A DNA stretch of 59,917 nt from Psittacicella hinzii (lineage in GTDB: Bacteria > Pseudomonadota > Gammaproteobacteria > Enterobacterales > Psittacicellaceae): NCBI RefSeq assembly GCF_003585885.1, contig NZ_NRHC01000038.1, positions 1 to 59,917 on the forward strand, read 5' to 3'. Positions 1 through 59,917 of the stretch are shown here, piece after piece. Made by a program: the position numbers and the translations under genes. Below the pieces are notes generated by a model that did not search any database, was not told the origin of the DNA, and was given only the letters and a program-made list of their open reading frames with translations. Numbering within the stretch: the stretch's first letter is position 1; every line of letters begins with the position of its first letter.

Positions 1-17
1 AACTGTGACTTAGCCAT
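1..17 (-). CDS. 5' end of an unidentified gene (partial)
   Basis: Reading the minus strand, an ATG at 17-15 follows a good ribosome binding site (AGGAG, about 6 bases upstream) and opens with Met-Ala-Lys-Ser-Gln before the window ends. The gene diverges from pepD. Five residues are too few to identify it. An Hfq-like start (Met-Ala-Lys-Gly-Gln in E. coli) is one possibility, but residue 6 here must be Leu or Phe, which does not match Hfq, so I give no symbol. Confidence 0.5.
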
Positions 18-272
18 TTTTTCTCCTAGAGATCCACACTTCAACATGGAATATTAAAATGTGAAGACTATTAAGTTAATTAAAAATTTATAAAAAATTT
101 ATGTATTACAATAAAAAACTATTTACATTATACTAAAATTCTTTAGCTCTTACACAATTTTAATATTTGTAATTTCAAAGATTTAACTTAAAAGGTAAGG
201 ATTTTGTTGCTTTTAGGTGACCATTTTGTTAAATTAGAATTTAACTAAATGTAAATTTCAAGGATTGTTTTG

Positions 273-1745
273 ATGAGTAGTTCTATTTTAAATTTAAATC
301 CAACGTTACTTTGGAAATGGTTTAACACAATTTGCTCTATTCCACATCCAAGTTATCACGATGAACCATTAGCAGAATATATATTCAACTGGGCAAAGCA
401 ACAAAATTTATTTGTTGAAAAAGATAGCGCTGGAAATATATTAATTCGTAAACCAGCAACAGCCGGTTATGAAAAGGTACCTTCTATTGCCATTCAAGCG
501 CACCTTGACATGGTTCCACAAGCTGACTCTGACAAGCAACATGACTTTCTTGTAGATCCTATTACCCCAGTAATTAAAGATGATTACCTTTATGCAGATA
601 ACACAACTTTAGGTGCTGATAATGGGATAGGTGTAGCTTCTATTCTGGCAGTTTTAGAGGACAACTCTTTAGAACATGGTCCAATTGAAGCACTACTTAC
701 TCGTAATGAAGAAGTAGGCATGGAAGGGGTTATTGGTTTAGCTGAAAATTGGTTAGAGTCTAAACTATTAATTAATACAGATACTGAAGAGTGGGGAGAG
801 TTATACTTAGGATGTGCTGGTGGTTCTGATTTAACTTTCCATAAAGATTTAGAATTTAAACCTCTAAAAGAAAACTCTAAAGTTTACAAAATTTCTTTAA
901 CAGGGTTTAGAGGTGGCCACTCTGGTTGTGACATTCATACTAACCGTGAAAGTGCTATTAGATATCTAAATAAACTTTTATACTCGATTTACCGTAAAGT
1001 TAAGTTTAATTTTATAGACTTATATGCTGGTCAAGCTAGAAATGCAATACCAAGAGAAGCATATGCTACTGTAGCGGTTACTAATGAAAACCATGCTAGC
1101 TTTTTAGACCAATTACAAAAAGCTATAGAGAAATTTACTAACAGCTTTAAGCTAGCTGAGGTTAATGGTAAGTATAGTTTTACAGAGTTAGAGGTCGCTG
1201 AAAATCATAAGCGTATAAGTTGCTCTCAAATGCCTACTTTACTAAATTTCTTAGTTTTAGTACCAAATGGAGTAGTGCGTTACTCTGACGAATTTGAGAA
1301 TACCACTGAAACCTCTTTATCTGCTGGGGTTATGCGTTTAAATCAAGAAGATGGATTTAAATACTTAATCTTATCTCGTTCAGTTATCGACTCTTCTAAT
1401 GAAATCCTTGCTGAAGAAATGCAAGCTCTTGCCGAATTAACTGGAATTAAGTTATCAGTTTCAGGCACTTACTCTAGTTGGACACCAGAGTATAACGACT
1501 TTACTCGCTATGTTGAAAATGAATATAACAAAGCAGTTGGCGGTAAGGTTAAGGTTAAAGTTATCCACGCTGGTCTGGAATGTGGAATCTTAAAAGGTCA
1601 CTACCCTGAAATGAAGGTAGTCTCAATCGGTCCTGATATTCACAATCCGCATACTCCTAAAGAGCATGTTAAAATCTCATCTGTAGAAAATTATTATAAT
1701 TTATTAATCAATCTACTTAAAAATGCGAGAGATTTAACAGCCTAA
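273..1745 (+). CDS. pepD: Aminoacyl-histidine dipeptidase (Xaa-His dipeptidase), M20 family
   Basis: Cytosolic metallopeptidase that cleaves dipeptides, including Xaa-His, and cysteinylglycine in E. coli. The protein is 490 aa, against 485 in E. coli PepD. The M20 metal and catalytic motifs are visible: AIQAHLDMVP near residue 75-85, a second block GADNGIGVA, and the general-base region RNEEVGMEG. An in-frame TTG lies one codon upstream at 270, but the ATG at 273 has an AAGGA about 8 bases away and is the better start. The gene stands alone, with its own terminator directly downstream and a divergent partial gene upstream. Confidence 0.93.
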   Translation: MSSSILNLNPTLLWKWFNTICSIPHPSYHDEPLAEYIFNWAKQQNLFVEKDSAGNILIRKPATAGYEKVPSIAIQAHLDMVPQADSDKQHDFLVDPITPVIKDDYLYADNTTLGADNGIGVASILAVLEDNSLEHGPIEALLTRNEEVGMEGVIGLAENWLESKLLINTDTEEWGELYLGCAGGSDLTFHKDLEFKPLKENSKVYKISLTGFRGGHSGCDIHTNRESAIRYLNKLLYSIYRKVKFNFIDLYAGQARNAIPREAYATVAVTNENHASFLDQLQKAIEKFTNSFKLAEVNGKYSFTELEVAENHKRISCSQMPTLLNFLVLVPNGVVRYSDEFENTTETSLSAGVMRLNQEDGFKYLILSRSVIDSSNEILAEEMQALAELTGIKLSVSGTYSSWTPEYNDFTRYVENEYNKAVGGKVKVKVIHAGLECGILKGHYPEMKVVSIGPDIHNPHTPKEHVKISSVENYYNLLINLLKNARDLTA

Positions 1746-1753
1746 TAAAAACT

Positions 1754-1790
1754 AAAGCAAGGCAACAACTGGTTGCTTTGCTTTTTTTCT
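1754..1790 (+). terminator. Intrinsic terminator after pepD
   Basis: AAAGCAA and GGCAAC arms pair with GTTGC and TTGCTTT across a short loop, and the stem runs into a T-rich tract. It starts nine bases after the pepD stop. Confidence 0.8.
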
Positions 1791-1820
1791 TTTACTAACT
1801 ATTTCTTATTAGTAATCTCG

Positions 1821-1829
1821 TGTTATAAT
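1821..1829 (+). promoter_or_regulatory. Probable extended -10 promoter of ubiE-thyA
   Basis: TGT followed by a perfect TATAAT (1824-1829) gives an extended -10 box 26 bases before the ubiE start. No good -35 hexamer is seen at the expected distance, which extended -10 promoters tolerate. It lies just downstream of the pepD terminator, as expected for a new transcript. Confidence 0.6.
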
Positions 1830-1854
1830 CGTAACATAACGGGAGCTCTTTATA

Positions 1855-2601
1855 ATGTCAAATAAATACACAGATTTTGGTTTCAAACAGATACCAATTG
1901 AACAAAAAGAGAAATTAGTTGCTGGTGTTTTTGACTCTGTTGCAAAAAAATATGATCTCATGAATGATATTTTATCTTTTGGGATACACAGAAGTTGGAA
2001 AAAGCATACTATTAACTGTAGCGGAGCTAAAGCAGGTGATAAAATCCTTGATTTAGCTGGAGGAACCGGAGATTTTACCGAAAAATTTAGCGCTATAGTT
2101 GGCGAAACTGGTGAAGTTACACTATCTGATATCAATGCTAATATGCTGTCAGTTGGTAAAGAAAGATTGACAAACAAGGGAATTGTTAATAATGTTAGAT
2201 ATGTTCAGGCTAACGCTGAACAATTACCTTTCCCTGATAACTATTTTGATGTCATAGTTATCAGTTTCGGTTTAAGAAATGTTACAAATAAAGATATAGC
2301 TCTAAAAGAAATGCACCGTGTTCTAAAAGTCGGTGGTAGAGCGTTGATCCTTGAGTTTTCTAAGCCAACTAATCAACTGTTGGAGAGTGCTTATAATTTA
2401 TACTCTTTCCAACTATTGCCTTTAATTGGTGACATTGTCGCGAACGATGCAGATTCTTATAGATATCTAGCTGAGAGTATACGTAAACACCCTGATCAAG
2501 ATACTCTTAAACAAATGATGATCGAAGCAGGATTTGCACAAGTTGGCTATCAAAATTTAACTGGTGGTATTACAGCATTACACCGAGGATTTAAATTTTA
2601 A
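1855..2601 (+). CDS. ubiE: Ubiquinone/menaquinone C-methyltransferase UbiE
   Basis: SAM-dependent methyltransferase that adds the C-methyl group to the benzoquinol ring in ubiquinone (and menaquinone) synthesis. It is 248 aa, against 251 in E. coli. The SAM-binding motif [13 protein letters not shown] and the later VISFGLRNV block are family signatures. The ATG is preceded by GGAG. In E. coli, ubiE is followed by ubiJ and ubiB. Here those two sit about 5 kb away on the opposite strand, and ubiE instead lies 19 bases upstream of thyA, probably in one transcript. Confidence 0.96.
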
Positions 2602-2620
2602 ATTTATAAGGATTTAAGTT

Positions 2621-3415
2621 GTGAAACAATACCTTGATCTTTTAAGACATATACAGAGTAATGGTCAATTTAAATCTGATCGTACAGGTACCGGAACACA
2701 ATCAGTTTTTGGTTACCAAATGAGATTTGATCTAAATGAAGGCTTTCCTTTGGTTACTACCAAAAAATTGCATATTAGATCCATCATTCATGAATTACTT
2801 TGGTTCTTAAATGGTGATACAAACATCAAGTATTTAAATGATAACAAAGTAACCATTTGGGATGAATGGGCTGATGAAAATGGAAGCCTTGGTCCTGTAT
2901 ATGGTAAGCAATGGACAGCTTGGGAAACTGCAGACGGTAAAGTTATCAATCAGATTGAACAAGTTATCAATGAAATTAAGACTAACCCTGATAGCCGTAG
3001 ACTGATAGTTAGTGCTTGGAATGTTGGTGATTTAGATAAAATGGCTTTAGCACCCTGCCATGCTTTTTTCCAGTTCTATGTAAATAATGGTAAACTATCT
3101 TGTCAACTTTACCAAAGATCATGCGACACGTTTTTAGGCTTACCTTTTAACATTGCTTCTTACGCGTTATTAGTACATATGGTTGCTCAACAATGTGATT
3201 TAGAAGTTGGTGAGTTCGTGTGGACAGGCGGTGATGTTCATATCTATGAAAATCATAAAGAACAAGTTAATCTGCAGTTAACTAGAGAACCTCTAGCTTT
3301 ACCAAAACTTGTTATTAAGCGCAAGCCGGAATCTATTTTTGATTATAAATTTGAAGATTTTGAAATTGTTGACTATCAAAGTCATAAAGCGATTAAAGCT
3401 CCAGTAGCTGTTTAA
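2621..3415 (+). CDS. thyA: Thymidylate synthase
   Basis: Converts dUMP to dTMP using methylenetetrahydrofolate. The 264-aa length equals E. coli ThyA and the two align without gaps. The active-site cysteine lies in [10 protein letters not shown] (Cys146) and the folate/dUMP block [17 protein letters not shown] is intact. Translation starts at GTG with AAGGA 8 bases upstream; no ATG is close. It follows ubiE by 19 bases, an unusual pairing. With dut further along the window, it covers the dUTP to dTMP route. Confidence 0.97.
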
Positions 3416-3485
3416 CGTATCTATTTGTGTACTAGCACACTTCTACCTTTAACTATAATTATTTTAATTTAAGGCATTCCTTATT

Positions 3486-4697
3486 ATGCGCAAATTCAAA
3501 CAATTCTTTGAAAATGAGGCTTCTGGGGGTATTGTTCTTATTCTATGTGCTGCGTTAGCTCTGATAATTGCAAACACTCCATCTCTTCAAAGCTACTACT
3601 CTTCATTTTTACATTTTTATATTGATTTCTCAATTGCTAACTTTGAGATTATCCATTTAAGTGTAGAGCACTTTGTTAATGACGCTTTAATGGCAATATT
3701 CTTTATAGTTGTTGCTATAGAGATTAAACATGAGATGCTCCATGGTCACCTTTCAAGCTTTAAACAGGCTAGCTTTCCATTCTTTGGAGCTTTAGGTGGC
3801 ATAATCTTCCCAATTATCTTTTATTTTCTTTTTACTTTCCATGATCCAAATTTAATTCATGGGGCTGCTATTCCAATGGCTACTGATATTGCCTTTGCCA
3901 TTGGGGTACTATCACTTCTTGGAAAACTTGTTCCACCAGCTCTTAAGATTTTCTTACTAGCTCTTGCGGTAATTGATGACTTAGGTGCTATCGTTGTAAT
4001 TGCAATATTCTATACAACTGACATAAGCTTCACTCATTTAGGTGTTGGAATTGCTTTACTGGGTTTAATGTTCTTACTAAATAGAATGAACGTTAAAGCA
4101 ATTACTCCTTACTTACTAATTGCTTCAGTGGTATGGTATTGCTTCCTACACTCTGGTATTCATGCGACAATTGCAGGTGTTCTAACTGGTTTCCTACTAC
4201 CTAATAGAGATATTAACGGTAAAAATGTTTCTAACGAAGTAGCTAATTATTTCAACCCATATGTTAAATGGTTAATTATTCCTCTATTTGCCTTTGCAAA
4301 CTCAGGTGTTACTTTAGGAGATGTTAGTGGAGTATTAGCTGAAAACTCAAGTTTAATCTTAGGTATTTTCTTCGGTCTCTTATTTGGTAAACCAATTGGT
4401 ATTTTAATCTTTACCTTTGTTGCTTCGAAATTAAAAATTACAGCTAAACCTCAATCTGTAACTTGGGATATGATATTCTTTGTTGGCATCATTTGTGGTA
4501 TTGGCTTTACAATGTCTATCTTCATCGTGAACTTAAGCTTCCCTGGTATTTCAATGGAAGACCGTATGCATATTGATATTGCTCGTTTAAGTATCTTAGG
4601 TACTTCTTCAATAGCTGCGATTATTGGTTTAATTTTAACTAGATTAAACTTAAAACACCACGAAAAGAAAAACGCATTAAATAAAGTTAAAGATTAA
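3486..4697 (+). CDS. nhaA: Na+/H+ antiporter NhaA
   Basis: Inner-membrane antiporter that exports Na+ in exchange for protons, important for pH and salt homeostasis. It is 403 aa, with about 12 hydrophobic segments. The unwound-helix residues TD (133-134) and the ion-binding aspartate pair in AVIDDLGAIV (Asp164-Asp165) match E. coli Thr132, Asp133, Asp163 and Asp164. The start ATG has AAGG upstream. The gene appears to be a single transcript ending at the shared terminator with hemB. Confidence 0.96.
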   Translation: MRKFKQFFENEASGGIVLILCAALALIIANTPSLQSYYSSFLHFYIDFSIANFEIIHLSVEHFVNDALMAIFFIVVAIEIKHEMLHGHLSSFKQASFPFFGALGGIIFPIIFYFLFTFHDPNLIHGAAIPMATDIAFAIGVLSLLGKLVPPALKIFLLALAVIDDLGAIVVIAIFYTTDISFTHLGVGIALLGLMFLLNRMNVKAITPYLLIASVVWYCFLHSGIHATIAGVLTGFLLPNRDINGKNVSNEVANYFNPYVKWLIIPLFAFANSGVTLGDVSGVLAENSSLILGIFFGLLFGKPIGILIFTFVASKLKITAKPQSVTWDMIFFVGIICGIGFTMSIFIVNLSFPGISMEDRMHIDIARLSILGTSSIAAIIGLILTRLNLKHHEKKNALNKVKD

Positions 4698-4726
4698 GTA
4701 AAGAGAATTTTTACTTAATTAATAAT

Positions 4727-4765
4727 AAAAGCCCCTTAAACTAAATTATAGTTTAAGGGGCTTTT
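4727..4765. terminator. Bidirectional intrinsic terminator between nhaA and hemB
   Basis: A perfect 13-base stem (4731-4743 with 4749-4761) around the loop AATTA is flanked by AAAA on the left and TTTT on the right, so it can end transcription from both converging genes. The hemB stop lies two bases beyond it. Confidence 0.92.
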
Positions 4766-4766
4766 G

Positions 4767-5870
<1,104 letters not shown>

Positions 5871-5919
5871 TTAACCGGAGAATCAATAATAACCTAAAGT
5901 TGTTTACCATAATTACTCT

Positions 5920-7542
5920 TTAGCTAAACATTACTAAGCTTAAAAGTATAACTAAAGACACTAAGGTAATTAATATTAAATAACTGGTTATCTTTTGTGA
6001 TCTACGCACTTGCGTTTCTAAATTATTTAATTTTTGTAAAACTTGTTGTTGATTATCAAATAATCTATACATATCGTCGGGAATGTAGCTCATAAAATTC
6101 AAGAACTGTGGCATATTTTTCATAGCCTTACTTGCTTGATTTTTTACGCTATATTCTCTAACAAACCATTCTTCTAGAATAGGCTTAGCTGTGTCCCATA
6201 AATTTAGATCAGGGTAAACATTTCTTCCCATTGCTTCAACATAAACTAATGTTTTTTGCAGTAAAAGCAATTGAGGTTGTACCACCATATTAAAGTCGCG
6301 TGCAACTTTAAATAGATTTTTTAAGACCACGCTAAAGCGAATTTCATTTAATGATTTATTAAAAAGAGGATCTAACGAATAAGAAATCTTACGTTCAAAT
6401 TCGTTTATATCGATCTTCCCTCTTATCCAACCAGAGTTAACATGCAACTCTGCAATACGACGATAATCTCTACGGAAAAAAGCTATTAAATTTTCAACAA
6501 GGTACTTTGTATCTAATGGCGTTAAACTTCCAACAATACCAAAATCTATTGCTATATAAGTAGGATCTTTAGGGTTACTAATATTTACAAAAATATTTCC
6601 AGGGTGCATATCAGCATGGAAAAAATTGTAATCAAGTAGTTGCCTAAAAAATATTTCCACCCCTCGTTTAGCAAGTAATTCACAATCAACTTGGTTATCA
6701 ACTAAAGTTTGATAATTATTTATGGAAGTACCATAAATCTTTTCAGAAATCACCCAATCCTTAGTTGCGCAAAATATTTTTGGTATATATAAGATATGAG
6801 AGTTTAGCCAATGATCTCTCAATGTTTGACCATTACCAGCTTCACAAGTTAAATCTAACTCAACTCTAAAATTATTCTCTAGCTCATCAATGACTTCACT
6901 ACCTCGGAGACGATTCGATTGATCTATATACCTAGAGATAAAATTAAAAATTGATCTAATTAACTTTAACTCTGCGGTTACCTTTTCTCTTACCCCTGGC
7001 TTTATTACTTTAATCACTATAGGTAAATTTTCAGCGCTATAGTTAAAATCATCTTGATTAAAAATTACTTTTTCTTGATTACTAGCTTTTTCAAGTAAGT
7101 AATTTTTATATTCAGTTAATTTTAGATCGGCTTGGTAAACCTGAGCTATTGAAGCACTTGCTATAGGTTGAGCATCAAAATTTTCAAATAATTTATCAAA
7201 ACTTACTCCAATATCTTCTTGTAAACGAGTTTGCACATGTTGCACATCACTCGGAGTTGTATTATCTTGCAGTTTCTTAAGTTCTTGAACTACTTCAAAA
7301 TCAAAAAAGTCATCTTGAATTGAAAGCAACTGTCCTAGTTTTATCCAGATTGGTCCTAGTTCTTCAAAAGCTTGTTTTAACCTTACTCCAAAACTTAAAT
7401 TTTTGTTTTTTGCAGGTACCCAAAAATAAAACCAACCTAAGAATTTACAAAACTTATTTCCTTTATTTTGGTACAAATACTCGTCTATACGATATCTTCG
7501 CAAAATAAAACTAATATAAAGTAATCTAAAAATATTTCTCAC
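5920..7542 (-). CDS. ubiB: Ubiquinone biosynthesis accessory kinase-like protein UbiB
   Basis: Atypical protein-kinase-fold (ABC1/ADCK) ATPase required for aerobic ubiquinone synthesis. The 540-aa protein shows the family KxGQ motif (WIKLGQLLSIQ), the lysine strand VIKVIKPG, the catalytic-loop equivalent HADMHPGN and the AIDFG metal motif. Two hydrophobic helices at the extreme C-terminus fit membrane anchoring. Translation starts at GTG one base after the ubiJ stop, so the two are probably coupled. UbiJ is its usual neighbour. Confidence 0.95.
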   Translation of the reverse strand: MRNIFRLLYISFILRRYRIDEYLYQNKGNKFCKFLGWFYFWVPAKNKNLSFGVRLKQAFEELGPIWIKLGQLLSIQDDFFDFEVVQELKKLQDNTTPSDVQHVQTRLQEDIGVSFDKLFENFDAQPIASASIAQVYQADLKLTEYKNYLLEKASNQEKVIFNQDDFNYSAENLPIVIKVIKPGVREKVTAELKLIRSIFNFISRYIDQSNRLRGSEVIDELENNFRVELDLTCEAGNGQTLRDHWLNSHILYIPKIFCATKDWVISEKIYGTSINNYQTLVDNQVDCELLAKRGVEIFFRQLLDYNFFHADMHPGNIFVNISNPKDPTYIAIDFGIVGSLTPLDTKYLVENLIAFFRRDYRRIAELHVNSGWIRGKIDINEFERKISYSLDPLFNKSLNEIRFSVVLKNLFKVARDFNMVVQPQLLLLQKTLVYVEAMGRNVYPDLNLWDTAKPILEEWFVREYSVKNQASKAMKNMPQFLNFMSYIPDDMYRLFDNQQQVLQKLNNLETQVRRSQKITSYLILITLVSLVILLSLVMFS

Positions 7543-7543
7543 T

Positions 7544-8227
7544 TTAGTTCTTTTTTATCTGTTTTAACAAGTCATCAAGGACTAACTTAATGTTTGGCAG
7601 TTTATTTTCAATACCAGCCAATAAAGAGCCATTTGTTTTATTATCTTTTATAGAGTCATCACGAAATGGATCATTATTAAATTCATCTTGGGACTTATTG
7701 CTATAACTATTTAGATTTGAATCGTTTATAAAAGTAACTAAATTATTTACAGTTCTATTTATATGTTGTCCAGCTTTAGAGATTAAATGTGCAGGAACAT
7801 CACCAATATAGTAACTTAAAATATTTTCAGCAGAAAGGTCAACACGTGAACTTAGATTCAATATATTTATTAAGTACTTATTGTCCCCCTCAATGCTAAG
7901 CTTATTTTCTTTTATAAGCTCTTCAAAATCTTCTTGGCGATTGATTAAACTAAGCACTGCACTTTGCTTTGCTGTAATTAGCAGATCACTATTCTCAATA
8001 TGGTCTACTTTTTTTACTGAAATCTTATCTGCTATTTCAGCTTTATAAGTTAAATTTAGGTCTTCAATACAAAAGTATAAATTTTTATCTTTTAAACTAA
8101 GAAAATCACTTGTATTCTTTAAGTTATCTGCAACTAAATAATCAATTGTTTGATTCGCAAATGTAACTAATCTTTCATTTACAAAATCATTTTTAATTGC
8201 CCCAAATAAGATAGAAATAAAATTCAC
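7544..8227 (-). CDS. ubiJ: Ubiquinone biosynthesis accessory factor UbiJ (SCP2 domain)
   Basis: Sterol-carrier-type lipid-binding protein that, with UbiK, organises the cytosolic complex of late ubiquinone enzymes in E. coli. It is 227 aa, slightly longer than the 201-aa E. coli protein. The N-terminal two thirds fits an SCP2 fold; the C-terminal part (from about residue 150) is predicted helical, with an Asn/Ser/Asp-rich linker. Sequence similarity is weak, so the assignment rests largely on direct coupling to ubiB. It starts at GTG with AGAGG six bases upstream. Confidence 0.8.
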   Translation of the reverse strand: MNFISILFGAIKNDFVNERLVTFANQTIDYLVADNLKNTSDFLSLKDKNLYFCIEDLNLTYKAEIADKISVKKVDHIENSDLLITAKQSAVLSLINRQEDFEELIKENKLSIEGDNKYLINILNLSSRVDLSAENILSYYIGDVPAHLISKAGQHINRTVNNLVTFINDSNLNSYSNKSQDEFNNDPFRDDSIKDNKTNGSLLAGIENKLPNIKLVLDDLLKQIKKN

Positions 8228-8263
8228 CTGAAACCTCTTATTATGAAAGATAGATATTATTAT

Positions 8264-8308
8264 ACAAGTCCAAGGCGCTAAATTCTTAATTTAACACCTT
8301 GGACTTGT
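8264..8308 (-). terminator. Long hairpin between sucB and ubiJ
   Basis: ACAAGTCCAAGG on the plus strand (8264-8275) is repeated inverted at 8297-8308, with further imperfect pairing inside. It begins 10 bases after the sucB stop in the minus direction and probably ends or processes the sucAB transcript. The expected U tract is weak (TATAATAATA), and a TATAAT at 8264-8259 at its foot could serve as the ubiJ -10 box, so terminator and promoter may overlap. Confidence 0.55.
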
Positions 8309-8318
8309 AAAAATTTAT

Positions 8319-9650
8319 TTAAATATCTAGCAATATTTGTGTTGGATCTTCTAAAAGTTCTTTAACTTTTACTAAGAAACGAACTGAATCTTTTCCATCA
8401 ATTAAACGGTGATCATATGATAGCGCAATATACATCATCGGACGGATAACAATTTGATCATCTACAACTACAGGACGCTTTTTAATACCATGCATCCCTA
8501 AGATAGCTGATTGTGGTGGATTAATAATTGGCGTTGAGAATAAAGATCCAAATACCCCACCATTAGTAATAGTGAAGTTACCACCCGTCATATCTTCAAT
8601 CGTTAATTTATTGTTATTTCCTTTTTCAGCTAGATCAGCGATATCTCTTTCAATATCAGCTAAAGATTTGTTCTCTGCATTACGTAGTACAGGAGTAACT
8701 AAACCTCTTTCAGTTGATACGGCAATCGAAATGTCCGTTGTATTAGAGTAAATGATATCATCATTTTCAATACAAGCTGAAATGATAGGAAACTCTTTCA
8801 TTGCTTCAGATACTGCTTTTACGAAAAAGCTCATAAAACCCAAACGGATATTATGCTTTTTCATAAACTTTTCGCCATATTTTTTACGTATATCAATAAT
8901 ACTTTGTAAATCTACCTCATTAAAAGTAGTCAACATTGCAGTACTATTTTTAGACTCTAATAAACGTTGAGCAATATGCTTACGAATATTAGTCATAGGT
9001 ACACGTGTTTTGAAAGGATTTACTACTTCATTAATCTGACGTAGTTTAATTTCATTAGCAATAACACGTGGAGGAAGTTTATTACGTAAATAGTTTTCCA
9101 CTTCATCTGAAGTAATACCATGCTCACTAATCTTACGTCTAGCACTTGGACCTAAATTAACTTCTTTAGCTGCTAGAGTAAAATCATTTTCTTTTACTAA
9201 AGATTTCTCACTTGTAGAAGCTGGTTTTTGTAATGGAGCTTTAGCAACTTTTTGCGCTGGAGTTTCTGATTTAACTTCAACTTGCTCATCAGTTTTAGAA
9301 GCAATTTCTGGAGCTACTTCATGAGATTTAACCTCATCAGCTACTGCGCTTTTCTCCTCTACTTTATTAGAATCACTTTCTTTCTTACTGTTCGAATCTG
9401 ATTTTTCTTGAGCAGCAACTTCAAATTTTGCAATAGGTTGATCTGTTGTAATCGTTGCTCCTGCTTGCTCCAAAAACTCAACTATATGTCCATCTTCAGG
9501 AGCAGATACTTCGAATGCTACCTTGTCACTTTCAACAACCGCAATAGTATCACCAGCATTAACATGCTGTCCAATTGAAACTAACCATCTGTTTAATTCT
9601 GCATTTGCAACAGATTCTGGTAATAATGGACCTTTAATAATATAACTCAT
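8319..9650 (-). CDS. sucB: 2-oxoglutarate dehydrogenase E2, dihydrolipoyl succinyltransferase
   Basis: Core of the 2-oxoglutarate dehydrogenase complex; transfers succinyl from lipoate to CoA. The order in the 443 aa is: an N-terminal lipoyl domain (about 2-77) with lipoylated Lys43 in ESDKVAFEV; a Lys/Glu/Ala/Ser-rich flexible linker (about 80-165); a peripheral-subunit binding domain starting [12 protein letters not shown]; and a C-terminal catalytic domain ending in [15 protein letters not shown], which holds the HxxxDG motif. It follows sucA by 18 bases. The E3 gene (lpd) and sucCD are not in this window. Confidence 0.96.
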
Positions 9651-9668
9651 TTTTTAACCTAAACTTTG

Positions 9669-12539
9669 TTAAATAAAATAATTATCTAAATTATTCAAGT
9701 TCGATAAAATCTTATCTAACTCTTCTTTATGAACGCTTTGGTATCCTGTAGCAGTAGAAGCACTTGCTTTTCTACCATTATAACCAATGTGCACTTTGCC
9801 TAACTTATCACCAAGTAATTTTAATAGAGAAGGTAAGATGTAGTTCCAATATCCTTGATTTTGAGGTTCATCTTGTACAACTTCTATAAGTTTTAAATTA
9901 GGGCATTTACTCAGGATTTTGCTAATAGATTTAGCTGGTAGCGGATATAGCTGTTCTAGATGGAGATGGAATATCTCTTCACTATTTAATTCTTTAAGTC
10001 TATCACTTACATCAAAGCGAATTTTTCCTGAAGTTATCACTACTTTAGTAACCTTATCGCTAAGCTTATTCACATCATAAACAGCCTCTGCAAAAGATGA
10101 TGAAGCGATTTCGCTTATAGTTGCACTAGCTTGCTCATGACGTAGTAATGATTTAGGTGTAAACACAACTAAAGGTTTTTTGTATTTTGCTAATCCTTGA
10201 TTTACTAGTAAGTGATACATATTTTTAGCTTCAGTAGGTACTACAACTCTTAAGTTGTTATCAGCACATAACTGTAAGAATCGCTCAATACGTCCACTTG
10301 AGTGTTCAGGTCCTTGCCCCTCATAACCATGAGGAAGAAGCATTGTTAAGCCAGACACTTGTCCCCACTTAGTTTCACCTGAAGCAATGAATTGATCTAT
10401 GATTGGCTGTGCACCATTTGCAAAGTCACCAAATTGAGCTTCCCACAGAACTAAAGTTTCAGGAGAGACAATACTAGCTCCATACTCAAAACCAAGAACA
10501 CCACTCTCTGATAGAGTTGAATCCCACACTTCAAACTTAACGTTATTATCTTTAGCAAATTCACTTAAAGGAATATATTCTTGGGCTTTATTAGCTCCAC
10601 GAATAACAGAAGCACGATGGAAGAAAGTTCCTCTACCAGCATCTTCACCTGTTAAACGAATATTTACACCTTGTTGTAAAAGGGTCGCAAAGGCTAATTG
10701 TTCAACTTGCCCCCACTGTAGTTTTTTATCTTCAACTAAAGCTTCTAAACGTTGGTTATAGAGTTTTTGTAAAGTATTAGCAACTTGATAATTTTCAGGA
10801 AGATTAACTAATTGCATAGCAAGATCTTTTAACTCACGACTAGATAATTTTTCATAGTCAGCTAGTTTGTAATCCTCTTCATTAGTTAATGTTGGGGATT
10901 TAATAAATTTCTCTTGAAAATCTATTTCTTTTTCCCACTGTAAGTTACCTATACTTAAATCTTCAGTAGCAAGATTAAACTCTCGATAATATTTCTTTCT
11001 AATATCATCTAAATACTGTTCCTCAATAATCCCCTCTTGAATTAAGTTGCGAGAGTAGATTGTTGAGATTAATTTTTTCTCTTTAATTAACTGATATAGA
11101 TCTGGTTGTGTAATTGTTGGATCTTCAGCTTCATTATGCCCTTGACGTCTATAACCAATTAAATCAATAAATACATCTTTTTTGTATCTTTGACGGTATT
11201 GAAACGCTAAGTTTGCAGCTTTAGCTACAGCGTCTAGATCTTCTGCATTAACATGGAAAATAGGCGCGTCAATCATTTTAGCTATATCTGAAGCATAAGT
11301 TGATGAACGCATATCTTTGAGATTATTCGTTGTAAAACCTATCTGGTTATTTAAAACAATATGAATCCCACCACCTACAGAGTATCCTCTGGTGTTAGAC
11401 ATATTTAGAATTTCTTGAACAATCCCTTGACCTGATACAGCAGAATCACCGTGAATATAAATAGGTAAAACGTAATCAGTACCTTTTGAATTAGCAACAT
11501 CAAAATCTACAGAATTTGAGTTCTCTTCTTCTGCAAGATTATACTCTGTGGCTTTAGCTCTTGCTGCACCCATGGCAATAGCACTTACAAACTCAAGATG
11601 CGAAGGGTTAAACATTAAGTGAGCATTTAGGTAATTTACCGGCTTGTTATCAGTTAAGTTGCTTAGTGATTCACTACCTTTGCCAGTTTTTACAAATCTC
11701 GCACTTCTACCATAGTGATACTTAACATCTCCGCTAAAGCTATCATCTAATGTATGCTTACCTGCAAAAAGATCATAGATCTCCTGCATAGGCATACCTA
11801 GTTGATTAACAAGAACGTTTAATCTTCCTCTATGAGCCATACCTAAAACAACATCACGTAGATTATTATCCGCGCTTAAATTAAATAAGCTGTCTAGTAA
11901 TGTCATTAAAGATTCTGTTCCCTCTAAGGAGAAACGCTTAGCTCCAGGGTACTTATTATTTAAAATAATTTCAAATTGCTCCGCTTTAACTAAACGATTT
12001 AAACGTCTAATCTTATCAACATAAGCACTTTCATTATTTGAAAGCTCAATTGCTTTACACAACCACTCTTTTACGGCTAGGTTACTAATATGATTTAATT
12101 CATAGCCTATTGTTGAAGTATATAAATATCTCAATTTAATGTAGAGATCTGATACTTTATACTTCTTTTGTCCTGAAAAAGGAGTTAATAAAGTTACTTC
12201 TTGATCAGGGTGTAAGTTAAAGTCAATTAAATTGAATGGGGTGCTTTCGTTGCGTTTCCAAATATTTAATGGATCAATATTCGCTATAAGATGACCGTAG
12301 TTACGGTAAGTCTCAATTAAATTAGCACAATTAATATTTTCATTGCCTACTGAGCTTGCGTAATATTTGCTTTTTGTGATTTGAGAACTCTCTTCTAAAT
12401 TATGGAAGAGTTGAGCCCAATTATCATCAACACTATTAGGATCGGTCGCATATTGCTCATACAATTGCTCAATGTATAGCTGGTTAAATCCTGTTAACGA
12501 AGTCGTACTTAACCATTCTTCTAGAGATTTTCTAGACAT
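9669..12539 (-). CDS. sucA: 2-oxoglutarate dehydrogenase E1
   Basis: Thiamine-diphosphate enzyme that decarboxylates 2-oxoglutarate and succinylates the lipoyl group of SucB. It is 956 aa, against 933 in E. coli. The N-terminal E2-interaction helix (EEWLSTTSLTGFNQLYIEQL) is present. Active-site histidine blocks read GMAHRGRLNVL and NPSHLEFVS, and the thiamine-binding block contains HGDSAVSGQG. The C-terminal transketolase-like half is complete (LLPHGYEGQGPEHSSGR). The start is well supported by AAGGA. The upstream amidotransferase gene ends 29 bases away, so the three genes may share a transcript. Confidence 0.97.
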   Translation of the reverse strand: MSRKSLEEWLSTTSLTGFNQLYIEQLYEQYATDPNSVDDNWAQLFHNLEESSQITKSKYYASSVGNENINCANLIETYRNYGHLIANIDPLNIWKRNESTPFNLIDFNLHPDQEVTLLTPFSGQKKYKVSDLYIKLRYLYTSTIGYELNHISNLAVKEWLCKAIELSNNESAYVDKIRRLNRLVKAEQFEIILNNKYPGAKRFSLEGTESLMTLLDSLFNLSADNNLRDVVLGMAHRGRLNVLVNQLGMPMQEIYDLFAGKHTLDDSFSGDVKYHYGRSARFVKTGKGSESLSNLTDNKPVNYLNAHLMFNPSHLEFVSAIAMGAARAKATEYNLAEEENSNSVDFDVANSKGTDYVLPIYIHGDSAVSGQGIVQEILNMSNTRGYSVGGGIHIVLNNQIGFTTNNLKDMRSSTYASDIAKMIDAPIFHVNAEDLDAVAKAANLAFQYRQRYKKDVFIDLIGYRRQGHNEAEDPTITQPDLYQLIKEKKLISTIYSRNLIQEGIIEEQYLDDIRKKYYREFNLATEDLSIGNLQWEKEIDFQEKFIKSPTLTNEEDYKLADYEKLSSRELKDLAMQLVNLPENYQVANTLQKLYNQRLEALVEDKKLQWGQVEQLAFATLLQQGVNIRLTGEDAGRGTFFHRASVIRGANKAQEYIPLSEFAKDNNVKFEVWDSTLSESGVLGFEYGASIVSPETLVLWEAQFGDFANGAQPIIDQFIASGETKWGQVSGLTMLLPHGYEGQGPEHSSGRIERFLQLCADNNLRVVVPTEAKNMYHLLVNQGLAKYKKPLVVFTPKSLLRHEQASATISEIASSSFAEAVYDVNKLSDKVTKVVITSGKIRFDVSDRLKELNSEEIFHLHLEQLYPLPAKSISKILSKCPNLKLIEVVQDEPQNQGYWNYILPSLLKLLGDKLGKVHIGYNGRKASASTATGYQSVHKEELDKILSNLNNLDNYFI

Positions 12540-12568
12540 ACTTAATCCTTAGATTAAAAATTTATTAA

Positions 12569-13480
12569 TTATTCAAGAGCTTCTTGCGCTCTTATTGCAC
12601 TTTCAGTTCTATATTTTGCCTGCTCTTGGTTTATCTTTTGTTGAATTTCTGAAGATAAACCTGTCATAGCTTCAAATTTCTTGTTAATTACAGATGGAAC
12701 GCCATTGTATGATAATTTTACTTCGCCATTAACAAACAGTAGAGCCTGACCATTGGTCATTTTATTCCACTTTTCATTAGTTACAGGCATAGTACAAATA
12801 ATTGTAACCTTATCATCACTGTTAGCATAACAACTTAAGTTTATTACTCCACCATCATCAACTCGTCGAATCAAAGTATCATCTGAAGCAGAGCGGCTTA
12901 TCCAATAAAGATTGGTCGAACAATGAGCTATTAAAAAACTACCATTCGAAACTACAAAGTTTAAAATCCCTGCGCTTGCATAACTATCAGCAAATTTTGC
13001 AACTGCTAAAAATAAGATTTCAACTTCAGGTTTTTGAGGGAACTCTTTTTCTAAATGTGAAATCAAGTGAGTAAAAAATAGTTCACTGTCAGTCTCCCCA
13101 ACTACACTTTGCTTTTCCTTTTCAGTTATATTAGGAAATGACTCTAAGTGACCGTTATGACAGAACACCCAGTTATCTCCCCATAACTCACGAACAAATG
13201 GATGACAGTTGATTAATTTAGGGGCACCAGATGAAGCTCTACGAATATGAGCGATAATATTGCTACTTTTAATTTGATAAATTCTTACTAAATTTCTAAC
13301 GTATGAATTGTAAGCAGCTTTATCATCTTTTAAAAGTCGAACATTATTATTCTTTTCAAAAAAAGCTATACCAGTACCATCAACATTGGTTTCAGTTATC
13401 CCTGCACGATTTACAAACCCCTCAAAAGAGAAAGTAATATCTGTAGGAGAATTTGCATTTAATGCTAAAATCTGGCACAT
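12569..13480 (-). CDS. Class II glutamine amidotransferase, YafJ-like
   Basis: Ntn-type glutamine amidotransferase domain with the nucleophile Cys2 exposed after Met removal (MCQILALNANS). Further family features are AHIRRASSGA near residue 80, HPF, and the CHNGHLE block near residue 110. It is 303 aa, longer than the roughly 255-aa E. coli YafJ; the additional residues are C-terminal. The acceptor substrate of this family is unknown. It lies 29 bases upstream of sucA on the same strand, an association I do not recognise from model species. The upstream site AAGAAA is only a weak binding site. Confidence 0.8.
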   Translation of the reverse strand: MCQILALNANSPTDITFSFEGFVNRAGITETNVDGTGIAFFEKNNNVRLLKDDKAAYNSYVRNLVRIYQIKSSNIIAHIRRASSGAPKLINCHPFVRELWGDNWVFCHNGHLESFPNITEKEKQSVVGETDSELFFTHLISHLEKEFPQKPEVEILFLAVAKFADSYASAGILNFVVSNGSFLIAHCSTNLYWISRSASDDTLIRRVDDGGVINLSCYANSDDKVTIICTMPVTNEKWNKMTNGQALLFVNGEVKLSYNGVPSVINKKFEAMTGLSSEIQQKINQEQAKYRTESAIRAQEALE

Positions 13481-13639
13481 ATAATCAAATTTCTTGTAAT
13501 ATTTCTTTTATTCTAGTATTTGAAAGTATTATGTTAATAATAACATTTTTCTCTGCTAATTACTAAAAGCTCAAGTTATTTTTTGAATAATTTATTATAT
13601 AATCTTTCTTAGATTAATTTGCAGTTAGTAAACATATTT

Positions 13640-15106
13640 ATGAATTTTGAATCCCTACAAGATTTTGTAGAATACCTAGAAGAAAGAGATCTTTTGAAAA
13701 GAATTAGCTTAGAAGTAGATCCTCATCTAGAAATTACAGAAATCTCAGACCGCACTCTTAGAAAAGGCGGACCTGCTTTACTTTTTGAAAATGTAAAAGG
13801 AAGTAAATACCCAGTGCTTACAAATCTTTTTGGAACACAAGAAAGAATTGCTTTAGCTATGGGATTAAAAGATACTTCTGAATTACAAAAGTTCGGTGAG
13901 CTTTTAGCGAAACTAAAAGAACCTGAACCACCTGAAGGCTTTAAAGATGCTATTGCTAAATTAGGTCTATACAAAAACATTCTACACATGCGCATAAAAG
14001 AAAAAAGCAAAGGCGCATGTCAAGAAATTGTTTATCAAGATCAGGAAGTAGATTTAGACCAGATCCCTATTATGACTTGTTGGCCTGAAGACGCTGCTCC
14101 ACTTGTAACTTGGGGATTAGTTGTTACTAAAGGACCATATAAAAAGCGTCAAAATATGGGAATATACCGCATGCAAAAGATAGCAAAAAATAAGCTAATC
14201 ATGCGTTGGTTGTCTCATAGAGGTGGAGCCTTAGATTTCCAAGATTGGAAGAAAGAAAACCCAGGTAAGAAGTTCCCTGTTTCAGTTGTTATTGGTGCTG
14301 ATCCTGCTACGATCATGGCTGCTGTTACCCCTATCCCAGATACACTATCAGAATATGCTTTTGCAGGTTTACTTCGCCAATCTCCATCTGTAGTTGTGAA
14401 GTCATTAAGTAATGAACTAATGGTTCCTGCTACTGCAGAGATGGTACTAGAAGGGTATATTGATCCTGAAGAGTTAGCTGTTGAAGGTCCGTTTGGAGAT
14501 CATACTGGATATTATAATGAAACCGAAAAATTTCCAGTATTCACAGTTACTCATGTAACTATGAAAAAGTCAGCAATTTACCATTCTACTTATACTGGGC
14601 GCCCACCAGATGAACCTGCAGTATTGGCGGTAGCATTAAATCACGTATTTACACCGATACTTAGAAAACAATTTCCAGAAATTGTTGACTTCTATTTACC
14701 ACCAGAAGGTTGTTCCTATAGACTTGCTGTTGTAACTATTAAGAAAGAATACCCAGGGCATGCTAAACGCGTTATGTTTGGGGTATGGTCTTTCTTACGT
14801 CAGTTTATGTATACAAAATACGTCATTGTCTGTGATGATGATATTAACGCTAGAAGTTGGGATGATGTCATTTGGGCTATAACAACTCGAACTGATCCTG
14901 CGCGAGACTTTACTATTATTAATAATACGCCAATTGATTATCTAGACTTTGCTTCTCCTGTCTCTGGTTTAGGCTCAAAACTAGGTATTGACGCAACAAA
15001 CAAATGGGAGGGTGAAACTTCACGAGAATGGGGTCGTAGTATTGTCAAAGATAAAGAGATAGTAGATAAAGTTGATCGTATCTGGGAAAAATTAGGTATT
15101 GATTAA
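13640..15106 (+). CDS. ubiD: 3-octaprenyl-4-hydroxybenzoate decarboxylase UbiD
   Basis: Prenylated-FMN-dependent decarboxylase acting on prenyl-hydroxybenzoate in ubiquinone synthesis. It aligns with E. coli UbiD over almost its whole length (488 versus 497 aa). Conserved blocks include [41 protein letters not shown] and [19 protein letters not shown] use the ATG at 13640; an upstream in-frame TTG at 13619 adds seven residues not found in homologues. It is divergent from the amidotransferase gene. UbiX, which makes the prenylated flavin, is not in the window. Confidence 0.96.
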
Positions 15107-15210
15107 ATTTTATATCCCATAGTTTTACATTTTTCTTAAAGGTTTATCCCTCTTTAAATAATATTCTTACTTAATCAAGTAACTATATTTTTAGACAACT
15201 TAACCAGTAG

Positions 15211-15247
15211 ACGGTAGGAGAATGAAATTTCTTCTACCGTTTACTTT
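15211..15247 (+). terminator. Hairpin downstream of ubiD
   Basis: ACGGTAGGAGAA (15211-15222) pairs with TTCTTCTACCGT (15229-15240) with one G-U pair. The following TTACTTTC is only moderately T-rich. Confidence 0.5.
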
Positions 15248-15256
15248 CATATATAT

Positions 15257-15284
15257 AACAGCAAATCTTCATAGCTGTTTTTTT
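15257..15284 (+). terminator. Second hairpin with T-run downstream of ubiD
   Basis: A six-base stem, AACAGC with GCTGTT, around an 11-base loop is followed by TTTTT. It is a modest intrinsic terminator that may act in tandem with the hairpin 15 bases upstream. Confidence 0.5.
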
Positions 15285-15330
15285 GTAAGAGAATTAGGTG
15301 AATAAATTTAAGAAAAATATCTTACTCTAG

Positions 15331-15338
15331 TGTATAAT
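15331..15338 (+). promoter_or_regulatory. Probable guaB-guaA promoter (-10 box)
   Basis: A perfect TATAAT at 15333-15338, preceded directly by TG, lies between the ubiD terminators and guaB. The best -35 match is TTAAGA at 15308-15313, with a long 19-base spacer. It implies an unusually long leader of about 130 bases. Confidence 0.45.
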
Positions 15339-15471
15339 GTGCCTAATTTTTTTATATACTAATTCCTGTTTTTTATTTTTATAGTAAAAAATAAGCTAAT
15401 AATCAAGCACTTCATCATTTTTTAGCATTTAAAAATAATCAGCATACAGTTTATTAATTTGAGAGAAGATC

Positions 15472-16599
15472 ATGTTACGCATTAAATACGAAGGTGTCAC
15501 TTTTGATGACGTTTTAATTATTCCTAGAAAGTCTAGTGTATTACCTAATACTGCTCTTTTAAATACTAAATTAACTAAAAATATTGAACTTAATGTACCT
15601 ATCATTTCTTCAGCAATGGATACTGTTACTGAGTATGAATTAGCTACAGCTCTTGCCCTAGTTGGAGGCCTAGGTTTTATTCACAAAAACATGTCTCCTG
15701 TAGAACAAGCTCGACAAGTTGCTTTAGTAAAAAACACTTATGTTGATTTAGGAAAATATCCTAACGCAGTAGTTGATAAAGAAAATAAATTACGCGTTGG
15801 GGCTGCTATTGGTGCAGGTGAAGGTAACGAAGAACGTGTTAGACTACTAGTTGAAGCTGGTGTTGATGTTATCTTAATTGACTCATCACATGGTCATTCT
15901 GATGGTGTAGTTAACCGTGTAAGATTAACAAGGGAAGCTTACCCTGACTTAGATATAGTTGCTGGTAACATTGCAACTGCAGAAGCAGCTATTGATCTAG
16001 TTAATGCTGGAGCTTCAGCAGTTAAAGTTGGTATTGGTCCTGGATCAATTTGTACTACTCGTATTGTTACAGGTTGTGGAGTTCCTCAATTATCTGCAAT
16101 TGATAATGCTGTAACTGCAGTTAAAGATTTAGGAATTCCTGTAATTGCTGACGGTGGTATTCGTTACTCTGGTGACATAGTTAAAGCTTTAGTAGCTGGT
16201 GCTAGTTGTGTAATGTTAGGTTCTATTTTAGGAGCTACTGAAGAAGCACCTGGTGAAAAATATGAAATGAATGGTAAAAGATATAAGTCTTACCGTGGCA
16301 TGGGATCATTAGCTGCTATGTCTAAAGGTTCTTCTGATAGATACTTCCAATCAGATAATGCAAAAGACAAGTTAGTACCAGAAGGCGTTGAAGGTCGCGT
16401 AGCAATTAAAGGTTCTGTAAGCTATATCGTTCATCAACTATGCGGTGGTATTCGTTCTGCAATGGGGCTATCAGGTTGTCCGACAATTGAAGCTCTTAAT
16501 ACAGAAGCTGAATTTGTTAAAATCACAGGAGCTACATTAAGCGAAAGCCATGTTCATGGCATTATGCTAGAAAAAGTTCCGGATAATTACAGCAAATAA
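15472..16599 (+). CDS. guaB: IMP dehydrogenase lacking the CBS (Bateman) domains
   Basis: Oxidises IMP to XMP, the committed step to GMP. At 375 aa it is far shorter than E. coli GuaB (488). The catalytic barrel is complete: N-terminal [17 protein letters not shown], the catalytic Cys194 in [19 protein letters not shown], and the flap [20 protein letters not shown]. The missing part is exactly the tandem CBS module: after VALVK (residue 87) a short linker of about eight residues leads straight into the region equivalent to E. coli residue ~205. CBS-less IMP dehydrogenases exist (Borrelia), but this is unusual for a gammaproteobacterium. GuaA follows after 71 bases. Confidence 0.95.
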
Positions 16600-16670
16600 T
16601 CTTTGGATAGTATTGTTTTCCTGTATAATACTTAAAGATAAATACCTACAATACAGTGATCTCATAAAAA

Positions 16671-18245
16671 ATGCATACAAATATTTATAACGATAAAATT
16701 TTGATCCTAGATTTTGGATCTCAATATACCCAATTAATTGCTCGTCGCATACGTGAAATTGGAGTTTATTGTGAACTTGTTTCATGGGATATTGATGAAC
16801 AATTCATTAGAGATTTTAATCCTAAAGGAATTATCTTAAGTGGTGGTCCAGAGTCTACTACTGAAGAAAACAGTCCTAGAGCTCCTGAAGTAGTATTCAA
16901 CTTAGGTGTGCCTGTATTTGGTATTTGTTATGGTTTACAAACCATGATGGTGCAGTTTGGTGGTACAGTTGAATCATCTACTACTCGTGAGTTTGGCTAT
17001 GCTAAAGTAGATACTGTTTTAGCTAGTCGCTTATTAGATGGAATTAATGACTTTGCAGAGCAAGATACTCCATCACTCAATGTGTGGATGAGCCATGGCG
17101 ATAAAGTAACTAAATTAGCTCCAAACTTTAATTTAGTTGCAAAAACTGATTCATGCCCTATTTGTATAGTTGAGCATGAAGAAAAGCCTTTCTTTGGTGT
17201 ACAATTCCATCCAGAGGTTACTCACACAGTTTCAGGTCTATCTATCATTAAAAACTTCGTTTTTAATATTTGTGGCTGTGCTGCTGAATGGACTCCTAAA
17301 AACATTATCGAAACTACTGTTGCACAAATTAAAGAACAAGTAGGTAACGATAAAGTTATTTTAGGTTTATCAGGTGGAGTAGATTCTTCAGTTGCTGCTT
17401 TATTAATTAATAAAGCTATTGGTAAAAATCTACATTGTATTTTTATCGATAATGGTCTTCTTCGTTTAAATGAAGGTGATCAAGTTATGGAGATGTTCTC
17501 TGGCAAATTTGATTTAAATATTAAACGAGTTAATGCTGAAGATCGTTTCCTATCAGCTTTAGCTGGTGTTGAAGATCCTGAAGTTAAACGTAAAACTATC
17601 GGTAAAGTCTTTGTTGATATCTTTGATGAAGAATCACATAAAATTGAAGATGCTAAATGGTTAGGTCAAGGTACTATTTACCCAGACGTAATTGAATCTG
17701 CAGCTTCAAAAACTGGTAAAGCTCACGTAATTAAGTCACACCACAATGTAGGTGGCTTACCGAAAGAAATGAAACTAGGTTTAGTTGAACCACTAAATCA
17801 GCTCTTTAAAGATGAAGTTAGAAGAATTGGTTTAGAATTAGGTTTACCTAAAGACATGTTAGAGCGTCACCCTTTCCCAGGTCCAGGTTTAGGAGTTAGA
17901 GTTCTAGGTGAAGTTAAAAAAGAGTACTGTGATATTCTCCGTAGAGCTGACGCTATCTTTATTGAAGAGTTAAGAAAAGCTAACTTATACTATGAAGTAT
18001 CGCAAGCATTTACTGTATTCTTACCTGTAAAATCTGTTGGTGTAATGGGTGATGGAAGAAAGTACTCTTGGGTTCTATCTCTAAGAGCGGTACAAACAAT
18101 TGATTTCATGACAGCACATTGGGCTCACTTACCTTATGACTTCTTAGGTAAAGTTTCAAACCGTATTATCAATGAGATTGATAATGTAAGCCGTGTTGTT
18201 TACGATATTAGTGGTAAACCACCTTCAACCATTGAATGGGAATAA
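16671..18245 (+). CDS. guaA: GMP synthetase (glutamine-hydrolysing)
   Basis: Amidates XMP to GMP. The 524-aa protein matches the 525-aa E. coli GuaA throughout. A class I amidotransferase domain (Cys86 in GICYGLQTM; His/Glu in QFHPEVTH) is followed by the ATP pyrophosphatase P-loop [10 protein letters not shown] and the C-terminal dimerisation domain ending PPSTIEWE. No strong ribosome binding site precedes the ATG, so it is probably co-transcribed with guaB. A perfect hairpin terminator follows. Confidence 0.97.
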
Positions 18246-18249
18246 TTTT

Positions 18250-18287
18250 AAAGTTTTAGGCTATGAGTTTTCATAGCCTAAAACTTT
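18250..18287 (+). terminator. Terminator after guaA
   Basis: A perfect 17-base stem (AAAGTTTTAGGCTATGA with its complement) around the loop GTTT. The U-rich part lies in the 3' arm itself rather than after it. It closes the guaBA unit four bases after the stop. Confidence 0.75.
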
Positions 18288-18327
18288 ATCTGTAACTTAG
18301 CAAAGATCTGCGTAAATTAGTTAAATC

Positions 18328-18336
18328 TGCTATAAT
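18328..18336 (+). promoter_or_regulatory. Extended -10 promoter of the fab genes
   Basis: TGC-TATAAT with the TATAAT at 18331-18336, about 80 bases before fabD and just after the guaA terminator. No good -35 hexamer is evident. Confidence 0.55.
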
Positions 18337-18350
18337 ATTGATGTTTTTCT

Positions 18351-18371
18351 AGTAGTTAAAACTTAACTACT
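18351..18371 (+). promoter_or_regulatory. Leader hairpin upstream of fabD
   Basis: AGTAGTTAA and TTAACTACT form a nine-base perfect stem with the loop AAC, followed by CATTTTTATT. It would lie within the first 30 bases of the predicted fabD transcript and could stabilise the 5' end or act as an attenuator. No function is shown by sequence alone. Confidence 0.4.
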
Positions 18372-18417
18372 CATTTTTATTAACTTAAATGGTTAAATTG
18401 TTAACTAGGACACCTTA

Positions 18418-19359
18418 ATGAAATTGGCGTTTATCTTCCCAGGTCAAGGTTCTCAGTCTCAAGGTATGCTAAAAGATCTAGCAGAAAAGTACCCTGAAGT
18501 AAAGCAATACTTTACCCAAGCTTCAGAAGTACTTGGTTATGATTTATGGGACGTTGTTGAGAATAATCCTGAAAAATTAAGTCAAACAGAAGTTACACAA
18601 CCTGCTTTATTAACTTCAAGTTATACAATTTTTAAAATCCTAGAAAAAGAGTATCCAAACTTAAAACCAAGCTTTATGGCTGGTCATAGTCTTGGAGAAT
18701 ATTCAGCCTTAACTTGTGCTGGTGTATTAGATTTTAAAGACGCAGTTAAAATTGTACAATTACGTGGTCAATACATGCAAGAAGCTGTTCCTACAGGTGG
18801 AGCAATGTATGCTGTACTTGGATTAGAAGATCAAGTTATTATTGATATTTGTAATAAAGTACAAGCTGAAACTAACAAAGTAGTTTCTGCTGTGAATTTT
18901 AACAGCCCAGGTCAAGTAGTTATTGCCGGAGATGAAGAGGCAACAGAAAAAGCTTCTCTTTTATTAAAAGAAGCTGGTGCTAAACGTGCTGTTAAACTTG
19001 CAGTTTCAGTTCCTTCTCACTGTTCTCTAATGCAACCTGCAGCAGACAAGTTAGCGACAGAATTAAATAAACTTAATTTCAATACACAAAATCTAGTTGC
19101 TCCTGTAGTTCATAATACAGACCTATCTGTTTCTTCTAGTAAAGAAGAATATATTGATAGTTTAATTAAGCAATTAGTTGGACCAGTACTTTGGACGCAA
19201 ACTGTTGAAAAATTAACAGATAAAGAAGGCGTTACTCACTTCCTAGAAATCGGTCCTGGTAAGGTATTAACAGGTTTACATGGTAGAATTACGAAAAACT
19301 CTTCTTGCCAAGCTGTAAATACTTTAGATACTATTGAAAAACTTAAAGAACTAAATTAA
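18418..19359 (+). CDS. fabD: Malonyl-CoA:ACP transacylase
   Basis: Loads malonyl groups onto AcpP for fatty acid synthesis. It is 313 aa, against 309 in E. coli. FPGQGSQ opens the protein; the nucleophilic Ser91 is in AGHSLGEYSAL; the catalytic histidine is in VPSHCSLMQ near residue 200. AGGA lies nine bases before the ATG. It heads fabD-fabG and probably acpP-fabF. The plsX and fabH genes that precede fabD in E. coli and Haemophilus are absent here; guaA occupies that side. Confidence 0.97.
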   Translation: MKLAFIFPGQGSQSQGMLKDLAEKYPEVKQYFTQASEVLGYDLWDVVENNPEKLSQTEVTQPALLTSSYTIFKILEKEYPNLKPSFMAGHSLGEYSALTCAGVLDFKDAVKIVQLRGQYMQEAVPTGGAMYAVLGLEDQVIIDICNKVQAETNKVVSAVNFNSPGQVVIAGDEEATEKASLLLKEAGAKRAVKLAVSVPSHCSLMQPAADKLATELNKLNFNTQNLVAPVVHNTDLSVSSSKEEYIDSLIKQLVGPVLWTQTVEKLTDKEGVTHFLEIGPGKVLTGLHGRITKNSSCQAVNTLDTIEKLKELN

Positions 19360-19373
19360 TCAACGGAATTTTT

Positions 19374-20099
19374 ATGTCAAAAATCGCCCTTGTTACAGGT
19401 GCTTCACGTGGTATTGGTAAAGCTATTGCTATTGAATTAGCTTCTCGCGGTTGCACAGTTATTGGTACTGCTACTAGTGAATCAGGTGCACAAAGCATTA
19501 CTGAATACTTAGCTGGTAAAGGTGAAGGTATGGTTCTTAATGTAAATTCTAAAGAATCTCAAACTGAACTTTTAAAAGCTATTAAAGAAAAATTTGGAGA
19601 CATCGATATCTTAGTTAACAACGCAGGTATTACTCGTGATAAATTACTAATGCGTATGTCTGACCAAGATTGGAACGATATTCTTGATACAAACCTTACT
19701 CCTATTTTCCAACTAAGTCAGGCGGTAATGCGTCCTATGATGAAAAAAGGTTGGGGTCGTATTATCAACATCGGTTCTGTTGTAGGTTTAACTGGTAATA
19801 TTGGTCAAGCTAACTATACAGCTGCAAAAGCTGCGGTGATTGGTTTTAGTAAAACTATGAGCCTAGAAGTAGCTGGTAAAGGTGTAACTGTAAACGTAGT
19901 TGCTCCTGGATTTATTGCTACAGATATGACTGAAGTATTATCTGATGATGTTAAAAACTCTATCTTAGCTTCTGTACCAGCTAAACGTTTAGGTACTCCT
20001 GAAGAAGTTGCTAAAGCTGTTGCGTTTTTAGCGTCTGACGATGCATCTTACATCACTGGCCACACTTTAAGTGTAAACGGTGGTATGCACCAAGCATAA
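19374..20099 (+). CDS. fabG: 3-oxoacyl-ACP reductase
   Basis: NADPH-dependent short-chain dehydrogenase that reduces 3-oxoacyl-ACP. It is 241 aa. It shows the nucleotide-binding TGASRGIGKA, the NNAG motif and the catalytic Ser135, Tyr148 and Lys152 (ANYTAAKA). The C-terminal SDDASYITGHTLSVNGG is typical of FabG. It begins 14 bases after fabD with CGGA upstream. Confidence 0.97.
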   Translation: MSKIALVTGASRGIGKAIAIELASRGCTVIGTATSESGAQSITEYLAGKGEGMVLNVNSKESQTELLKAIKEKFGDIDILVNNAGITRDKLLMRMSDQDWNDILDTNLTPIFQLSQAVMRPMMKKGWGRIINIGSVVGLTGNIGQANYTAAKAAVIGFSKTMSLEVAGKGVTVNVVAPGFIATDMTEVLSDDVKNSILASVPAKRLGTPEEVAKAVAFLASDDASYITGHTLSVNGGMHQA

Positions 20100-20182
20100 T
20101 AGAAGAGTAGTAAATTTTTTTATTTCTTCTTGATAAATAAAGCTTTTTTTTTATCATTAGTTTACTATTTTTTTGCGGGTTA

Positions 20183-20191
20183 TGGTATAAT
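20183..20191 (+). promoter_or_regulatory. Extended -10 promoter upstream of acpP
   Basis: TGG-TATAAT, with TATAAT at 20186-20191, lies in the 213-base gap between fabG and acpP. It would give acpP a second transcript besides read-through from fabD, in line with the high amount of AcpP a cell needs. Confidence 0.6.
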
Positions 20192-20312
20192 ATTAACCGA
20201 TATAAAAATGCTTAACCGCATAAATAGATAAGATTTTTACGTCCTCTTTATTTTTAGTGGACAGACTTAAATACTAAGGCTTTAAATAAAGCCTTTACAG
20301 GATCCAAATAAA

Positions 20313-20555
20313 ATGAGTAATTTAGAAGTACAAATTAAAAAAGTAATCGCTGAACAATTAAACATTGATGATTTAGATCGTATTACTCCAGAAGCATCTT
20401 TCACTGAAGACTTAGGTGCTGACTCTTTAGATACAGTTGAATTAGTAATGGCTTTCGAAGAAGCTTTCGACATTACAATTCCTGATGAAGATCAAGAAAA
20501 AATCTCAACAGTTCAATCAGCTATTGATTACATCACTGCACGCGTTGAAGGTTAA
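20313..20555 (+). CDS. acpP: Acyl carrier protein
   Basis: Small acidic carrier of acyl chains in fatty acid and lipid synthesis. It is 80 aa (E. coli 78). The phosphopantetheine attachment site is Ser38 in [14 protein letters not shown] precedes the ATG. It has its own upstream promoter and an immediate downstream terminator, so it is likely expressed well above its neighbours. The phosphopantetheine arm comes from coenzyme A made by the coaBC and coaD products in this window. Confidence 0.98.
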
Positions 20556-20580
20556 TTCATCTTTTGCAAGATAATAAGTT

Positions 20581-20610
20581 AGCGGTCAATAGAATTGACC
20601 GCTTTCTCTT
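20581..20610 (+). terminator. Terminator/attenuator between acpP and fabF
   Basis: A perfect ten-base stem AGCGGTCAAT / ATTGACCGCT with the loop AGA is followed by TTCTCTTT. It probably ends most acpP transcripts and lets only part continue into fabF. Its core GCGGTCAA is identical to part of the extended Pasteurellaceae uptake signal sequence, which also occurs as inverted pairs in terminators. Confidence 0.85.
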
Positions 20611-20642
20611 TATGATCTCTATTAATTTTTTTGGAGCTCTTA

Positions 20643-21887
20643 ATGACTAAAAGAAGAGTTGTTGTTACAGGTATGGGGATTCTAAGCCCTTTAGGTAACA
20701 ACTTACAACAAAACTGGGATAACCTTTTAGCTGGTAAAAGTGGCATTCGATTAATTGAGCATTTTGATACAACAAACTTCGGTACTAAATTTGCAGGTTT
20801 AGTTGATGGTTATAATGCTAGCGAAGTAGCTGATCCAAAAGAACAACGTAAAATGGATCTGTTTATTCAATACGCATTATATGCAGGTAAACAAGCTCTT
20901 GAAGACGCTGATCTAATTGACAAATTAGACACGCTAGACTTACAAAGATTTGGTGTAGCTGTAGGTTCAGGTATCGGTGGCTTAGGTTACATTGAACAAA
21001 ATGCTAGCCAGTTATTTGAAAAAGGACCAAGAAGAATCAGTCCATTCTTCATTGCTTCAGCAATTACAAACATGGCTGCTGGTCACCTTTCTATCCGCTA
21101 CGGCTTAAAAGGTCCAAATATTGCAATTACAACAGCTTGTACAACTGGTACGCACAATATCGGTATGGCTGCTAAAATGATTGCTTATGGTGATGCTGAT
21201 CTAATGTTAGCAGGTGGTGCAGAAAAAGCTTCTACTCAACTTGGTATTGGCGGTTTCGGAATTATGCACGCTCTTTCTAGCAGAAATGACGCTCCTGAAA
21301 AAGCTTCACGTCCTTGGGATAAAGATCGTGATGGCTTTGTTTTAGGTGATGGTGCTGGTGTATTAGTATTAGAATCTCTAGATTCAGCTTTAGCACGTGG
21401 TGCTAAAATCTATGCTGAAGTAGTTGGTTTTGGTATGTCAGGTGATGGTTACCATATGACTTCTCCTCCAGAAAATGGTGAAGGTGCACAATTAGCTATG
21501 GAAAATGCTATTAAAGATGCAAAAATTCAACCATCTGACATAGATTACGTTAATGCTCATGGTACATCTACACCAGTAGGTGATTTAGCAGAAATTCGTG
21601 CTATTCAAACAGTTTTAGGTGAAGGTGACTATGTAGTTACTTCAACTAAATCTATGACTGGTCACTTACTAGGTGCTGCAGGTGCTATTGAAAGTATTTA
21701 CTCAATCCTTTCATGTTACCACGACGTAATCCCACCTACAATTAACTTAGAAAATCCTGAAGAAGAAATTAAATGTAAGATTGCTGCTAACGCTAAAGTT
21801 GAAAAAACTGTTAACTATGCAATTAACAACAACTTCGGATTTGGTGGTACTAACGCTTCTGTTATTTTCAAAAAATATACAGGCTAA
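20643..21887 (+). CDS. fabF: 3-oxoacyl-ACP synthase II
   Basis: Condensing enzyme that elongates acyl-ACP with malonyl-ACP. It is 414 aa (E. coli 413). The catalytic triad is Cys166 ([10 protein letters not shown]) with histidines near 305 (VNAHGTSTP) and 342 ([10 protein letters not shown]); the C-terminal FGFGGTNAS is intact. GGAG at 20633-20636 sets the ATG at 20643 as the start; the in-frame TTG at 20631 overlaps that binding site and is not used. Confidence 0.97.
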
Positions 21888-21894
21888 GAAAAAT

Positions 21895-21929
21895 AAAAAA
21901 GAACCTCGATTTATTCGAGGTTCTTTTTC
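21895..21929. terminator. Bidirectional terminator between fabF and dusB
   Basis: AAAGAACCTCGA and TCGAGGTTCTTT form a perfect stem with the loop TTTAT, flanked by A and T runs on both sides, between converging genes. The dusB stop overlaps its edge. Confidence 0.9.
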
Positions 21930-23082
21930 ATTTTAAAGTAGCTAAACAATCTGAAAGAAAATCTTCCAACTCTCTATAGCTAACTAGTTGAATAAATTGA
22001 CTACGCCATTGTTGAATATGCTCAACTAACTTAGAATCTTGTAAGATATGCTCTTCACCTATCACGGGTCTTACTAGCAGATCCTCAACTAAGTTTATTT
22101 GTGAACTATTTAAACTTATAGGAGTTTGAATTCTTTCACTCTCTAGATTATTGTAAGACTTAGCTGTGTAGATACTTGGAAAAATATTTTCAAGGTACCA
22201 AATAAAGTGTTTTCTTGCAATTTTTACCCCAATTTGCTCAGGGTAATAATTAGCTATGTCTAAAATATGATCCGAAGCTAAAGAAAATTTTTCAAATATA
22301 TCTGGCTCAATATACTTAGATCTTTCGCTTATACTTGCTAACTTGGCAATTAACCAAGGATTTCCTTGACTAGCTCGTCCAATCATGTAAGCGTCAGCTT
22401 TTGTTATATCAGAGACATACAAATATTTTTCAACGCTGTCTATATCACCATTAGCAATTACAGGTATTTCTAGCGCTTCTTTTACGCGCGCAATAGTTTC
22501 ATACTCTGCCTGACCTCGAAACAAGTCCTCTCTTGTTCTCCCATGAATAGTTATAGCCTTAATTCCTAAGTCTTGAGCCATTAAAGCAATATCTAAAGCA
22601 TTTTTATTTTGCTTATCAACGCCTGTACGCATTTTAAGTGTCACTGGAACATCGCCAGCAGCTTCAATTACAGATTTTAATATTTCTTTGACTAAAGGAA
22701 CATCAGCCATTAAGGCACTACCAGCTGCTTTTTTAACTACTTTTTTAGCAGGGCATCCCATATTAATATCTATTACTTCAGCTAAGTTCTGCTTAACTAT
22801 AATTTTAGTTAAAGAAGCCATATCTTCAGGAGTATGCCCAAGAATTTGTATTCCACGAGGTACACCAAGGTTATTATCCTTTATCTCTTGGATCTGCAAA
22901 TGCTCTGCACTCTTCCCTTGAGCTAAAAACTGGTTGTTGGCTAAAACCATTTCTGATACTGCATAACCAACCCCATGTTTTAAATGAATGTTTCTATAAG
23001 GAGCATCAGTGATACCAGCCATTGGAGCTAAAACTATATTGTTCTTGAATTGATGTTTATCAATCTTAAAACCATGAGACAT
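21928..23082 (-). CDS. dusB: tRNA-dihydrouridine synthase B
   Basis: FMN-dependent enzyme that reduces a uridine in the tRNA D-loop. The barrel shows VLAPMAGITDAPYR, the catalytic cysteine in INMGCPAKKV near residue 100, and MIGRASQGNPW. At 384 aa it is about 60 residues longer than E. coli DusB (321). The addition appears to be an insertion in the C-terminal helical domain, after ARKHFIWYLENI and before the final FIQLVSYRELEDFL. The start ATG abuts the prmA stop with no gap. In E. coli, dusB is followed by fis; no fis is found here. Confidence 0.94.
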   Translation of the reverse strand: MSHGFKIDKHQFKNNIVLAPMAGITDAPYRNIHLKHGVGYAVSEMVLANNQFLAQGKSAEHLQIQEIKDNNLGVPRGIQILGHTPEDMASLTKIIVKQNLAEVIDINMGCPAKKVVKKAAGSALMADVPLVKEILKSVIEAAGDVPVTLKMRTGVDKQNKNALDIALMAQDLGIKAITIHGRTREDLFRGQAEYETIARVKEALEIPVIANGDIDSVEKYLYVSDITKADAYMIGRASQGNPWLIAKLASISERSKYIEPDIFEKFSLASDHILDIANYYPEQIGVKIARKHFIWYLENIFPSIYTAKSYNNLESERIQTPISLNSSQINLVEDLLVRPVIGEEHILQDSKLVEHIQQWRSQFIQLVSYRELEDFLSDCLATLK

Positions 23083-23985
23083 CTACTTCTTTCTACCTGT
23101 AACTCTAATCCACTCTTCATCATGAAGAACATCAAGAATTTCAAAAGTTGGAGAGTAAGCTGAAACAATATCCTGCTCTTTAATATCTAAAATTCCTGAT
23201 AAAGCTAAATCGCCATTTTGCTTCGTAAGGCTAGATAATGTTGGCGCTAATTCAACCAACGGACCTGCCAAAATATTGGCTAAAGTTATATCAGCAGTAA
23301 CATTTTCTTTAGCAAAATCGTCTACTAAATAAGTTTTGATTTTTCCAAGTACTTGGTTATTTTCAGCATTAGAAATAGTTGCTTCAATAGCCTGTGGATC
23401 AATATCAACACAGTATGCCATTTTTGCACCTAGCTTTACAGCTGCAATTGCTAAAATACCTGAACCACAACCATAGTCAATTATAACTTTATCCTGTAGT
23501 TCACCTTTTAATGCTAAATGGTCAAGATATTGTAGACACATGCGAGTCGTAGGATGAGTACCTGTACCAAAAGCTAAACCAGGATCTAAATCAACAACAA
23601 CGGCATCTTCAGCCTCTACAGTTTGATTTGAAGGACAGATCCATAATCTTTCCCCAAACTGCATAGGATGAAATTGATCCATCCATGCTCTTACCCAATC
23701 CTGATCTTCAATATCTTCAATTAGGTAATCTAACTCTTCAACTTTTAAGAATTTTTTTAAACGATTTACTATATCTTGAGCATCAACTTCTGGTTCAAAT
23801 AGAGAGATCACATTCGTGTTTGGCCATAACTCAATTTTATTAAGCTCAGGTTCAAATACAGGATCATCCTGGTTATCCATAAAGGTAGTGGAAATAGAGC
23901 CTAGACCATCTAATAAGCCACCCACTTTTTCAGCGTACTTATCATTTTGGTTATGAAGTTTAATTGTTATTTGTTTCCAAGGCAT
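23083..23985 (-). CDS. prmA: Ribosomal protein L11 methyltransferase
   Basis: SAM-dependent trimethylation of ribosomal protein L11, whose gene (rplK) is also in this window at 57.8 kb. It is 300 aa (E. coli 293). The N-terminal substrate-recognition domain is followed by the methyltransferase fold with FGTGTHPTTRMCLQ, IDYGCGSGILAIAA and the NPPF-equivalent loop TLANILAGPL. It lies six bases after panF and touches dusB, the same order as in E. coli. Confidence 0.95.
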   Translation of the reverse strand: MPWKQITIKLHNQNDKYAEKVGGLLDGLGSISTTFMDNQDDPVFEPELNKIELWPNTNVISLFEPEVDAQDIVNRLKKFLKVEELDYLIEDIEDQDWVRAWMDQFHPMQFGERLWICPSNQTVEAEDAVVVDLDPGLAFGTGTHPTTRMCLQYLDHLALKGELQDKVIIDYGCGSGILAIAAVKLGAKMAYCVDIDPQAIEATISNAENNQVLGKIKTYLVDDFAKENVTADITLANILAGPLVELAPTLSSLTKQNGDLALSGILDIKEQDIVSAYSPTFEILDVLHDEEWIRVTGRKK

Positions 23986-23991
23986 ATAAAC

Positions 23992-25470
23992 TTAATTTTT
24001 GTTTTTTGTAAAAAAATGTACGATTATTACGGCAACTAGTGAAAAGGTTAAGGAAGGTACTATCTGGTGTAAACCATATAAGCTATATTTAGTAAAAGTT
24101 AAAATTGCATAAGTGGATACACCTACTATTACGCTAGCAATAGCAGAGTACTTATTAACCGATTTAACAAAAAGCCCTAACACTATAGGCCATAAAAATG
24201 TTGCTTGTAATCCACCAAAGGATAGTAAATTTAACCAAATTAAAATATTTGGCGGATCCATACTAAAAATCAATGAGATGATTATAATCAGTAGTGTTGT
24301 TGTTCTAACTATATATCTAGTACGATTTTGTGTCTTAGCATAATCAATTTCTTTTAGCTCACTCGTAGGAAAATAGCGCTCCTTATTATTTAAATAAAGA
24401 TCATTTACCACTGTAGAAGTACATTGAATTAGCATACTATCTATTGTTGATAAAATTGCTGCCATTGGAGCTATAAGAAAGATTGAAGCTAAAATAGGAT
24501 TCATTACTGTTGTAATTAACTTAGGTACAACTAGATCAGGACTTGCAATACTTTCTCTCGCAAAAATTGCATTAGCAAAAAAACCTGATAAGTGCATAGT
24601 CATTAAAATAACATATAGCACTATAGTAGCTATTAAAATTGCCTTTAAACGCTCTTTAGACTTTTGGCTAGCCATTGTACGTATTATAGTCTGTGGTAAG
24701 CCTAAAATACCAAAACACACAAGCACCCAAAAACTAAAGAACAATTGAGGAGTAATAATACCATTAAATGGATCTAACAATTCAGCTTTATTAGCTTTTA
24801 TTGTCTCTATTCCTGCTTCAAACCCACCAACATATTCTAAAGTAAAGAATATAAGTAAGATTGATCCTAGGAACATTATACTTCCTTGCAAAATATCCGA
24901 ATAACTTAATGTTTTAAAGTTACCAAAGAAAGTGTATAAAGCAATTACCCCTACAAAGACAAATAGCCCTACCTTATAGTCAATATCCAGAGTACCCTCG
25001 AGTAAACGAGCTGCACCAATAAACTGTACTACAATACTTGCAACAAAGCAAACTACTAAAATTATACTAGTTAAATTTACTAAGAAAGGACTATTATATC
25101 TTGCTAAAAGAATGTCATTTACCGTAGAGCAATCATATTCAGTTGCCAATTTATTAATACGTTGTCCTAAGAGAGTAAAGACAAACCACATAGTTGGTAC
25201 TTGGATAAGGGCGATAACAACCCATCCTAGACCATAGTAAAATGCAGTCCCAGGACCACCAATAAATGATGAAGCGGAAGCATAAGTACTAGCAGCTCCC
25301 ATAGCTAAAGCTATGGCACTCAAGTTGCGGTCGGATACAGAGTAATTCTTTATAAAACTTACTTTTTTTCCTTTTAAATTTTTTATATCCTTAAATTTTA
25401 TAAAGAGATTAAAACTTACAAGTGCAATTATGTAAATTATTATCGGAGTTAAGAGGTAGAATTGGCTCAT
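23992..25470 (-). CDS. panF: Sodium/pantothenate symporter
   Basis: Sodium:solute symporter family protein that imports pantothenate, the vitamin precursor used by the coaBC and coaD products in this window. It is 492 aa with about 13 hydrophobic segments. The family region GAASTYASASSFIGGPG and GLPQTIIRTMA are visible. Its ATG directly follows the stop of the small yhdT gene, and prmA follows six bases later, reproducing the enterobacterial order yhdT-panF-prmA. That context makes pantothenate the most likely substrate. Confidence 0.9.
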   Translation of the reverse strand: MSQFYLLTPIIIYIIALVSFNLFIKFKDIKNLKGKKVSFIKNYSVSDRNLSAIALAMGAASTYASASSFIGGPGTAFYYGLGWVVIALIQVPTMWFVFTLLGQRINKLATEYDCSTVNDILLARYNSPFLVNLTSIILVVCFVASIVVQFIGAARLLEGTLDIDYKVGLFVFVGVIALYTFFGNFKTLSYSDILQGSIMFLGSILLIFFTLEYVGGFEAGIETIKANKAELLDPFNGIITPQLFFSFWVLVCFGILGLPQTIIRTMASQKSKERLKAILIATIVLYVILMTMHLSGFFANAIFARESIASPDLVVPKLITTVMNPILASIFLIAPMAAILSTIDSMLIQCTSTVVNDLYLNNKERYFPTSELKEIDYAKTQNRTRYIVRTTTLLIIIISLIFSMDPPNILIWLNLLSFGGLQATFLWPIVLGLFVKSVNKYSAIASVIVGVSTYAILTFTKYSLYGLHQIVPSLTFSLVAVIIVHFFTKNKN

Positions 25471-25644
25471 TTATTTAAACAGATAAAAAAGGTACAGGAT
25501 AAACAATATTGGTAAATAAAAACCAATAATTTCAAAATATAATGGAAATGGACTTATAAGACCTTGACTATCTTTAAAGCATGCAAGACTTATAACCCAA
25601 ATCGTAATGTATAAAGTTAAAGGAATAACTAGTTTTTTAAGCAT
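25471..25644 (-). CDS. yhdT: YhdT-like small membrane protein (DUF997)
   Basis: A 57-codon gene with two predicted membrane segments. It matches E. coli YhdT in the pattern LTLYITIWVIS, then SPFPLYFEIIGFYLPILFIL; E. coli has LTLLYLAVWLVA and GFPRWFEMACILTPLLFI. Its ATG (25644) overlaps the end of coaD by eight bases, and its TAA is followed immediately by the panF ATG. YhdT precedes panF in E. coli, so it may be an accessory to the symporter. It is shorter than the 80-aa E. coli protein because the termini are trimmed. Confidence 0.85.
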   Translation of the reverse strand: MLKKLVIPLTLYITIWVISLACFKDSQGLISPFPLYFEIIGFYLPILFILYLFYLFK

Positions 25645-26164
25645 TTTCTAAATACTCCTTTATCTTTTTTATTACCTCTTCACTTAACCATACATCAGAA
25701 TAGGTTTGAAAATTTTCTTTATTTGTTAGTAGGTGTCTAACTGATGTTGAAGAAATATGTGCTAGCTCAGGTTTTGAAACTAAATAAACTATTTCAAAAT
25801 CTTTGCTAGTGTAAGATTTCTTAGCTAAACTTTTATTAATAGTTTCTTGGGTTTTTTCGTATTCTAGATCTTGAGAATTGCGAATACCTCTAATAATAAA
25901 ATCAGCATTGTAAGCTTCCATCTCATCAACTAGCAACTTAGTTGATCCAGAAATTGTTGTCTTACATTCTAAATTTAACTTACCTACAGCTAGTCTTACT
26001 AACTCAAGTCTTTGTTCAAAACTGAATGTATAACTTTTACCAAAATTATTCATTACCAATATTACTAGGTGGTCACATAGTCCTGCTGACCTTTTAATAA
26101 GATCTAAGTGTCCTAAAGTAATAGGATCAAAGCTCGCAGGTAAGATAGCTATCTTTGTGGTCAT
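25637..26164 (-). CDS. coaD: Phosphopantetheine adenylyltransferase
   Basis: Fourth step of coenzyme A synthesis, making dephospho-CoA. It is 175 aa, against 159 in E. coli, the difference being mainly at the C-terminus. The nucleotidyltransferase start ASFDPITLGHLDLI carries the HIGH-like TLGH, and ISSTSVRHLL is the second signature. The usual PGTFDP is replaced by PASFDP. The ATG abuts the waaA stop; waaA-coaD (kdtA-kdtB) is a conserved pair. Confidence 0.94.
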   Translation of the reverse strand: MTTKIAILPASFDPITLGHLDLIKRSAGLCDHLVILVMNNFGKSYTFSFEQRLELVRLAVGKLNLECKTTISGSTKLLVDEMEAYNADFIIRGIRNSQDLEYEKTQETINKSLAKKSYTSKDFEIVYLVSKPELAHISSTSVRHLLTNKENFQTYSDVWLSEEVIKKIKEYLENA

Positions 26165-27775
26165 TTAGATTACTCCTAAGATTTTCAAGTGATTAATTAA
26201 AGCATTTTGCTGTGATAAAAAATATTTGTATGCTAAATACTCTTTACCTAAGTAAGTATATTCTAAAGATAAAGATTTTAGATCTGTATTTTCATCAATA
26301 TAAATCAGTTTATCATTTAGCTTTTGGCGCTCACTTAAGTATGATTTCAAATAAACTTCTAGGGTTGATTTTACTGTTTCTGTATCCTTAATTAAATTAA
26401 GAGCATTTAAATTTATCAACTCCTCAACAACAGCTTGCTGGTTTTTAAAATTAGGTCCAACTATAACACTATTTAAATAAGAAATTGGGGCTATAACGTC
26501 ATGACCACCTATTTTATTAAAGGTTCCTCCAACTACAGTTATATCTGCTAACTGGTAAAGGTTGTTTAGGTCACCTATAGTGTCAACTAGTAAAACATTT
26601 TGTGGATGATTAAAACCTAAGAGCTCCTCAAGATTTAACCATAAATTACCTAATTTATTATTTAAGTGATTTAGATGATCTATGTCTTTATCTTGACCAT
26701 CAATTTGCGCGTATACCTGATCAATTAATTTATAAAATCTTTCTTTTAAAGTTGAAAAATATGTAACTACAAATCCATTATCTTGGCAGTATTCCGCAAC
26801 TTTAGCAAAATTTTCAGGGTGTCTTGGCGCAATAATAAAATTTGTAAGATCTGAAGAATGAAGTATTAACTTTACTTCATCAGGATATGTAGAAGACACT
26901 AGTAAGTTCACTTTACCTTGTTGTCTAAATTTTTTATAAAGTAAGTGGAACAATTGGTCTTCAACACGATAATTAGCTCGATTAAATTTAAGATTATTAC
27001 CAATGTATAACTTAGATTTGTCTGCTTTAGCATGGAAATAACAAGTTTCGTTTTTAGATCCAGCATTATCCAGATAACTATATGTTACTTTATTAACCTC
27101 TAGATTTGTAGAGATCTGACTCTTACCCTCTAGAACAGCTGAATAAAGTAAGGCATTTAAGTAATTTTGGCAAACTATCTTATCAAACTTATCTATACTT
27201 TTTCTTAAAAGTCCTTTAGAGTTTTTTGCAAGATTCTTTTCTGATATTCTTGCATTAACTAAATATAAAGAATTATGCTCTTTTAATTTTTTAATTAGTA
27301 GTGGCCAAATTTCAGTCTCTACAAAGATAGAAAGACTTGGATTAAAATCCTGAATAAATTTATTTATAGTTTTTTCATACTCAAGTGGAGTATAAACTAC
27401 TTCTAAGGAAATTAGATTAAGCTGATCTTTTAACTTGCTCGCAGCTTGCCTTCCTGTTGGAGTATTAGTCGTAATAATTATTGGTCGATTAAACTTCTCT
27501 TTTAATAAGTTTTTAGCTTTTAAGTTATCTAGAGCTAAAACAAAAGAACTTATTAAATTTACTTCTCCCAATGAAGCAGCATGTATATGAATACTCCCTT
27601 CTGCTTGACACTTTAAAATAAAGCTCTGCAATTGTGTGTCATATACTCCAGCAAATCTTTCTTCAAGATGCTCTGTGTATCTTTTATCCTTTTTGCCACG
27701 ACGTTTAAAATAGTATTTAACTAATGGAGTAATTAATTTCCAAAAAGATTTATAAAGTAAATAGCTATTCACCAT
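26165..27775 (-). CDS. waaA: Kdo transferase WaaA (KdtA), enlarged
   Basis: Inner-membrane glycosyltransferase that adds Kdo to lipid IVA, the first step of lipopolysaccharide core assembly. Family motifs are IHAASLGE (catalytic Glu), VNARISEKN, IGNNLKFN, APRHPENF and GDLNNLYQLADITVVGGTF..GGHD. An N-terminal hydrophobic anchor is weaker than usual. The protein has 536 aa against 425 in E. coli. The additional residues are spread over at least two insertions, one between APRHPENF and the GDLNNLY block (about 50 residues longer than E. coli). The normal GGHN is GGHD. It is followed without gap by coaD. Confidence 0.92.
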   Translation of the reverse strand: MVNSYLLYKSFWKLITPLVKYYFKRRGKKDKRYTEHLEERFAGVYDTQLQSFILKCQAEGSIHIHAASLGEVNLISSFVLALDNLKAKNLLKEKFNRPIIITTNTPTGRQAASKLKDQLNLISLEVVYTPLEYEKTINKFIQDFNPSLSIFVETEIWPLLIKKLKEHNSLYLVNARISEKNLAKNSKGLLRKSIDKFDKIVCQNYLNALLYSAVLEGKSQISTNLEVNKVTYSYLDNAGSKNETCYFHAKADKSKLYIGNNLKFNRANYRVEDQLFHLLYKKFRQQGKVNLLVSSTYPDEVKLILHSSDLTNFIIAPRHPENFAKVAEYCQDNGFVVTYFSTLKERFYKLIDQVYAQIDGQDKDIDHLNHLNNKLGNLWLNLEELLGFNHPQNVLLVDTIGDLNNLYQLADITVVGGTFNKIGGHDVIAPISYLNSVIVGPNFKNQQAVVEELINLNALNLIKDTETVKSTLEVYLKSYLSERQKLNDKLIYIDENTDLKSLSLEYTYLGKEYLAYKYFLSQQNALINHLKILGVI

Positions 27776-27798
27776 TACCTCACATTTACAATTATAAC

Positions 27799-27834
27799 GA
27801 AAAAAGAGGAGACTTTAAGGTCTCCTCTTTTTTC
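27799..27834. terminator. Terminator after rpmB-rpmG
   Basis: A perfect 15-base stem, GAAAAAAGAGGAGAC with its complement, around the loop TTTAAG. It lies 13 bases past the rpmG stop and separates the ribosomal genes from waaA. Confidence 0.92.
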
Positions 27835-27846
27835 TCTGAACTAAAA

Positions 27847-28017
27847 TTATTTGATTTTAGCTTCTTTGAATAAAACGTGTTTACGTACTTTAGGGTCATA
27901 TTTAGTTAATTCTAATTTCCCTGGAGTATTACGTTTATTTTTTACTGTAGTATAGAAGTAACCAGTATCAGCTGTTGATACTAATTTTACTTTCTCTGTA
28001 GCGCCTTTACTAGCCAT
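27847..28017 (-). CDS. rpmG: 50S ribosomal protein L33
   Basis: Large-subunit protein of 56 aa that aligns end to end with the 55-aa E. coli L33 ([39 protein letters not shown]). It has no cysteines, so it is the zinc-free form. It starts at the ATG at 28017, 40 bases after rpmB, the standard rpmB-rpmG pair. Confidence 0.97.
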
Positions 28018-28057
28018 GATGATAACACCTTATTGAATGAAAAAGTTACTAAAATTA

Positions 28058-28294
28058 TTAGATTTTTTCGCCTTTAGCACGTAGCTCAGCTAAAACAACT
28101 TCGATACCTTTTTTATCGATAGTACGTAAACCTTTAGTTGAAACGCGTAAAGTTACGTAACGTTGTTCACTTTCAACCCAAAAACGGTGAGATTGTAAGT
28201 TAGGTAAAAAACGACGACGAGTTGCGTTTAATGCGTGAGAACGGTTGTTACCAACTGCAGGACGTTTACCAGTTACTTGGCATACTCTTGACAT
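28058..28294 (-). CDS. rpmB: 50S ribosomal protein L28
   Basis: Large-subunit protein of 78 aa, the same length as in E. coli ([36 protein letters not shown]). The reading frame is open 16 codons further upstream, but GGAG nine bases before 28294 and homology fix the start at this ATG. It is transcribed with rpmG. Confidence 0.97.
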
Positions 28295-28422
28295 GGTTGT
28301 TAAACTCCAATATATGTATATTTCAATTGTAACTGAATACAATTGCCAATGATAGCTTTTTCTGATTCGCTGCTCATCATGACTAAGAACTGAATCTTCG
28401 GTTTAATTAAATAATGTATTTC

Positions 28423-28451
28423 ATTATATAATTAAAAATTTTAGCTACCAA
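28423..28451 (-). promoter_or_regulatory. Promoter of rpmB-rpmG
   Basis: On the minus strand, TTGGTA (28451-28446), a 17-base spacer and TATAAT (28428-28423) lie about 130 bases before rpmB. Confidence 0.55.
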
Positions 28452-28657
28452 ATGTTTGAATTAAAAATTAATATAGAAATCTATAAAAAAGTTTGCTATA
28501 CGATCTTAATTAAAAATAAACTTTAAACTATTTTTAATTACTAAAGCTTAAGTAAAACTAGCTTTACCGATCTAAAAACTTAATAACACGAAAAAATTAT
28601 AGCAAAACTAAAACAAAAAAGCAAATTATTTTGCTTGTTTTAATCGTCCTCTTGCTT

Positions 28658-28686
28658 GTGACAACTAGCTAGAAAACTACTATAAT
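28658..28686 (+). promoter_or_regulatory. Promoter of coaBC-dut
   Basis: GTGACA (28658-28663, five of six matches to the -35 consensus), a 17-base spacer and a perfect TATAAT (28681-28686), 37 bases before the coaBC ATG. Confidence 0.65.
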
Positions 28687-28722
28687 ATACTAGTTCAAAA
28701 GAAATTTTATATTGTTCGTAAT

Positions 28723-30102
28723 ATGCAAAAGAAGAAATTATTAATTGGTATTAGCGGAAGCATTGCCGCTTATAAAACAGTATTCCTTATTCGTGAAGCT
28801 GTTAAGCTAGGTTACGATGTAAAAGTTATGGTTACTCAATCTGCTTTACAGTTTGTAACTCAACTAACTTTACAATCTCTTTCCCAAAACAAAGTATATA
28901 CTCAACTCTTTGATTTAGAAGCAGAGTTATCTATGGGACATATTGAATTAGCAAAATGGGCTGACCTGATTTTAATAGCTCCAGCCACAGCTAATACAAT
29001 TGAAAAATTAGCACGTGGGTCTGCTGATGATTTATTATCAACAGTTGCTTTAGCTAAACCAAGTAAAACCCCTCTTCTCATTGCTCCCGCGATGAATGCT
29101 GAAATGTTTAGCAAGCCACAAACGCAAAAAAATCTAACTAGCCTAAAAGAGTTTGGCGCTAAAATCCTTGATACAGATCACGGTGCACAAGCTTGCGGTG
29201 ATATTGGCTTAGGAAGAATGCTTGAGCCTGAGGTGCTACTAGAGTTAATTAGTAAGGAACTTGGTGGAACTCAGAGCAAACCTGTAGGTTTTACTCAACC
29301 ACGTGAAAAATTTATTGCTGACCATGTAGACAATTCATTTATTGATGTTCCTGCATTAAAATCTAAACCTAAAGAAACTATTACTTTAAATGAATCTTTT
29401 GAACATGAAGAAGAATTTAACAAGTATGTAGAAAATTTTAAGGGTAAACATGTTTTAGTAACTGCAGGACCTACCAGAGAGATGATTGATCCTGTAAGAT
29501 ATATTACTAATCACTCTTCTGGGAAAATGGGAGTATATATTGCCTTACTTGCCCAAAAACTCGGTGCAAAAGTAACATTAATTTGCGGTCCGATATCTGT
29601 TGAGGTTCCAGAGGGAATTCGCACTATTAAAGTTGAATCTGCTGAGCAAATGAATAATGCAGTGCAAGAATCCTTAATAAATGTAGATGTCTTTGTTGGT
29701 TGTGCGGCTGTAGGTGACTTTAGAGCTAAAGAAATTAGTACAACTAAAATCAAAAAGGCAAATGATTTAGATGAATTAACTATTACATTAGTTAAAAATC
29801 CTGATATCCTTTTCAATGTTGCTAATTCTCAGCGTCGACCTAAATACGTAGTTGGTTTTGCTGCAGAAACCAATAATGTTGCAGAATATGCACGTGCCAA
29901 AATTTTATCAAAAGGTTGTGACTGCATCTGTGCAAATGATGTTTCTAAAGAAAATCAAGGTTGGAATTCTGATTTTAACCATGTTATTCTTTATAAAAAA
30001 GATGGCTCAATCATTGATTTAAGTTACGACTTAAAAGAAAAGATTGCTAAACTTTTAGTACTTGATATCGCTAAATCTCTTTACAACCTGGAACATAATT
30101 AA
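28723..30102 (+). CDS. coaBC: Bifunctional phosphopantothenoylcysteine decarboxylase / phosphopantothenate-cysteine ligase
   Basis: Second and third steps of coenzyme A synthesis. The CoaC flavoprotein half (about 1-185) shows ISGSIAAYK, LIAPATANTIEK, APAMNAEMF and ACGDIGLGRM. The CoaB half (about 240-459) shows VTAGPTREMIDPVRYITNHSSGKMG and KKANDLDE..LVKNPDIL. At 459 aa it is about 50 longer than E. coli. The addition is the linker between the halves (roughly 185-240), which is Lys/Glu/Phe-rich. The dut ATG follows three bases after the stop. Confidence 0.95.
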   Translation: MQKKKLLIGISGSIAAYKTVFLIREAVKLGYDVKVMVTQSALQFVTQLTLQSLSQNKVYTQLFDLEAELSMGHIELAKWADLILIAPATANTIEKLARGSADDLLSTVALAKPSKTPLLIAPAMNAEMFSKPQTQKNLTSLKEFGAKILDTDHGAQACGDIGLGRMLEPEVLLELISKELGGTQSKPVGFTQPREKFIADHVDNSFIDVPALKSKPKETITLNESFEHEEEFNKYVENFKGKHVLVTAGPTREMIDPVRYITNHSSGKMGVYIALLAQKLGAKVTLICGPISVEVPEGIRTIKVESAEQMNNAVQESLINVDVFVGCAAVGDFRAKEISTTKIKKANDLDELTITLVKNPDILFNVANSQRRPKYVVGFAAETNNVAEYARAKILSKGCDCICANDVSKENQGWNSDFNHVILYKKDGSIIDLSYDLKEKIAKLLVLDIAKSLYNLEHN

Positions 30103-30105
30103 GCT

Positions 30106-30576
30106 ATGACAAATAAATTAGATGTAAAATTTAAAATTCTTGACCATAACTTTTTTACAAAATTTGGTTTACCAAGCTATGGCTCTACAGGTTCTGCAGG
30201 TTTAGATTTAAGAGCTAACTTAAAGGGAAAAGAATCTATTACTGTTCAACCAAATGAAACAGTATTAATTGATACAGGCTTAGCTATTTTCTTAGATAAT
30301 CCAAATTATGCTGCATTTATTTATCCACGCAGTGGACAGGGGCATAAAAGAGGTATTGTCTTAGGAAACCTAGTTGGTGTTATTGATTCTGATTATCAAG
30401 GTGAATTAAAAATCTCACTTTGGAATCGCTCTGGCGAAGTGCAAGTTATTGAAAATGGAGAAAGAATTGCGCAGTTAGTTGTGCAATTAGTTACCCAAGT
30501 AAACTTAATCGAAGTTGAGGACTTTAGTGATACTGAAAGAGGTAGCTCTGGCTTTGGTTCAACTGGCGTAAATTAA
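30106..30576 (+). CDS. dut: dUTP diphosphatase
   Basis: Hydrolyses dUTP to dUMP, keeping uracil out of DNA and supplying ThyA. It is 156 aa. All five trimeric dUTPase motifs are present: [41 protein letters not shown] and the C-terminal [10 protein letters not shown] arm. It lies three bases after coaBC. The order coaBC-dut-slmA is conserved in enterobacteria, which bears on the next gene. Confidence 0.97.
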
Positions 30577-30595
30577 TTTATATAGGTCTCATTCC

Positions 30596-31201
30596 ATGAG
30601 TATTAATAATTTATTCGGAGTGACATTCGAGCTTATGGTTAATTCCACTCTAATTAACTCTTTAAGTTCAACAAGTACAAAATTACCCAATAAAACTTTT
30701 ATCGCTAAACAATTAAATTCTACGCCTAAAAAATTAGGTCTAACTAACTTTGAAGTGGAAGATTTGGTTGTTAAAGCTTTAGATAATTTTAATTTTGAGT
30801 GTAACAATCTATTTGAAAACATTTTACAAGAAAAAAATGATGATAGCCTTGATGACAAAGCTACGATATTTACTAGAGAAGTAATAAAAATCCTATTAAA
30901 GAAACCAAACCTAGCTCATATTCTTTCTTGTAATAATTGCTACTCAAAAGTTGAATTTTCCAACAAAGTTAATGATATTAATACTTCAATCTACTTTATT
31001 TATAAGAGAATATTTAACTCCTTAAATGATAAGTTTAGTTCAGCTTGTGCTCGTATTTATACAGACTTGCTAAATGGTATATTTCTAAATATCTCTCGAA
31101 ATATAGCTAATGAAACTCATCAAGGATTAATTACAGAGATTGAAGCTGAAATTAATAATGAAATTAACTTGTTAAAAGTTTTAATGAAAAAACTTACATA
31201 A
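30596..31201 (+). CDS. Highly diverged SlmA-like (TetR-fold) protein
   Basis: At 201 aa it has nearly the length of E. coli SlmA (198), the nucleoid-occlusion protein that blocks FtsZ over the chromosome, and it occupies the slmA position after dut. By eye, residues ~37-86 align without large gaps to the SlmA helix-turn-helix region, ending in LFENILQEKNDD against RINLILKDEKD. KKPNLAHILSCNNCY aligns with RNPGLTRILTGHAL. Identity is low and the DNA-recognition helix (normally EAALYRHFPSK) is not conserved. I therefore treat it as a likely SlmA ortholog of uncertain function. It has AGGT before the ATG and a strong terminator after. Confidence 0.6.
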   Translation: MSINNLFGVTFELMVNSTLINSLSSTSTKLPNKTFIAKQLNSTPKKLGLTNFEVEDLVVKALDNFNFECNNLFENILQEKNDDSLDDKATIFTREVIKILLKKPNLAHILSCNNCYSKVEFSNKVNDINTSIYFIYKRIFNSLNDKFSSACARIYTDLLNGIFLNISRNIANETHQGLITEIEAEINNEINLLKVLMKKLT

Positions 31202-31202
31202 A

Positions 31203-31240
31203 AAAGGTCATGGTATAAAACCATGACCTTTGATTTTTTT
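31203..31240 (+). terminator. Terminator of the coaBC-dut-slmA-like unit
   Basis: AAAGGTCATGG and CCATGACCTTT form a perfect 11-base stem around the loop TATAAAA, followed by GATTTTTTT. Confidence 0.9.
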
Positions 31241-31265
31241 CTCACAAATAAAAATTTATTACGCG

Positions 31266-31877
31266 TTATTTTACAAAAATATAATTATTATCAATGTTTA
31301 AAATGTACTGACCAACAAAGCCACCACGGCGCTTTTCAATTGATAGTACTACAATTTTTCCTGAACTATTGTACTTAACGAAAATTTTATCATTTTCACC
31401 TAGTCTTTCAATAGTTTTATTTACTGCAGCCATTGCGTAAATATCAGCACGGTTTTTTGCAAAAATAGTACCCGCAGTTTGACCTTTATTTACAGTAAAA
31501 GAGTGAGTTTCTAAATTTGCATAAATTTGATTTTCCGCTACTGCTGGAATTAAACTTCCTTGATTGTTATTAGTCGTAGGTGCAACTTCTGGAGTTTTTG
31601 GTTGTTCAGGAGTAACTACAGGAGTTTCAGGTTTTGTTTCAGCTGGAGCTGGAGCTAATTCTTCTTTAGTTTCTTGACTATCTACAGCAGTCTCTTGATT
31701 TTGATTACCTATTACAACAGTAGAGGTTTCATTTCTTGCTAGTAGGATAGAATCTTTATTACTTGTATCTCTAAATACAAATAAATAAAGAACCACACAA
31801 AGAATAATAATACCAACATAAATATATAATTTTGTATAAGAAGAGCGATCAATCACTCCTTTCATTTTTTCTTTCAT
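31266..31877 (-). CDS. YtfB/OapA-family membrane protein with LysM-like domain
   Basis: Single-pass protein of 203 aa: a short cytoplasmic N-terminus, one membrane helix (about 15-34), a Pro/Glu/Thr-rich periplasmic linker (about 60-110) and a C-terminal OapA/LysM-like domain (about 125-200). The domain lines up closely with E. coli YtfB, for example SFTVNKGQTAGTIFAKN..DIYAMAAV with SYRVEPGKTMAQLFRDH..DVYAMAQV. YtfB is linked to cell division and binds glycans at the septum; OapA of Haemophilus is linked to colony opacity and adherence. AGG upstream supports the first ATG. Confidence 0.85.
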   Translation of the reverse strand: MKEKMKGVIDRSSYTKLYIYVGIIILCVVLYLFVFRDTSNKDSILLARNETSTVVIGNQNQETAVDSQETKEELAPAPAETKPETPVVTPEQPKTPEVAPTTNNNQGSLIPAVAENQIYANLETHSFTVNKGQTAGTIFAKNRADIYAMAAVNKTIERLGENDKIFVKYNSSGKIVVLSIEKRRGGFVGQYILNIDNNYIFVK

Positions 31878-31920
31878 AGTTATAACCTATTTAGTTGCAC
31901 TGAGATAAAATTAAATAAGC

Positions 31921-32430
31921 TTAAATTTTAAATAATTGCTTAACTTTTTCTTCAATTTCTGAAACTTTAGATATGTCTATTGGTATTAGCATAACAGTAT
32001 CGTCCCCTGCTACTGTACCCAATATCTCAAGCTCCTTAACTGTACTATCACAAATCTTAGCAATTATTTGCGCTCCAGCTGGTACTGTTTTTATTAAAAC
32101 ACATACTGCATTACTACGAATTGACATGACTAAAGTTTCAACTTTCGATTCTAATGTCAGTTTTCGATTTGAATTGTTAAGCTTATAAAACTTATCACCA
32201 CGTAAATTCTCTACTTTAGTTATATTAGCTACAGCCAATAAACGTCTAAGTTTGTGAATAGAGATGTGAATTCCATCTTTCTCTATAGCTTTTAAGATAT
32301 TAGTAGCTTTTGAAAAATTATTGTAATTAACTAAATCAATTAAATAATTAATAAAAGCTCTATTTTTTTCAAGTATCTTATTTACTGATGCGTCATTTTC
32401 AAAATCTACATCATCAAAATCTTGAATCAT
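31921..32430 (-). CDS. argR: Arginine repressor ArgR (diverged DNA-binding domain)
   Basis: Arginine-responsive repressor and recombination accessory factor. It is 169 aa. The C-terminal oligomerisation and arginine-binding domain is clear (VPAGAQIIAKICDS, GTVAGDDTVMLIP; E. coli has GTIAGDDT). The N-terminal winged helix is recognisable only loosely: the recognition segment reads SIHKLRRLLAV where E. coli has NQSKVSRMLTK, so the conserved Ser of the SR motif is Arg. There are about 15 additional acidic residues at the N-terminus. It lies two bases after psd and is probably co-transcribed. No arginine biosynthesis genes are in the window. Confidence 0.85.
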   Translation of the reverse strand: MIQDFDDVDFENDASVNKILEKNRAFINYLIDLVNYNNFSKATNILKAIEKDGIHISIHKLRRLLAVANITKVENLRGDKFYKLNNSNRKLTLESKVETLVMSIRSNAVCVLIKTVPAGAQIIAKICDSTVKELEILGTVAGDDTVMLIPIDISKVSEIEEKVKQLFKI

Positions 32431-32432
32431 AC

Positions 32433-33287
32433 CTATTTCGACATTTCCTCTAAATTACCAATATTAGACCTAACTTTTATAGGTTCTCCTACCCCAATTC
32501 CAGATACATCAAAACCAAGCTGTCCAGGGAAAATATTAATAGTAGTACTTCCCATAACGAAAGCACCCATTTGTTCCCCTTTCTTTATAATTATATTACT
32601 TTCTGAATAATCTTTTTCAATTATATGAACAGAGTGGTTAATTTCAAGACTATCTTCCCAAAATTGTAAGATTGATCCCGTAATAGTAGCGCCAACTAGA
32701 ACTTGTACCATTAAGCCAAACTCTGTTTCAAAGTAACAAACTAAACGTTCATTTCTTGCGTACAGATTTGGAATATTGTTAAAAGCATTATCATTCACTG
32801 AATAAAGGTCACCTGGAATGAAAATAGCTTTTAATAATTTACCATCACAAGGCATATGCACCTTATGGTAATCTCTTGGAGAAAGGTAAACTGTTAAATA
32901 AGAACAATTATCAAATTGAGAAGCTTCTTCTTTAGAAATTGCAAGCAACTCTCTAACCGTAAAATCATGTCCTTTAGCTTGGATCATTGTTCCGTTATTA
33001 ATGATTCCAAGCATAGCAACTTTGCCATCTGCAGGCGAAACAAATTGATCTTCACCTAAAGGTCTAGCTTCCTCTTGAATATCTCTGATAAAAAACTCAT
33101 TAAAAGTTTTATAGTGATCAACATCAGGGTACTTAGCTTCATACATGTTGACTTTATTTAATTTAATAAAGCCCTTAATAGCCAAGCTTGTTAATTTACC
33201 ACACTTTTTAGAAGCAAATTTCCCTACAATTTTAGTGATTATATGCCTAGGAGTGAGGTATTTATGAAGAAAAATTTTTAAATTCAT
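32433..33287 (-). CDS. psd: Phosphatidylserine decarboxylase proenzyme
   Basis: Makes phosphatidylethanolamine, the main membrane phospholipid. From the ATG at 33287 it is 284 aa; an in-frame TTG at 33305 adds six residues. Catalytic Asp in SPADGKV and His in DYHKVHMP are present. The self-cleavage site that generates the pyruvoyl group is MGST (Ser247 in this numbering) rather than the usual LGST; the Gly-Ser bond is retained. AAAG precedes the ATG. ArgR follows after two bases. Confidence 0.93.
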   Translation of the reverse strand: MNLKIFLHKYLTPRHIITKIVGKFASKKCGKLTSLAIKGFIKLNKVNMYEAKYPDVDHYKTFNEFFIRDIQEEARPLGEDQFVSPADGKVAMLGIINNGTMIQAKGHDFTVRELLAISKEEASQFDNCSYLTVYLSPRDYHKVHMPCDGKLLKAIFIPGDLYSVNDNAFNNIPNLYARNERLVCYFETEFGLMVQVLVGATITGSILQFWEDSLEINHSVHIIEKDYSESNIIIKKGEQMGAFVMGSTTINIFPGQLGFDVSGIGVGEPIKVRSNIGNLEEMSK

Positions 33288-33557
33288 ATTCTTTATATTG
33301 ATCAATATTCTGTAAAATTAGAGCAAAAGTTTTAATAAATTATTTTTATGATCATAATTATTTTATAAAAATTTGAAAATAATTGTGACATTAAAAAAAT
33401 ATTATATTAAACTATATATAGCTCCGTAAAATTAATAAAATACAACTGTATAATTATATACGTTTTTATAGATTTTTTCTATTGTATTTTTATTAATTTG
33501 CCGTTAATAAGTCGCATTATAATTAGTTTCTTTATATTTTTAATTAGAAATAAAGTT

Positions 33558-36335
33558 ATGATTTTTAATAAAAAGAACTATGATGATGCCGTAATTGAAG
33601 GTCTTTACTTAACAATTTTAAGTAGAGTTAACTTCAATGTGTTCGACACTTTACCTTTTTATACTTTCTCATTCTATTTCCCTAACAATTATGAGTTAAG
33701 AGGTAAATTTACGTCGAAAATCGTTTATAACTATCAGCAATACCCAATATTGCAAGATAGAACAAAGCTTCTAGAGAACTCCACTACTCTTAATTACCTC
33801 CAACGTTCTAAAGATATCTTTCCTTTTGTAGGTAAACAAAAAGATTCAGTTCTCGTTACAGAGTACAGTTACTTTGATAATTTAAATCATATAATCCGCT
33901 GTCAATTACTCGGTGAATTAAATGATTTATCTCCTGAATTAGTCATCGGTAATGCTTTAACTCTAAAATTTGTTCATCACTTAAAAATTAGATCGAGAAG
34001 TAAAAACGACTATCGCAATCTAAATAACTCTATCAATTTAAGTGCATATATCTTTAGAAATTTTGAATACGCATTTAATATTAAACGCGATAGTGACTAT
34101 GTATTTGATATAGCGTTAAAAGAAGAAAAATCCAGCATAAATTCTTCAAAATCTTCAAAATCTTCAAATTCTTTTGCTGACGATGCAGTTTTAGATTTGA
34201 ATTTTTATTCTGTTACGAATGAGTTTATTTATCAACAAAAGGATAAAGAGCTTTCAGATGTTAATAAAGTTATAGAAGCTACTCATTTACTACATCTTCG
34301 TCATGCTTTAGGTGAGGATTACTGCAGTCAATCTGATTACCTAAAAGAAGCATTAGAAGATCCTAAGAATGTTTATGCTTATTACTATTTGAAGCATCTT
34401 AAATACAGCTTTTTATACCTTGTTATCGACGAATTAATTACCTCTGAAAATTTTGATTACACTAAATTTTCAGAAGAATATGATTCAGTATTTAATCAAA
34501 AATACTTGATGCCAGAGATAAAAACTAAGCATTTTGTACGCAACCCTAGAGCGTTAATGCTTAATAAATTATTTTCTACTCAAGAATTGATTGATCTGAA
34601 TGGTGAAATAGTATGTAGTCAAGCTAAAAATATTTTTTGTAACTTTAGCCTAATAGAAAATAATCAAATAAAAACTAAAATGGCTATGGTTGTTAATCGC
34701 AACGGGATTATTGAAGCGATTGACAAAGAGGAAAAATTACTTAGCTTACTTACAAGCATTGAGCCTGATTATTCTAAAATTATTCGCAGAAAAAAATATT
34801 TCAACAAGCATCGTAAAATTAAAATTGGCAAAAATAGTATTATTATTGATTTAAATAATAATTTTATTACTGCGGGATTTGTTAATCCAAATCTCAAATC
34901 AGTTGCTAATATTGATTTTTCACATGCTCCAAGCTTAAGTGAAACTAAACATGCTATAAGGGAATGTTTTAAACAAGGATATACAAGTTTAAGATTCACA
35001 AATGACAATAGTTTATCTTATGCTTCTACCTCTTGGTTAAAGGACATAAATAAACTAAGAAAAAGCATACCCCACATTATTCTTGGTGTAAATGGTAACA
35101 ATATAGGCGGAGTTGATTTTTACGGAGAAATTTATCAAAAATCCCATGGAGTTAATTTTAACCAAAACCTCTTTTTCCTAGATCAACTAGAAAAATGTGG
35201 AAATACAGCTTGTATCATTCATCAACATACTGATTTAAATGTTTTAAATTTATTCCTATCTGATTACTATAAACGTAAAAGCGTTAAGTTATTTAATAAG
35301 GAATTTACCTTTGAACAATTAGGTCAAAAGTTTAGAAATCTTACAAGTGATCCTTTACCAACCGAATATCGAATTTTGTCAGACTATAACTCAAGTTATA
35401 AAAGAATGTATCATGATATTTTTTGTGATGACTACTATGACGAAGATTATTTTGATATTTCCGATGACATACGTGATGATGAATTCGTTGATAGTGGATA
35501 TTTTGGTACTTTTAGCTCTCATCCAGCAGTAACCGAACTAATGTATTCTCGATATAATTTTTACCCCATCAGTAATACATTAGGGATAGTTAACAAATTA
35601 ATCCGTCAAAATAACCAAGCAAGTAAAAATTCAAATTTATTTGCAAGTTCATCTAATGGTAGCAGTTCTCCTATACCTCTATTGAGAAACTCGCGTCTAG
35701 CCATTAGCGCAGATTTAAAATACTTTGATTCCAGTTGTTCAATACAGTGGTTAAAAAGTTGTGATATTGCTTATAACCTCCAAACTACTAATCTACCCTA
35801 TATAGATCGAGATACTTATTATTCATTTAGTGATGATGAATTAACTAATGTTAAAACACTCTCCAATAAGTGTTTCTTGAACTTCGAACGCCTTAGTGGT
35901 CAAGATTTTCAACCTAAGAAGCTACTTGATGAAGAATTAGTTGAGCAACTTTATCGCTCAAACTACAATAATTCACAAGGTATAAGCTACTATTTAGTTA
36001 ATTCAAACATGGCTGAACACTTTGAATATTTAGGTAATCGAATTCGTACAATCCGTAAGTATAAACATGACCTTGATTTTTATTTAGATTTTAATATCCA
36101 AAATAATAATCTACCAACTGTGAATGTATTGGAATACCTTAAAGGTTTAAATCTTCCAACTCTAAATTTATTACAACACCTAAATAAAATTCCAGCACAA
36201 GCTCTTGATATTGATAGAGCAATAGGAACTCTAGAAGTAAATAAACTAGCTAATTTTATTATCCTTAATAGAAAGCTAGATAGAATAAACGAAACATGGA
36301 TTAATGGAATCTGTGTTAATTGTAACCCGATATAG
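33558..36335 (+). CDS. Very large NagA-like amidohydrolase homologue, probably catalytically dead
   Basis: A 925-aa protein from the ATG at 33558; a TTG at 33498 adds 20 hydrophobic residues. Residues 1 to ~370 match nothing I recognise and include a Ser/Lys-rich patch near 192-205. From ~375 the protein follows N-acetylglucosamine-6-phosphate deacetylase: VVNRNGIIEAI, ITAGFVNP near 437-444, HIILGVNGNN near 506-515, LAISADLKYFD near 714-724, and a clear C-terminus near 880-920 with IPAQALDIDRAIGTLEVNKLANFIIL and TWINGI. The metal and catalytic positions of E. coli NagA are all replaced: HLEGP is VNGNN, GHS is SSH, HLYN is PISN, TDA is TTN. Insertions include an Asp-rich run near 623-643. There are no frameshifts, and a terminator follows. 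A role in amino-sugar metabolism is not supported. Confidence 0.7.
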   Translation: MIFNKKNYDDAVIEGLYLTILSRVNFNVFDTLPFYTFSFYFPNNYELRGKFTSKIVYNYQQYPILQDRTKLLENSTTLNYLQRSKDIFPFVGKQKDSVLVTEYSYFDNLNHIIRCQLLGELNDLSPELVIGNALTLKFVHHLKIRSRSKNDYRNLNNSINLSAYIFRNFEYAFNIKRDSDYVFDIALKEEKSSINSSKSSKSSNSFADDAVLDLNFYSVTNEFIYQQKDKELSDVNKVIEATHLLHLRHALGEDYCSQSDYLKEALEDPKNVYAYYYLKHLKYSFLYLVIDELITSENFDYTKFSEEYDSVFNQKYLMPEIKTKHFVRNPRALMLNKLFSTQELIDLNGEIVCSQAKNIFCNFSLIENNQIKTKMAMVVNRNGIIEAIDKEEKLLSLLTSIEPDYSKIIRRKKYFNKHRKIKIGKNSIIIDLNNNFITAGFVNPNLKSVANIDFSHAPSLSETKHAIRECFKQGYTSLRFTNDNSLSYASTSWLKDINKLRKSIPHIILGVNGNNIGGVDFYGEIYQKSHGVNFNQNLFFLDQLEKCGNTACIIHQHTDLNVLNLFLSDYYKRKSVKLFNKEFTFEQLGQKFRNLTSDPLPTEYRILSDYNSSYKRMYHDIFCDDYYDEDYFDISDDIRDDEFVDSGYFGTFSSHPAVTELMYSRYNFYPISNTLGIVNKLIRQNNQASKNSNLFASSSNGSSSPIPLLRNSRLAISADLKYFDSSCSIQWLKSCDIAYNLQTTNLPYIDRDTYYSFSDDELTNVKTLSNKCFLNFERLSGQDFQPKKLLDEELVEQLYRSNYNNSQGISYYLVNSNMAEHFEYLGNRIRTIRKYKHDLDFYLDFNIQNNNLPTVNVLEYLKGLNLPTLNLLQHLNKIPAQALDIDRAIGTLEVNKLANFIILNRKLDRINETWINGICVNCNPI

Positions 36336-36352
36336 CAATATCGGGTTTTTTC
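36324..36352 (+). terminator. Terminator of the NagA-like gene
   Basis: AACCCGATAT and ATATCGGGTT form a perfect stem with the loop AGCA, followed by TTTT. The stop codon lies inside the stem. Confidence 0.9.
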
Positions 36353-36498
36353 TTTACTTAAAATAATTAATTCTAATATTGAGAGAATATTTCGAAATTA
36401 ATAAAAAAATTACTATGAAAAAGATTATTTTTAATAATTTAATAATAATTTTATATTAATAAAAATCAACATTATAAAAACTTTTTTTAAAAAAAGTA

Positions 36499-36527
36499 TT
36501 GACTTTATCTTTTCAAAAGGGCATAAT
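36499..36527 (+). promoter_or_regulatory. Promoter of the tRNA operon
   Basis: TTGACT (36499-36504), an exact 17-base spacer and CATAAT (36522-36527), about 80 bases before the first tRNA. It is the best -35/-10 pair in the window, fitting a strong stable-RNA promoter. Confidence 0.78.
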
Positions 36528-36607
36528 AAGCAGGTACCGATGAGGAAGAGAAGAAAAAACTAAAAACTTTTACTCATACTTACTCATAAAGGTATACAGA
36601 TTTTATT

Positions 36608-36684
36608 GGCTATGTAGCTCAGCTGGTTAGAGCACAACACTCATAATGTTGGGGTCACAGGTTCGAATCCCGTCATAGCCACCA
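36608..36684 (+). tRNA. tRNA-Met (elongator, anticodon CAT)
   Basis: A 77-base cloverleaf with encoded CCA: acceptor GGCTATG/CATAGCC, D-loop AGCTCAGCTGGTTAGAGC, anticodon loop CTCATAA and T-loop GGTTCGAATCC. It is nearly identical to E. coli elongator tRNA-Met. An initiator or Ile2 tRNA is less likely because the body matches the elongator form. Confidence 0.95.
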
Positions 36685-36691
36685 TTATTTT

Positions 36692-36776
36692 GCGGGAATG
36701 GCGAAATTGGTAGACGCACCAGATTTAGGTTCTGGCGCCGAGAGGTGTAGGAGTTCAAGTCTCCTTTCCCGCACCA
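36692..36776 (+). tRNA. tRNA-Leu (anticodon TAG)
   Basis: An 85-base class II tRNA with a long variable arm and encoded CCA: acceptor GCGGGAA/TTCCCGC and anticodon loop ATTTAGG. It is identical in sequence to the copy at 36870. Confidence 0.95.
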
Positions 36777-36785
36777 TTTTTTAGT

Positions 36786-36860
36786 TGGGGTATCGCCAAG
36801 CGGTAAGGCAACGGGTTTTGATCCCGTCATCCCTAGGTTCGAATCCTAGTACCCCAGCCA
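36786..36860 (+). tRNA. tRNA-Gln (anticodon TTG)
   Basis: 75 bases with encoded CCA: acceptor TGGGGTA/TACCCCA, with the U1 start typical of tRNA-Gln, and anticodon loop TTTTGAT. It is identical to the copy at 36964. Confidence 0.95.
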
Positions 36861-36869
36861 TTTTTTTGT

Positions 36870-36954
36870 GCGGGAATGGCGAAATTGGTAGACGCACCAG
36901 ATTTAGGTTCTGGCGCCGAGAGGTGTAGGAGTTCAAGTCTCCTTTCCCGCACCA
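36870..36954 (+). tRNA. tRNA-Leu (anticodon TAG), second copy
   Basis: Exact repeat of the tRNA-Leu at 36692, displaced by 178 bases. The spacers around the two copies differ, so the bodies are kept identical by selection or gene conversion, or the duplication is fairly recent. Confidence 0.95.
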
Positions 36955-36963
36955 CTTTATTGT

Positions 36964-37038
36964 TGGGGTATCGCCAAGCGGTAAGGCAACGGGTTTTGAT
37001 CCCGTCATCCCTAGGTTCGAATCCTAGTACCCCAGCCA
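36964..37038 (+). tRNA. tRNA-Gln (anticodon TTG), second copy
   Basis: Exact repeat of the tRNA-Gln at 36786, displaced by 178 bases, and last gene of the operon before the terminator. Confidence 0.95.
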
Positions 37039-37048
37039 TTTATTTACA

Positions 37049-37081
37049 GACTTATATGAGAGATCATATAAGTCCTTTTTG
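37049..37081 (+). terminator. Terminator of the tRNA operon
   Basis: GACTTATATGA and TCATATAAGTC form a perfect 11-base stem with the loop GAGA, followed by CTTTTT. The next coding start is only 13 bases further on. Confidence 0.88.
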
Positions 37082-37093
37082 TATATTTAAAAT

Positions 37094-37840
37094 ATGAATA
37101 ATTTTGAATTAGAAAGAATTATTAACCAATTACTAGAAAGTAGCAAATACTCTGATTACACTGTTAACGGATTACAAGTACAAGGTAAAGATAAGATCCA
37201 AAAAATTGTTACAGGAGTAACCGCTAGTCAAGAATTAATTGATTTTGCAATCTCTGTAAATGCCGATGCTATTTTGGTGCATCACGGTTATTTCTGGAAA
37301 GGATCTGATCCAAGATTAACAGGTTATCATTACCAACGTATCGCTAAACTAATTAAACATGATATAAATCTTTTTGCTTATCATTTACCTTTAGATTTTA
37401 ATTTAGAATTAGGTAATAATGTTGAACTTGCAAAAATGTTTAATTTAACAAATTACTCTTATTCTCAAGATTCTAAAGAAATTTTAATATGTAAAACTGA
37501 AGAGTTAGATGTCAATGAATTTGTTAATCTAGTTGAAGCAAAACTTGGTAAAAAAATTCTTCATATAGGTAAAAACGCTAAAGACAAAATTAATACCATC
37601 GGAATCTGTTCTGGAGGTGGTCAAGGATTTATTGATCAAGCTTATGCTTTAGGTTGTGACCTATATATGTCTGGAGAGATCTCGGAGTACACTACTCACT
37701 CTGCAGTAGAACAAGGTATTCACTATATAGCTATGGGACACCATGATAGTGAAAGATATGGGATTAAACGCCTTGGAGAATTACTTGCAGAAAAATACAA
37801 TTTTGAAGTAATATTTACAGATTGTCCAAATCCAGCATAA
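37094..37840 (+). CDS. Nif3-like dinuclear metal centre protein (YbgI family)
   Basis: A 248-aa member of the Nif3/YbgI family (E. coli YbgI 247 aa), with a metal-binding fold and uncertain reaction; in databases it is often labelled GTP cyclohydrolase 1 type 2. Metal ligands are visible in [10 protein letters not shown] near residue 65 and GHHDSERYG near residue 218. TVNGLQVQG opens the family pattern. The ATG lies only 13 bases after the T-run of the tRNA terminator and shows no ribosome binding site, so translation may be leaderless or depend on read-through. Confidence 0.88.
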
Positions 37841-37841
37841 A

Positions 37842-37872
37842 AAAAAAAGAGCCTACTATAGGCTCTTTTTTT
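37842..37872. terminator. Bidirectional terminator between the Nif3-like gene and murI
   Basis: AAAAAAGAGCCTA and TAGGCTCTTTTTT form a stem with the loop CTA between converging genes, with A and T runs on both sides. Confidence 0.9.
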
Positions 37873-38743
37873 AATGTGGAAAGTGTTGGTAATCTATAAA
37901 ACCATGATGTTTGAGTCCTGAAAACTCCTCTTCAGTTAAAGCTTTAGTACTTAACAAATGTTTATCTAATACAGCAGAATGTTCTTCGTGCTTTATTTGC
38001 TTTAAATATTCCACAAATTCTTTTCGTTGTGCTTCTATTTCTTTACTTTTGAAAAAACCATAAAGAACCCCTATGCGTCTAGCAATAGCATAGCAAGTAT
38101 CTATTAAAAGAATATTAGGAAATAACTCTTGAATTTCATCTTTAATCAGAGGAAAATGTGTACAAGCTAAAACAATGACTCCTAGATTTAGATCATTATT
38201 ATTCAACCAAGGAGCTAGAATTTTACTTAGGTCTTTATTGGTTGGCTTATTACGAATTTTAGCTTCAACATACTCAACCAAATCAGTTGTTCCTAGTAAA
38301 GATACATTTTGACCAATAGGTTTTGTGTAAAATTCAATCAGCTTAAGTACATATGGACGAGCTATAGTTGCTTTAGTTGCAAGTAAACCAACTGATTTTT
38401 CAGTTTTACCTTGTTTTACTAAAAACTCTACAGCTGGTTTTAAAGCTGGTACGACGCCAATAACAGGCACTTTAACAACTTCTCTGAGTTGATCAAGAAT
38501 AAGAGTTGAAGCCGTATTACAAGCAATAACAACTAGATCTATTTTTAATTCTTTAATTGCACGAGATATTAGAGGTACAAGCTTTTCAATTAGTACACTA
38601 TCAGGTTTCTCTGAGTAAGGAAACAACTCATTGTCAAATAAATAATAATATTCAAAGAAGTCAAAGTAGATGTTTTCTACTGACTTTAGATGAGAAAGAC
38701 CACCTACTCCAGAATCAAAAAACAATATTTTTGCCTTTGTCAT
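37871..38743 (-). CDS. murI: Glutamate racemase
   Basis: Makes D-glutamate for peptidoglycan. It is 290 aa (E. coli 285). FFDSGVGGLS begins the protein; the two catalytic cysteines are in VIACNTAST (Cys75) and VLACTHFPLI near residue 190. The FPYG motif of most members reads FPYS. It lies two bases after rlmH, so it is probably translated from the same message. Confidence 0.94.
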   Translation of the reverse strand: MTKAKILFFDSGVGGLSHLKSVENIYFDFFEYYYLFDNELFPYSEKPDSVLIEKLVPLISRAIKELKIDLVVIACNTASTLILDQLREVVKVPVIGVVPALKPAVEFLVKQGKTEKSVGLLATKATIARPYVLKLIEFYTKPIGQNVSLLGTTDLVEYVEAKIRNKPTNKDLSKILAPWLNNNDLNLGVIVLACTHFPLIKDEIQELFPNILLIDTCYAIARRIGVLYGFFKSKEIEAQRKEFVEYLKQIKHEEHSAVLDKHLLSTKALTEEEFSGLKHHGFIDYQHFPH

Positions 38744-38745
38744 AC

Positions 38746-39213
38746 TTACTCCCTATGATAAGGGTGATTATTATTTAAACTCCAAGCGCGATATAGTGCT
38801 TCAGCTACAACTACTCGAACTAAAGGGTGTGGCATGGTTAAGTTAGAAATAGACCATGACTCATGTGCTGCTTGCTTAACTTCATCACTAAGCCCTTCAG
38901 GACCACCGATAAGCAGATATACATCTCTACCATCATTTTGCCACTTGTTTAACCTTTTAGCTAATTGATGAGTATCGTACGGCTTACCTGGAATATCTAA
39001 GGTAACTATATAACCTCTACCACATACTTTAAGGAGCTCTTTTCCTTCTTCAATAGTTATACGGTTAATATCAGCACTTTTTCCACGCTTTTTATTGCTG
39101 ATCTCAATTAATTCTAGTGGAAGATCTCTTGGGAATCTACGTTGATATTCTTTAAAACCAGTTGTTACCCAATCAGGCATTGATGTCCCAACAGCTACTA
39201 AAAATATTTTCAT
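38746..39213 (-). CDS. rlmH: 23S rRNA pseudouridine-1915 N3-methyltransferase RlmH
   Basis: SPOUT methyltransferase that modifies helix 69 of 23S rRNA. It is 155 aa, equal to E. coli, with the knotted SAM site [10 protein letters not shown] and the C-terminal [20 protein letters not shown]. It follows rsfS as in E. coli, but a strong hairpin lies between them. murI follows after two bases. Confidence 0.96.
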
Positions 39214-39230
39214 ATAAAAATTTACGTATT

Positions 39231-39263
39231 AAAAAAGTCTTGAGATAGTCCCAAGACTTTTCT
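39231..39263 (-). terminator. Terminator between rsfS and rlmH
   Basis: On the minus strand, AAAAGTCTTG and CAAGACTTTT form a stem followed by TT, eight bases after the rsfS stop and 20 bases before rlmH. No strong promoter is seen between it and rlmH, so it probably works as a partial attenuator. Confidence 0.8.
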
Positions 39264-39270
39264 TATATTT

Positions 39271-39594
39271 TTATGACCAAAGCTTTTCTAGTTCATAAGA
39301 TTTGCGTGCATGATCTTGCATAATATGTACCATTACAGTACCAAAATCTACAACAATCCATTCACCAGTATTTTTTCCTTCAGAACCGTAATTTTCAATC
39401 CCTAATTTCTTCATCTCATCAATTAAGTGATCTGCTAATGCACCACAGTGTCTATCTGAAGTACCTGTTACAATTATCATGGTATCAGTAATAGACGATT
39501 TTGTAGTTACATCAATTTCGCATGGTTCTTGAGCTTTAAGATCATCTAACTTATCTAAAATTACAGCACAAATTTCTTCTTGTGTTTTTTTCAT
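39271..39594 (-). CDS. rsfS: Ribosomal silencing factor RsfS
   Basis: Binds L14 on the 50S subunit and prevents subunit joining during starvation. It is 107 aa (E. coli 105), with DVTTKSSITDTMIIVTGTSDRH and the C-terminal WIVVDFGTVMVHIM that define the family. AAGG nine bases before the ATG supports the start. It is the first gene of rsfS-rlmH-murI. Confidence 0.95.
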   Translation of the reverse strand: MKKTQEEICAVILDKLDDLKAQEPCEIDVTTKSSITDTMIIVTGTSDRHCGALADHLIDEMKKLGIENYGSEGKNTGEWIVVDFGTVMVHIMQDHARKSYELEKLWS

Positions 39595-39659
39595 TAATAT
39601 AACCTTAAATTTATTCCGTATTTAATTTAGTTAAACTGTGTACGGATTAAGACCATGAC

Positions 39660-39668
39660 ATTATACCA
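39660..39668 (-). promoter_or_regulatory. Extended -10 promoter of rsfS
   Basis: On the minus strand, TGG-TATAAT with the TATAAT at 39665-39660, about 65 bases before rsfS. An inverted repeat, TTAAACTGTG at 39631-39640 and CACAGTTAA at 39667-39675, brackets the -10 box and could be a protein-binding site. Confidence 0.5.
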
Positions 39669-39760
39669 CAGTTAAATATGAGAAAAAGATGAATTAATTA
39701 GAAAAAAATTCTATAATATTCAGATTATTCAGATCATATAAAATAAATGACTTTTTCATT

Positions 39761-41647
39761 ATGAGCTTTTTCTCTTTCACTTTTATTCTGTTTTTATTTA
39801 TTGTTATTTCTATCTACTGGTCAGTATCTTATAAAACAAATGCTAATACTGCCAAGTTACAAAATATAGTTATAACTTTAGCAAGTTTATTCTTTGTTGG
39901 TTTTATTCATCCATACTTCTCTATAGTACTCTTAGCTTATGCCATCTTTATCCACTTAAGTCAAAGAGCCATTGATAAGGTTATAAACCAGCGACAAGAT
40001 AAAAACTTGAACTTAATTAAGAATAGAGCTCAACATAACTTCTCAGTTCTTTCTTTAAAGTACTTTAAACAAAAGAGTGACATTGAAGAGCTTGAATTAA
40101 CCTTAACTAATAACTCTACAGCACAGTTAACTCTAACAGAGCTTAAACTCGTAGACTCTATATTTTCTTCTCCTTTATCTAGAGTGCAAAATGACTTAGA
40201 AAAGACTTTAAAAAATATTGAAGGAAATGAGGTAGCTAATACTACACGTTTATTAAGTTACAAAGTAGCTGATTATTATCTAACAATTGATGAGTTATTA
40301 GAAAAAGTAAAAATTGAAGAAATTAATGATCGAGATCTAATCTACCTTAATGATAATTTTAATTTCCTTAACTCATTGTTGAAAAATTACAATTTAATTG
40401 AGAAAGATGAACTAGAAAAGAATTACAAAGAAAGCGCTAAAAAAGATTACTCACAAGCAGTACCAGGTTTTAACTTTAGCCTTCTTATAGTTGCGAGTTT
40501 ACTTCCTCTAATTTACTTTAAATACTATGACTTTATTTACGTTAACTTTGTTAATTTTTTAACTAGTCTAGGTTTTACAAATTTAGGAGAGATCTCTAGC
40601 GTTATTCCTGTTCTTGGAATTTCTTACTATACATTTAACAGTATTTCATTGCTAATTTCAGTTAAACGTGGGGAAATTAAAAGCCCTTCACTCTTAACAA
40701 GTTTAACTTTTGTTACTTATTTCCCTACAATAGTAGCGGGACCAATTAACCGAGCAACAACATTAATTCCTCAAATTACTAAAGCTCGCTGTCCACAACC
40801 AATTAATAAAATTTTCTTTTATTTAACTCTTGGTATTAGTAAAAAGTGGTTACTAGCAACTAGTTTATCCATGTACTTTGTGCAACCTGTTTTTGGAGCT
40901 CCGGATAACTATAATAGCTGGGAATTAATCTTAGCTACCTATGCTTACGCTTTCCAACTATACTTTGACTTTAGTGGATATACAGATTTAATGTTCGCTC
41001 TAGGCTTATGCTTCGGTATTACTCATCCTATAAACTTTAGAAACCCATATATCTCTTTAAATATTAAAGATTTCTGGACAAGATGGCATATCTCTCTAAG
41101 TTCATGGATTCGTGACTATATCTATATACCTTTAGGTGGAAATCGTCATGGTTTTCTCTTAGCACAATGTTACACTGTAATAGCTATGCTACTCTCTGGT
41201 ATTTGGCATGGCTCTACTTTAAACTTTGCTTTATGGGGCTTACTACATACCTTAGGGATAATTGGTTTAAATATCTTACATAAAGTTAGTAGCTTTAGAA
41301 TTTCGGATTACAGCAAGTTTATCTCGCGTTTTTTAACATTCAATTATGTATGTTTAACTTGGATATTCTTTAACTCTACTGATTTTGATGCAGCGATAAA
41401 CTTCTTAGAAGCTACTTTTAGCAATTTTTCATTACCTATTCATGAACCTTTAGCAATTATTAGTTTAGTGCTAATTTTCATTTACTGGATGTTACTACCT
41501 CAAGTTGAAAAATTAATTAATAAACTATTAACTGTAAGTCAGGAGATATCATCTAAATACTGTATTGCTATATGCATCCTTGTTTTATGGATAGTTATTA
41601 ATTTATCACCTTCAGGTGTTCCTCCATTCATTTATGCTAATTTCTAG
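39761..41647 (+). CDS. pacA: MBOAT acetyltransferase, peptidoglycan O-acetylation (PacA/PatA-like)
   Basis: Polytopic membrane-bound O-acyltransferase that moves acetyl groups across the inner membrane for transfer to peptidoglycan. MBOAT signatures are FVTYFPTIVAGPI, FQLYFDFSGYTDL, NIKDFWTRWHISLS and LSGIWHGSTLNFALWGLLH (His483, His496). At 628 aa it is about 150 longer than known PacA. After three N-terminal membrane helices, residues ~75-232 form a charged, helical soluble insertion. pacB and ape1 follow within 14 bases each. The function is from family and context; alginate acetylation is the alternative, but no alginate genes are seen. No ribosome binding site is evident. Confidence 0.82.
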   Translation: MSFFSFTFILFLFIVISIYWSVSYKTNANTAKLQNIVITLASLFFVGFIHPYFSIVLLAYAIFIHLSQRAIDKVINQRQDKNLNLIKNRAQHNFSVLSLKYFKQKSDIEELELTLTNNSTAQLTLTELKLVDSIFSSPLSRVQNDLEKTLKNIEGNEVANTTRLLSYKVADYYLTIDELLEKVKIEEINDRDLIYLNDNFNFLNSLLKNYNLIEKDELEKNYKESAKKDYSQAVPGFNFSLLIVASLLPLIYFKYYDFIYVNFVNFLTSLGFTNLGEISSVIPVLGISYYTFNSISLLISVKRGEIKSPSLLTSLTFVTYFPTIVAGPINRATTLIPQITKARCPQPINKIFFYLTLGISKKWLLATSLSMYFVQPVFGAPDNYNSWELILATYAYAFQLYFDFSGYTDLMFALGLCFGITHPINFRNPYISLNIKDFWTRWHISLSSWIRDYIYIPLGGNRHGFLLAQCYTVIAMLLSGIWHGSTLNFALWGLLHTLGIIGLNILHKVSSFRISDYSKFISRFLTFNYVCLTWIFFNSTDFDAAINFLEATFSNFSLPIHEPLAIISLVLIFIYWMLLPQVEKLINKLLTVSQEISSKYCIAICILVLWIVINLSPSGVPPFIYANF

Positions 41648-41658
41648 AAAACACTAAA

Positions 41659-42768
41659 ATGAAACGACTTCTTATTAGTTTTATCTCTTGCATAATCATT
41701 TTGTTCTGGCTTTTTCAGGGATCAATAAATAATTACTGGATAGCTAACTATAGCTCACCTTCTCCATTGACTAAACTAGAAAATTTTAGACTTTGGACTC
41801 TAGGTAAAGATATAAATGATAAAGTCTTAGACTTTAAAGAGTTTGCTTTTTCACAATATAATAATTTAGGAACTTTAGTTACTAGTAGCTTCAACAAAAA
41901 TAGTGAAAATATTAGTGAAGATGTAAGCAAAGAGCAAGATGAAGCAACTAATTTAAAAACTGAAAACTCTAATACGCAAGATGACTTCAAAGAGCTAATT
42001 GAGCAACATAATTTGAATATCCCTAAAGTCTTGCCTGAAAATCAGTTTGCCGTAGGCTATACAGATATCTTTGCGGGAGATAAAGATTTTACAGAATTTG
42101 CATTCCCTGAAGAAGCTTTGCCTATCACTCTAAAACCAGGTGACAAAGTCCTCGTTGCAGGTGATTCCATGCAACAAGGAGTTGGAAGACATATCCGCTC
42201 TTACTTAAGTCATAACTATAAAATTCAATCTAAAGATTTATCTAAACAGTCTACTGGACTTTTAAACCCAAATAATTTAGATTGGAATAAAACCATTACT
42301 CAAGAATTAGCAAGTGATCAAAACTATAAACTTCTAATTATGCTTCTTGGAGCCAATGATAATTATGGACTATATGATCGTGTGACTAAGAAAGGTTATC
42401 CTTTTGGCAGTCTAGAATGGCGTGCTCATTACCTACAACGTATCATGTCTATTATGTATCAAGCTCATGAACATAATGTAAGAGTTATTTGGCTTACGGT
42501 ACCAAACATTCGTAACCCAGAGCTAAACAACAAAATGCAAGTTGTTAATAGCTTATTTAGATCAGCGGCTAAACAATATGGAGTGTTACTTGTAGATACA
42601 AATGTTCCTTTACATCTTTCAGGTAACTCATACTCTCCTTCAATCTATTTAAACGATAAACTAGTAAAAACTCGTTCAGATGATGGTATTCACTTCACTC
42701 CTGCGGGTGAAAAACTAATAGCCAACTATGTATTGTCATATATTGAGTACATAAACAACCTTGAATAG
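41659..42768 (+). CDS. pacB: SGNH peptidoglycan O-acetyltransferase (PacB-like)
   Basis: Periplasmic, membrane-anchored SGNH/GDSL-fold protein of 369 aa. It has an N-terminal hydrophobic anchor (about 4-20), an Asn/Glu/Ser-rich stalk (about 75-115), then the catalytic blocks: AGDSMQQG (Ser170), LGANDNYG near 233 and DGIHFTPAG (Asp342, His345). Its location 11 bases after the MBOAT gene and before an Ape1-like gene matches the Neisseria pacA-pacB-ape1 set, where PacB places the acetyl group on muramic acid. Sequence alone does not separate transferase from esterase activity. Confidence 0.78.
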   Translation: MKRLLISFISCIIILFWLFQGSINNYWIANYSSPSPLTKLENFRLWTLGKDINDKVLDFKEFAFSQYNNLGTLVTSSFNKNSENISEDVSKEQDEATNLKTENSNTQDDFKELIEQHNLNIPKVLPENQFAVGYTDIFAGDKDFTEFAFPEEALPITLKPGDKVLVAGDSMQQGVGRHIRSYLSHNYKIQSKDLSKQSTGLLNPNNLDWNKTITQELASDQNYKLLIMLLGANDNYGLYDRVTKKGYPFGSLEWRAHYLQRIMSIMYQAHEHNVRVIWLTVPNIRNPELNNKMQVVNSLFRSAAKQYGVLLVDTNVPLHLSGNSYSPSIYLNDKLVKTRSDDGIHFTPAGEKLIANYVLSYIEYINNLE

Positions 42769-42781
42769 AGATTGTCTAAAA

Positions 42782-43978
42782 ATGCTTAATAAATTTTTCA
42801 AAATTTATTTAACTTCTATTACTGTATTTCTTTTCTCTTGTACTAATGATACCTCGGTTACCCAACCAAAAGATTATATTAGTAATGACAGTTATATAGT
42901 TGATTATTCAAATAATGATTTAAGAACTATTCAACTAAAGAATAAAATCAAGCAAGCAAAGAAAGAAGGCTTAACAATCGTGCAGCTGGGGGATTCACAC
43001 ACAGCTGCCGATGTTATGACTATGTATTTAAGAAATCGCTTGCGTACATACTTAGGAACAGGTTCTATAGGTTATATTGCTCCCATGAAAGTTCCAGGGC
43101 AGTATAATAGTTTAATCGGTTATAAAAGCACTAACGTATCATTAATTAATGCTCGTAATCATAAAGAGTATAACTATACTATTGGTGGTTTAGTTGCAAG
43201 CTTTAATTCGCGTGGTTCAATTGAATATAAAGCTATAAACGGTAACACAATACCTTTTTCAGAATTAAAAATCACTACACGCTGTACAGCACTAAAAGAT
43301 TGTATTATGATCGTGAGTTCTGATGCAGGAACTGAAACCTTAAGTATTAGAGGAAATCAATGGGCAACCTATTCTGTATTTATTGAAGGGAACTTTAGAA
43401 TTTCGGCTAATGCTAACTTAGAGCTCTCTGGTATGTACATTAATAATACAAATAAAGGTGTTACAGTTTCAGAATTAGGCTCTAACGGTGCCACTATCTA
43501 TTACCTAGATACTTGGGGTAGTGATTGGACTAAACAACTAGCAGCGTTAAAACCAGATCTTGTTATTCTTGCTTTTGGGACAAATGAAAGTTATAATCAA
43601 AACTTTGATTCTAAGCAATATATTAAGGATTACAGCCAATTAATCAGTAGTATTAAAGCAAATACGCAAGCACAGGTAATGTTACTTTCAAATCCTGATA
43701 CGCTTAATATTGCTATAAATAAAAATTTAGCTAATACACGTTGTAATAATTTACAACATGCTGGAGTTGATACAGTTTATTATGATCTAGTACGCATAGC
43801 GAGAAGCAACCAAGTCCTATTTTGGGACTGGCGTCAAGCTATGGGTGGTTCATGTTCAGCAATCAAACAACAAAACGCTCAAATTCTACGTAATGATGGC
43901 GTTCACTTTAGTGCTAATGGTTATAGATTATTTGGCTATCAACTTGCGCATGATATTATTAAACTTGGAGACAAATAG
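42782..43978 (+). CDS. ape1: SGNH O-acetylpeptidoglycan esterase-like lipoprotein (Ape1-like)
   Basis: A 398-aa SGNH-fold protein with a hydrophobic N-terminus ending in a cysteine (Cys20, FLFSC, an imperfect lipobox), so probably a lipoprotein. Blocks are LGDSHTAAD (Ser72), AFGTNESYN, and DGVHFSANG (Asp372, His375). In Neisseria, Ape1 removes acetyl groups so that lytic transglycosylases can act. The start is the ATG 13 bases after pacB with AGAG upstream; a TTG at 42761 overlapping pacB is less likely. Esterase activity is inferred from family and position. Confidence 0.78.
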   Translation: MLNKFFKIYLTSITVFLFSCTNDTSVTQPKDYISNDSYIVDYSNNDLRTIQLKNKIKQAKKEGLTIVQLGDSHTAADVMTMYLRNRLRTYLGTGSIGYIAPMKVPGQYNSLIGYKSTNVSLINARNHKEYNYTIGGLVASFNSRGSIEYKAINGNTIPFSELKITTRCTALKDCIMIVSSDAGTETLSIRGNQWATYSVFIEGNFRISANANLELSGMYINNTNKGVTVSELGSNGATIYYLDTWGSDWTKQLAALKPDLVILAFGTNESYNQNFDSKQYIKDYSQLISSIKANTQAQVMLLSNPDTLNIAINKNLANTRCNNLQHAGVDTVYYDLVRIARSNQVLFWDWRQAMGGSCSAIKQQNAQILRNDGVHFSANGYRLFGYQLAHDIIKLGDK

Positions 43979-44012
43979 AAAAAGAGCTGTGATAATTATC
44001 ACAGCTCTTTTT
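43979..44012. terminator. Bidirectional terminator between ape1 and the TPM-domain gene
   Basis: A perfect palindrome AAAAAGAGCTGTGATAA / TTATCACAGCTCTTTTT with minimal loop, between converging genes. Confidence 0.92.
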
Positions 44013-44882
44013 CTACCAGCCCCCTCCGGCACCACCGCCACGGGAACCTCCTCCACCAAAATCACTCCCTCCTCGAGAGTTTCTCCCTCCAAAACCTGAA
44101 TCCTTTGAATCTCCATTTCTATTTGAGCCAAAAGATGAATTTCTTTGGTTTTTGGCTAAGACATTAGCTATTAAAGCTAAGAAAGTTATTACTTTTGATA
44201 AGTTACTCGTTAACTTGTTGCTCTTACCATTTTGTTCTAACTTTTTAGATAACTTATTTAGTTTAGAACCAAACATTCCAAAAAGGAATATTGCAAGAAA
44301 CGAAAACCAAATAATAAAGAAAATTAAAGGGAATATCTTATCAAACCAATCCTCTTCCTCTTCGGTTGATTTAGTTAAAGCATCTGGGATATTATTATCC
44401 GCTATTTGCATTAAGTCTGAAATAGTTTGTTCAATTCCCAAGTAATATTTTTCTTCCCTAAAGTTTGCTTGTAGTCGTAGTCTTCCGATTCTCGACAGTA
44501 AGGCGTCAGGTAAATCCCCCTCTACCCCTGGACCGGTTGCGATAAAGTATTTACGATCACTTTTTGCTATAAGCAGGAGCACACCATTTTGCTTATCTTT
44601 ATTACCTATCTTCCATTGATTCATTAAATTGAAACTATAGTTTTGAATAGGCTCGTTACCTGTAGTATTGACAATAACTACAACAATTCGAAATTTATCT
44701 TTTTGATTAAACGCTATTAACTGTTTATTCAGATTATCTAACTGTGTAGCATTTAGAGTGTTAGTGTAATCATTTACAGGTGTAAGATTTGCAGGTATTT
44801 GAGGGTAATTCGCTACAGCTTTAGCAGAGAACAATAATAGAGCAAAAAGAAAGCAACTTAAAAACCATTTAAAATGTTGCAA
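44013..44882 (-). CDS. TPM-domain membrane protein with Gly-rich tail
   Basis: 289 aa: a signal peptide (about 1-24), a TPM domain in the periplasm (about 30-160, with VNDYTNTLNATQLDNLNKQL and GVLLLIAKSDRKYFIATGPGVEG), a membrane helix (about 180-205) and a tail ending in repeats of Gly, Ser and Arg (GGGGSRGGGAGGGW). The Gly-rich tail is typical of YgcG-like proteins, which pair with LemA. The start is TTG at 44882, supported by GGAA seven bases upstream; it gives a full signal peptide. Its cellular role is not established. Confidence 0.85.
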   Translation of the reverse strand: MQHFKWFLSCFLFALLLFSAKAVANYPQIPANLTPVNDYTNTLNATQLDNLNKQLIAFNQKDKFRIVVVIVNTTGNEPIQNYSFNLMNQWKIGNKDKQNGVLLLIAKSDRKYFIATGPGVEGDLPDALLSRIGRLRLQANFREEKYYLGIEQTISDLMQIADNNIPDALTKSTEEEEDWFDKIFPLIFFIIWFSFLAIFLFGMFGSKLNKLSKKLEQNGKSNKLTSNLSKVITFLALIANVLAKNQRNSSFGSNRNGDSKDSGFGGRNSRGGSDFGGGGSRGGGAGGGW

Positions 44883-44884
44883 AA

Positions 44885-45487
44885 TTAGTTTCCAAAGTCT
44901 ACTACAGGCGCATTTTGTGCACCATTAACTGACTGAAAATATGGAATAACTTTAAAACCTAAAAGTCTTCCAAAAATATTGTTAGGGAAAGTTTTTAAAT
45001 CAGTATTAAAAGCTAATACGTATTTATTATATTCACTACGTGCGAATGCAACCCTATTCTCAATTCCTTCTAACTGTGCTTGAAAACTTAAAAATGATTC
45101 ATTAGTTTGTAATGTTGGGTAATTTTCTGTAACCATTAAAAGACGAGATAGAGCTTGACTTAAACCGTTTTGCGCCTGTTGTAACTGTGCTAATTTCTCT
45201 TCAGTTAAGTCTTCAACATTTAATTTAACGCTTGTAGCTTGTGCTCTAGCATTAATAACATCAGTTAAAGTCTTTTGTTCAAAATTAGATTGAGCTTTAA
45301 TTGTGTTAACTAAATTAGGTATTAAATCATAACGTCTTTGATATTGAGTTTCTACTTCAGCTAAAGCTAGATTAACTTGTTGCTGACTTTTTGAAAGAAC
45401 GTTATAAGTACTTACTGACTTAACTACTCCAAATAATACTACAACAGCTAGTAGTATTAAAATAATAAACTTTTTACTTTTAATCAT
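44885..45487 (-). CDS. lemA: LemA family protein
   Basis: A 200-aa membrane-anchored helical-bundle protein: one N-terminal helix (about 6-24) followed by long coiled helices carrying the family pattern AEVETQYQRRYDLIPNLVNTIK and NIFGRLLGFKVIPYF. LemA proteins have no agreed function but commonly precede a TPM-domain gene, as here. The start overlaps the stop of the upstream gene by four bases (ATGA). Confidence 0.93.
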   Translation of the reverse strand: MIKSKKFIILILLAVVVLFGVVKSVSTYNVLSKSQQQVNLALAEVETQYQRRYDLIPNLVNTIKAQSNFEQKTLTDVINARAQATSVKLNVEDLTEEKLAQLQQAQNGLSQALSRLLMVTENYPTLQTNESFLSFQAQLEGIENRVAFARSEYNKYVLAFNTDLKTFPNNIFGRLLGFKVIPYFQSVNGAQNAPVVDFGN

Positions 45488-46314
45488 AGAAATTCTTGGT
45501 TTAAAACTTTGTTATATTGTTTTATTGCCTTTTCATCAATAGTTGCTACTTTTTCAAGCATTGCTTTTAATGCTAGCTTACCGTTCACAACATTTTGAAT
45601 TGCACGATAAACATCCCATTGACGAGTAAGCTCTATATCAATAACTTTTTCTTGAGAAAGATCTTCAAGGGAAATATGCTCTTCTTTTACTATCTCTAAA
45701 AAGTTTCTTAAATAGTATAAGCAGAACAGACTAGTTTCCTGCGCCATTAAAATAAGATCTTCAATCTTTCCACCTAAATAAGCATCAATACTAGCCACCA
45801 GCAGATAAAAGATATCTGCCACACTTTTAATCTGCAGAAAAAGAAAGTTATCACTATCAATCTCTTGAGTATAAAAATCAAAAGCAGTGTTGTAGCGTGA
45901 TATCAAACCTAGGTAGAATTCTAATTTGTCTTCTAAATATTCAACACCATTAGAGCTAACTTTTTCTAATGGAATTTTTAAACAATCAAGACATCTTTGA
46001 ATATCTTCTAACTGGGAAAAGAAATCATTAACTAAATAAAGATGTTCTTTATCTAATTCAAAACTAGTATTTAAACGTACTTCCTCAGCAATATTATCAT
46101 CTAACATTGCTAAAATCTGTTCAAAATCTAAGTCTAAATCGTTAAAATTACCAACAGAATAATGCAATAACTGCTTAATGTTAGATTGAATAATTAAACT
46201 TAAGTAATTAGCGTTTAATTTGAGATAACGACTATGGATAGGATTAGAAAATATAGCTTCTTCCCTAATTGGGTTTAATAAAACTTTATGATCTAGTAAG
46301 TGTGCATTATACAT
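45484..46314 (-). CDS. Unrecognised helical protein between hemE and lemA
   Basis: I do not recognise this 276-aa protein. It is acidic, Leu- and Asp/Glu-rich, predicted almost entirely alpha-helical, and lacks a signal peptide or clear membrane segment; the most hydrophobic stretch is about 160-210 (VADIFYLLVASIDAYL). It contains a few cysteines without a metal-like spacing. Its ATG is two bases after hemE and its stop overlaps lemA by four bases, so it is translated in series with lemA and the TPM gene and may work with them at the membrane. Confidence 0.8.
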   Translation of the reverse strand: MYNAHLLDHKVLLNPIREEAIFSNPIHSRYLKLNANYLSLIIQSNIKQLLHYSVGNFNDLDLDFEQILAMLDDNIAEEVRLNTSFELDKEHLYLVNDFFSQLEDIQRCLDCLKIPLEKVSSNGVEYLEDKLEFYLGLISRYNTAFDFYTQEIDSDNFLFLQIKSVADIFYLLVASIDAYLGGKIEDLILMAQETSLFCLYYLRNFLEIVKEEHISLEDLSQEKVIDIELTRQWDVYRAIQNVVNGKLALKAMLEKVATIDEKAIKQYNKVLNQEFL

Positions 46315-46316
46315 AG

Positions 46317-47405
46317 TTATTTTCTCTCAGTATATTTGCGTAATGCTTCTAACATAATTGCAGGATTTTCAACAGGAACATCTTGATGAATTCCATGACC
46401 TAAATTAAATACATGACCACGATTAAATTCTGCATCATGTAGATCTCTACCTAAAGAATAATCTTCAACAGCTAACTGCACATTTTTCTCAATACTTTCT
46501 TTTGTTCCGTATAGGATAGAAGGATCTACATTACCTTGAATAGCTACCTTATCTCCTACGAGTTTTCTAGCTACCCCAAGATCAACTGTCCAGTCAACAC
46601 CTATAGCGTCAGTACCTGACTGAGCAATATCCTCTAACCATACTCCACCACCTTTTGTGAATACAGTTACAGGAACGCGCACACCATTATATTCTCTATG
46701 TAAGTTAGAAATTATTTCAGCCATGTAAGCTAAACTAAATTCTTTATACTCACGATGTCCTAAAATTCCTCCCCACGTATCAAAAATCATTACTGATTGC
46801 GCACCTGCTTCAATTTGCGCATTTAAATAATTAGCCACATTTTGCGCAAGATTTTTTAGTAGAGAATGTAAAGTTTGGGGATCTGAATAAAGCATACTCT
46901 TAATTTTAGTAAATTGCTTTGATGATTTCCCCTCAACCATATAAGTTGCAAGTGTCCAAGGACTACCACTAAAGCCTATTAATGGTACTTCACCTTTTAA
47001 TTCCGTTCTAATCTTTGTTACGGCATCCATAACATATTTTAAAGATTGATTTGGATCTAAAATACCTAGTTTTTCTACATCTGATAAACTATTTATTGGT
47101 CTTTCAAAGTGTGGACCTTCACCTGCAGCAAAGTATAAACCTAAACCTAAAGCATCTGGGATAGTTAAAATATCAGAAAAAAGAATAGCAGCATCTAGTG
47201 GATATCTACGTAGGGGTTGTAAAGTTACTTCACAAGCTAGCTCAGGGTTTTTACATAAAGACATAAAGTCTCCAGCTTTAGCCCTTAACTCTCTATACTC
47301 AGGTAAATATCTTCCTGCCTGTCTCATCATCCAAGCTGGAGTTCTTTCAGTATTCTCTCTCAAAAGAGCTCGAAGATATAAATCATTTTTTAATTTATTT
47401 GTCAT
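46317..47405 (-). CDS. hemE: Uroporphyrinogen decarboxylase
   Basis: Converts uroporphyrinogen III to coproporphyrinogen III in heme synthesis. It is 362 aa (E. coli 354), with the signature [17 protein letters not shown] near residue 22 and [20 protein letters not shown] near 145; the substrate-binding Asp is in [11 protein letters not shown]. It heads the four-gene minus-strand unit hemE-orf-lemA-TPM. Confidence 0.96.
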
Positions 47406-47477
47406 ATAAAACTTATCATCTCAAAAGAAATTTTGTCTCCTAGATTATACCACGAAAACCCCATATATTCGTCGCAT

Positions 47478-47510
47478 AAAAAAAGCCCCTCATAATTCTA
47501 TGAAGGGCTA
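47478..47510 (-). terminator. Terminator of the rpoBC operon
   Basis: On the minus strand, AGCCCTTCAT and ATGAGGGGCT pair with one mismatch around AGAATT, followed by seven T, 36 bases after the rpoC stop. Confidence 0.88.
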
Positions 47511-47546
47511 AACTTAAATGAGCTTTCGGTTATTTAACCATAAAAA

Positions 47547-50500
47547 TTAATCTAATAAAGCTTGTCTGATACGTTGATACTCTTTACGTTTTGCTTCACC
47601 GTAACCAGTACCTGATGGTATTAATCTACCAACTACTACGTTCTCTTTTAAGCCACGTAGATCATCTTTCTTACCTGCGATAGCTGCTTCTACAAGAACA
47701 CGAGCTGTTTCTTGGAATGAAGCCGCAGAGATAAATGATTCTGTAGCAAGAGATGCTTTAGTAATACCAAGTAATTCACGACGATAGCCAACTAAAGGTA
47801 AACCTAAACGTTGACGTGCTCTATTTTCTACGTAGATCTTAGCTAGATCTACTTGTTCACCTAGGATAAAATCAGAATCAACAGGATCAGTAATTACAAC
47901 TTTTCTTAACATTTGTCTGATAATTACTTCAATGTGTTTATCGTTGATTTTTACACCTTGTAAACGGTAAACTTGTTGTACTTCCTCAACAATGAATTCA
48001 GTTAAGGCAACAACTCCACGTAATCTTAAGATATCTTGTGAAGCTTCTGGACCGTCAGAGATCACATCACCTTTCTTCACTTCTTCACCGTCGAATACGT
48101 TCAATGTACGCCATTTAGGAACTAGCACTTCCCACGCTTCACCTGCAACTTCACCATTACGCTCTAATGGAACGATACGGATACGTTTTTTATCCTTAGT
48201 TTCTTTACAGAATGAAATACGTCCATCGATTTCAGCAAGAATTGCTGGTTCTTTCGGACGACGAGCTTCAAATAGATCAGCAACTCGTGGAAGACCACCG
48301 GTAATATCCTTAGTACCAGATCCTTCAATTGGCATACGAGCAATTGGACGACCTTTTTCAATACGATCACCATCACTAATAGATACGATCGTCTTAGGTT
48401 GTAATAGGATTTGTGCCGGTAAGTTACTTTCAGATAGGATGATATCGTTACCTTGTTCATCAACAATCTTAATCATTGGACGTAAGTCTCTAGCTGATTG
48501 TGGACGTTGACCAACATCAAGTACTGTCATACTTGAAATACCTGTTGAACTATCAGATACTTCTTTAACTGACTGACCACTTACGATATCAACAAATTTA
48601 GCATAACCCGTTACATCAGAAATTACTGGAGTATTATGTGAATCCCATGTTGCAATTTCTTGACCTACTGCTACAGCATCACCGTCTTTAATTTTCAGAA
48701 CAGCACCATAAGGTACACGGTGAACCTCACGTTTAGTACCATTCTTATCAACGATAATTAACTGTGCTTTACGAGATACTATTACTAAATCACCATCTGG
48801 ATTTTCAACTACTTTGTAGTCTTCTAATCTTACAGAACCTTCAGTCTTAACTTTAATCGAGTTCTCTGAAGCACCACGTGTTGCAACACCACCTAAGTGG
48901 ATAGTACGCATGGTTAACTGAGTACCAGGCTCACCGATTGATTGAGCAGCTATAATACCTACAGCTTCACCTTCAGAGATCATTTGACCACGTGCTAAGT
49001 CACGACCATAACAGTGCGCACATACACCATGTTCATTTTCACATAGTACAGGAGAACGAACATGTACCGCATCGATATGGTTTTCATCTAATACGTTACA
49101 TAACTCTTCAGTTAATAACTCACCACGACGAATTAATACTTGATCAGTTTCTGGAGAGATAACATCTTTAGCTACCACACGACCTAATACACGGTCACGT
49201 AGGCGTTCTTTAATATCACCACCCTCAATAACTGCAGTCATTAAGATAGATTCTTCAGTACCACAGTCATCTTTAGTAATAACAACGTCTTGAGCAACGT
49301 CAACTAGACGACGAGTTAGATAACCAGAGTTAGCTGTTTTAAGAGCTGTATCCGCTAGACCTTTACGAGCACCGTGCGTTGAAATGAAGTACTCTTGTAC
49401 GTTCAGACCTTCACGGAAGTTCGAAGTAATTGGTGTATCGATAATTGAACCATCTGGACGAGCCATTAGACCACGCATACCTGATAATTGACGTACGTTA
49501 CCAATCGAACCACGGGCACCTGATGTTGACATCATGTATAACGAGTTCATTGATTCTTGCTGTACTAAATTACCATCAGCATCAACAACTTCATCTTTCT
49601 CGATGTTAGCCATCATTGCTTTAGTAATCTGATCTGAAGCTCTTGACCAAATATCAATTGTTTTATTGTATTTCTCACCAGCAGTTACAAGACCGTCTGC
49701 TAATTGTTTTTGTACTTCAGCTACTTCAGCGTAAGCTTTTTCTACAATCTCATATTTAGCTGCAGGGATCTTCATATCTTCAATACCGATTGAAGTACCT
49801 GATAACGCTGCGTATTTGAAACCTGTATACATGATTTGGTCAGCTAGTGCTACAGAAGCATCGTTACCTAAATCACGATAACAAGTATTTAATACTTGAG
49901 AAATTTGTTTCTTACCTAAAGGACGGTTGAAAATCTCGAAGCGCATTTTCTTAGGCGCAATTTGCCATAAGATCGCACGACCTACAGTTGTATCGTAAAC
50001 TGTAGTTACTGGAACTAAACCATCTTCAGCACTTTCTTGTAGGCTAATAGATAATTTGTCTTCAGGTACTTCATTAATTTCTAACCACTCAGTAATACGT
50101 ACTTTTACTTTAGCATGTAATTCAGCTGCACCAGTTTGGTATGCGATTTCTGCATGTTTAGGACTTGCAAAAATCATACCTTCACCTTTCACGTTAATAC
50201 AATCACGAGTCATGTAGTATAAACCTACCACCATGTCTTGTGAAGGAACGATAATCGGTTCACCGTTTGCAGGTGAAAGAATGTTATTGTTTGACATCAT
50301 TAACACACGAGCTTCTAATTGAGCTTCTAATGTTAATGGTACGTGAACCGCCATTTGGTCACCATCGAAGTCGGCGTTAAATGCCGCACACACTAATGGG
50401 TGAAGTTGAATTACTTTACCTTCGATTAGAATAGGTTCGAATGCCTGAATACCAAGACGGTGTAGCGTAGGTGCACGGTTTAGTAACACTGGGTGCTCTT

Positions 50501-51776
50501 TGATTACATAATCTAAAGCATCCCATAATGCAGGTTCTTCACGTTCTACAATTCTTCTTGCTGATTTAATGCTATCAGCAGCACCTGTAGCCATTAATCT
50601 ACCGTAAACAAATGGACGGAATAACTCTTTTGCCATTAATTTTGGTAAACCACATTGGTGAAGTTGTAAGTATGGACCTACAGAGATAACCGAACGACCT
50701 GAATAGTCAACACGCTTACCTAATAAGTTTTGACGGAAACGACCTTTTTTACCTTTAATGATATCTGCTAAAGATTTTAATGGACGTTTGTTAGAACCGG
50801 TTACTGGACGACTACGTCTACCATTATCTAATAAAGCATCAACTGACTCCTGTAACATACGTTTTTCGTTACGGATAATCATTTCCGGAGTAGGATTTGA
50901 TGGATCTGTTAAACGTTTTAAACGATTGTTACGGTTAATAACTGAACGATAAAGTTCATTTAGGTCAGCAGTTGCGAAACGACCACCATCTAAAGGTACT
51001 AATGGACGTAGAGCAGGTGGAAGAACAGGTAATACTGTTAAAATCATCCACTCTGGTCTGTTACCAGATCTATCAAATAGATCTAGTAACTTCAGACGTT
51101 TAGAGTATTTTTTACGTTTTGTTTCTGAATTAGTAGTTTCTAATTCATTTTTTAGGAATTCAATTTCAGCTTTAACATCAATGCGCTTAATGAGTTCTAA
51201 AATTGCTTCAGCACCCATTAATGCTGTCCAATCTGTTGTACCGTGAATTTCTGCAAATTGATCATACTCTTCTGGAGTTAAGAGCATACCTTTTTCTAAT
51301 TCACTGTGTACACCTGGATCAACAACTACATAGCTATCAAAACGAATAATACGATCTAGATCATTTAATGTCATATCTAAAATCGTACCAATTCTGCTTG
51401 GTAATGATTTTAAGAACCAGATATGAACAACAGGAGAAGCTAATTCAATGTGACCCATACGTTCACGACGTACAGATGATTTTGTTACTTCAACGCCACA
51501 TTTTGAACAAATTACACCGCGATGTTGTTTTAAACGTTTATATTTACCACATAAACATTCGTAATCATTCACAGGTCCGAAAATCTTAGCACAGAATAAA
51601 CCGTCAGTTTCAGGTTTAGATGTACGATAGTTGATCGTTTCAGGTTTTTTAACTTCACCGTGAGACCAACCTCTGATTGTTTCTGGACTTGCTAAACTGA
51701 TGGTAATCGCATTAAACTCATTGTCATCAGAGCTTGTAATTTGCATCTGCTCTAAATAGTTTTTAGCATTTTTCAT
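47547..51776 (-). CDS. rpoC: RNA polymerase beta' subunit
   Basis: Catalytic subunit of RNA polymerase, 1409 aa (E. coli 1407). The N-terminal zinc site [20 protein letters not shown], the clamp, the catalytic [12 protein letters not shown] loop, the second zinc site (CGTEES to [11 protein letters not shown]), and the trigger-loop region [10 protein letters not shown]-like block ([13 protein letters not shown]) are all intact. It starts 17 bases after rpoB. Confidence 0.98.
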
Positions 51777-51793
51777 GTATTAAGCCGCCTTGA

Positions 51794-54700
51794 TTATTTT
51801 TCAAAGTCCATATTTAGACCTAAAGAGCGAATTTCTTTAATTAATACGTTAAATAGTTCTGGTAAATTCGCTTTCATTTCTTGTTTACCATCAAGGATGT
51901 TTTGGAAGATCTGACGACGACCTTCGATATCATCTGATTTAACAGTTAACATTTCTTGAAGCGTGTATGCAGCACCATATGCTTGTAATGCCCATACCTC
52001 CATCTCACCAAAACGCTGACCACCGAACTGCGCCTTACCACCTAATGGTTGTTGTGTTACTAAACTGTAAGAACCAATTGAACGAGCATGCATCTTATCA
52101 TCTACTAAGTGGTTAAGTTTCAGCATGTACATGTAACCAACTGTTACAGGACGATCAAATTTCTTACCAGTTCTACCATCAAATAAAGTGATTTGACCAG
52201 TTGTAGGTAATTCTGCTAAACGTAGGAGATCTTTAATTTCTTCTTCAGTAGCACCATCAAATACTGGAGTAGCTACAGGTAAACCATCTTTTAGGTTATT
52301 AGCTAATACGATAATCTCTTCGTCTGTAAATTCACTTAAATCTACTTTTTGACGATTATTATGACCTACATCATATGCTTTTTGAATGTAAGATCTTAAT
52401 TTTTCAACCGATGCTTTAGCTTCTAACATCTTGTTGATCTGATCACCGATACCTTTAGCAGCTAAACCTAAGTGAGTTTCTAGTACCTGACCTACGTTCA
52501 TACGAGAAGGTACCCCGATTGGGTTTAATGCTAGGTCAATAGGATAACCGTGTTCATCATATGGCATGTCTTCAACTGGGTTAATTTTTGAAATTACCCC
52601 TTTATTACCGTGACGTCCTGCCATTTTATCAGCTGGTTGAATTTGACGTTTAATAGCTAAGTAAACTTTTACAGTTTTTAGAACTGTAGGTTGTAAGTTG
52701 TCAGTTTTAAGAATTTTCTCACGTTCAACTTCAATACGTTCTTTAATACTGTTTTTGTGTTGTTTAGCTAATTTAAATAATTGTTTTAATTCTTCACTAG
52801 CTTCAGGATCCTGTACGTGTAATGTTGAAAGTTTAGCAATATCAGCACTTGCAACACTTTCCTCGCTATGACCATTATTAATTAATAGAGTACGCATGCG
52901 AGCAGTAATAGAGCCAACAATAATCTCGACTTCTTCACGAATATCAGCTTCAGCTTTTGCTAACATTTCTGATTGAATTCGTTCAGTACGAGCATCTTTT
53001 GGCACATCTTCACGCGTAAATACTTGAACATCGATAACTGTACCTGATACAGAGTTTGGTACACGTAGTGAGTTATCTTTAACTTCAGCTGCTTTAATGT
53101 TGAAGATTTGGTTTAAAAGCTTCATTTCAGCATAGTTAGTTGTGTTTTGCTCTGTTTTAGGAGTTACACGACCAACAAGAATATCACCACCTTTAACTTC
53201 TGCACCAATATGAATAATACCTGACTCATCAAGTTTACTTAATAAGTCTTTATTCACGTTAGGAATATCAGCAGTAATTTCTTCATTACCCTGTTTAGTT
53301 TCACGAGCAGAACATACTAACTCTTGAATATGAATTGACGTAAAACGGTCATCTTGAACAACTCTTTCTGATACTAAGATTGAGTCTTCATAGTTATAAC
53401 CATTCCAAGGAATGAATGCGATACGCATGTTCTGACCTAAAGCTAATTCACCTAAGTCAGTTGCTGAACCATCAGCTAACACCTCACCACGTTGAATCTT
53501 GTCACCTACATTTACACATGGAGTTTGGTTAATTACTGTATTTTGGTTAGAACGTCTATATTTAATTACATTATAGATGTCTACACCAGCATCTCCAGGT
53601 AAACACTCAGTTTCATTTACTTTTACAACAATGCGTGAGCCATCAACATACTCAACAATACCACCACGTTTTGCAACAATAGAAACACCTGAGTCAAGTG
53701 CAACTACTTTTTCCATACCTGTACCTACTAGAGGTTTTTGTGGTTTTAATGTTGGTACAGCTTGCTTCTGCATGTTCGCACCCATCAGAACACGTTTAGC
53801 ATCATCGTGCTCAAGGAATGGGATTAAAGCAGCAGCTACAGATACGATTTGCTGTGCAGAAACGTCCATGTATGAAATTTGTTCTGGTAAGAACATACCA
53901 GTTTCACCACCACAACGTGCAGGAACTAGTTCTGTAGCAAAAGTATTATCTGGGTTTAACTTAGCATTTGCTTGCGCAATAACAACGTCTGTATTTTCTT
54001 CTAGAGGTGATAAGTACTCAAAATCTTCAGTAACTACACCATTAACTACCTTACGATAAGGAGTTTCTAGGAAACCATATTTATTTGTTCTTGCAAATGT
54101 TGCTAGGGTATTAATTAGACCGATGTTTTGTCCCTCTGGAGTTTCGATTGGACAAATACGACCATAGTGAGTTACGTGTACGTCACGAATTTCGAAATCT
54201 GCACGCTCACGAGTAACACCACCAGCACCTAAAGCTGAAATACGACGTTTGTGAGTTACCTCAGCTAGAGCATTGTTCTGATCCATAAATTGAGATAATT
54301 TAGAACCAGTGAAGAACTCTCTTACAGCTGAAGAAACAGGTTTATGGTTAATTAGAGCTTGTGGAGTTAAGTTTTCTAAATCACCATGAGTTAAACGCTC
54401 ACGTACTGCGCGATCTACACGAACTAGACCCACACGGAATTGGTTTTCAATCATTTCACCAACAGCACGGATACGACGGAAACCTAAGTGGTCAACATCA
54501 TCCACTGATTGAGTACCATTTCTTACAGCTACTAATTTTTGTAATACTTTAACGATATCTTTAGGACGTAATGTAGATTCTTCTTCAGAAACCTCATCTT
54601 TGCTAATACCTAAAGATAGGTTAAATTTCATACGACCTACTACTGATAAGTCATATCTATCTTTGTTGAATAATAAGTTGTTGAAGTATTTAATTGAAAC

Positions 54701-55861
54701 ATCTGAATCGCGGTGACTAATGTCAGTATCAGCATCAGATTGTTCATCATTTAATACTTTATAAATCTCAAAACATGCTGACGGGATATCTGTAGTCTGA
54801 TCACGTCTTAATGTTTCTGAAATATAAGCACCCTCTTCTAACTCATTAGTATAAATAGTTGAGAAACTATTTACTAAATGCTCAGAAAGGATTTGGAAAG
54901 CGTCTACAGGTAATACATCATTAGCTCTATATAGCACATCATCAGTCACACGTGAACGAATATCTTTACGTACTACACGATCAGCTAAGATTTCTGTAGG
55001 ACATTCTACCCACTCTACATTATCAGCACGTAATTGCTTAACAACACGTTCTGTAACTTTACGACCAGCTTCACTATAAACTTTGCTGTCTGTTTGAATA
55101 GGCCAAGGTAGAACTTCACCTTTAATTTTTGAGAAAATATTTGTCGAAATATATAGCTTATCATTTCTGATTTGGTAAGCTACTTCTGAGAAAAACTGAG
55201 CAAGGATTTCTTCAGTGGTATAACCTAAAGCGTGCAGAATTACTGTAGCTGGTAATTTTTTACGCTTGTCGATACGCATATTAATAATATCTTTAGTATC
55301 GAACTCAAAATCTAACCATGAACCACGGTATGGAATAATTCTAGCACTATATAGTGTTTTACCAGAAGAGTGAGTTTTCCCTTTATCTGATTCAAAAATT
55401 ACACCAGGAGAACGGTGTAACTGACTTACAGCAACACACTCGGTACCATTGATTACGAATGAACCGTGTTCAGTCATAATTGGAATTTCACCGAAGTATA
55501 CACGAGATTCTTTCGCGTTACGAACTTGTCTTGTAGCTTTATTATCGTATGTAACGAGACGTAAATTTACGTGTAATGGAACTGCATAAGTTTGTCCACG
55601 AATTTGACATTCTTGTGGATTATATAATGATTCACCTAGTTCATAATCTACATATTGCAGTTCTGCTAAACCATTATTACTTTGAATAGGAAAAATAGAA
55701 CGGAATACAGATTCTAAACCTTGTTTTCCTTCAGGATCTTTTGTTATAAATTTCTTGAAAGACTCGATTTGGATAGAAAGTAGATATGGTACGTTAAGGA
55801 TTTCTTCCTTTTTACCGAAATTTTTACGAATTCGTTTCTTTTCGCTGGAAGTCAACGACAT
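51794..55861 (-). CDS. rpoB: RNA polymerase beta subunit
   Basis: 1355 aa (E. coli 1342). The rifampicin pocket [21 protein letters not shown] has the wild-type residues at the E. coli 513, 516, 526, 531 and 533 positions, so no resistance change is seen there. The catalytic-site lysine region ([15 protein letters not shown]) is conserved. GAGG precedes the ATG. It is co-transcribed with rpoC and partly with rplJL through the upstream attenuator. Confidence 0.98.
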
Positions 55862-55887
55862 ATATTCGCCTCATTTAAGTAATATTT

Positions 55888-55934
55888 TAAAAGCACAAAA
55901 AGCTGAAGACTTACTTGTAAGCCCTCAGCTCTTT
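55888..55934 (-). terminator. Attenuator between rplL and rpoB
   Basis: On the minus strand, AGCTGAGGGCTTAC pairs with GTAAGTCTTCAGCT (two G-U pairs) around AA, followed by TTTTGTG. The short U run and its position fit the partial terminator that sets the ratio of ribosomal protein to RNA polymerase message in E. coli. Confidence 0.75.
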
Positions 55935-55977
55935 TGATTTATAAGTGTTTAATAATAATCTATACTAAAAATAGTTA

Positions 55978-56346
55978 TTATTTAACTTCAGCTTCAGCAC
56001 CTGCTTCTTCTAATGCTTTTTTCAGATCTTCAGCTTCAGCTTTAGCTACACCTTCTTTAACTTTAACTGGTGCAGATTCTACTAAATCTTTAGCTTCTTT
56101 TAAGCCTAAACCTGTTGCTGTACGAACTGCTTTAATTACAGCTACTTTGTTAGCACCAACTGATTTTAATTCAACATCAAATTCAGTTTTCTCTTCAGCA
56201 GCTTCAGCAGCACCACCAGCTACAGCTACAGCAGCTACAGCAGCAGATACACCGAATTTTTCTTCCATTGCAGATACTAATTCTACAACTTCCATTACTG
56301 ACATTTCAGCAATTGCATCTAAAATTTGTTCTTTAGTTAATGACAT
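55978..56346 (-). CDS. rplL: 50S ribosomal protein L7/L12
   Basis: Stalk protein that recruits translation factors; 122 aa. The N-terminal dimer helix ([22 protein letters not shown]), the Ala/Gly-rich hinge ([13 protein letters not shown]) and the C-terminal factor-binding domain ([21 protein letters not shown]) are in order. It follows rplJ by 38 bases. Confidence 0.98.
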
Positions 56347-56384
56347 AGTATTTTTTCCAAATAATTGTTGTTAATAAAAATTTA

Positions 56385-56888
56385 TTAAGCAGCTTCTGCT
56401 TCTAATTTGTCAGCATAAGCTTTAAGTGTACGAGCAAGTTTACCTGCAGCAGCTTCTTTCATTGTACCAGCTAAGCGAGCTAATGCTTCTTCTAAAGTTG
56501 GTAATGAAGCAAGAACTTCAATGTTAGCAGCTGGAATGAACTCACCATTATAAGCAGCACCTTTAATCTCGAATAATTGATTTTCTTTAGCGAAATCACG
56601 GAATAAACGAGCAGCAGCACCTGGGTGTTCATTAGAGAAAGCTACTAGTGAAGGACCTGTGAAAGTATCTGTTAATACTTCTAAAGCTGTATCTTTAACT
56701 GCACGACGTAATAAAGTGTTACGAACTGTACGAACGCTAACACCAGCTTCACGAGCTTTTTTACGTAACTCAGTCATTTTTGTTACTGTAACACCACGAG
56801 CGTTAGCAACAACGGCAGATAGAGCGCTTTTGGCAGCTTCGTTCACTTCAGCAACAATTACTTGTTTGCCTTCTAATTTTAACGCCAT
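56385..56888 (-). CDS. rplJ: 50S ribosomal protein L10
   Basis: Anchors the L7/L12 dimers to the large subunit and, with them, represses its own message. 167 aa (E. coli 165). GGAGC precedes the ATG. The C-terminal helix ([18 protein letters not shown]) binds L12. The upstream leader has the conserved L10-binding form. Confidence 0.97.
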
Positions 56889-56944
56889 TTTATAGCTCCA
56901 TGTTCTCAGTATGAGATATTGAAATAAATAAAGGAAAAACCTTT

Positions 56945-57062
56945 ATTACCAAACAGGAAGCAGTAAGAAATAGTTGTATATTAATTATCTGCCCCATCTA
57001 CGTAGGAAATTAAGATTTACATCACCTACGGTCTTAGACTTACCATATTCTCACGAATATGT
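56945..57062 (-). promoter_or_regulatory. L10 leader (autoregulatory element of rplJL)
   Basis: The 210 bases before rplJ contain, on the minus strand, AAGACCGTAGGTG (57036-57024) and CCTACGTAGATGG (57006-56994). CGTAGG and CCTACG close a stem; this is the pattern of the gammaproteobacterial L10-binding leader. A separate hairpin CATATTC/GAATATG sits at 57044-57061. Binding of the L10-L12 complex is expected to repress translation of rplJ and rplL. The exact limits are approximate. Confidence 0.7.
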
Positions 57063-57098
57063 AGGTCAGAAGAGAATGAATTGTTAACTGTTTAAATA

Positions 57099-57785
57099 TT
57101 ACTCTAAACCAGTTACATCAATTACTAGACCAGCACCTTGAGTTGTGCTTAAGCTTACTTTTTGTAAGTAAACACCTTTAGCGTTAGCTGGTTTAGCTTT
57201 ACGTAAAGCATTTAATAAAGCTACTAAGTTACCTTTGATAGCAGCAGCTTCGAAATCTAGTTTACCGATTGAAGCATGTACGATACCTGCTTTATCGTTA
57301 CGGAAACGTACTTGACCAGATTTAGCATTTTTAACTGCTTCAGCAACGTTAGGAGTTACTGTACCTACTTTAGGGTTAGGCATTAAACCTTTAGGACCTA
57401 AAACAGTACCTAAAGCACCTACAACACGCATAGCTTCTGGAGATGCAATTACTACATCAAAATCTAAGTTACCAGCTTTAACTGAAGCTGCTAGATCTTC
57501 CATACCAACAACATCTGCACCAGCTGCTAAAGCTGCTTCAGTGTTAGTTGTGAAAACCGCTACACGTACAGTTTTACCTGTACCGTTAGGTAATACAGTT
57601 GCACCACGAACTGTTTGGTCTGATTTACGAGGATCGATACCTAAGTTTACAGCTACATCTACTGATTCAACAAATTTAGGTGAAGCGATTTCTTTTAATA
57701 AAGCTACAGCTTCATCAAAAGCGTAAACTTTAGTTTTATCAACTTTGCTGTTGATTAGTTTTTGACGTTTAGTTACTTTAGCCAT
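57099..57785 (-). CDS. rplA: 50S ribosomal protein L1
   Basis: 228 aa from the ATG at 57785. The frame stays open to a TTG at 57791, but GAGGAG at the very end of rplK sits nine bases before 57785 and fixes the start. It has the family block [17 protein letters not shown]. In E. coli, L1 represses translation of the rplK-rplA message. Confidence 0.97.
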
Positions 57786-57791
57786 TATCAA

Positions 57792-58220
57792 TTACTCCTC
57801 AACATCTAAACCCATTGAACGAGCTGTACCAGCGATAATTTTCATTTTCGCTTCGATGTCAGCACCCGTTAAATCAGGACTCTTCATTTCAGCGATTTCA
57901 CGTAGTTTATCTTTAGAGATAACACCTACTTTATCTTTGTTAGGACGAGATGAACCTGATTTTAAACCCATTGCTTTTTTCAGTAATACTGAAGCTGGTG
58001 GAGTTTTAGTTTCGAAAGTAAAAGATTTATCTGAATATACAGTAATAACTACTGGAACTGGTAAACCTTTTTCGATGCTTTCTGTACGAGCGTTGAATGC
58101 CTTACAGAATTCCATAATAGAAACACCTTGTTGACCTAAAGCAGGACCAACTGGTGGAGCAGGGTTTGCCATACCAGCAGCAACGTGTAATTTCACGTAT
58201 GCTTGAACTTTTTTAGCCAT
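57792..58220 (-). CDS. rplK: 50S ribosomal protein L11
   Basis: 142 aa, equal to E. coli, with [21 protein letters not shown] at the N-terminus. L11 forms the GTPase-associated centre and is needed for RelA activation. Its N-terminal and lysine residues are the substrate of PrmA, encoded at 23.1 kb. It is first in rplK-rplA, whose promoter lies in the gap to nusG. Confidence 0.98.
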
Positions 58221-58306
58221 TTTAAAATCCTATTGTGGGTCAGCGTAGTTAAAAACTACTTCCCTGTTAAAAAATATTTTTATTAGTGCATAAAACACTG
58301 TAGTGT

Positions 58307-58335
58307 ATTATAGCACAAGTTATTTTTTTAGTAAA
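58307..58335 (-). promoter_or_regulatory. Promoter of rplK-rplA
   Basis: On the minus strand, TTTACT (58335-58330), a 17-base spacer ending in TGC, and TATAAT (58312-58307). It sits between the nusG terminator and rplK, giving a leader of about 80 bases. Confidence 0.7.
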
Positions 58336-58347
58336 TAGTAATTTAAT

Positions 58348-58380
58348 AAAAAAAGCATAGTTTTTTAACCATGCTTTTTT
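58348..58380 (-). terminator. Terminator after secE-nusG
   Basis: AAAAAAGCAT and ATGCTTTTTT form a stem around a 12-base loop, with T-run, directly after the nusG stop. Confidence 0.82.
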
Positions 58381-58384
58381 ATAA

Positions 58385-59044
58385 TTATTTGTCTGTTGGC
58401 GCTATATCTAAATCAGAAGCTTTTAGCTCAATAATACGTTTAGCACCCATAAAATTTAATGCAACATTTACTTTATCATCTGAAGCTGAAGTTGAATTTT
58501 TATCTACTGAAACTACTTCACCTTCATAATTTTTAAAGTCGTCACGCTTAATGATTACGCGATCACCAGCTTTAAATCTGATTGTTTCTTTAGGAGATAG
58601 TTCTGAATCTTTTACTAATTTTAAGATATTCTCTAATTCAGCTTTTCTCATAGGTTGAGGTTGTTTACCTTTTTGGTGTCCAACAAAACCTAAGATGTGA
58701 GTTACACCACGTACTAAGTTCAAAGTAGTAAAGTTAACTTCCATTTGGATAAAAATATAACTTGGGAATAACTTTCTCTCTGTTTTACGTACTTTTGAAC
58801 CTGTACGAGTAATTACTGTTTCAACTGGGATAATCATTTGACCAAAGTAATCTTGGTATTGTGAGTCCTTAATAGCCGCCTCTAGTAATTGATAAGCTTT
58901 TTGCTCATAACCAGAAACAGTTTGTAAGATATACCAGTTGAAGTTTTCCGCTCTTGGACTTACTTTTTCTTCTGAATGCTCAACTTCAGCATCTGAAGCA
59001 AATTCTTCAAAATCGTCAAACTCATCAACGTTTACGTCTACCAT
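58385..59044 (-). CDS. nusG: Transcription termination/antitermination factor NusG with acidic extension
   Basis: Links RNA polymerase with Rho or the ribosome. The core matches E. coli NusG: the NGN domain begins at NWYILQTVSGYEQKA, and the C-terminal KOW domain contains FKAGDRVIIKRDDFKNYEGEV. The protein has 219 aa against 181. About 33 additional residues, rich in Asp and Glu (MVDVNVDEFDDFEEF), precede the core. The start is well fixed: GGAG lies nine bases upstream and no other start codon precedes the core. It is three bases after secE. Confidence 0.95.
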   Translation of the reverse strand: MVDVNVDEFDDFEEFASDAEVEHSEEKVSPRAENFNWYILQTVSGYEQKAYQLLEAAIKDSQYQDYFGQMIIPVETVITRTGSKVRKTERKLFPSYIFIQMEVNFTTLNLVRGVTHILGFVGHQKGKQPQPMRKAELENILKLVKDSELSPKETIRFKAGDRVIIKRDDFKNYEGEVVSVDKNSTSASDDKVNVALNFMGAKRIIELKASDLDIAPTDK

Positions 59045-59047
59045 GGT

Positions 59048-59500
59048 TTAGAATCTCCAAGTTGTGATTAAGTTAACAAAATATTGAATAACAAAATCAA
59101 ATAGCCAGAACATGAATGATACTAAAACTGAGATTACTACAACGATGATTGAAGTTTGTAGAGCTTCTTTTTTAGTTGGGTAATAAATTTTCTTTAACTC
59201 TAGCATTGCTTCCATCGCAAATTTTAAAAATTTACGACCTTGATTTGTTACAAGAAATGCTAAAACTGCTAATATAATTGCAACCACAACACCTAATAGG
59301 CGAAATACTGGGTTAACATTAGCTTCAGTTAAATACTGATTACCATAAGAGATACCTACAACTAATGCTATAGTAACTAGCCATAGAATACTATTTACTG
59401 CTGAACTAAGCTGTTTAACTTCAGGCTTAGTTGATGACACCGAACTACTTGCCTTCTTTGGTTTGCTTGGTGTCTTTTTATTTAATGTGTTATTACTCAT
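59048..59500 (-). CDS. secE: Preprotein translocase subunit SecE
   Basis: Inner-membrane clamp of the SecYEG channel. It is 150 aa (E. coli 127), with three membrane helices (about 37-55, 64-84, 115-140) and the conserved cytoplasmic amphipathic part KFAMEAMLELKKIYYPTKKEALQT. The N-terminal Ser/Lys-rich tail of about 30 residues is longer than usual. It is followed by nusG, the standard pair. Confidence 0.95.
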   Translation of the reverse strand: MSNNTLNKKTPSKPKKASSSVSSTKPEVKQLSSAVNSILWLVTIALVVGISYGNQYLTEANVNPVFRLLGVVVAIILAVLAFLVTNQGRKFLKFAMEAMLELKKIYYPTKKEALQTSIIVVVISVLVSFMFWLFDFVIQYFVNLITTWRF

Positions 59501-59854
59501 TGAACAACTCTAAAAAACTATCTTTAACGTAGCTATTATTTCTAGCTTTACTTTATATAAAATAACTTAGTTAGTTTACCACAAATTGTTAAGTTTTTCA
59601 ATTTTAACTTAATTTCTTCAAATGACTTTTTTTACTCTTTATCGAAATTATATTAGAAGAATTATATAAACTTAGTAACACAAATGCGACTTTAGATGTA
59701 TAAAGGTATCACGTATGCAAAGCTGTTTGTTTACGTAATTATTTATCAACAATGATTATGTGAATATGTGAGTGATGGGTGAATGTGTGTGAAATGATCT
59801 TAAATACAAAAAAAAGAGAGCCAAAGCTCTCTTTTTTTAGGTTAAAAACCTTTA
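59501..59854 (-). other. 354-base intergenic region between tuf and secE
   Basis: It holds the tuf terminator (59808-59838), then on the minus strand a 42-base stretch without any G and rich in C (59795-59754), then AT-rich sequence to secE. I find no clear -35/-10 pair for secE. The tRNA-Trp gene found between tuf and secE in some relatives is not here. No coding frame is apparent. Confidence 0.6.
59808..59838 (-). terminator. Terminator of tuf
   Basis: AAAAAAAGAGAGC and GCTCTCTTTTTTT form a perfect stem with the loop CAAA, 17 bases after the tuf stop. Confidence 0.9.
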
Positions 59855-59917
59855 TTATTTGATGATGTTAGCAACAACACCAGCACCTACTGTACGGCCA
59901 CCTTCACGGATAGCGAA
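59855..59917 (-). CDS. tuf: Elongation factor Tu, C-terminal end (partial)
   Basis: The last 20 codons plus stop of a minus-strand gene cut by the window edge. They read FAIREGGRTVGAGVVANIIK, the conserved end of EF-Tu, which carries aminoacyl-tRNA to the ribosome. Its place before secE-nusG matches tufB of E. coli. Confidence 0.95.
   Translation of the reverse strand, partial: FAIREGGRTVGAGVVANIIK

Follow-up and report, generated by a model that had tools for sequence, protein, structure and literature searches.

N-acetylglucosamine-6-phosphate deacetylase (NagA) stands at the branch point between amino-sugar breakdown and cell-wall recycling. In the mycobacterial enzyme, the beta-sandwich domain (domain II) is split between the two ends of the chain (residues 1-51 and 344-382), and the role of this domain is unclear even in NagA (PMC6016474). 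Barrel strand 1 is marked by an H-x-H or a Q-x-N motif, according to the definition in the same paper (PMC6016474), and Q-x-N is the form present in E. coli-type NagA.

The window, by which we mean the whole stretch of 59,917 nucleotides of DNA that was analysed, encodes a 925-residue protein (the window protein, Table 1). It resembles the NagAs of E. coli, V. cholerae (3egj) and P. multocida (6jku) in its collinear homology at both ends, its beta-sandwich residues and its first barrel strands, and it also carries the C-terminal NagA signature 'PAxAL..iG.l..g.lANf.il....TwvnGi'. Unlike NagA, it is devoid of active-site motifs in the aligned part, has an expanded middle that cannot be aligned and 356 extra residues at the N-terminus, is encoded outside the nag operon, and scores far below the NagA cut-offs. 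With respect to the wider group of PF01979 amidohydrolases, the homologue from P. hinzii passes the curated cut-off and the window protein is sub-threshold; the family differs from this group in lacking metal-binding motifs wherever they can be checked. The trypanosome AdoMetDC prozyme (PMC6221367) is likewise a dead-looking paralogue that occurs beside an intact enzyme in the same genome. The likeness to the prozyme ends at the partner and the regulatory effect, which are putative at most for the window protein. We favour, with a probability of roughly 0.62, the reading that the window protein is a genus-specific NagA paralogue that has lost its active site and works without catalysis, as a binding or scaffold protein.

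Table 1. Features of the NagA-derived gene, its product and its terminator (window coordinates)
Feature	Coordinates	Strand	Remarks
925-aa NagA-derived protein (P0001, the window protein)	33558..36335	+	probable start ATG; two other Psittacicella species have homologues (893 and at least 1119 aa)
Residues 1-356, no known domain	33558..34625	+	no Pfam match
Residues 326-583, most conserved block	34533..35306	+	44% identity to P. melopsittaci; LRT 117 vs <=42 in 12 codon-shuffle controls
Residues 357-516	34626..35105	+	matches NagA 3-140; hhalign E 8.6e-8, probability 94%, score 68.7
Asn445	34890..34892	+	position of Gln59, the Q of Q-x-N in E. coli-type NagA; Asn in 3/3 members
Asn514	35097..35099	+	aligned with metal ligand Glu131; its equivalents are Glu478 (P. 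melopsittaci) and Asp415 (P. hinzii)
Residues 517-856, expanded middle	35106..36125	+	rich in Asp, Ser and Asn in places; the NagA counterpart has about 185 residues
Residues 857-917	36126..36308	+	matches NagA 325-384; hhalign E 1.1e-6, probability 91%, score 60.3
Intrinsic terminator	36324..36347	+	overlaps stop codon of the 925-aa gene

NagA ancestry of the two ends

The landmarks by which the sequence-only reading had followed NagA by eye, 'AGF' (found at residues 439-441) and 'IPAQALD..TWINGI' at the C-terminus, are indeed present, and the relationship to NagA is borne out by profile-profile alignment (hhalign), with the three members of the family on one side and 30 NagAs on the other. 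The two matching pieces (Table 1) are collinear with NagA. When the domain limits of mycobacterial NagA (PMC6016474) are applied, residues 357-516 comprise the N-terminal half of the beta-sandwich domain together with the first three barrel strands, and residues 857-917 comprise the last helix together with the C-terminal half of the beta-sandwich domain. The highest score reached by 30 column-shuffled controls was 22, as opposed to 68.7 for the real NagA match. Other Psittacicella amidohydrolases that were tested scored 25-32, as opposed to 68.7 and 60.3 for NagA. An origin from adenine deaminase or from a second amidohydrolase of the genus was considered and rejected, because the matches were far weaker than those to NagA, with control profiles that were one and two sequences deep. 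Compared directly with the NagA from its own genome, the window protein gave a C-terminal match that is weak but real (E 2e-5). In a PDB search with the family profile, the top matches were NagA structures, and the only secondary match of this profile in each Psittacicella genome was the genuine NagA. At the level of sequence, the NagA origin of residues 357-516 and 857-917 is thus shown. In a tree built on the aligned columns, the family groups with Psittacicella NagA (support 0.97), which fits a duplication within the lineage, but this placement may be a result of long-branch attraction.

The family models for NagA are far out of reach for the window protein. It scores 17.5 bits with PRK11170 (cut-off 483) and does not appear among the matches listed for TIGR00221, with which the P. 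hinzii member scores 23.8 (cut-off 225.65). The genuine NagA of the same genome itself scores 412.6 with PRK11170, below 483, and passes TIGR00221 with 363.8. With PF01979, the window protein stays below the gathering cut-off (16.1 vs 25 bits, with a match over the last 54 residues), and the P. hinzii member is above it (28.5 vs 25 bits).

The N-terminal extension had been put at about 370 unrecognised residues; the extension is there, and its length is closer to 356. Residues 101-356 are homologous to the P. melopsittaci protein (E 5e-18), and in the P. hinzii member, homology in the N-terminal part is limited to about residues 312-356, the last 45 or so before the NagA part. A degenerate NagB, as would be left by an ancestral nagBA fusion (nagB precedes nagA in the operon), was rejected as the source of the N-terminus (hhalign E 0.2). 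When started at the ATG, the window protein contains no hydrophobic stretch of sufficient length to form a membrane span or a signal peptide.

Divergence and constraint

The claim of an open frame with a terminator of its own was confirmed (Table 1). Given the base composition of the gene, stops would make up about 8% of random codons, and the chance of a 925-codon open frame is about 2e-34. Use of an in-frame TTG at 33498, 60 bases upstream of the ATG, would extend the product by 20 residues to 945 aa; the ATG is favoured, because the gene in P. melopsittaci also has an ATG close to this position.

The window protein is 33% identical to its P. melopsittaci homologue, compared with 74% for NagA and 82-94% for the neighbouring proteins. 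The synonymous differences of the gene are saturated and similar to those of its neighbours, and the pairwise dN/dS by counting, with dS thus saturated, is about 0.58. Maximum likelihood gives a much lower dN/dS and strongly rejects omega = 1, but codon-shuffled controls that were aligned identically reject it as well. In view of the saturation and of the behaviour of the controls, only the result for the block of residues 326-583 stands (Table 1). The LRT for the full length is 188, against <=127 in the codon-shuffle controls; for residues 857-925 it is marginal (17.1 vs <=15.9), and for residues 1-325 and 584-856 it is no higher than in the controls. Purifying selection is demonstrable for the junction and the early NagA part (residues 326-583) only. 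The dN/dS check that had been proposed to detect decay therefore speaks for constraint in this block only; the test as a whole is affected by the saturation of dS and biased by the protein alignment.

Very fast divergence relative to NagA and to the neighbours, codon-test results over residues 1-325 and 584-856 that do not surpass those of the shuffled controls, the loss of active-site residues and the variable length (893, 925 and at least 1119 aa) would all be compatible with a slowly decaying gene, i.e. a nagA duplicate that was fused to other sequence, is free to drift and has no important function. Yet frames of 0.9-1.1 thousand codons have stayed open in three species, despite the frequency of stops among random codons, and residues 326-583 are clearly constrained beyond the shuffled controls, which is not what characterizes a pseudogene. 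Terminators have also been retained after two of the homologues, and the P. melopsittaci homologue is found at the same locus. We therefore regard gradual decay as unlikely.

The former active site and a possible role without catalysis

Columns that are invariant in 13 NagAs were compared with the family, using the numbering of the NagA from the same genome (E138 corresponds to E. coli Glu131). The framework columns G58, G95, T97, G134, A348, G358, A366, N367, T380 and G384 are retained in all three members, and within residues 857-917 this applies to six of the eight NagA-invariant columns. By contrast, none of the three has kept D61, Q63, N65, C67, G68, G69, H136 or G139, and E138 is lost in two of them; some other NagA-invariant columns of no clear role have been lost as well. 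The E. coli-type Q-x-N motif of barrel strand 1 has turned into N445-L-K447 in the window protein, and into N-L-K or N-L-H across the family.

The sequence-only reading had every catalytic position replaced. This is correct for Glu131 (Asn514 in the window protein), which P. melopsittaci keeps, and for Q-x-N, but it could not be upheld for His195, His216 and Asp273. Residues 517-856 do not give a profile alignment with the corresponding part of NagA (residues 141-324, hhalign E 0.87). Any assignment of replacements in this region is therefore a guess, including the Asp609, gap and Arg751 that a forced alignment, on which we do not rely, places at the positions of His195, His216 and Asp273, respectively. 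Loss of the three equivalents is likely, though remaining catalytic residues could be located at shifted positions in the middle. NagA-type catalysis by the window protein appears very unlikely; for the middle of the barrel, we infer its absence.

It is conceivable that the NagA framework was retained for a different chemistry, which would be provided by new residues in the expanded middle. N445, N451, N482 and N484, which lie at or beside former active-site positions, are conserved in all three members, and an acidic residue occupies the Glu131 position in the P. melopsittaci and P. hinzii proteins. However, the pattern of conserved Asn residues was judged by eye only, and invariant His, Asp and Glu residues are few or none: there is no invariant His across the three-member family in either of two alignments, and whereas one alignment is also free of invariant Asp and Glu, the other contains D107, D719 and E777. 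A new enzyme is accordingly an improbable explanation.

Structure prediction was of limited help. The full-length AlphaFold2 model, based on the three-member alignment, has a mean pLDDT of 30.5 and no meaningful Foldseek match. A second model, which covers residues 340-925 and was built from an alignment that included two NagA rows, has a mean pLDDT of 38.2. Its strand-helix order fits NagA in residues 371-545, at low confidence and with NagA contained in the alignment, and Foldseek places NagA first for this model, at an E-value (0.009) that is not significant and again with NagA rows in the alignment. Because of the low pLDDT, the fold search is unusable as proof of a barrel for both models. 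That the window protein is not a NagA at all and just shares a beta-sandwich domain with amidohydrolases is highly improbable, for although the alignment is restricted to the two ends and a confident barrel is absent from the predicted structures, the first piece extends over three barrel strands as far as the Glu131 region, and NagA gives better matches than other amidohydrolases do.

A NagA paralogue that works without catalysis could have arisen as follows. nagA was probably duplicated in an ancestor of Psittacicella, with the true nagA staying in the nagBA operon. The duplicate would have preserved domain II of NagA (the split beta-sandwich, made up of the two ends of the chain) together with the first barrel strands, and would have lost the metal and substrate site. 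Its middle would have expanded, and about 250-350 extra residues would have been placed in front. The product, presumably expressed as a protein and located in the cytoplasm, would be a non-catalytic binding or scaffold protein, with residues 326-583 (the junction and the early NagA part) as a constant contact surface. NagA itself is one candidate for the putative partner. The sequence-only reading had also arrived at a pseudoenzyme with a binding, scaffold or regulatory role. Derivation from NagA and loss of NagA catalysis are well supported by the profile-profile alignment, by the restriction of secondary matches to NagA and by the fact that active-site columns were lost selectively; the binding, scaffold or regulatory role is a putative one. 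A more specific version, which we consider unlikely, is that a large new protein was built on the split beta-sandwich and the first barrel strands of the dead NagA and has a ligand pocket or partner of its own; it might, for instance, sense amino-sugar phosphates or regulate NagA.

What pseudoenzymes do in bacteria is a question that clearly arises where a dead-looking, enlarged NagA paralogue persists next to the functional enzyme. A related question is whether the NagA beta-sandwich domain can act as a stand-alone platform. The family also illustrates how much divergence a duplicated housekeeping enzyme may accumulate inside a single genus with its reading frame still open.

The locus and its distribution in Psittacicella

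Psittacicella melopsittaci B96_4 and P. hinzii 111, from a genus of bird-associated bacteria in the Pasteurellales, are the closest relatives among named genomes, which places the window in a further genome of this genus. The 925-aa gene is flanked by psd (phosphatidylserine decarboxylase) on one side, and by a tRNA cluster, followed by nif3-like, murI, rlmH and rsfS genes, on the other. The tRNA cluster (Met-Leu-Gln-Leu-Gln, window 36608-37038, plus strand) contains duplicated Leu and Gln genes. The 893-aa P. melopsittaci homologue likewise borders on this tRNA cluster with its accompanying genes, and thus occupies the same locus. It is also bounded by a terminator at the 3' side, which on direct reading differs in sequence. 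The P. hinzii homologue (at least 1119 aa) takes up an entire short contig (L010), and in this genome the contigs that carry psd and the tRNA cluster both stop at the intervening gap, which is consistent with the same location. This homologue runs at least about 75 residues past the NagA C-terminus (L010 1-220), an extension that the other two members do not have. In a fourth Psittacicella genome (G002), the region between psd and the tRNA cluster is an assembly gap. The contigs of two relatives begin within the tRNA repeat, which probably accounts for the missing locus there.

Outside Psittacicella, no homologues were found in 395 genomes of the order and 369 genomes of the class (the samples overlap by a few genomes), and the GTDB 220 contigs contained none beyond those of P. 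melopsittaci and P. hinzii. A phage, plasmid or defence origin was rejected after PHROG, PADLOC, plasmids and viral contigs gave no convincing match. NagA is present in the other three Psittacicella genomes as well. The earlier remark that nagB is not found near the 925-aa gene holds for the locus, but not for the genome, which has an intact nagB-nagA operon on another contig (L012 2878-4903). Genes around this operon, named by eye, are bioC-like and bioD-like upstream and nanE-like downstream.

Elsewhere in the window, a 201-aa protein without a Pfam or NCBIfam match is encoded directly after coaBC and dut (30596-31201, plus strand). In related bacteria, slmA occupies this spot, and the protein may be a very divergent SlmA. 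Three genes at 39761-43978 (plus strand) encode a long protein that by eye resembles a membrane O-acyltransferase, a DUF459/SGNH protein, and a third product whose N-terminal domain is of the peptidoglycan O-acetylesterase type. Together they look like a peptidoglycan O-acetylation cluster, and the first of them, the O-acyltransferase-like gene, is found at the same place in P. melopsittaci.
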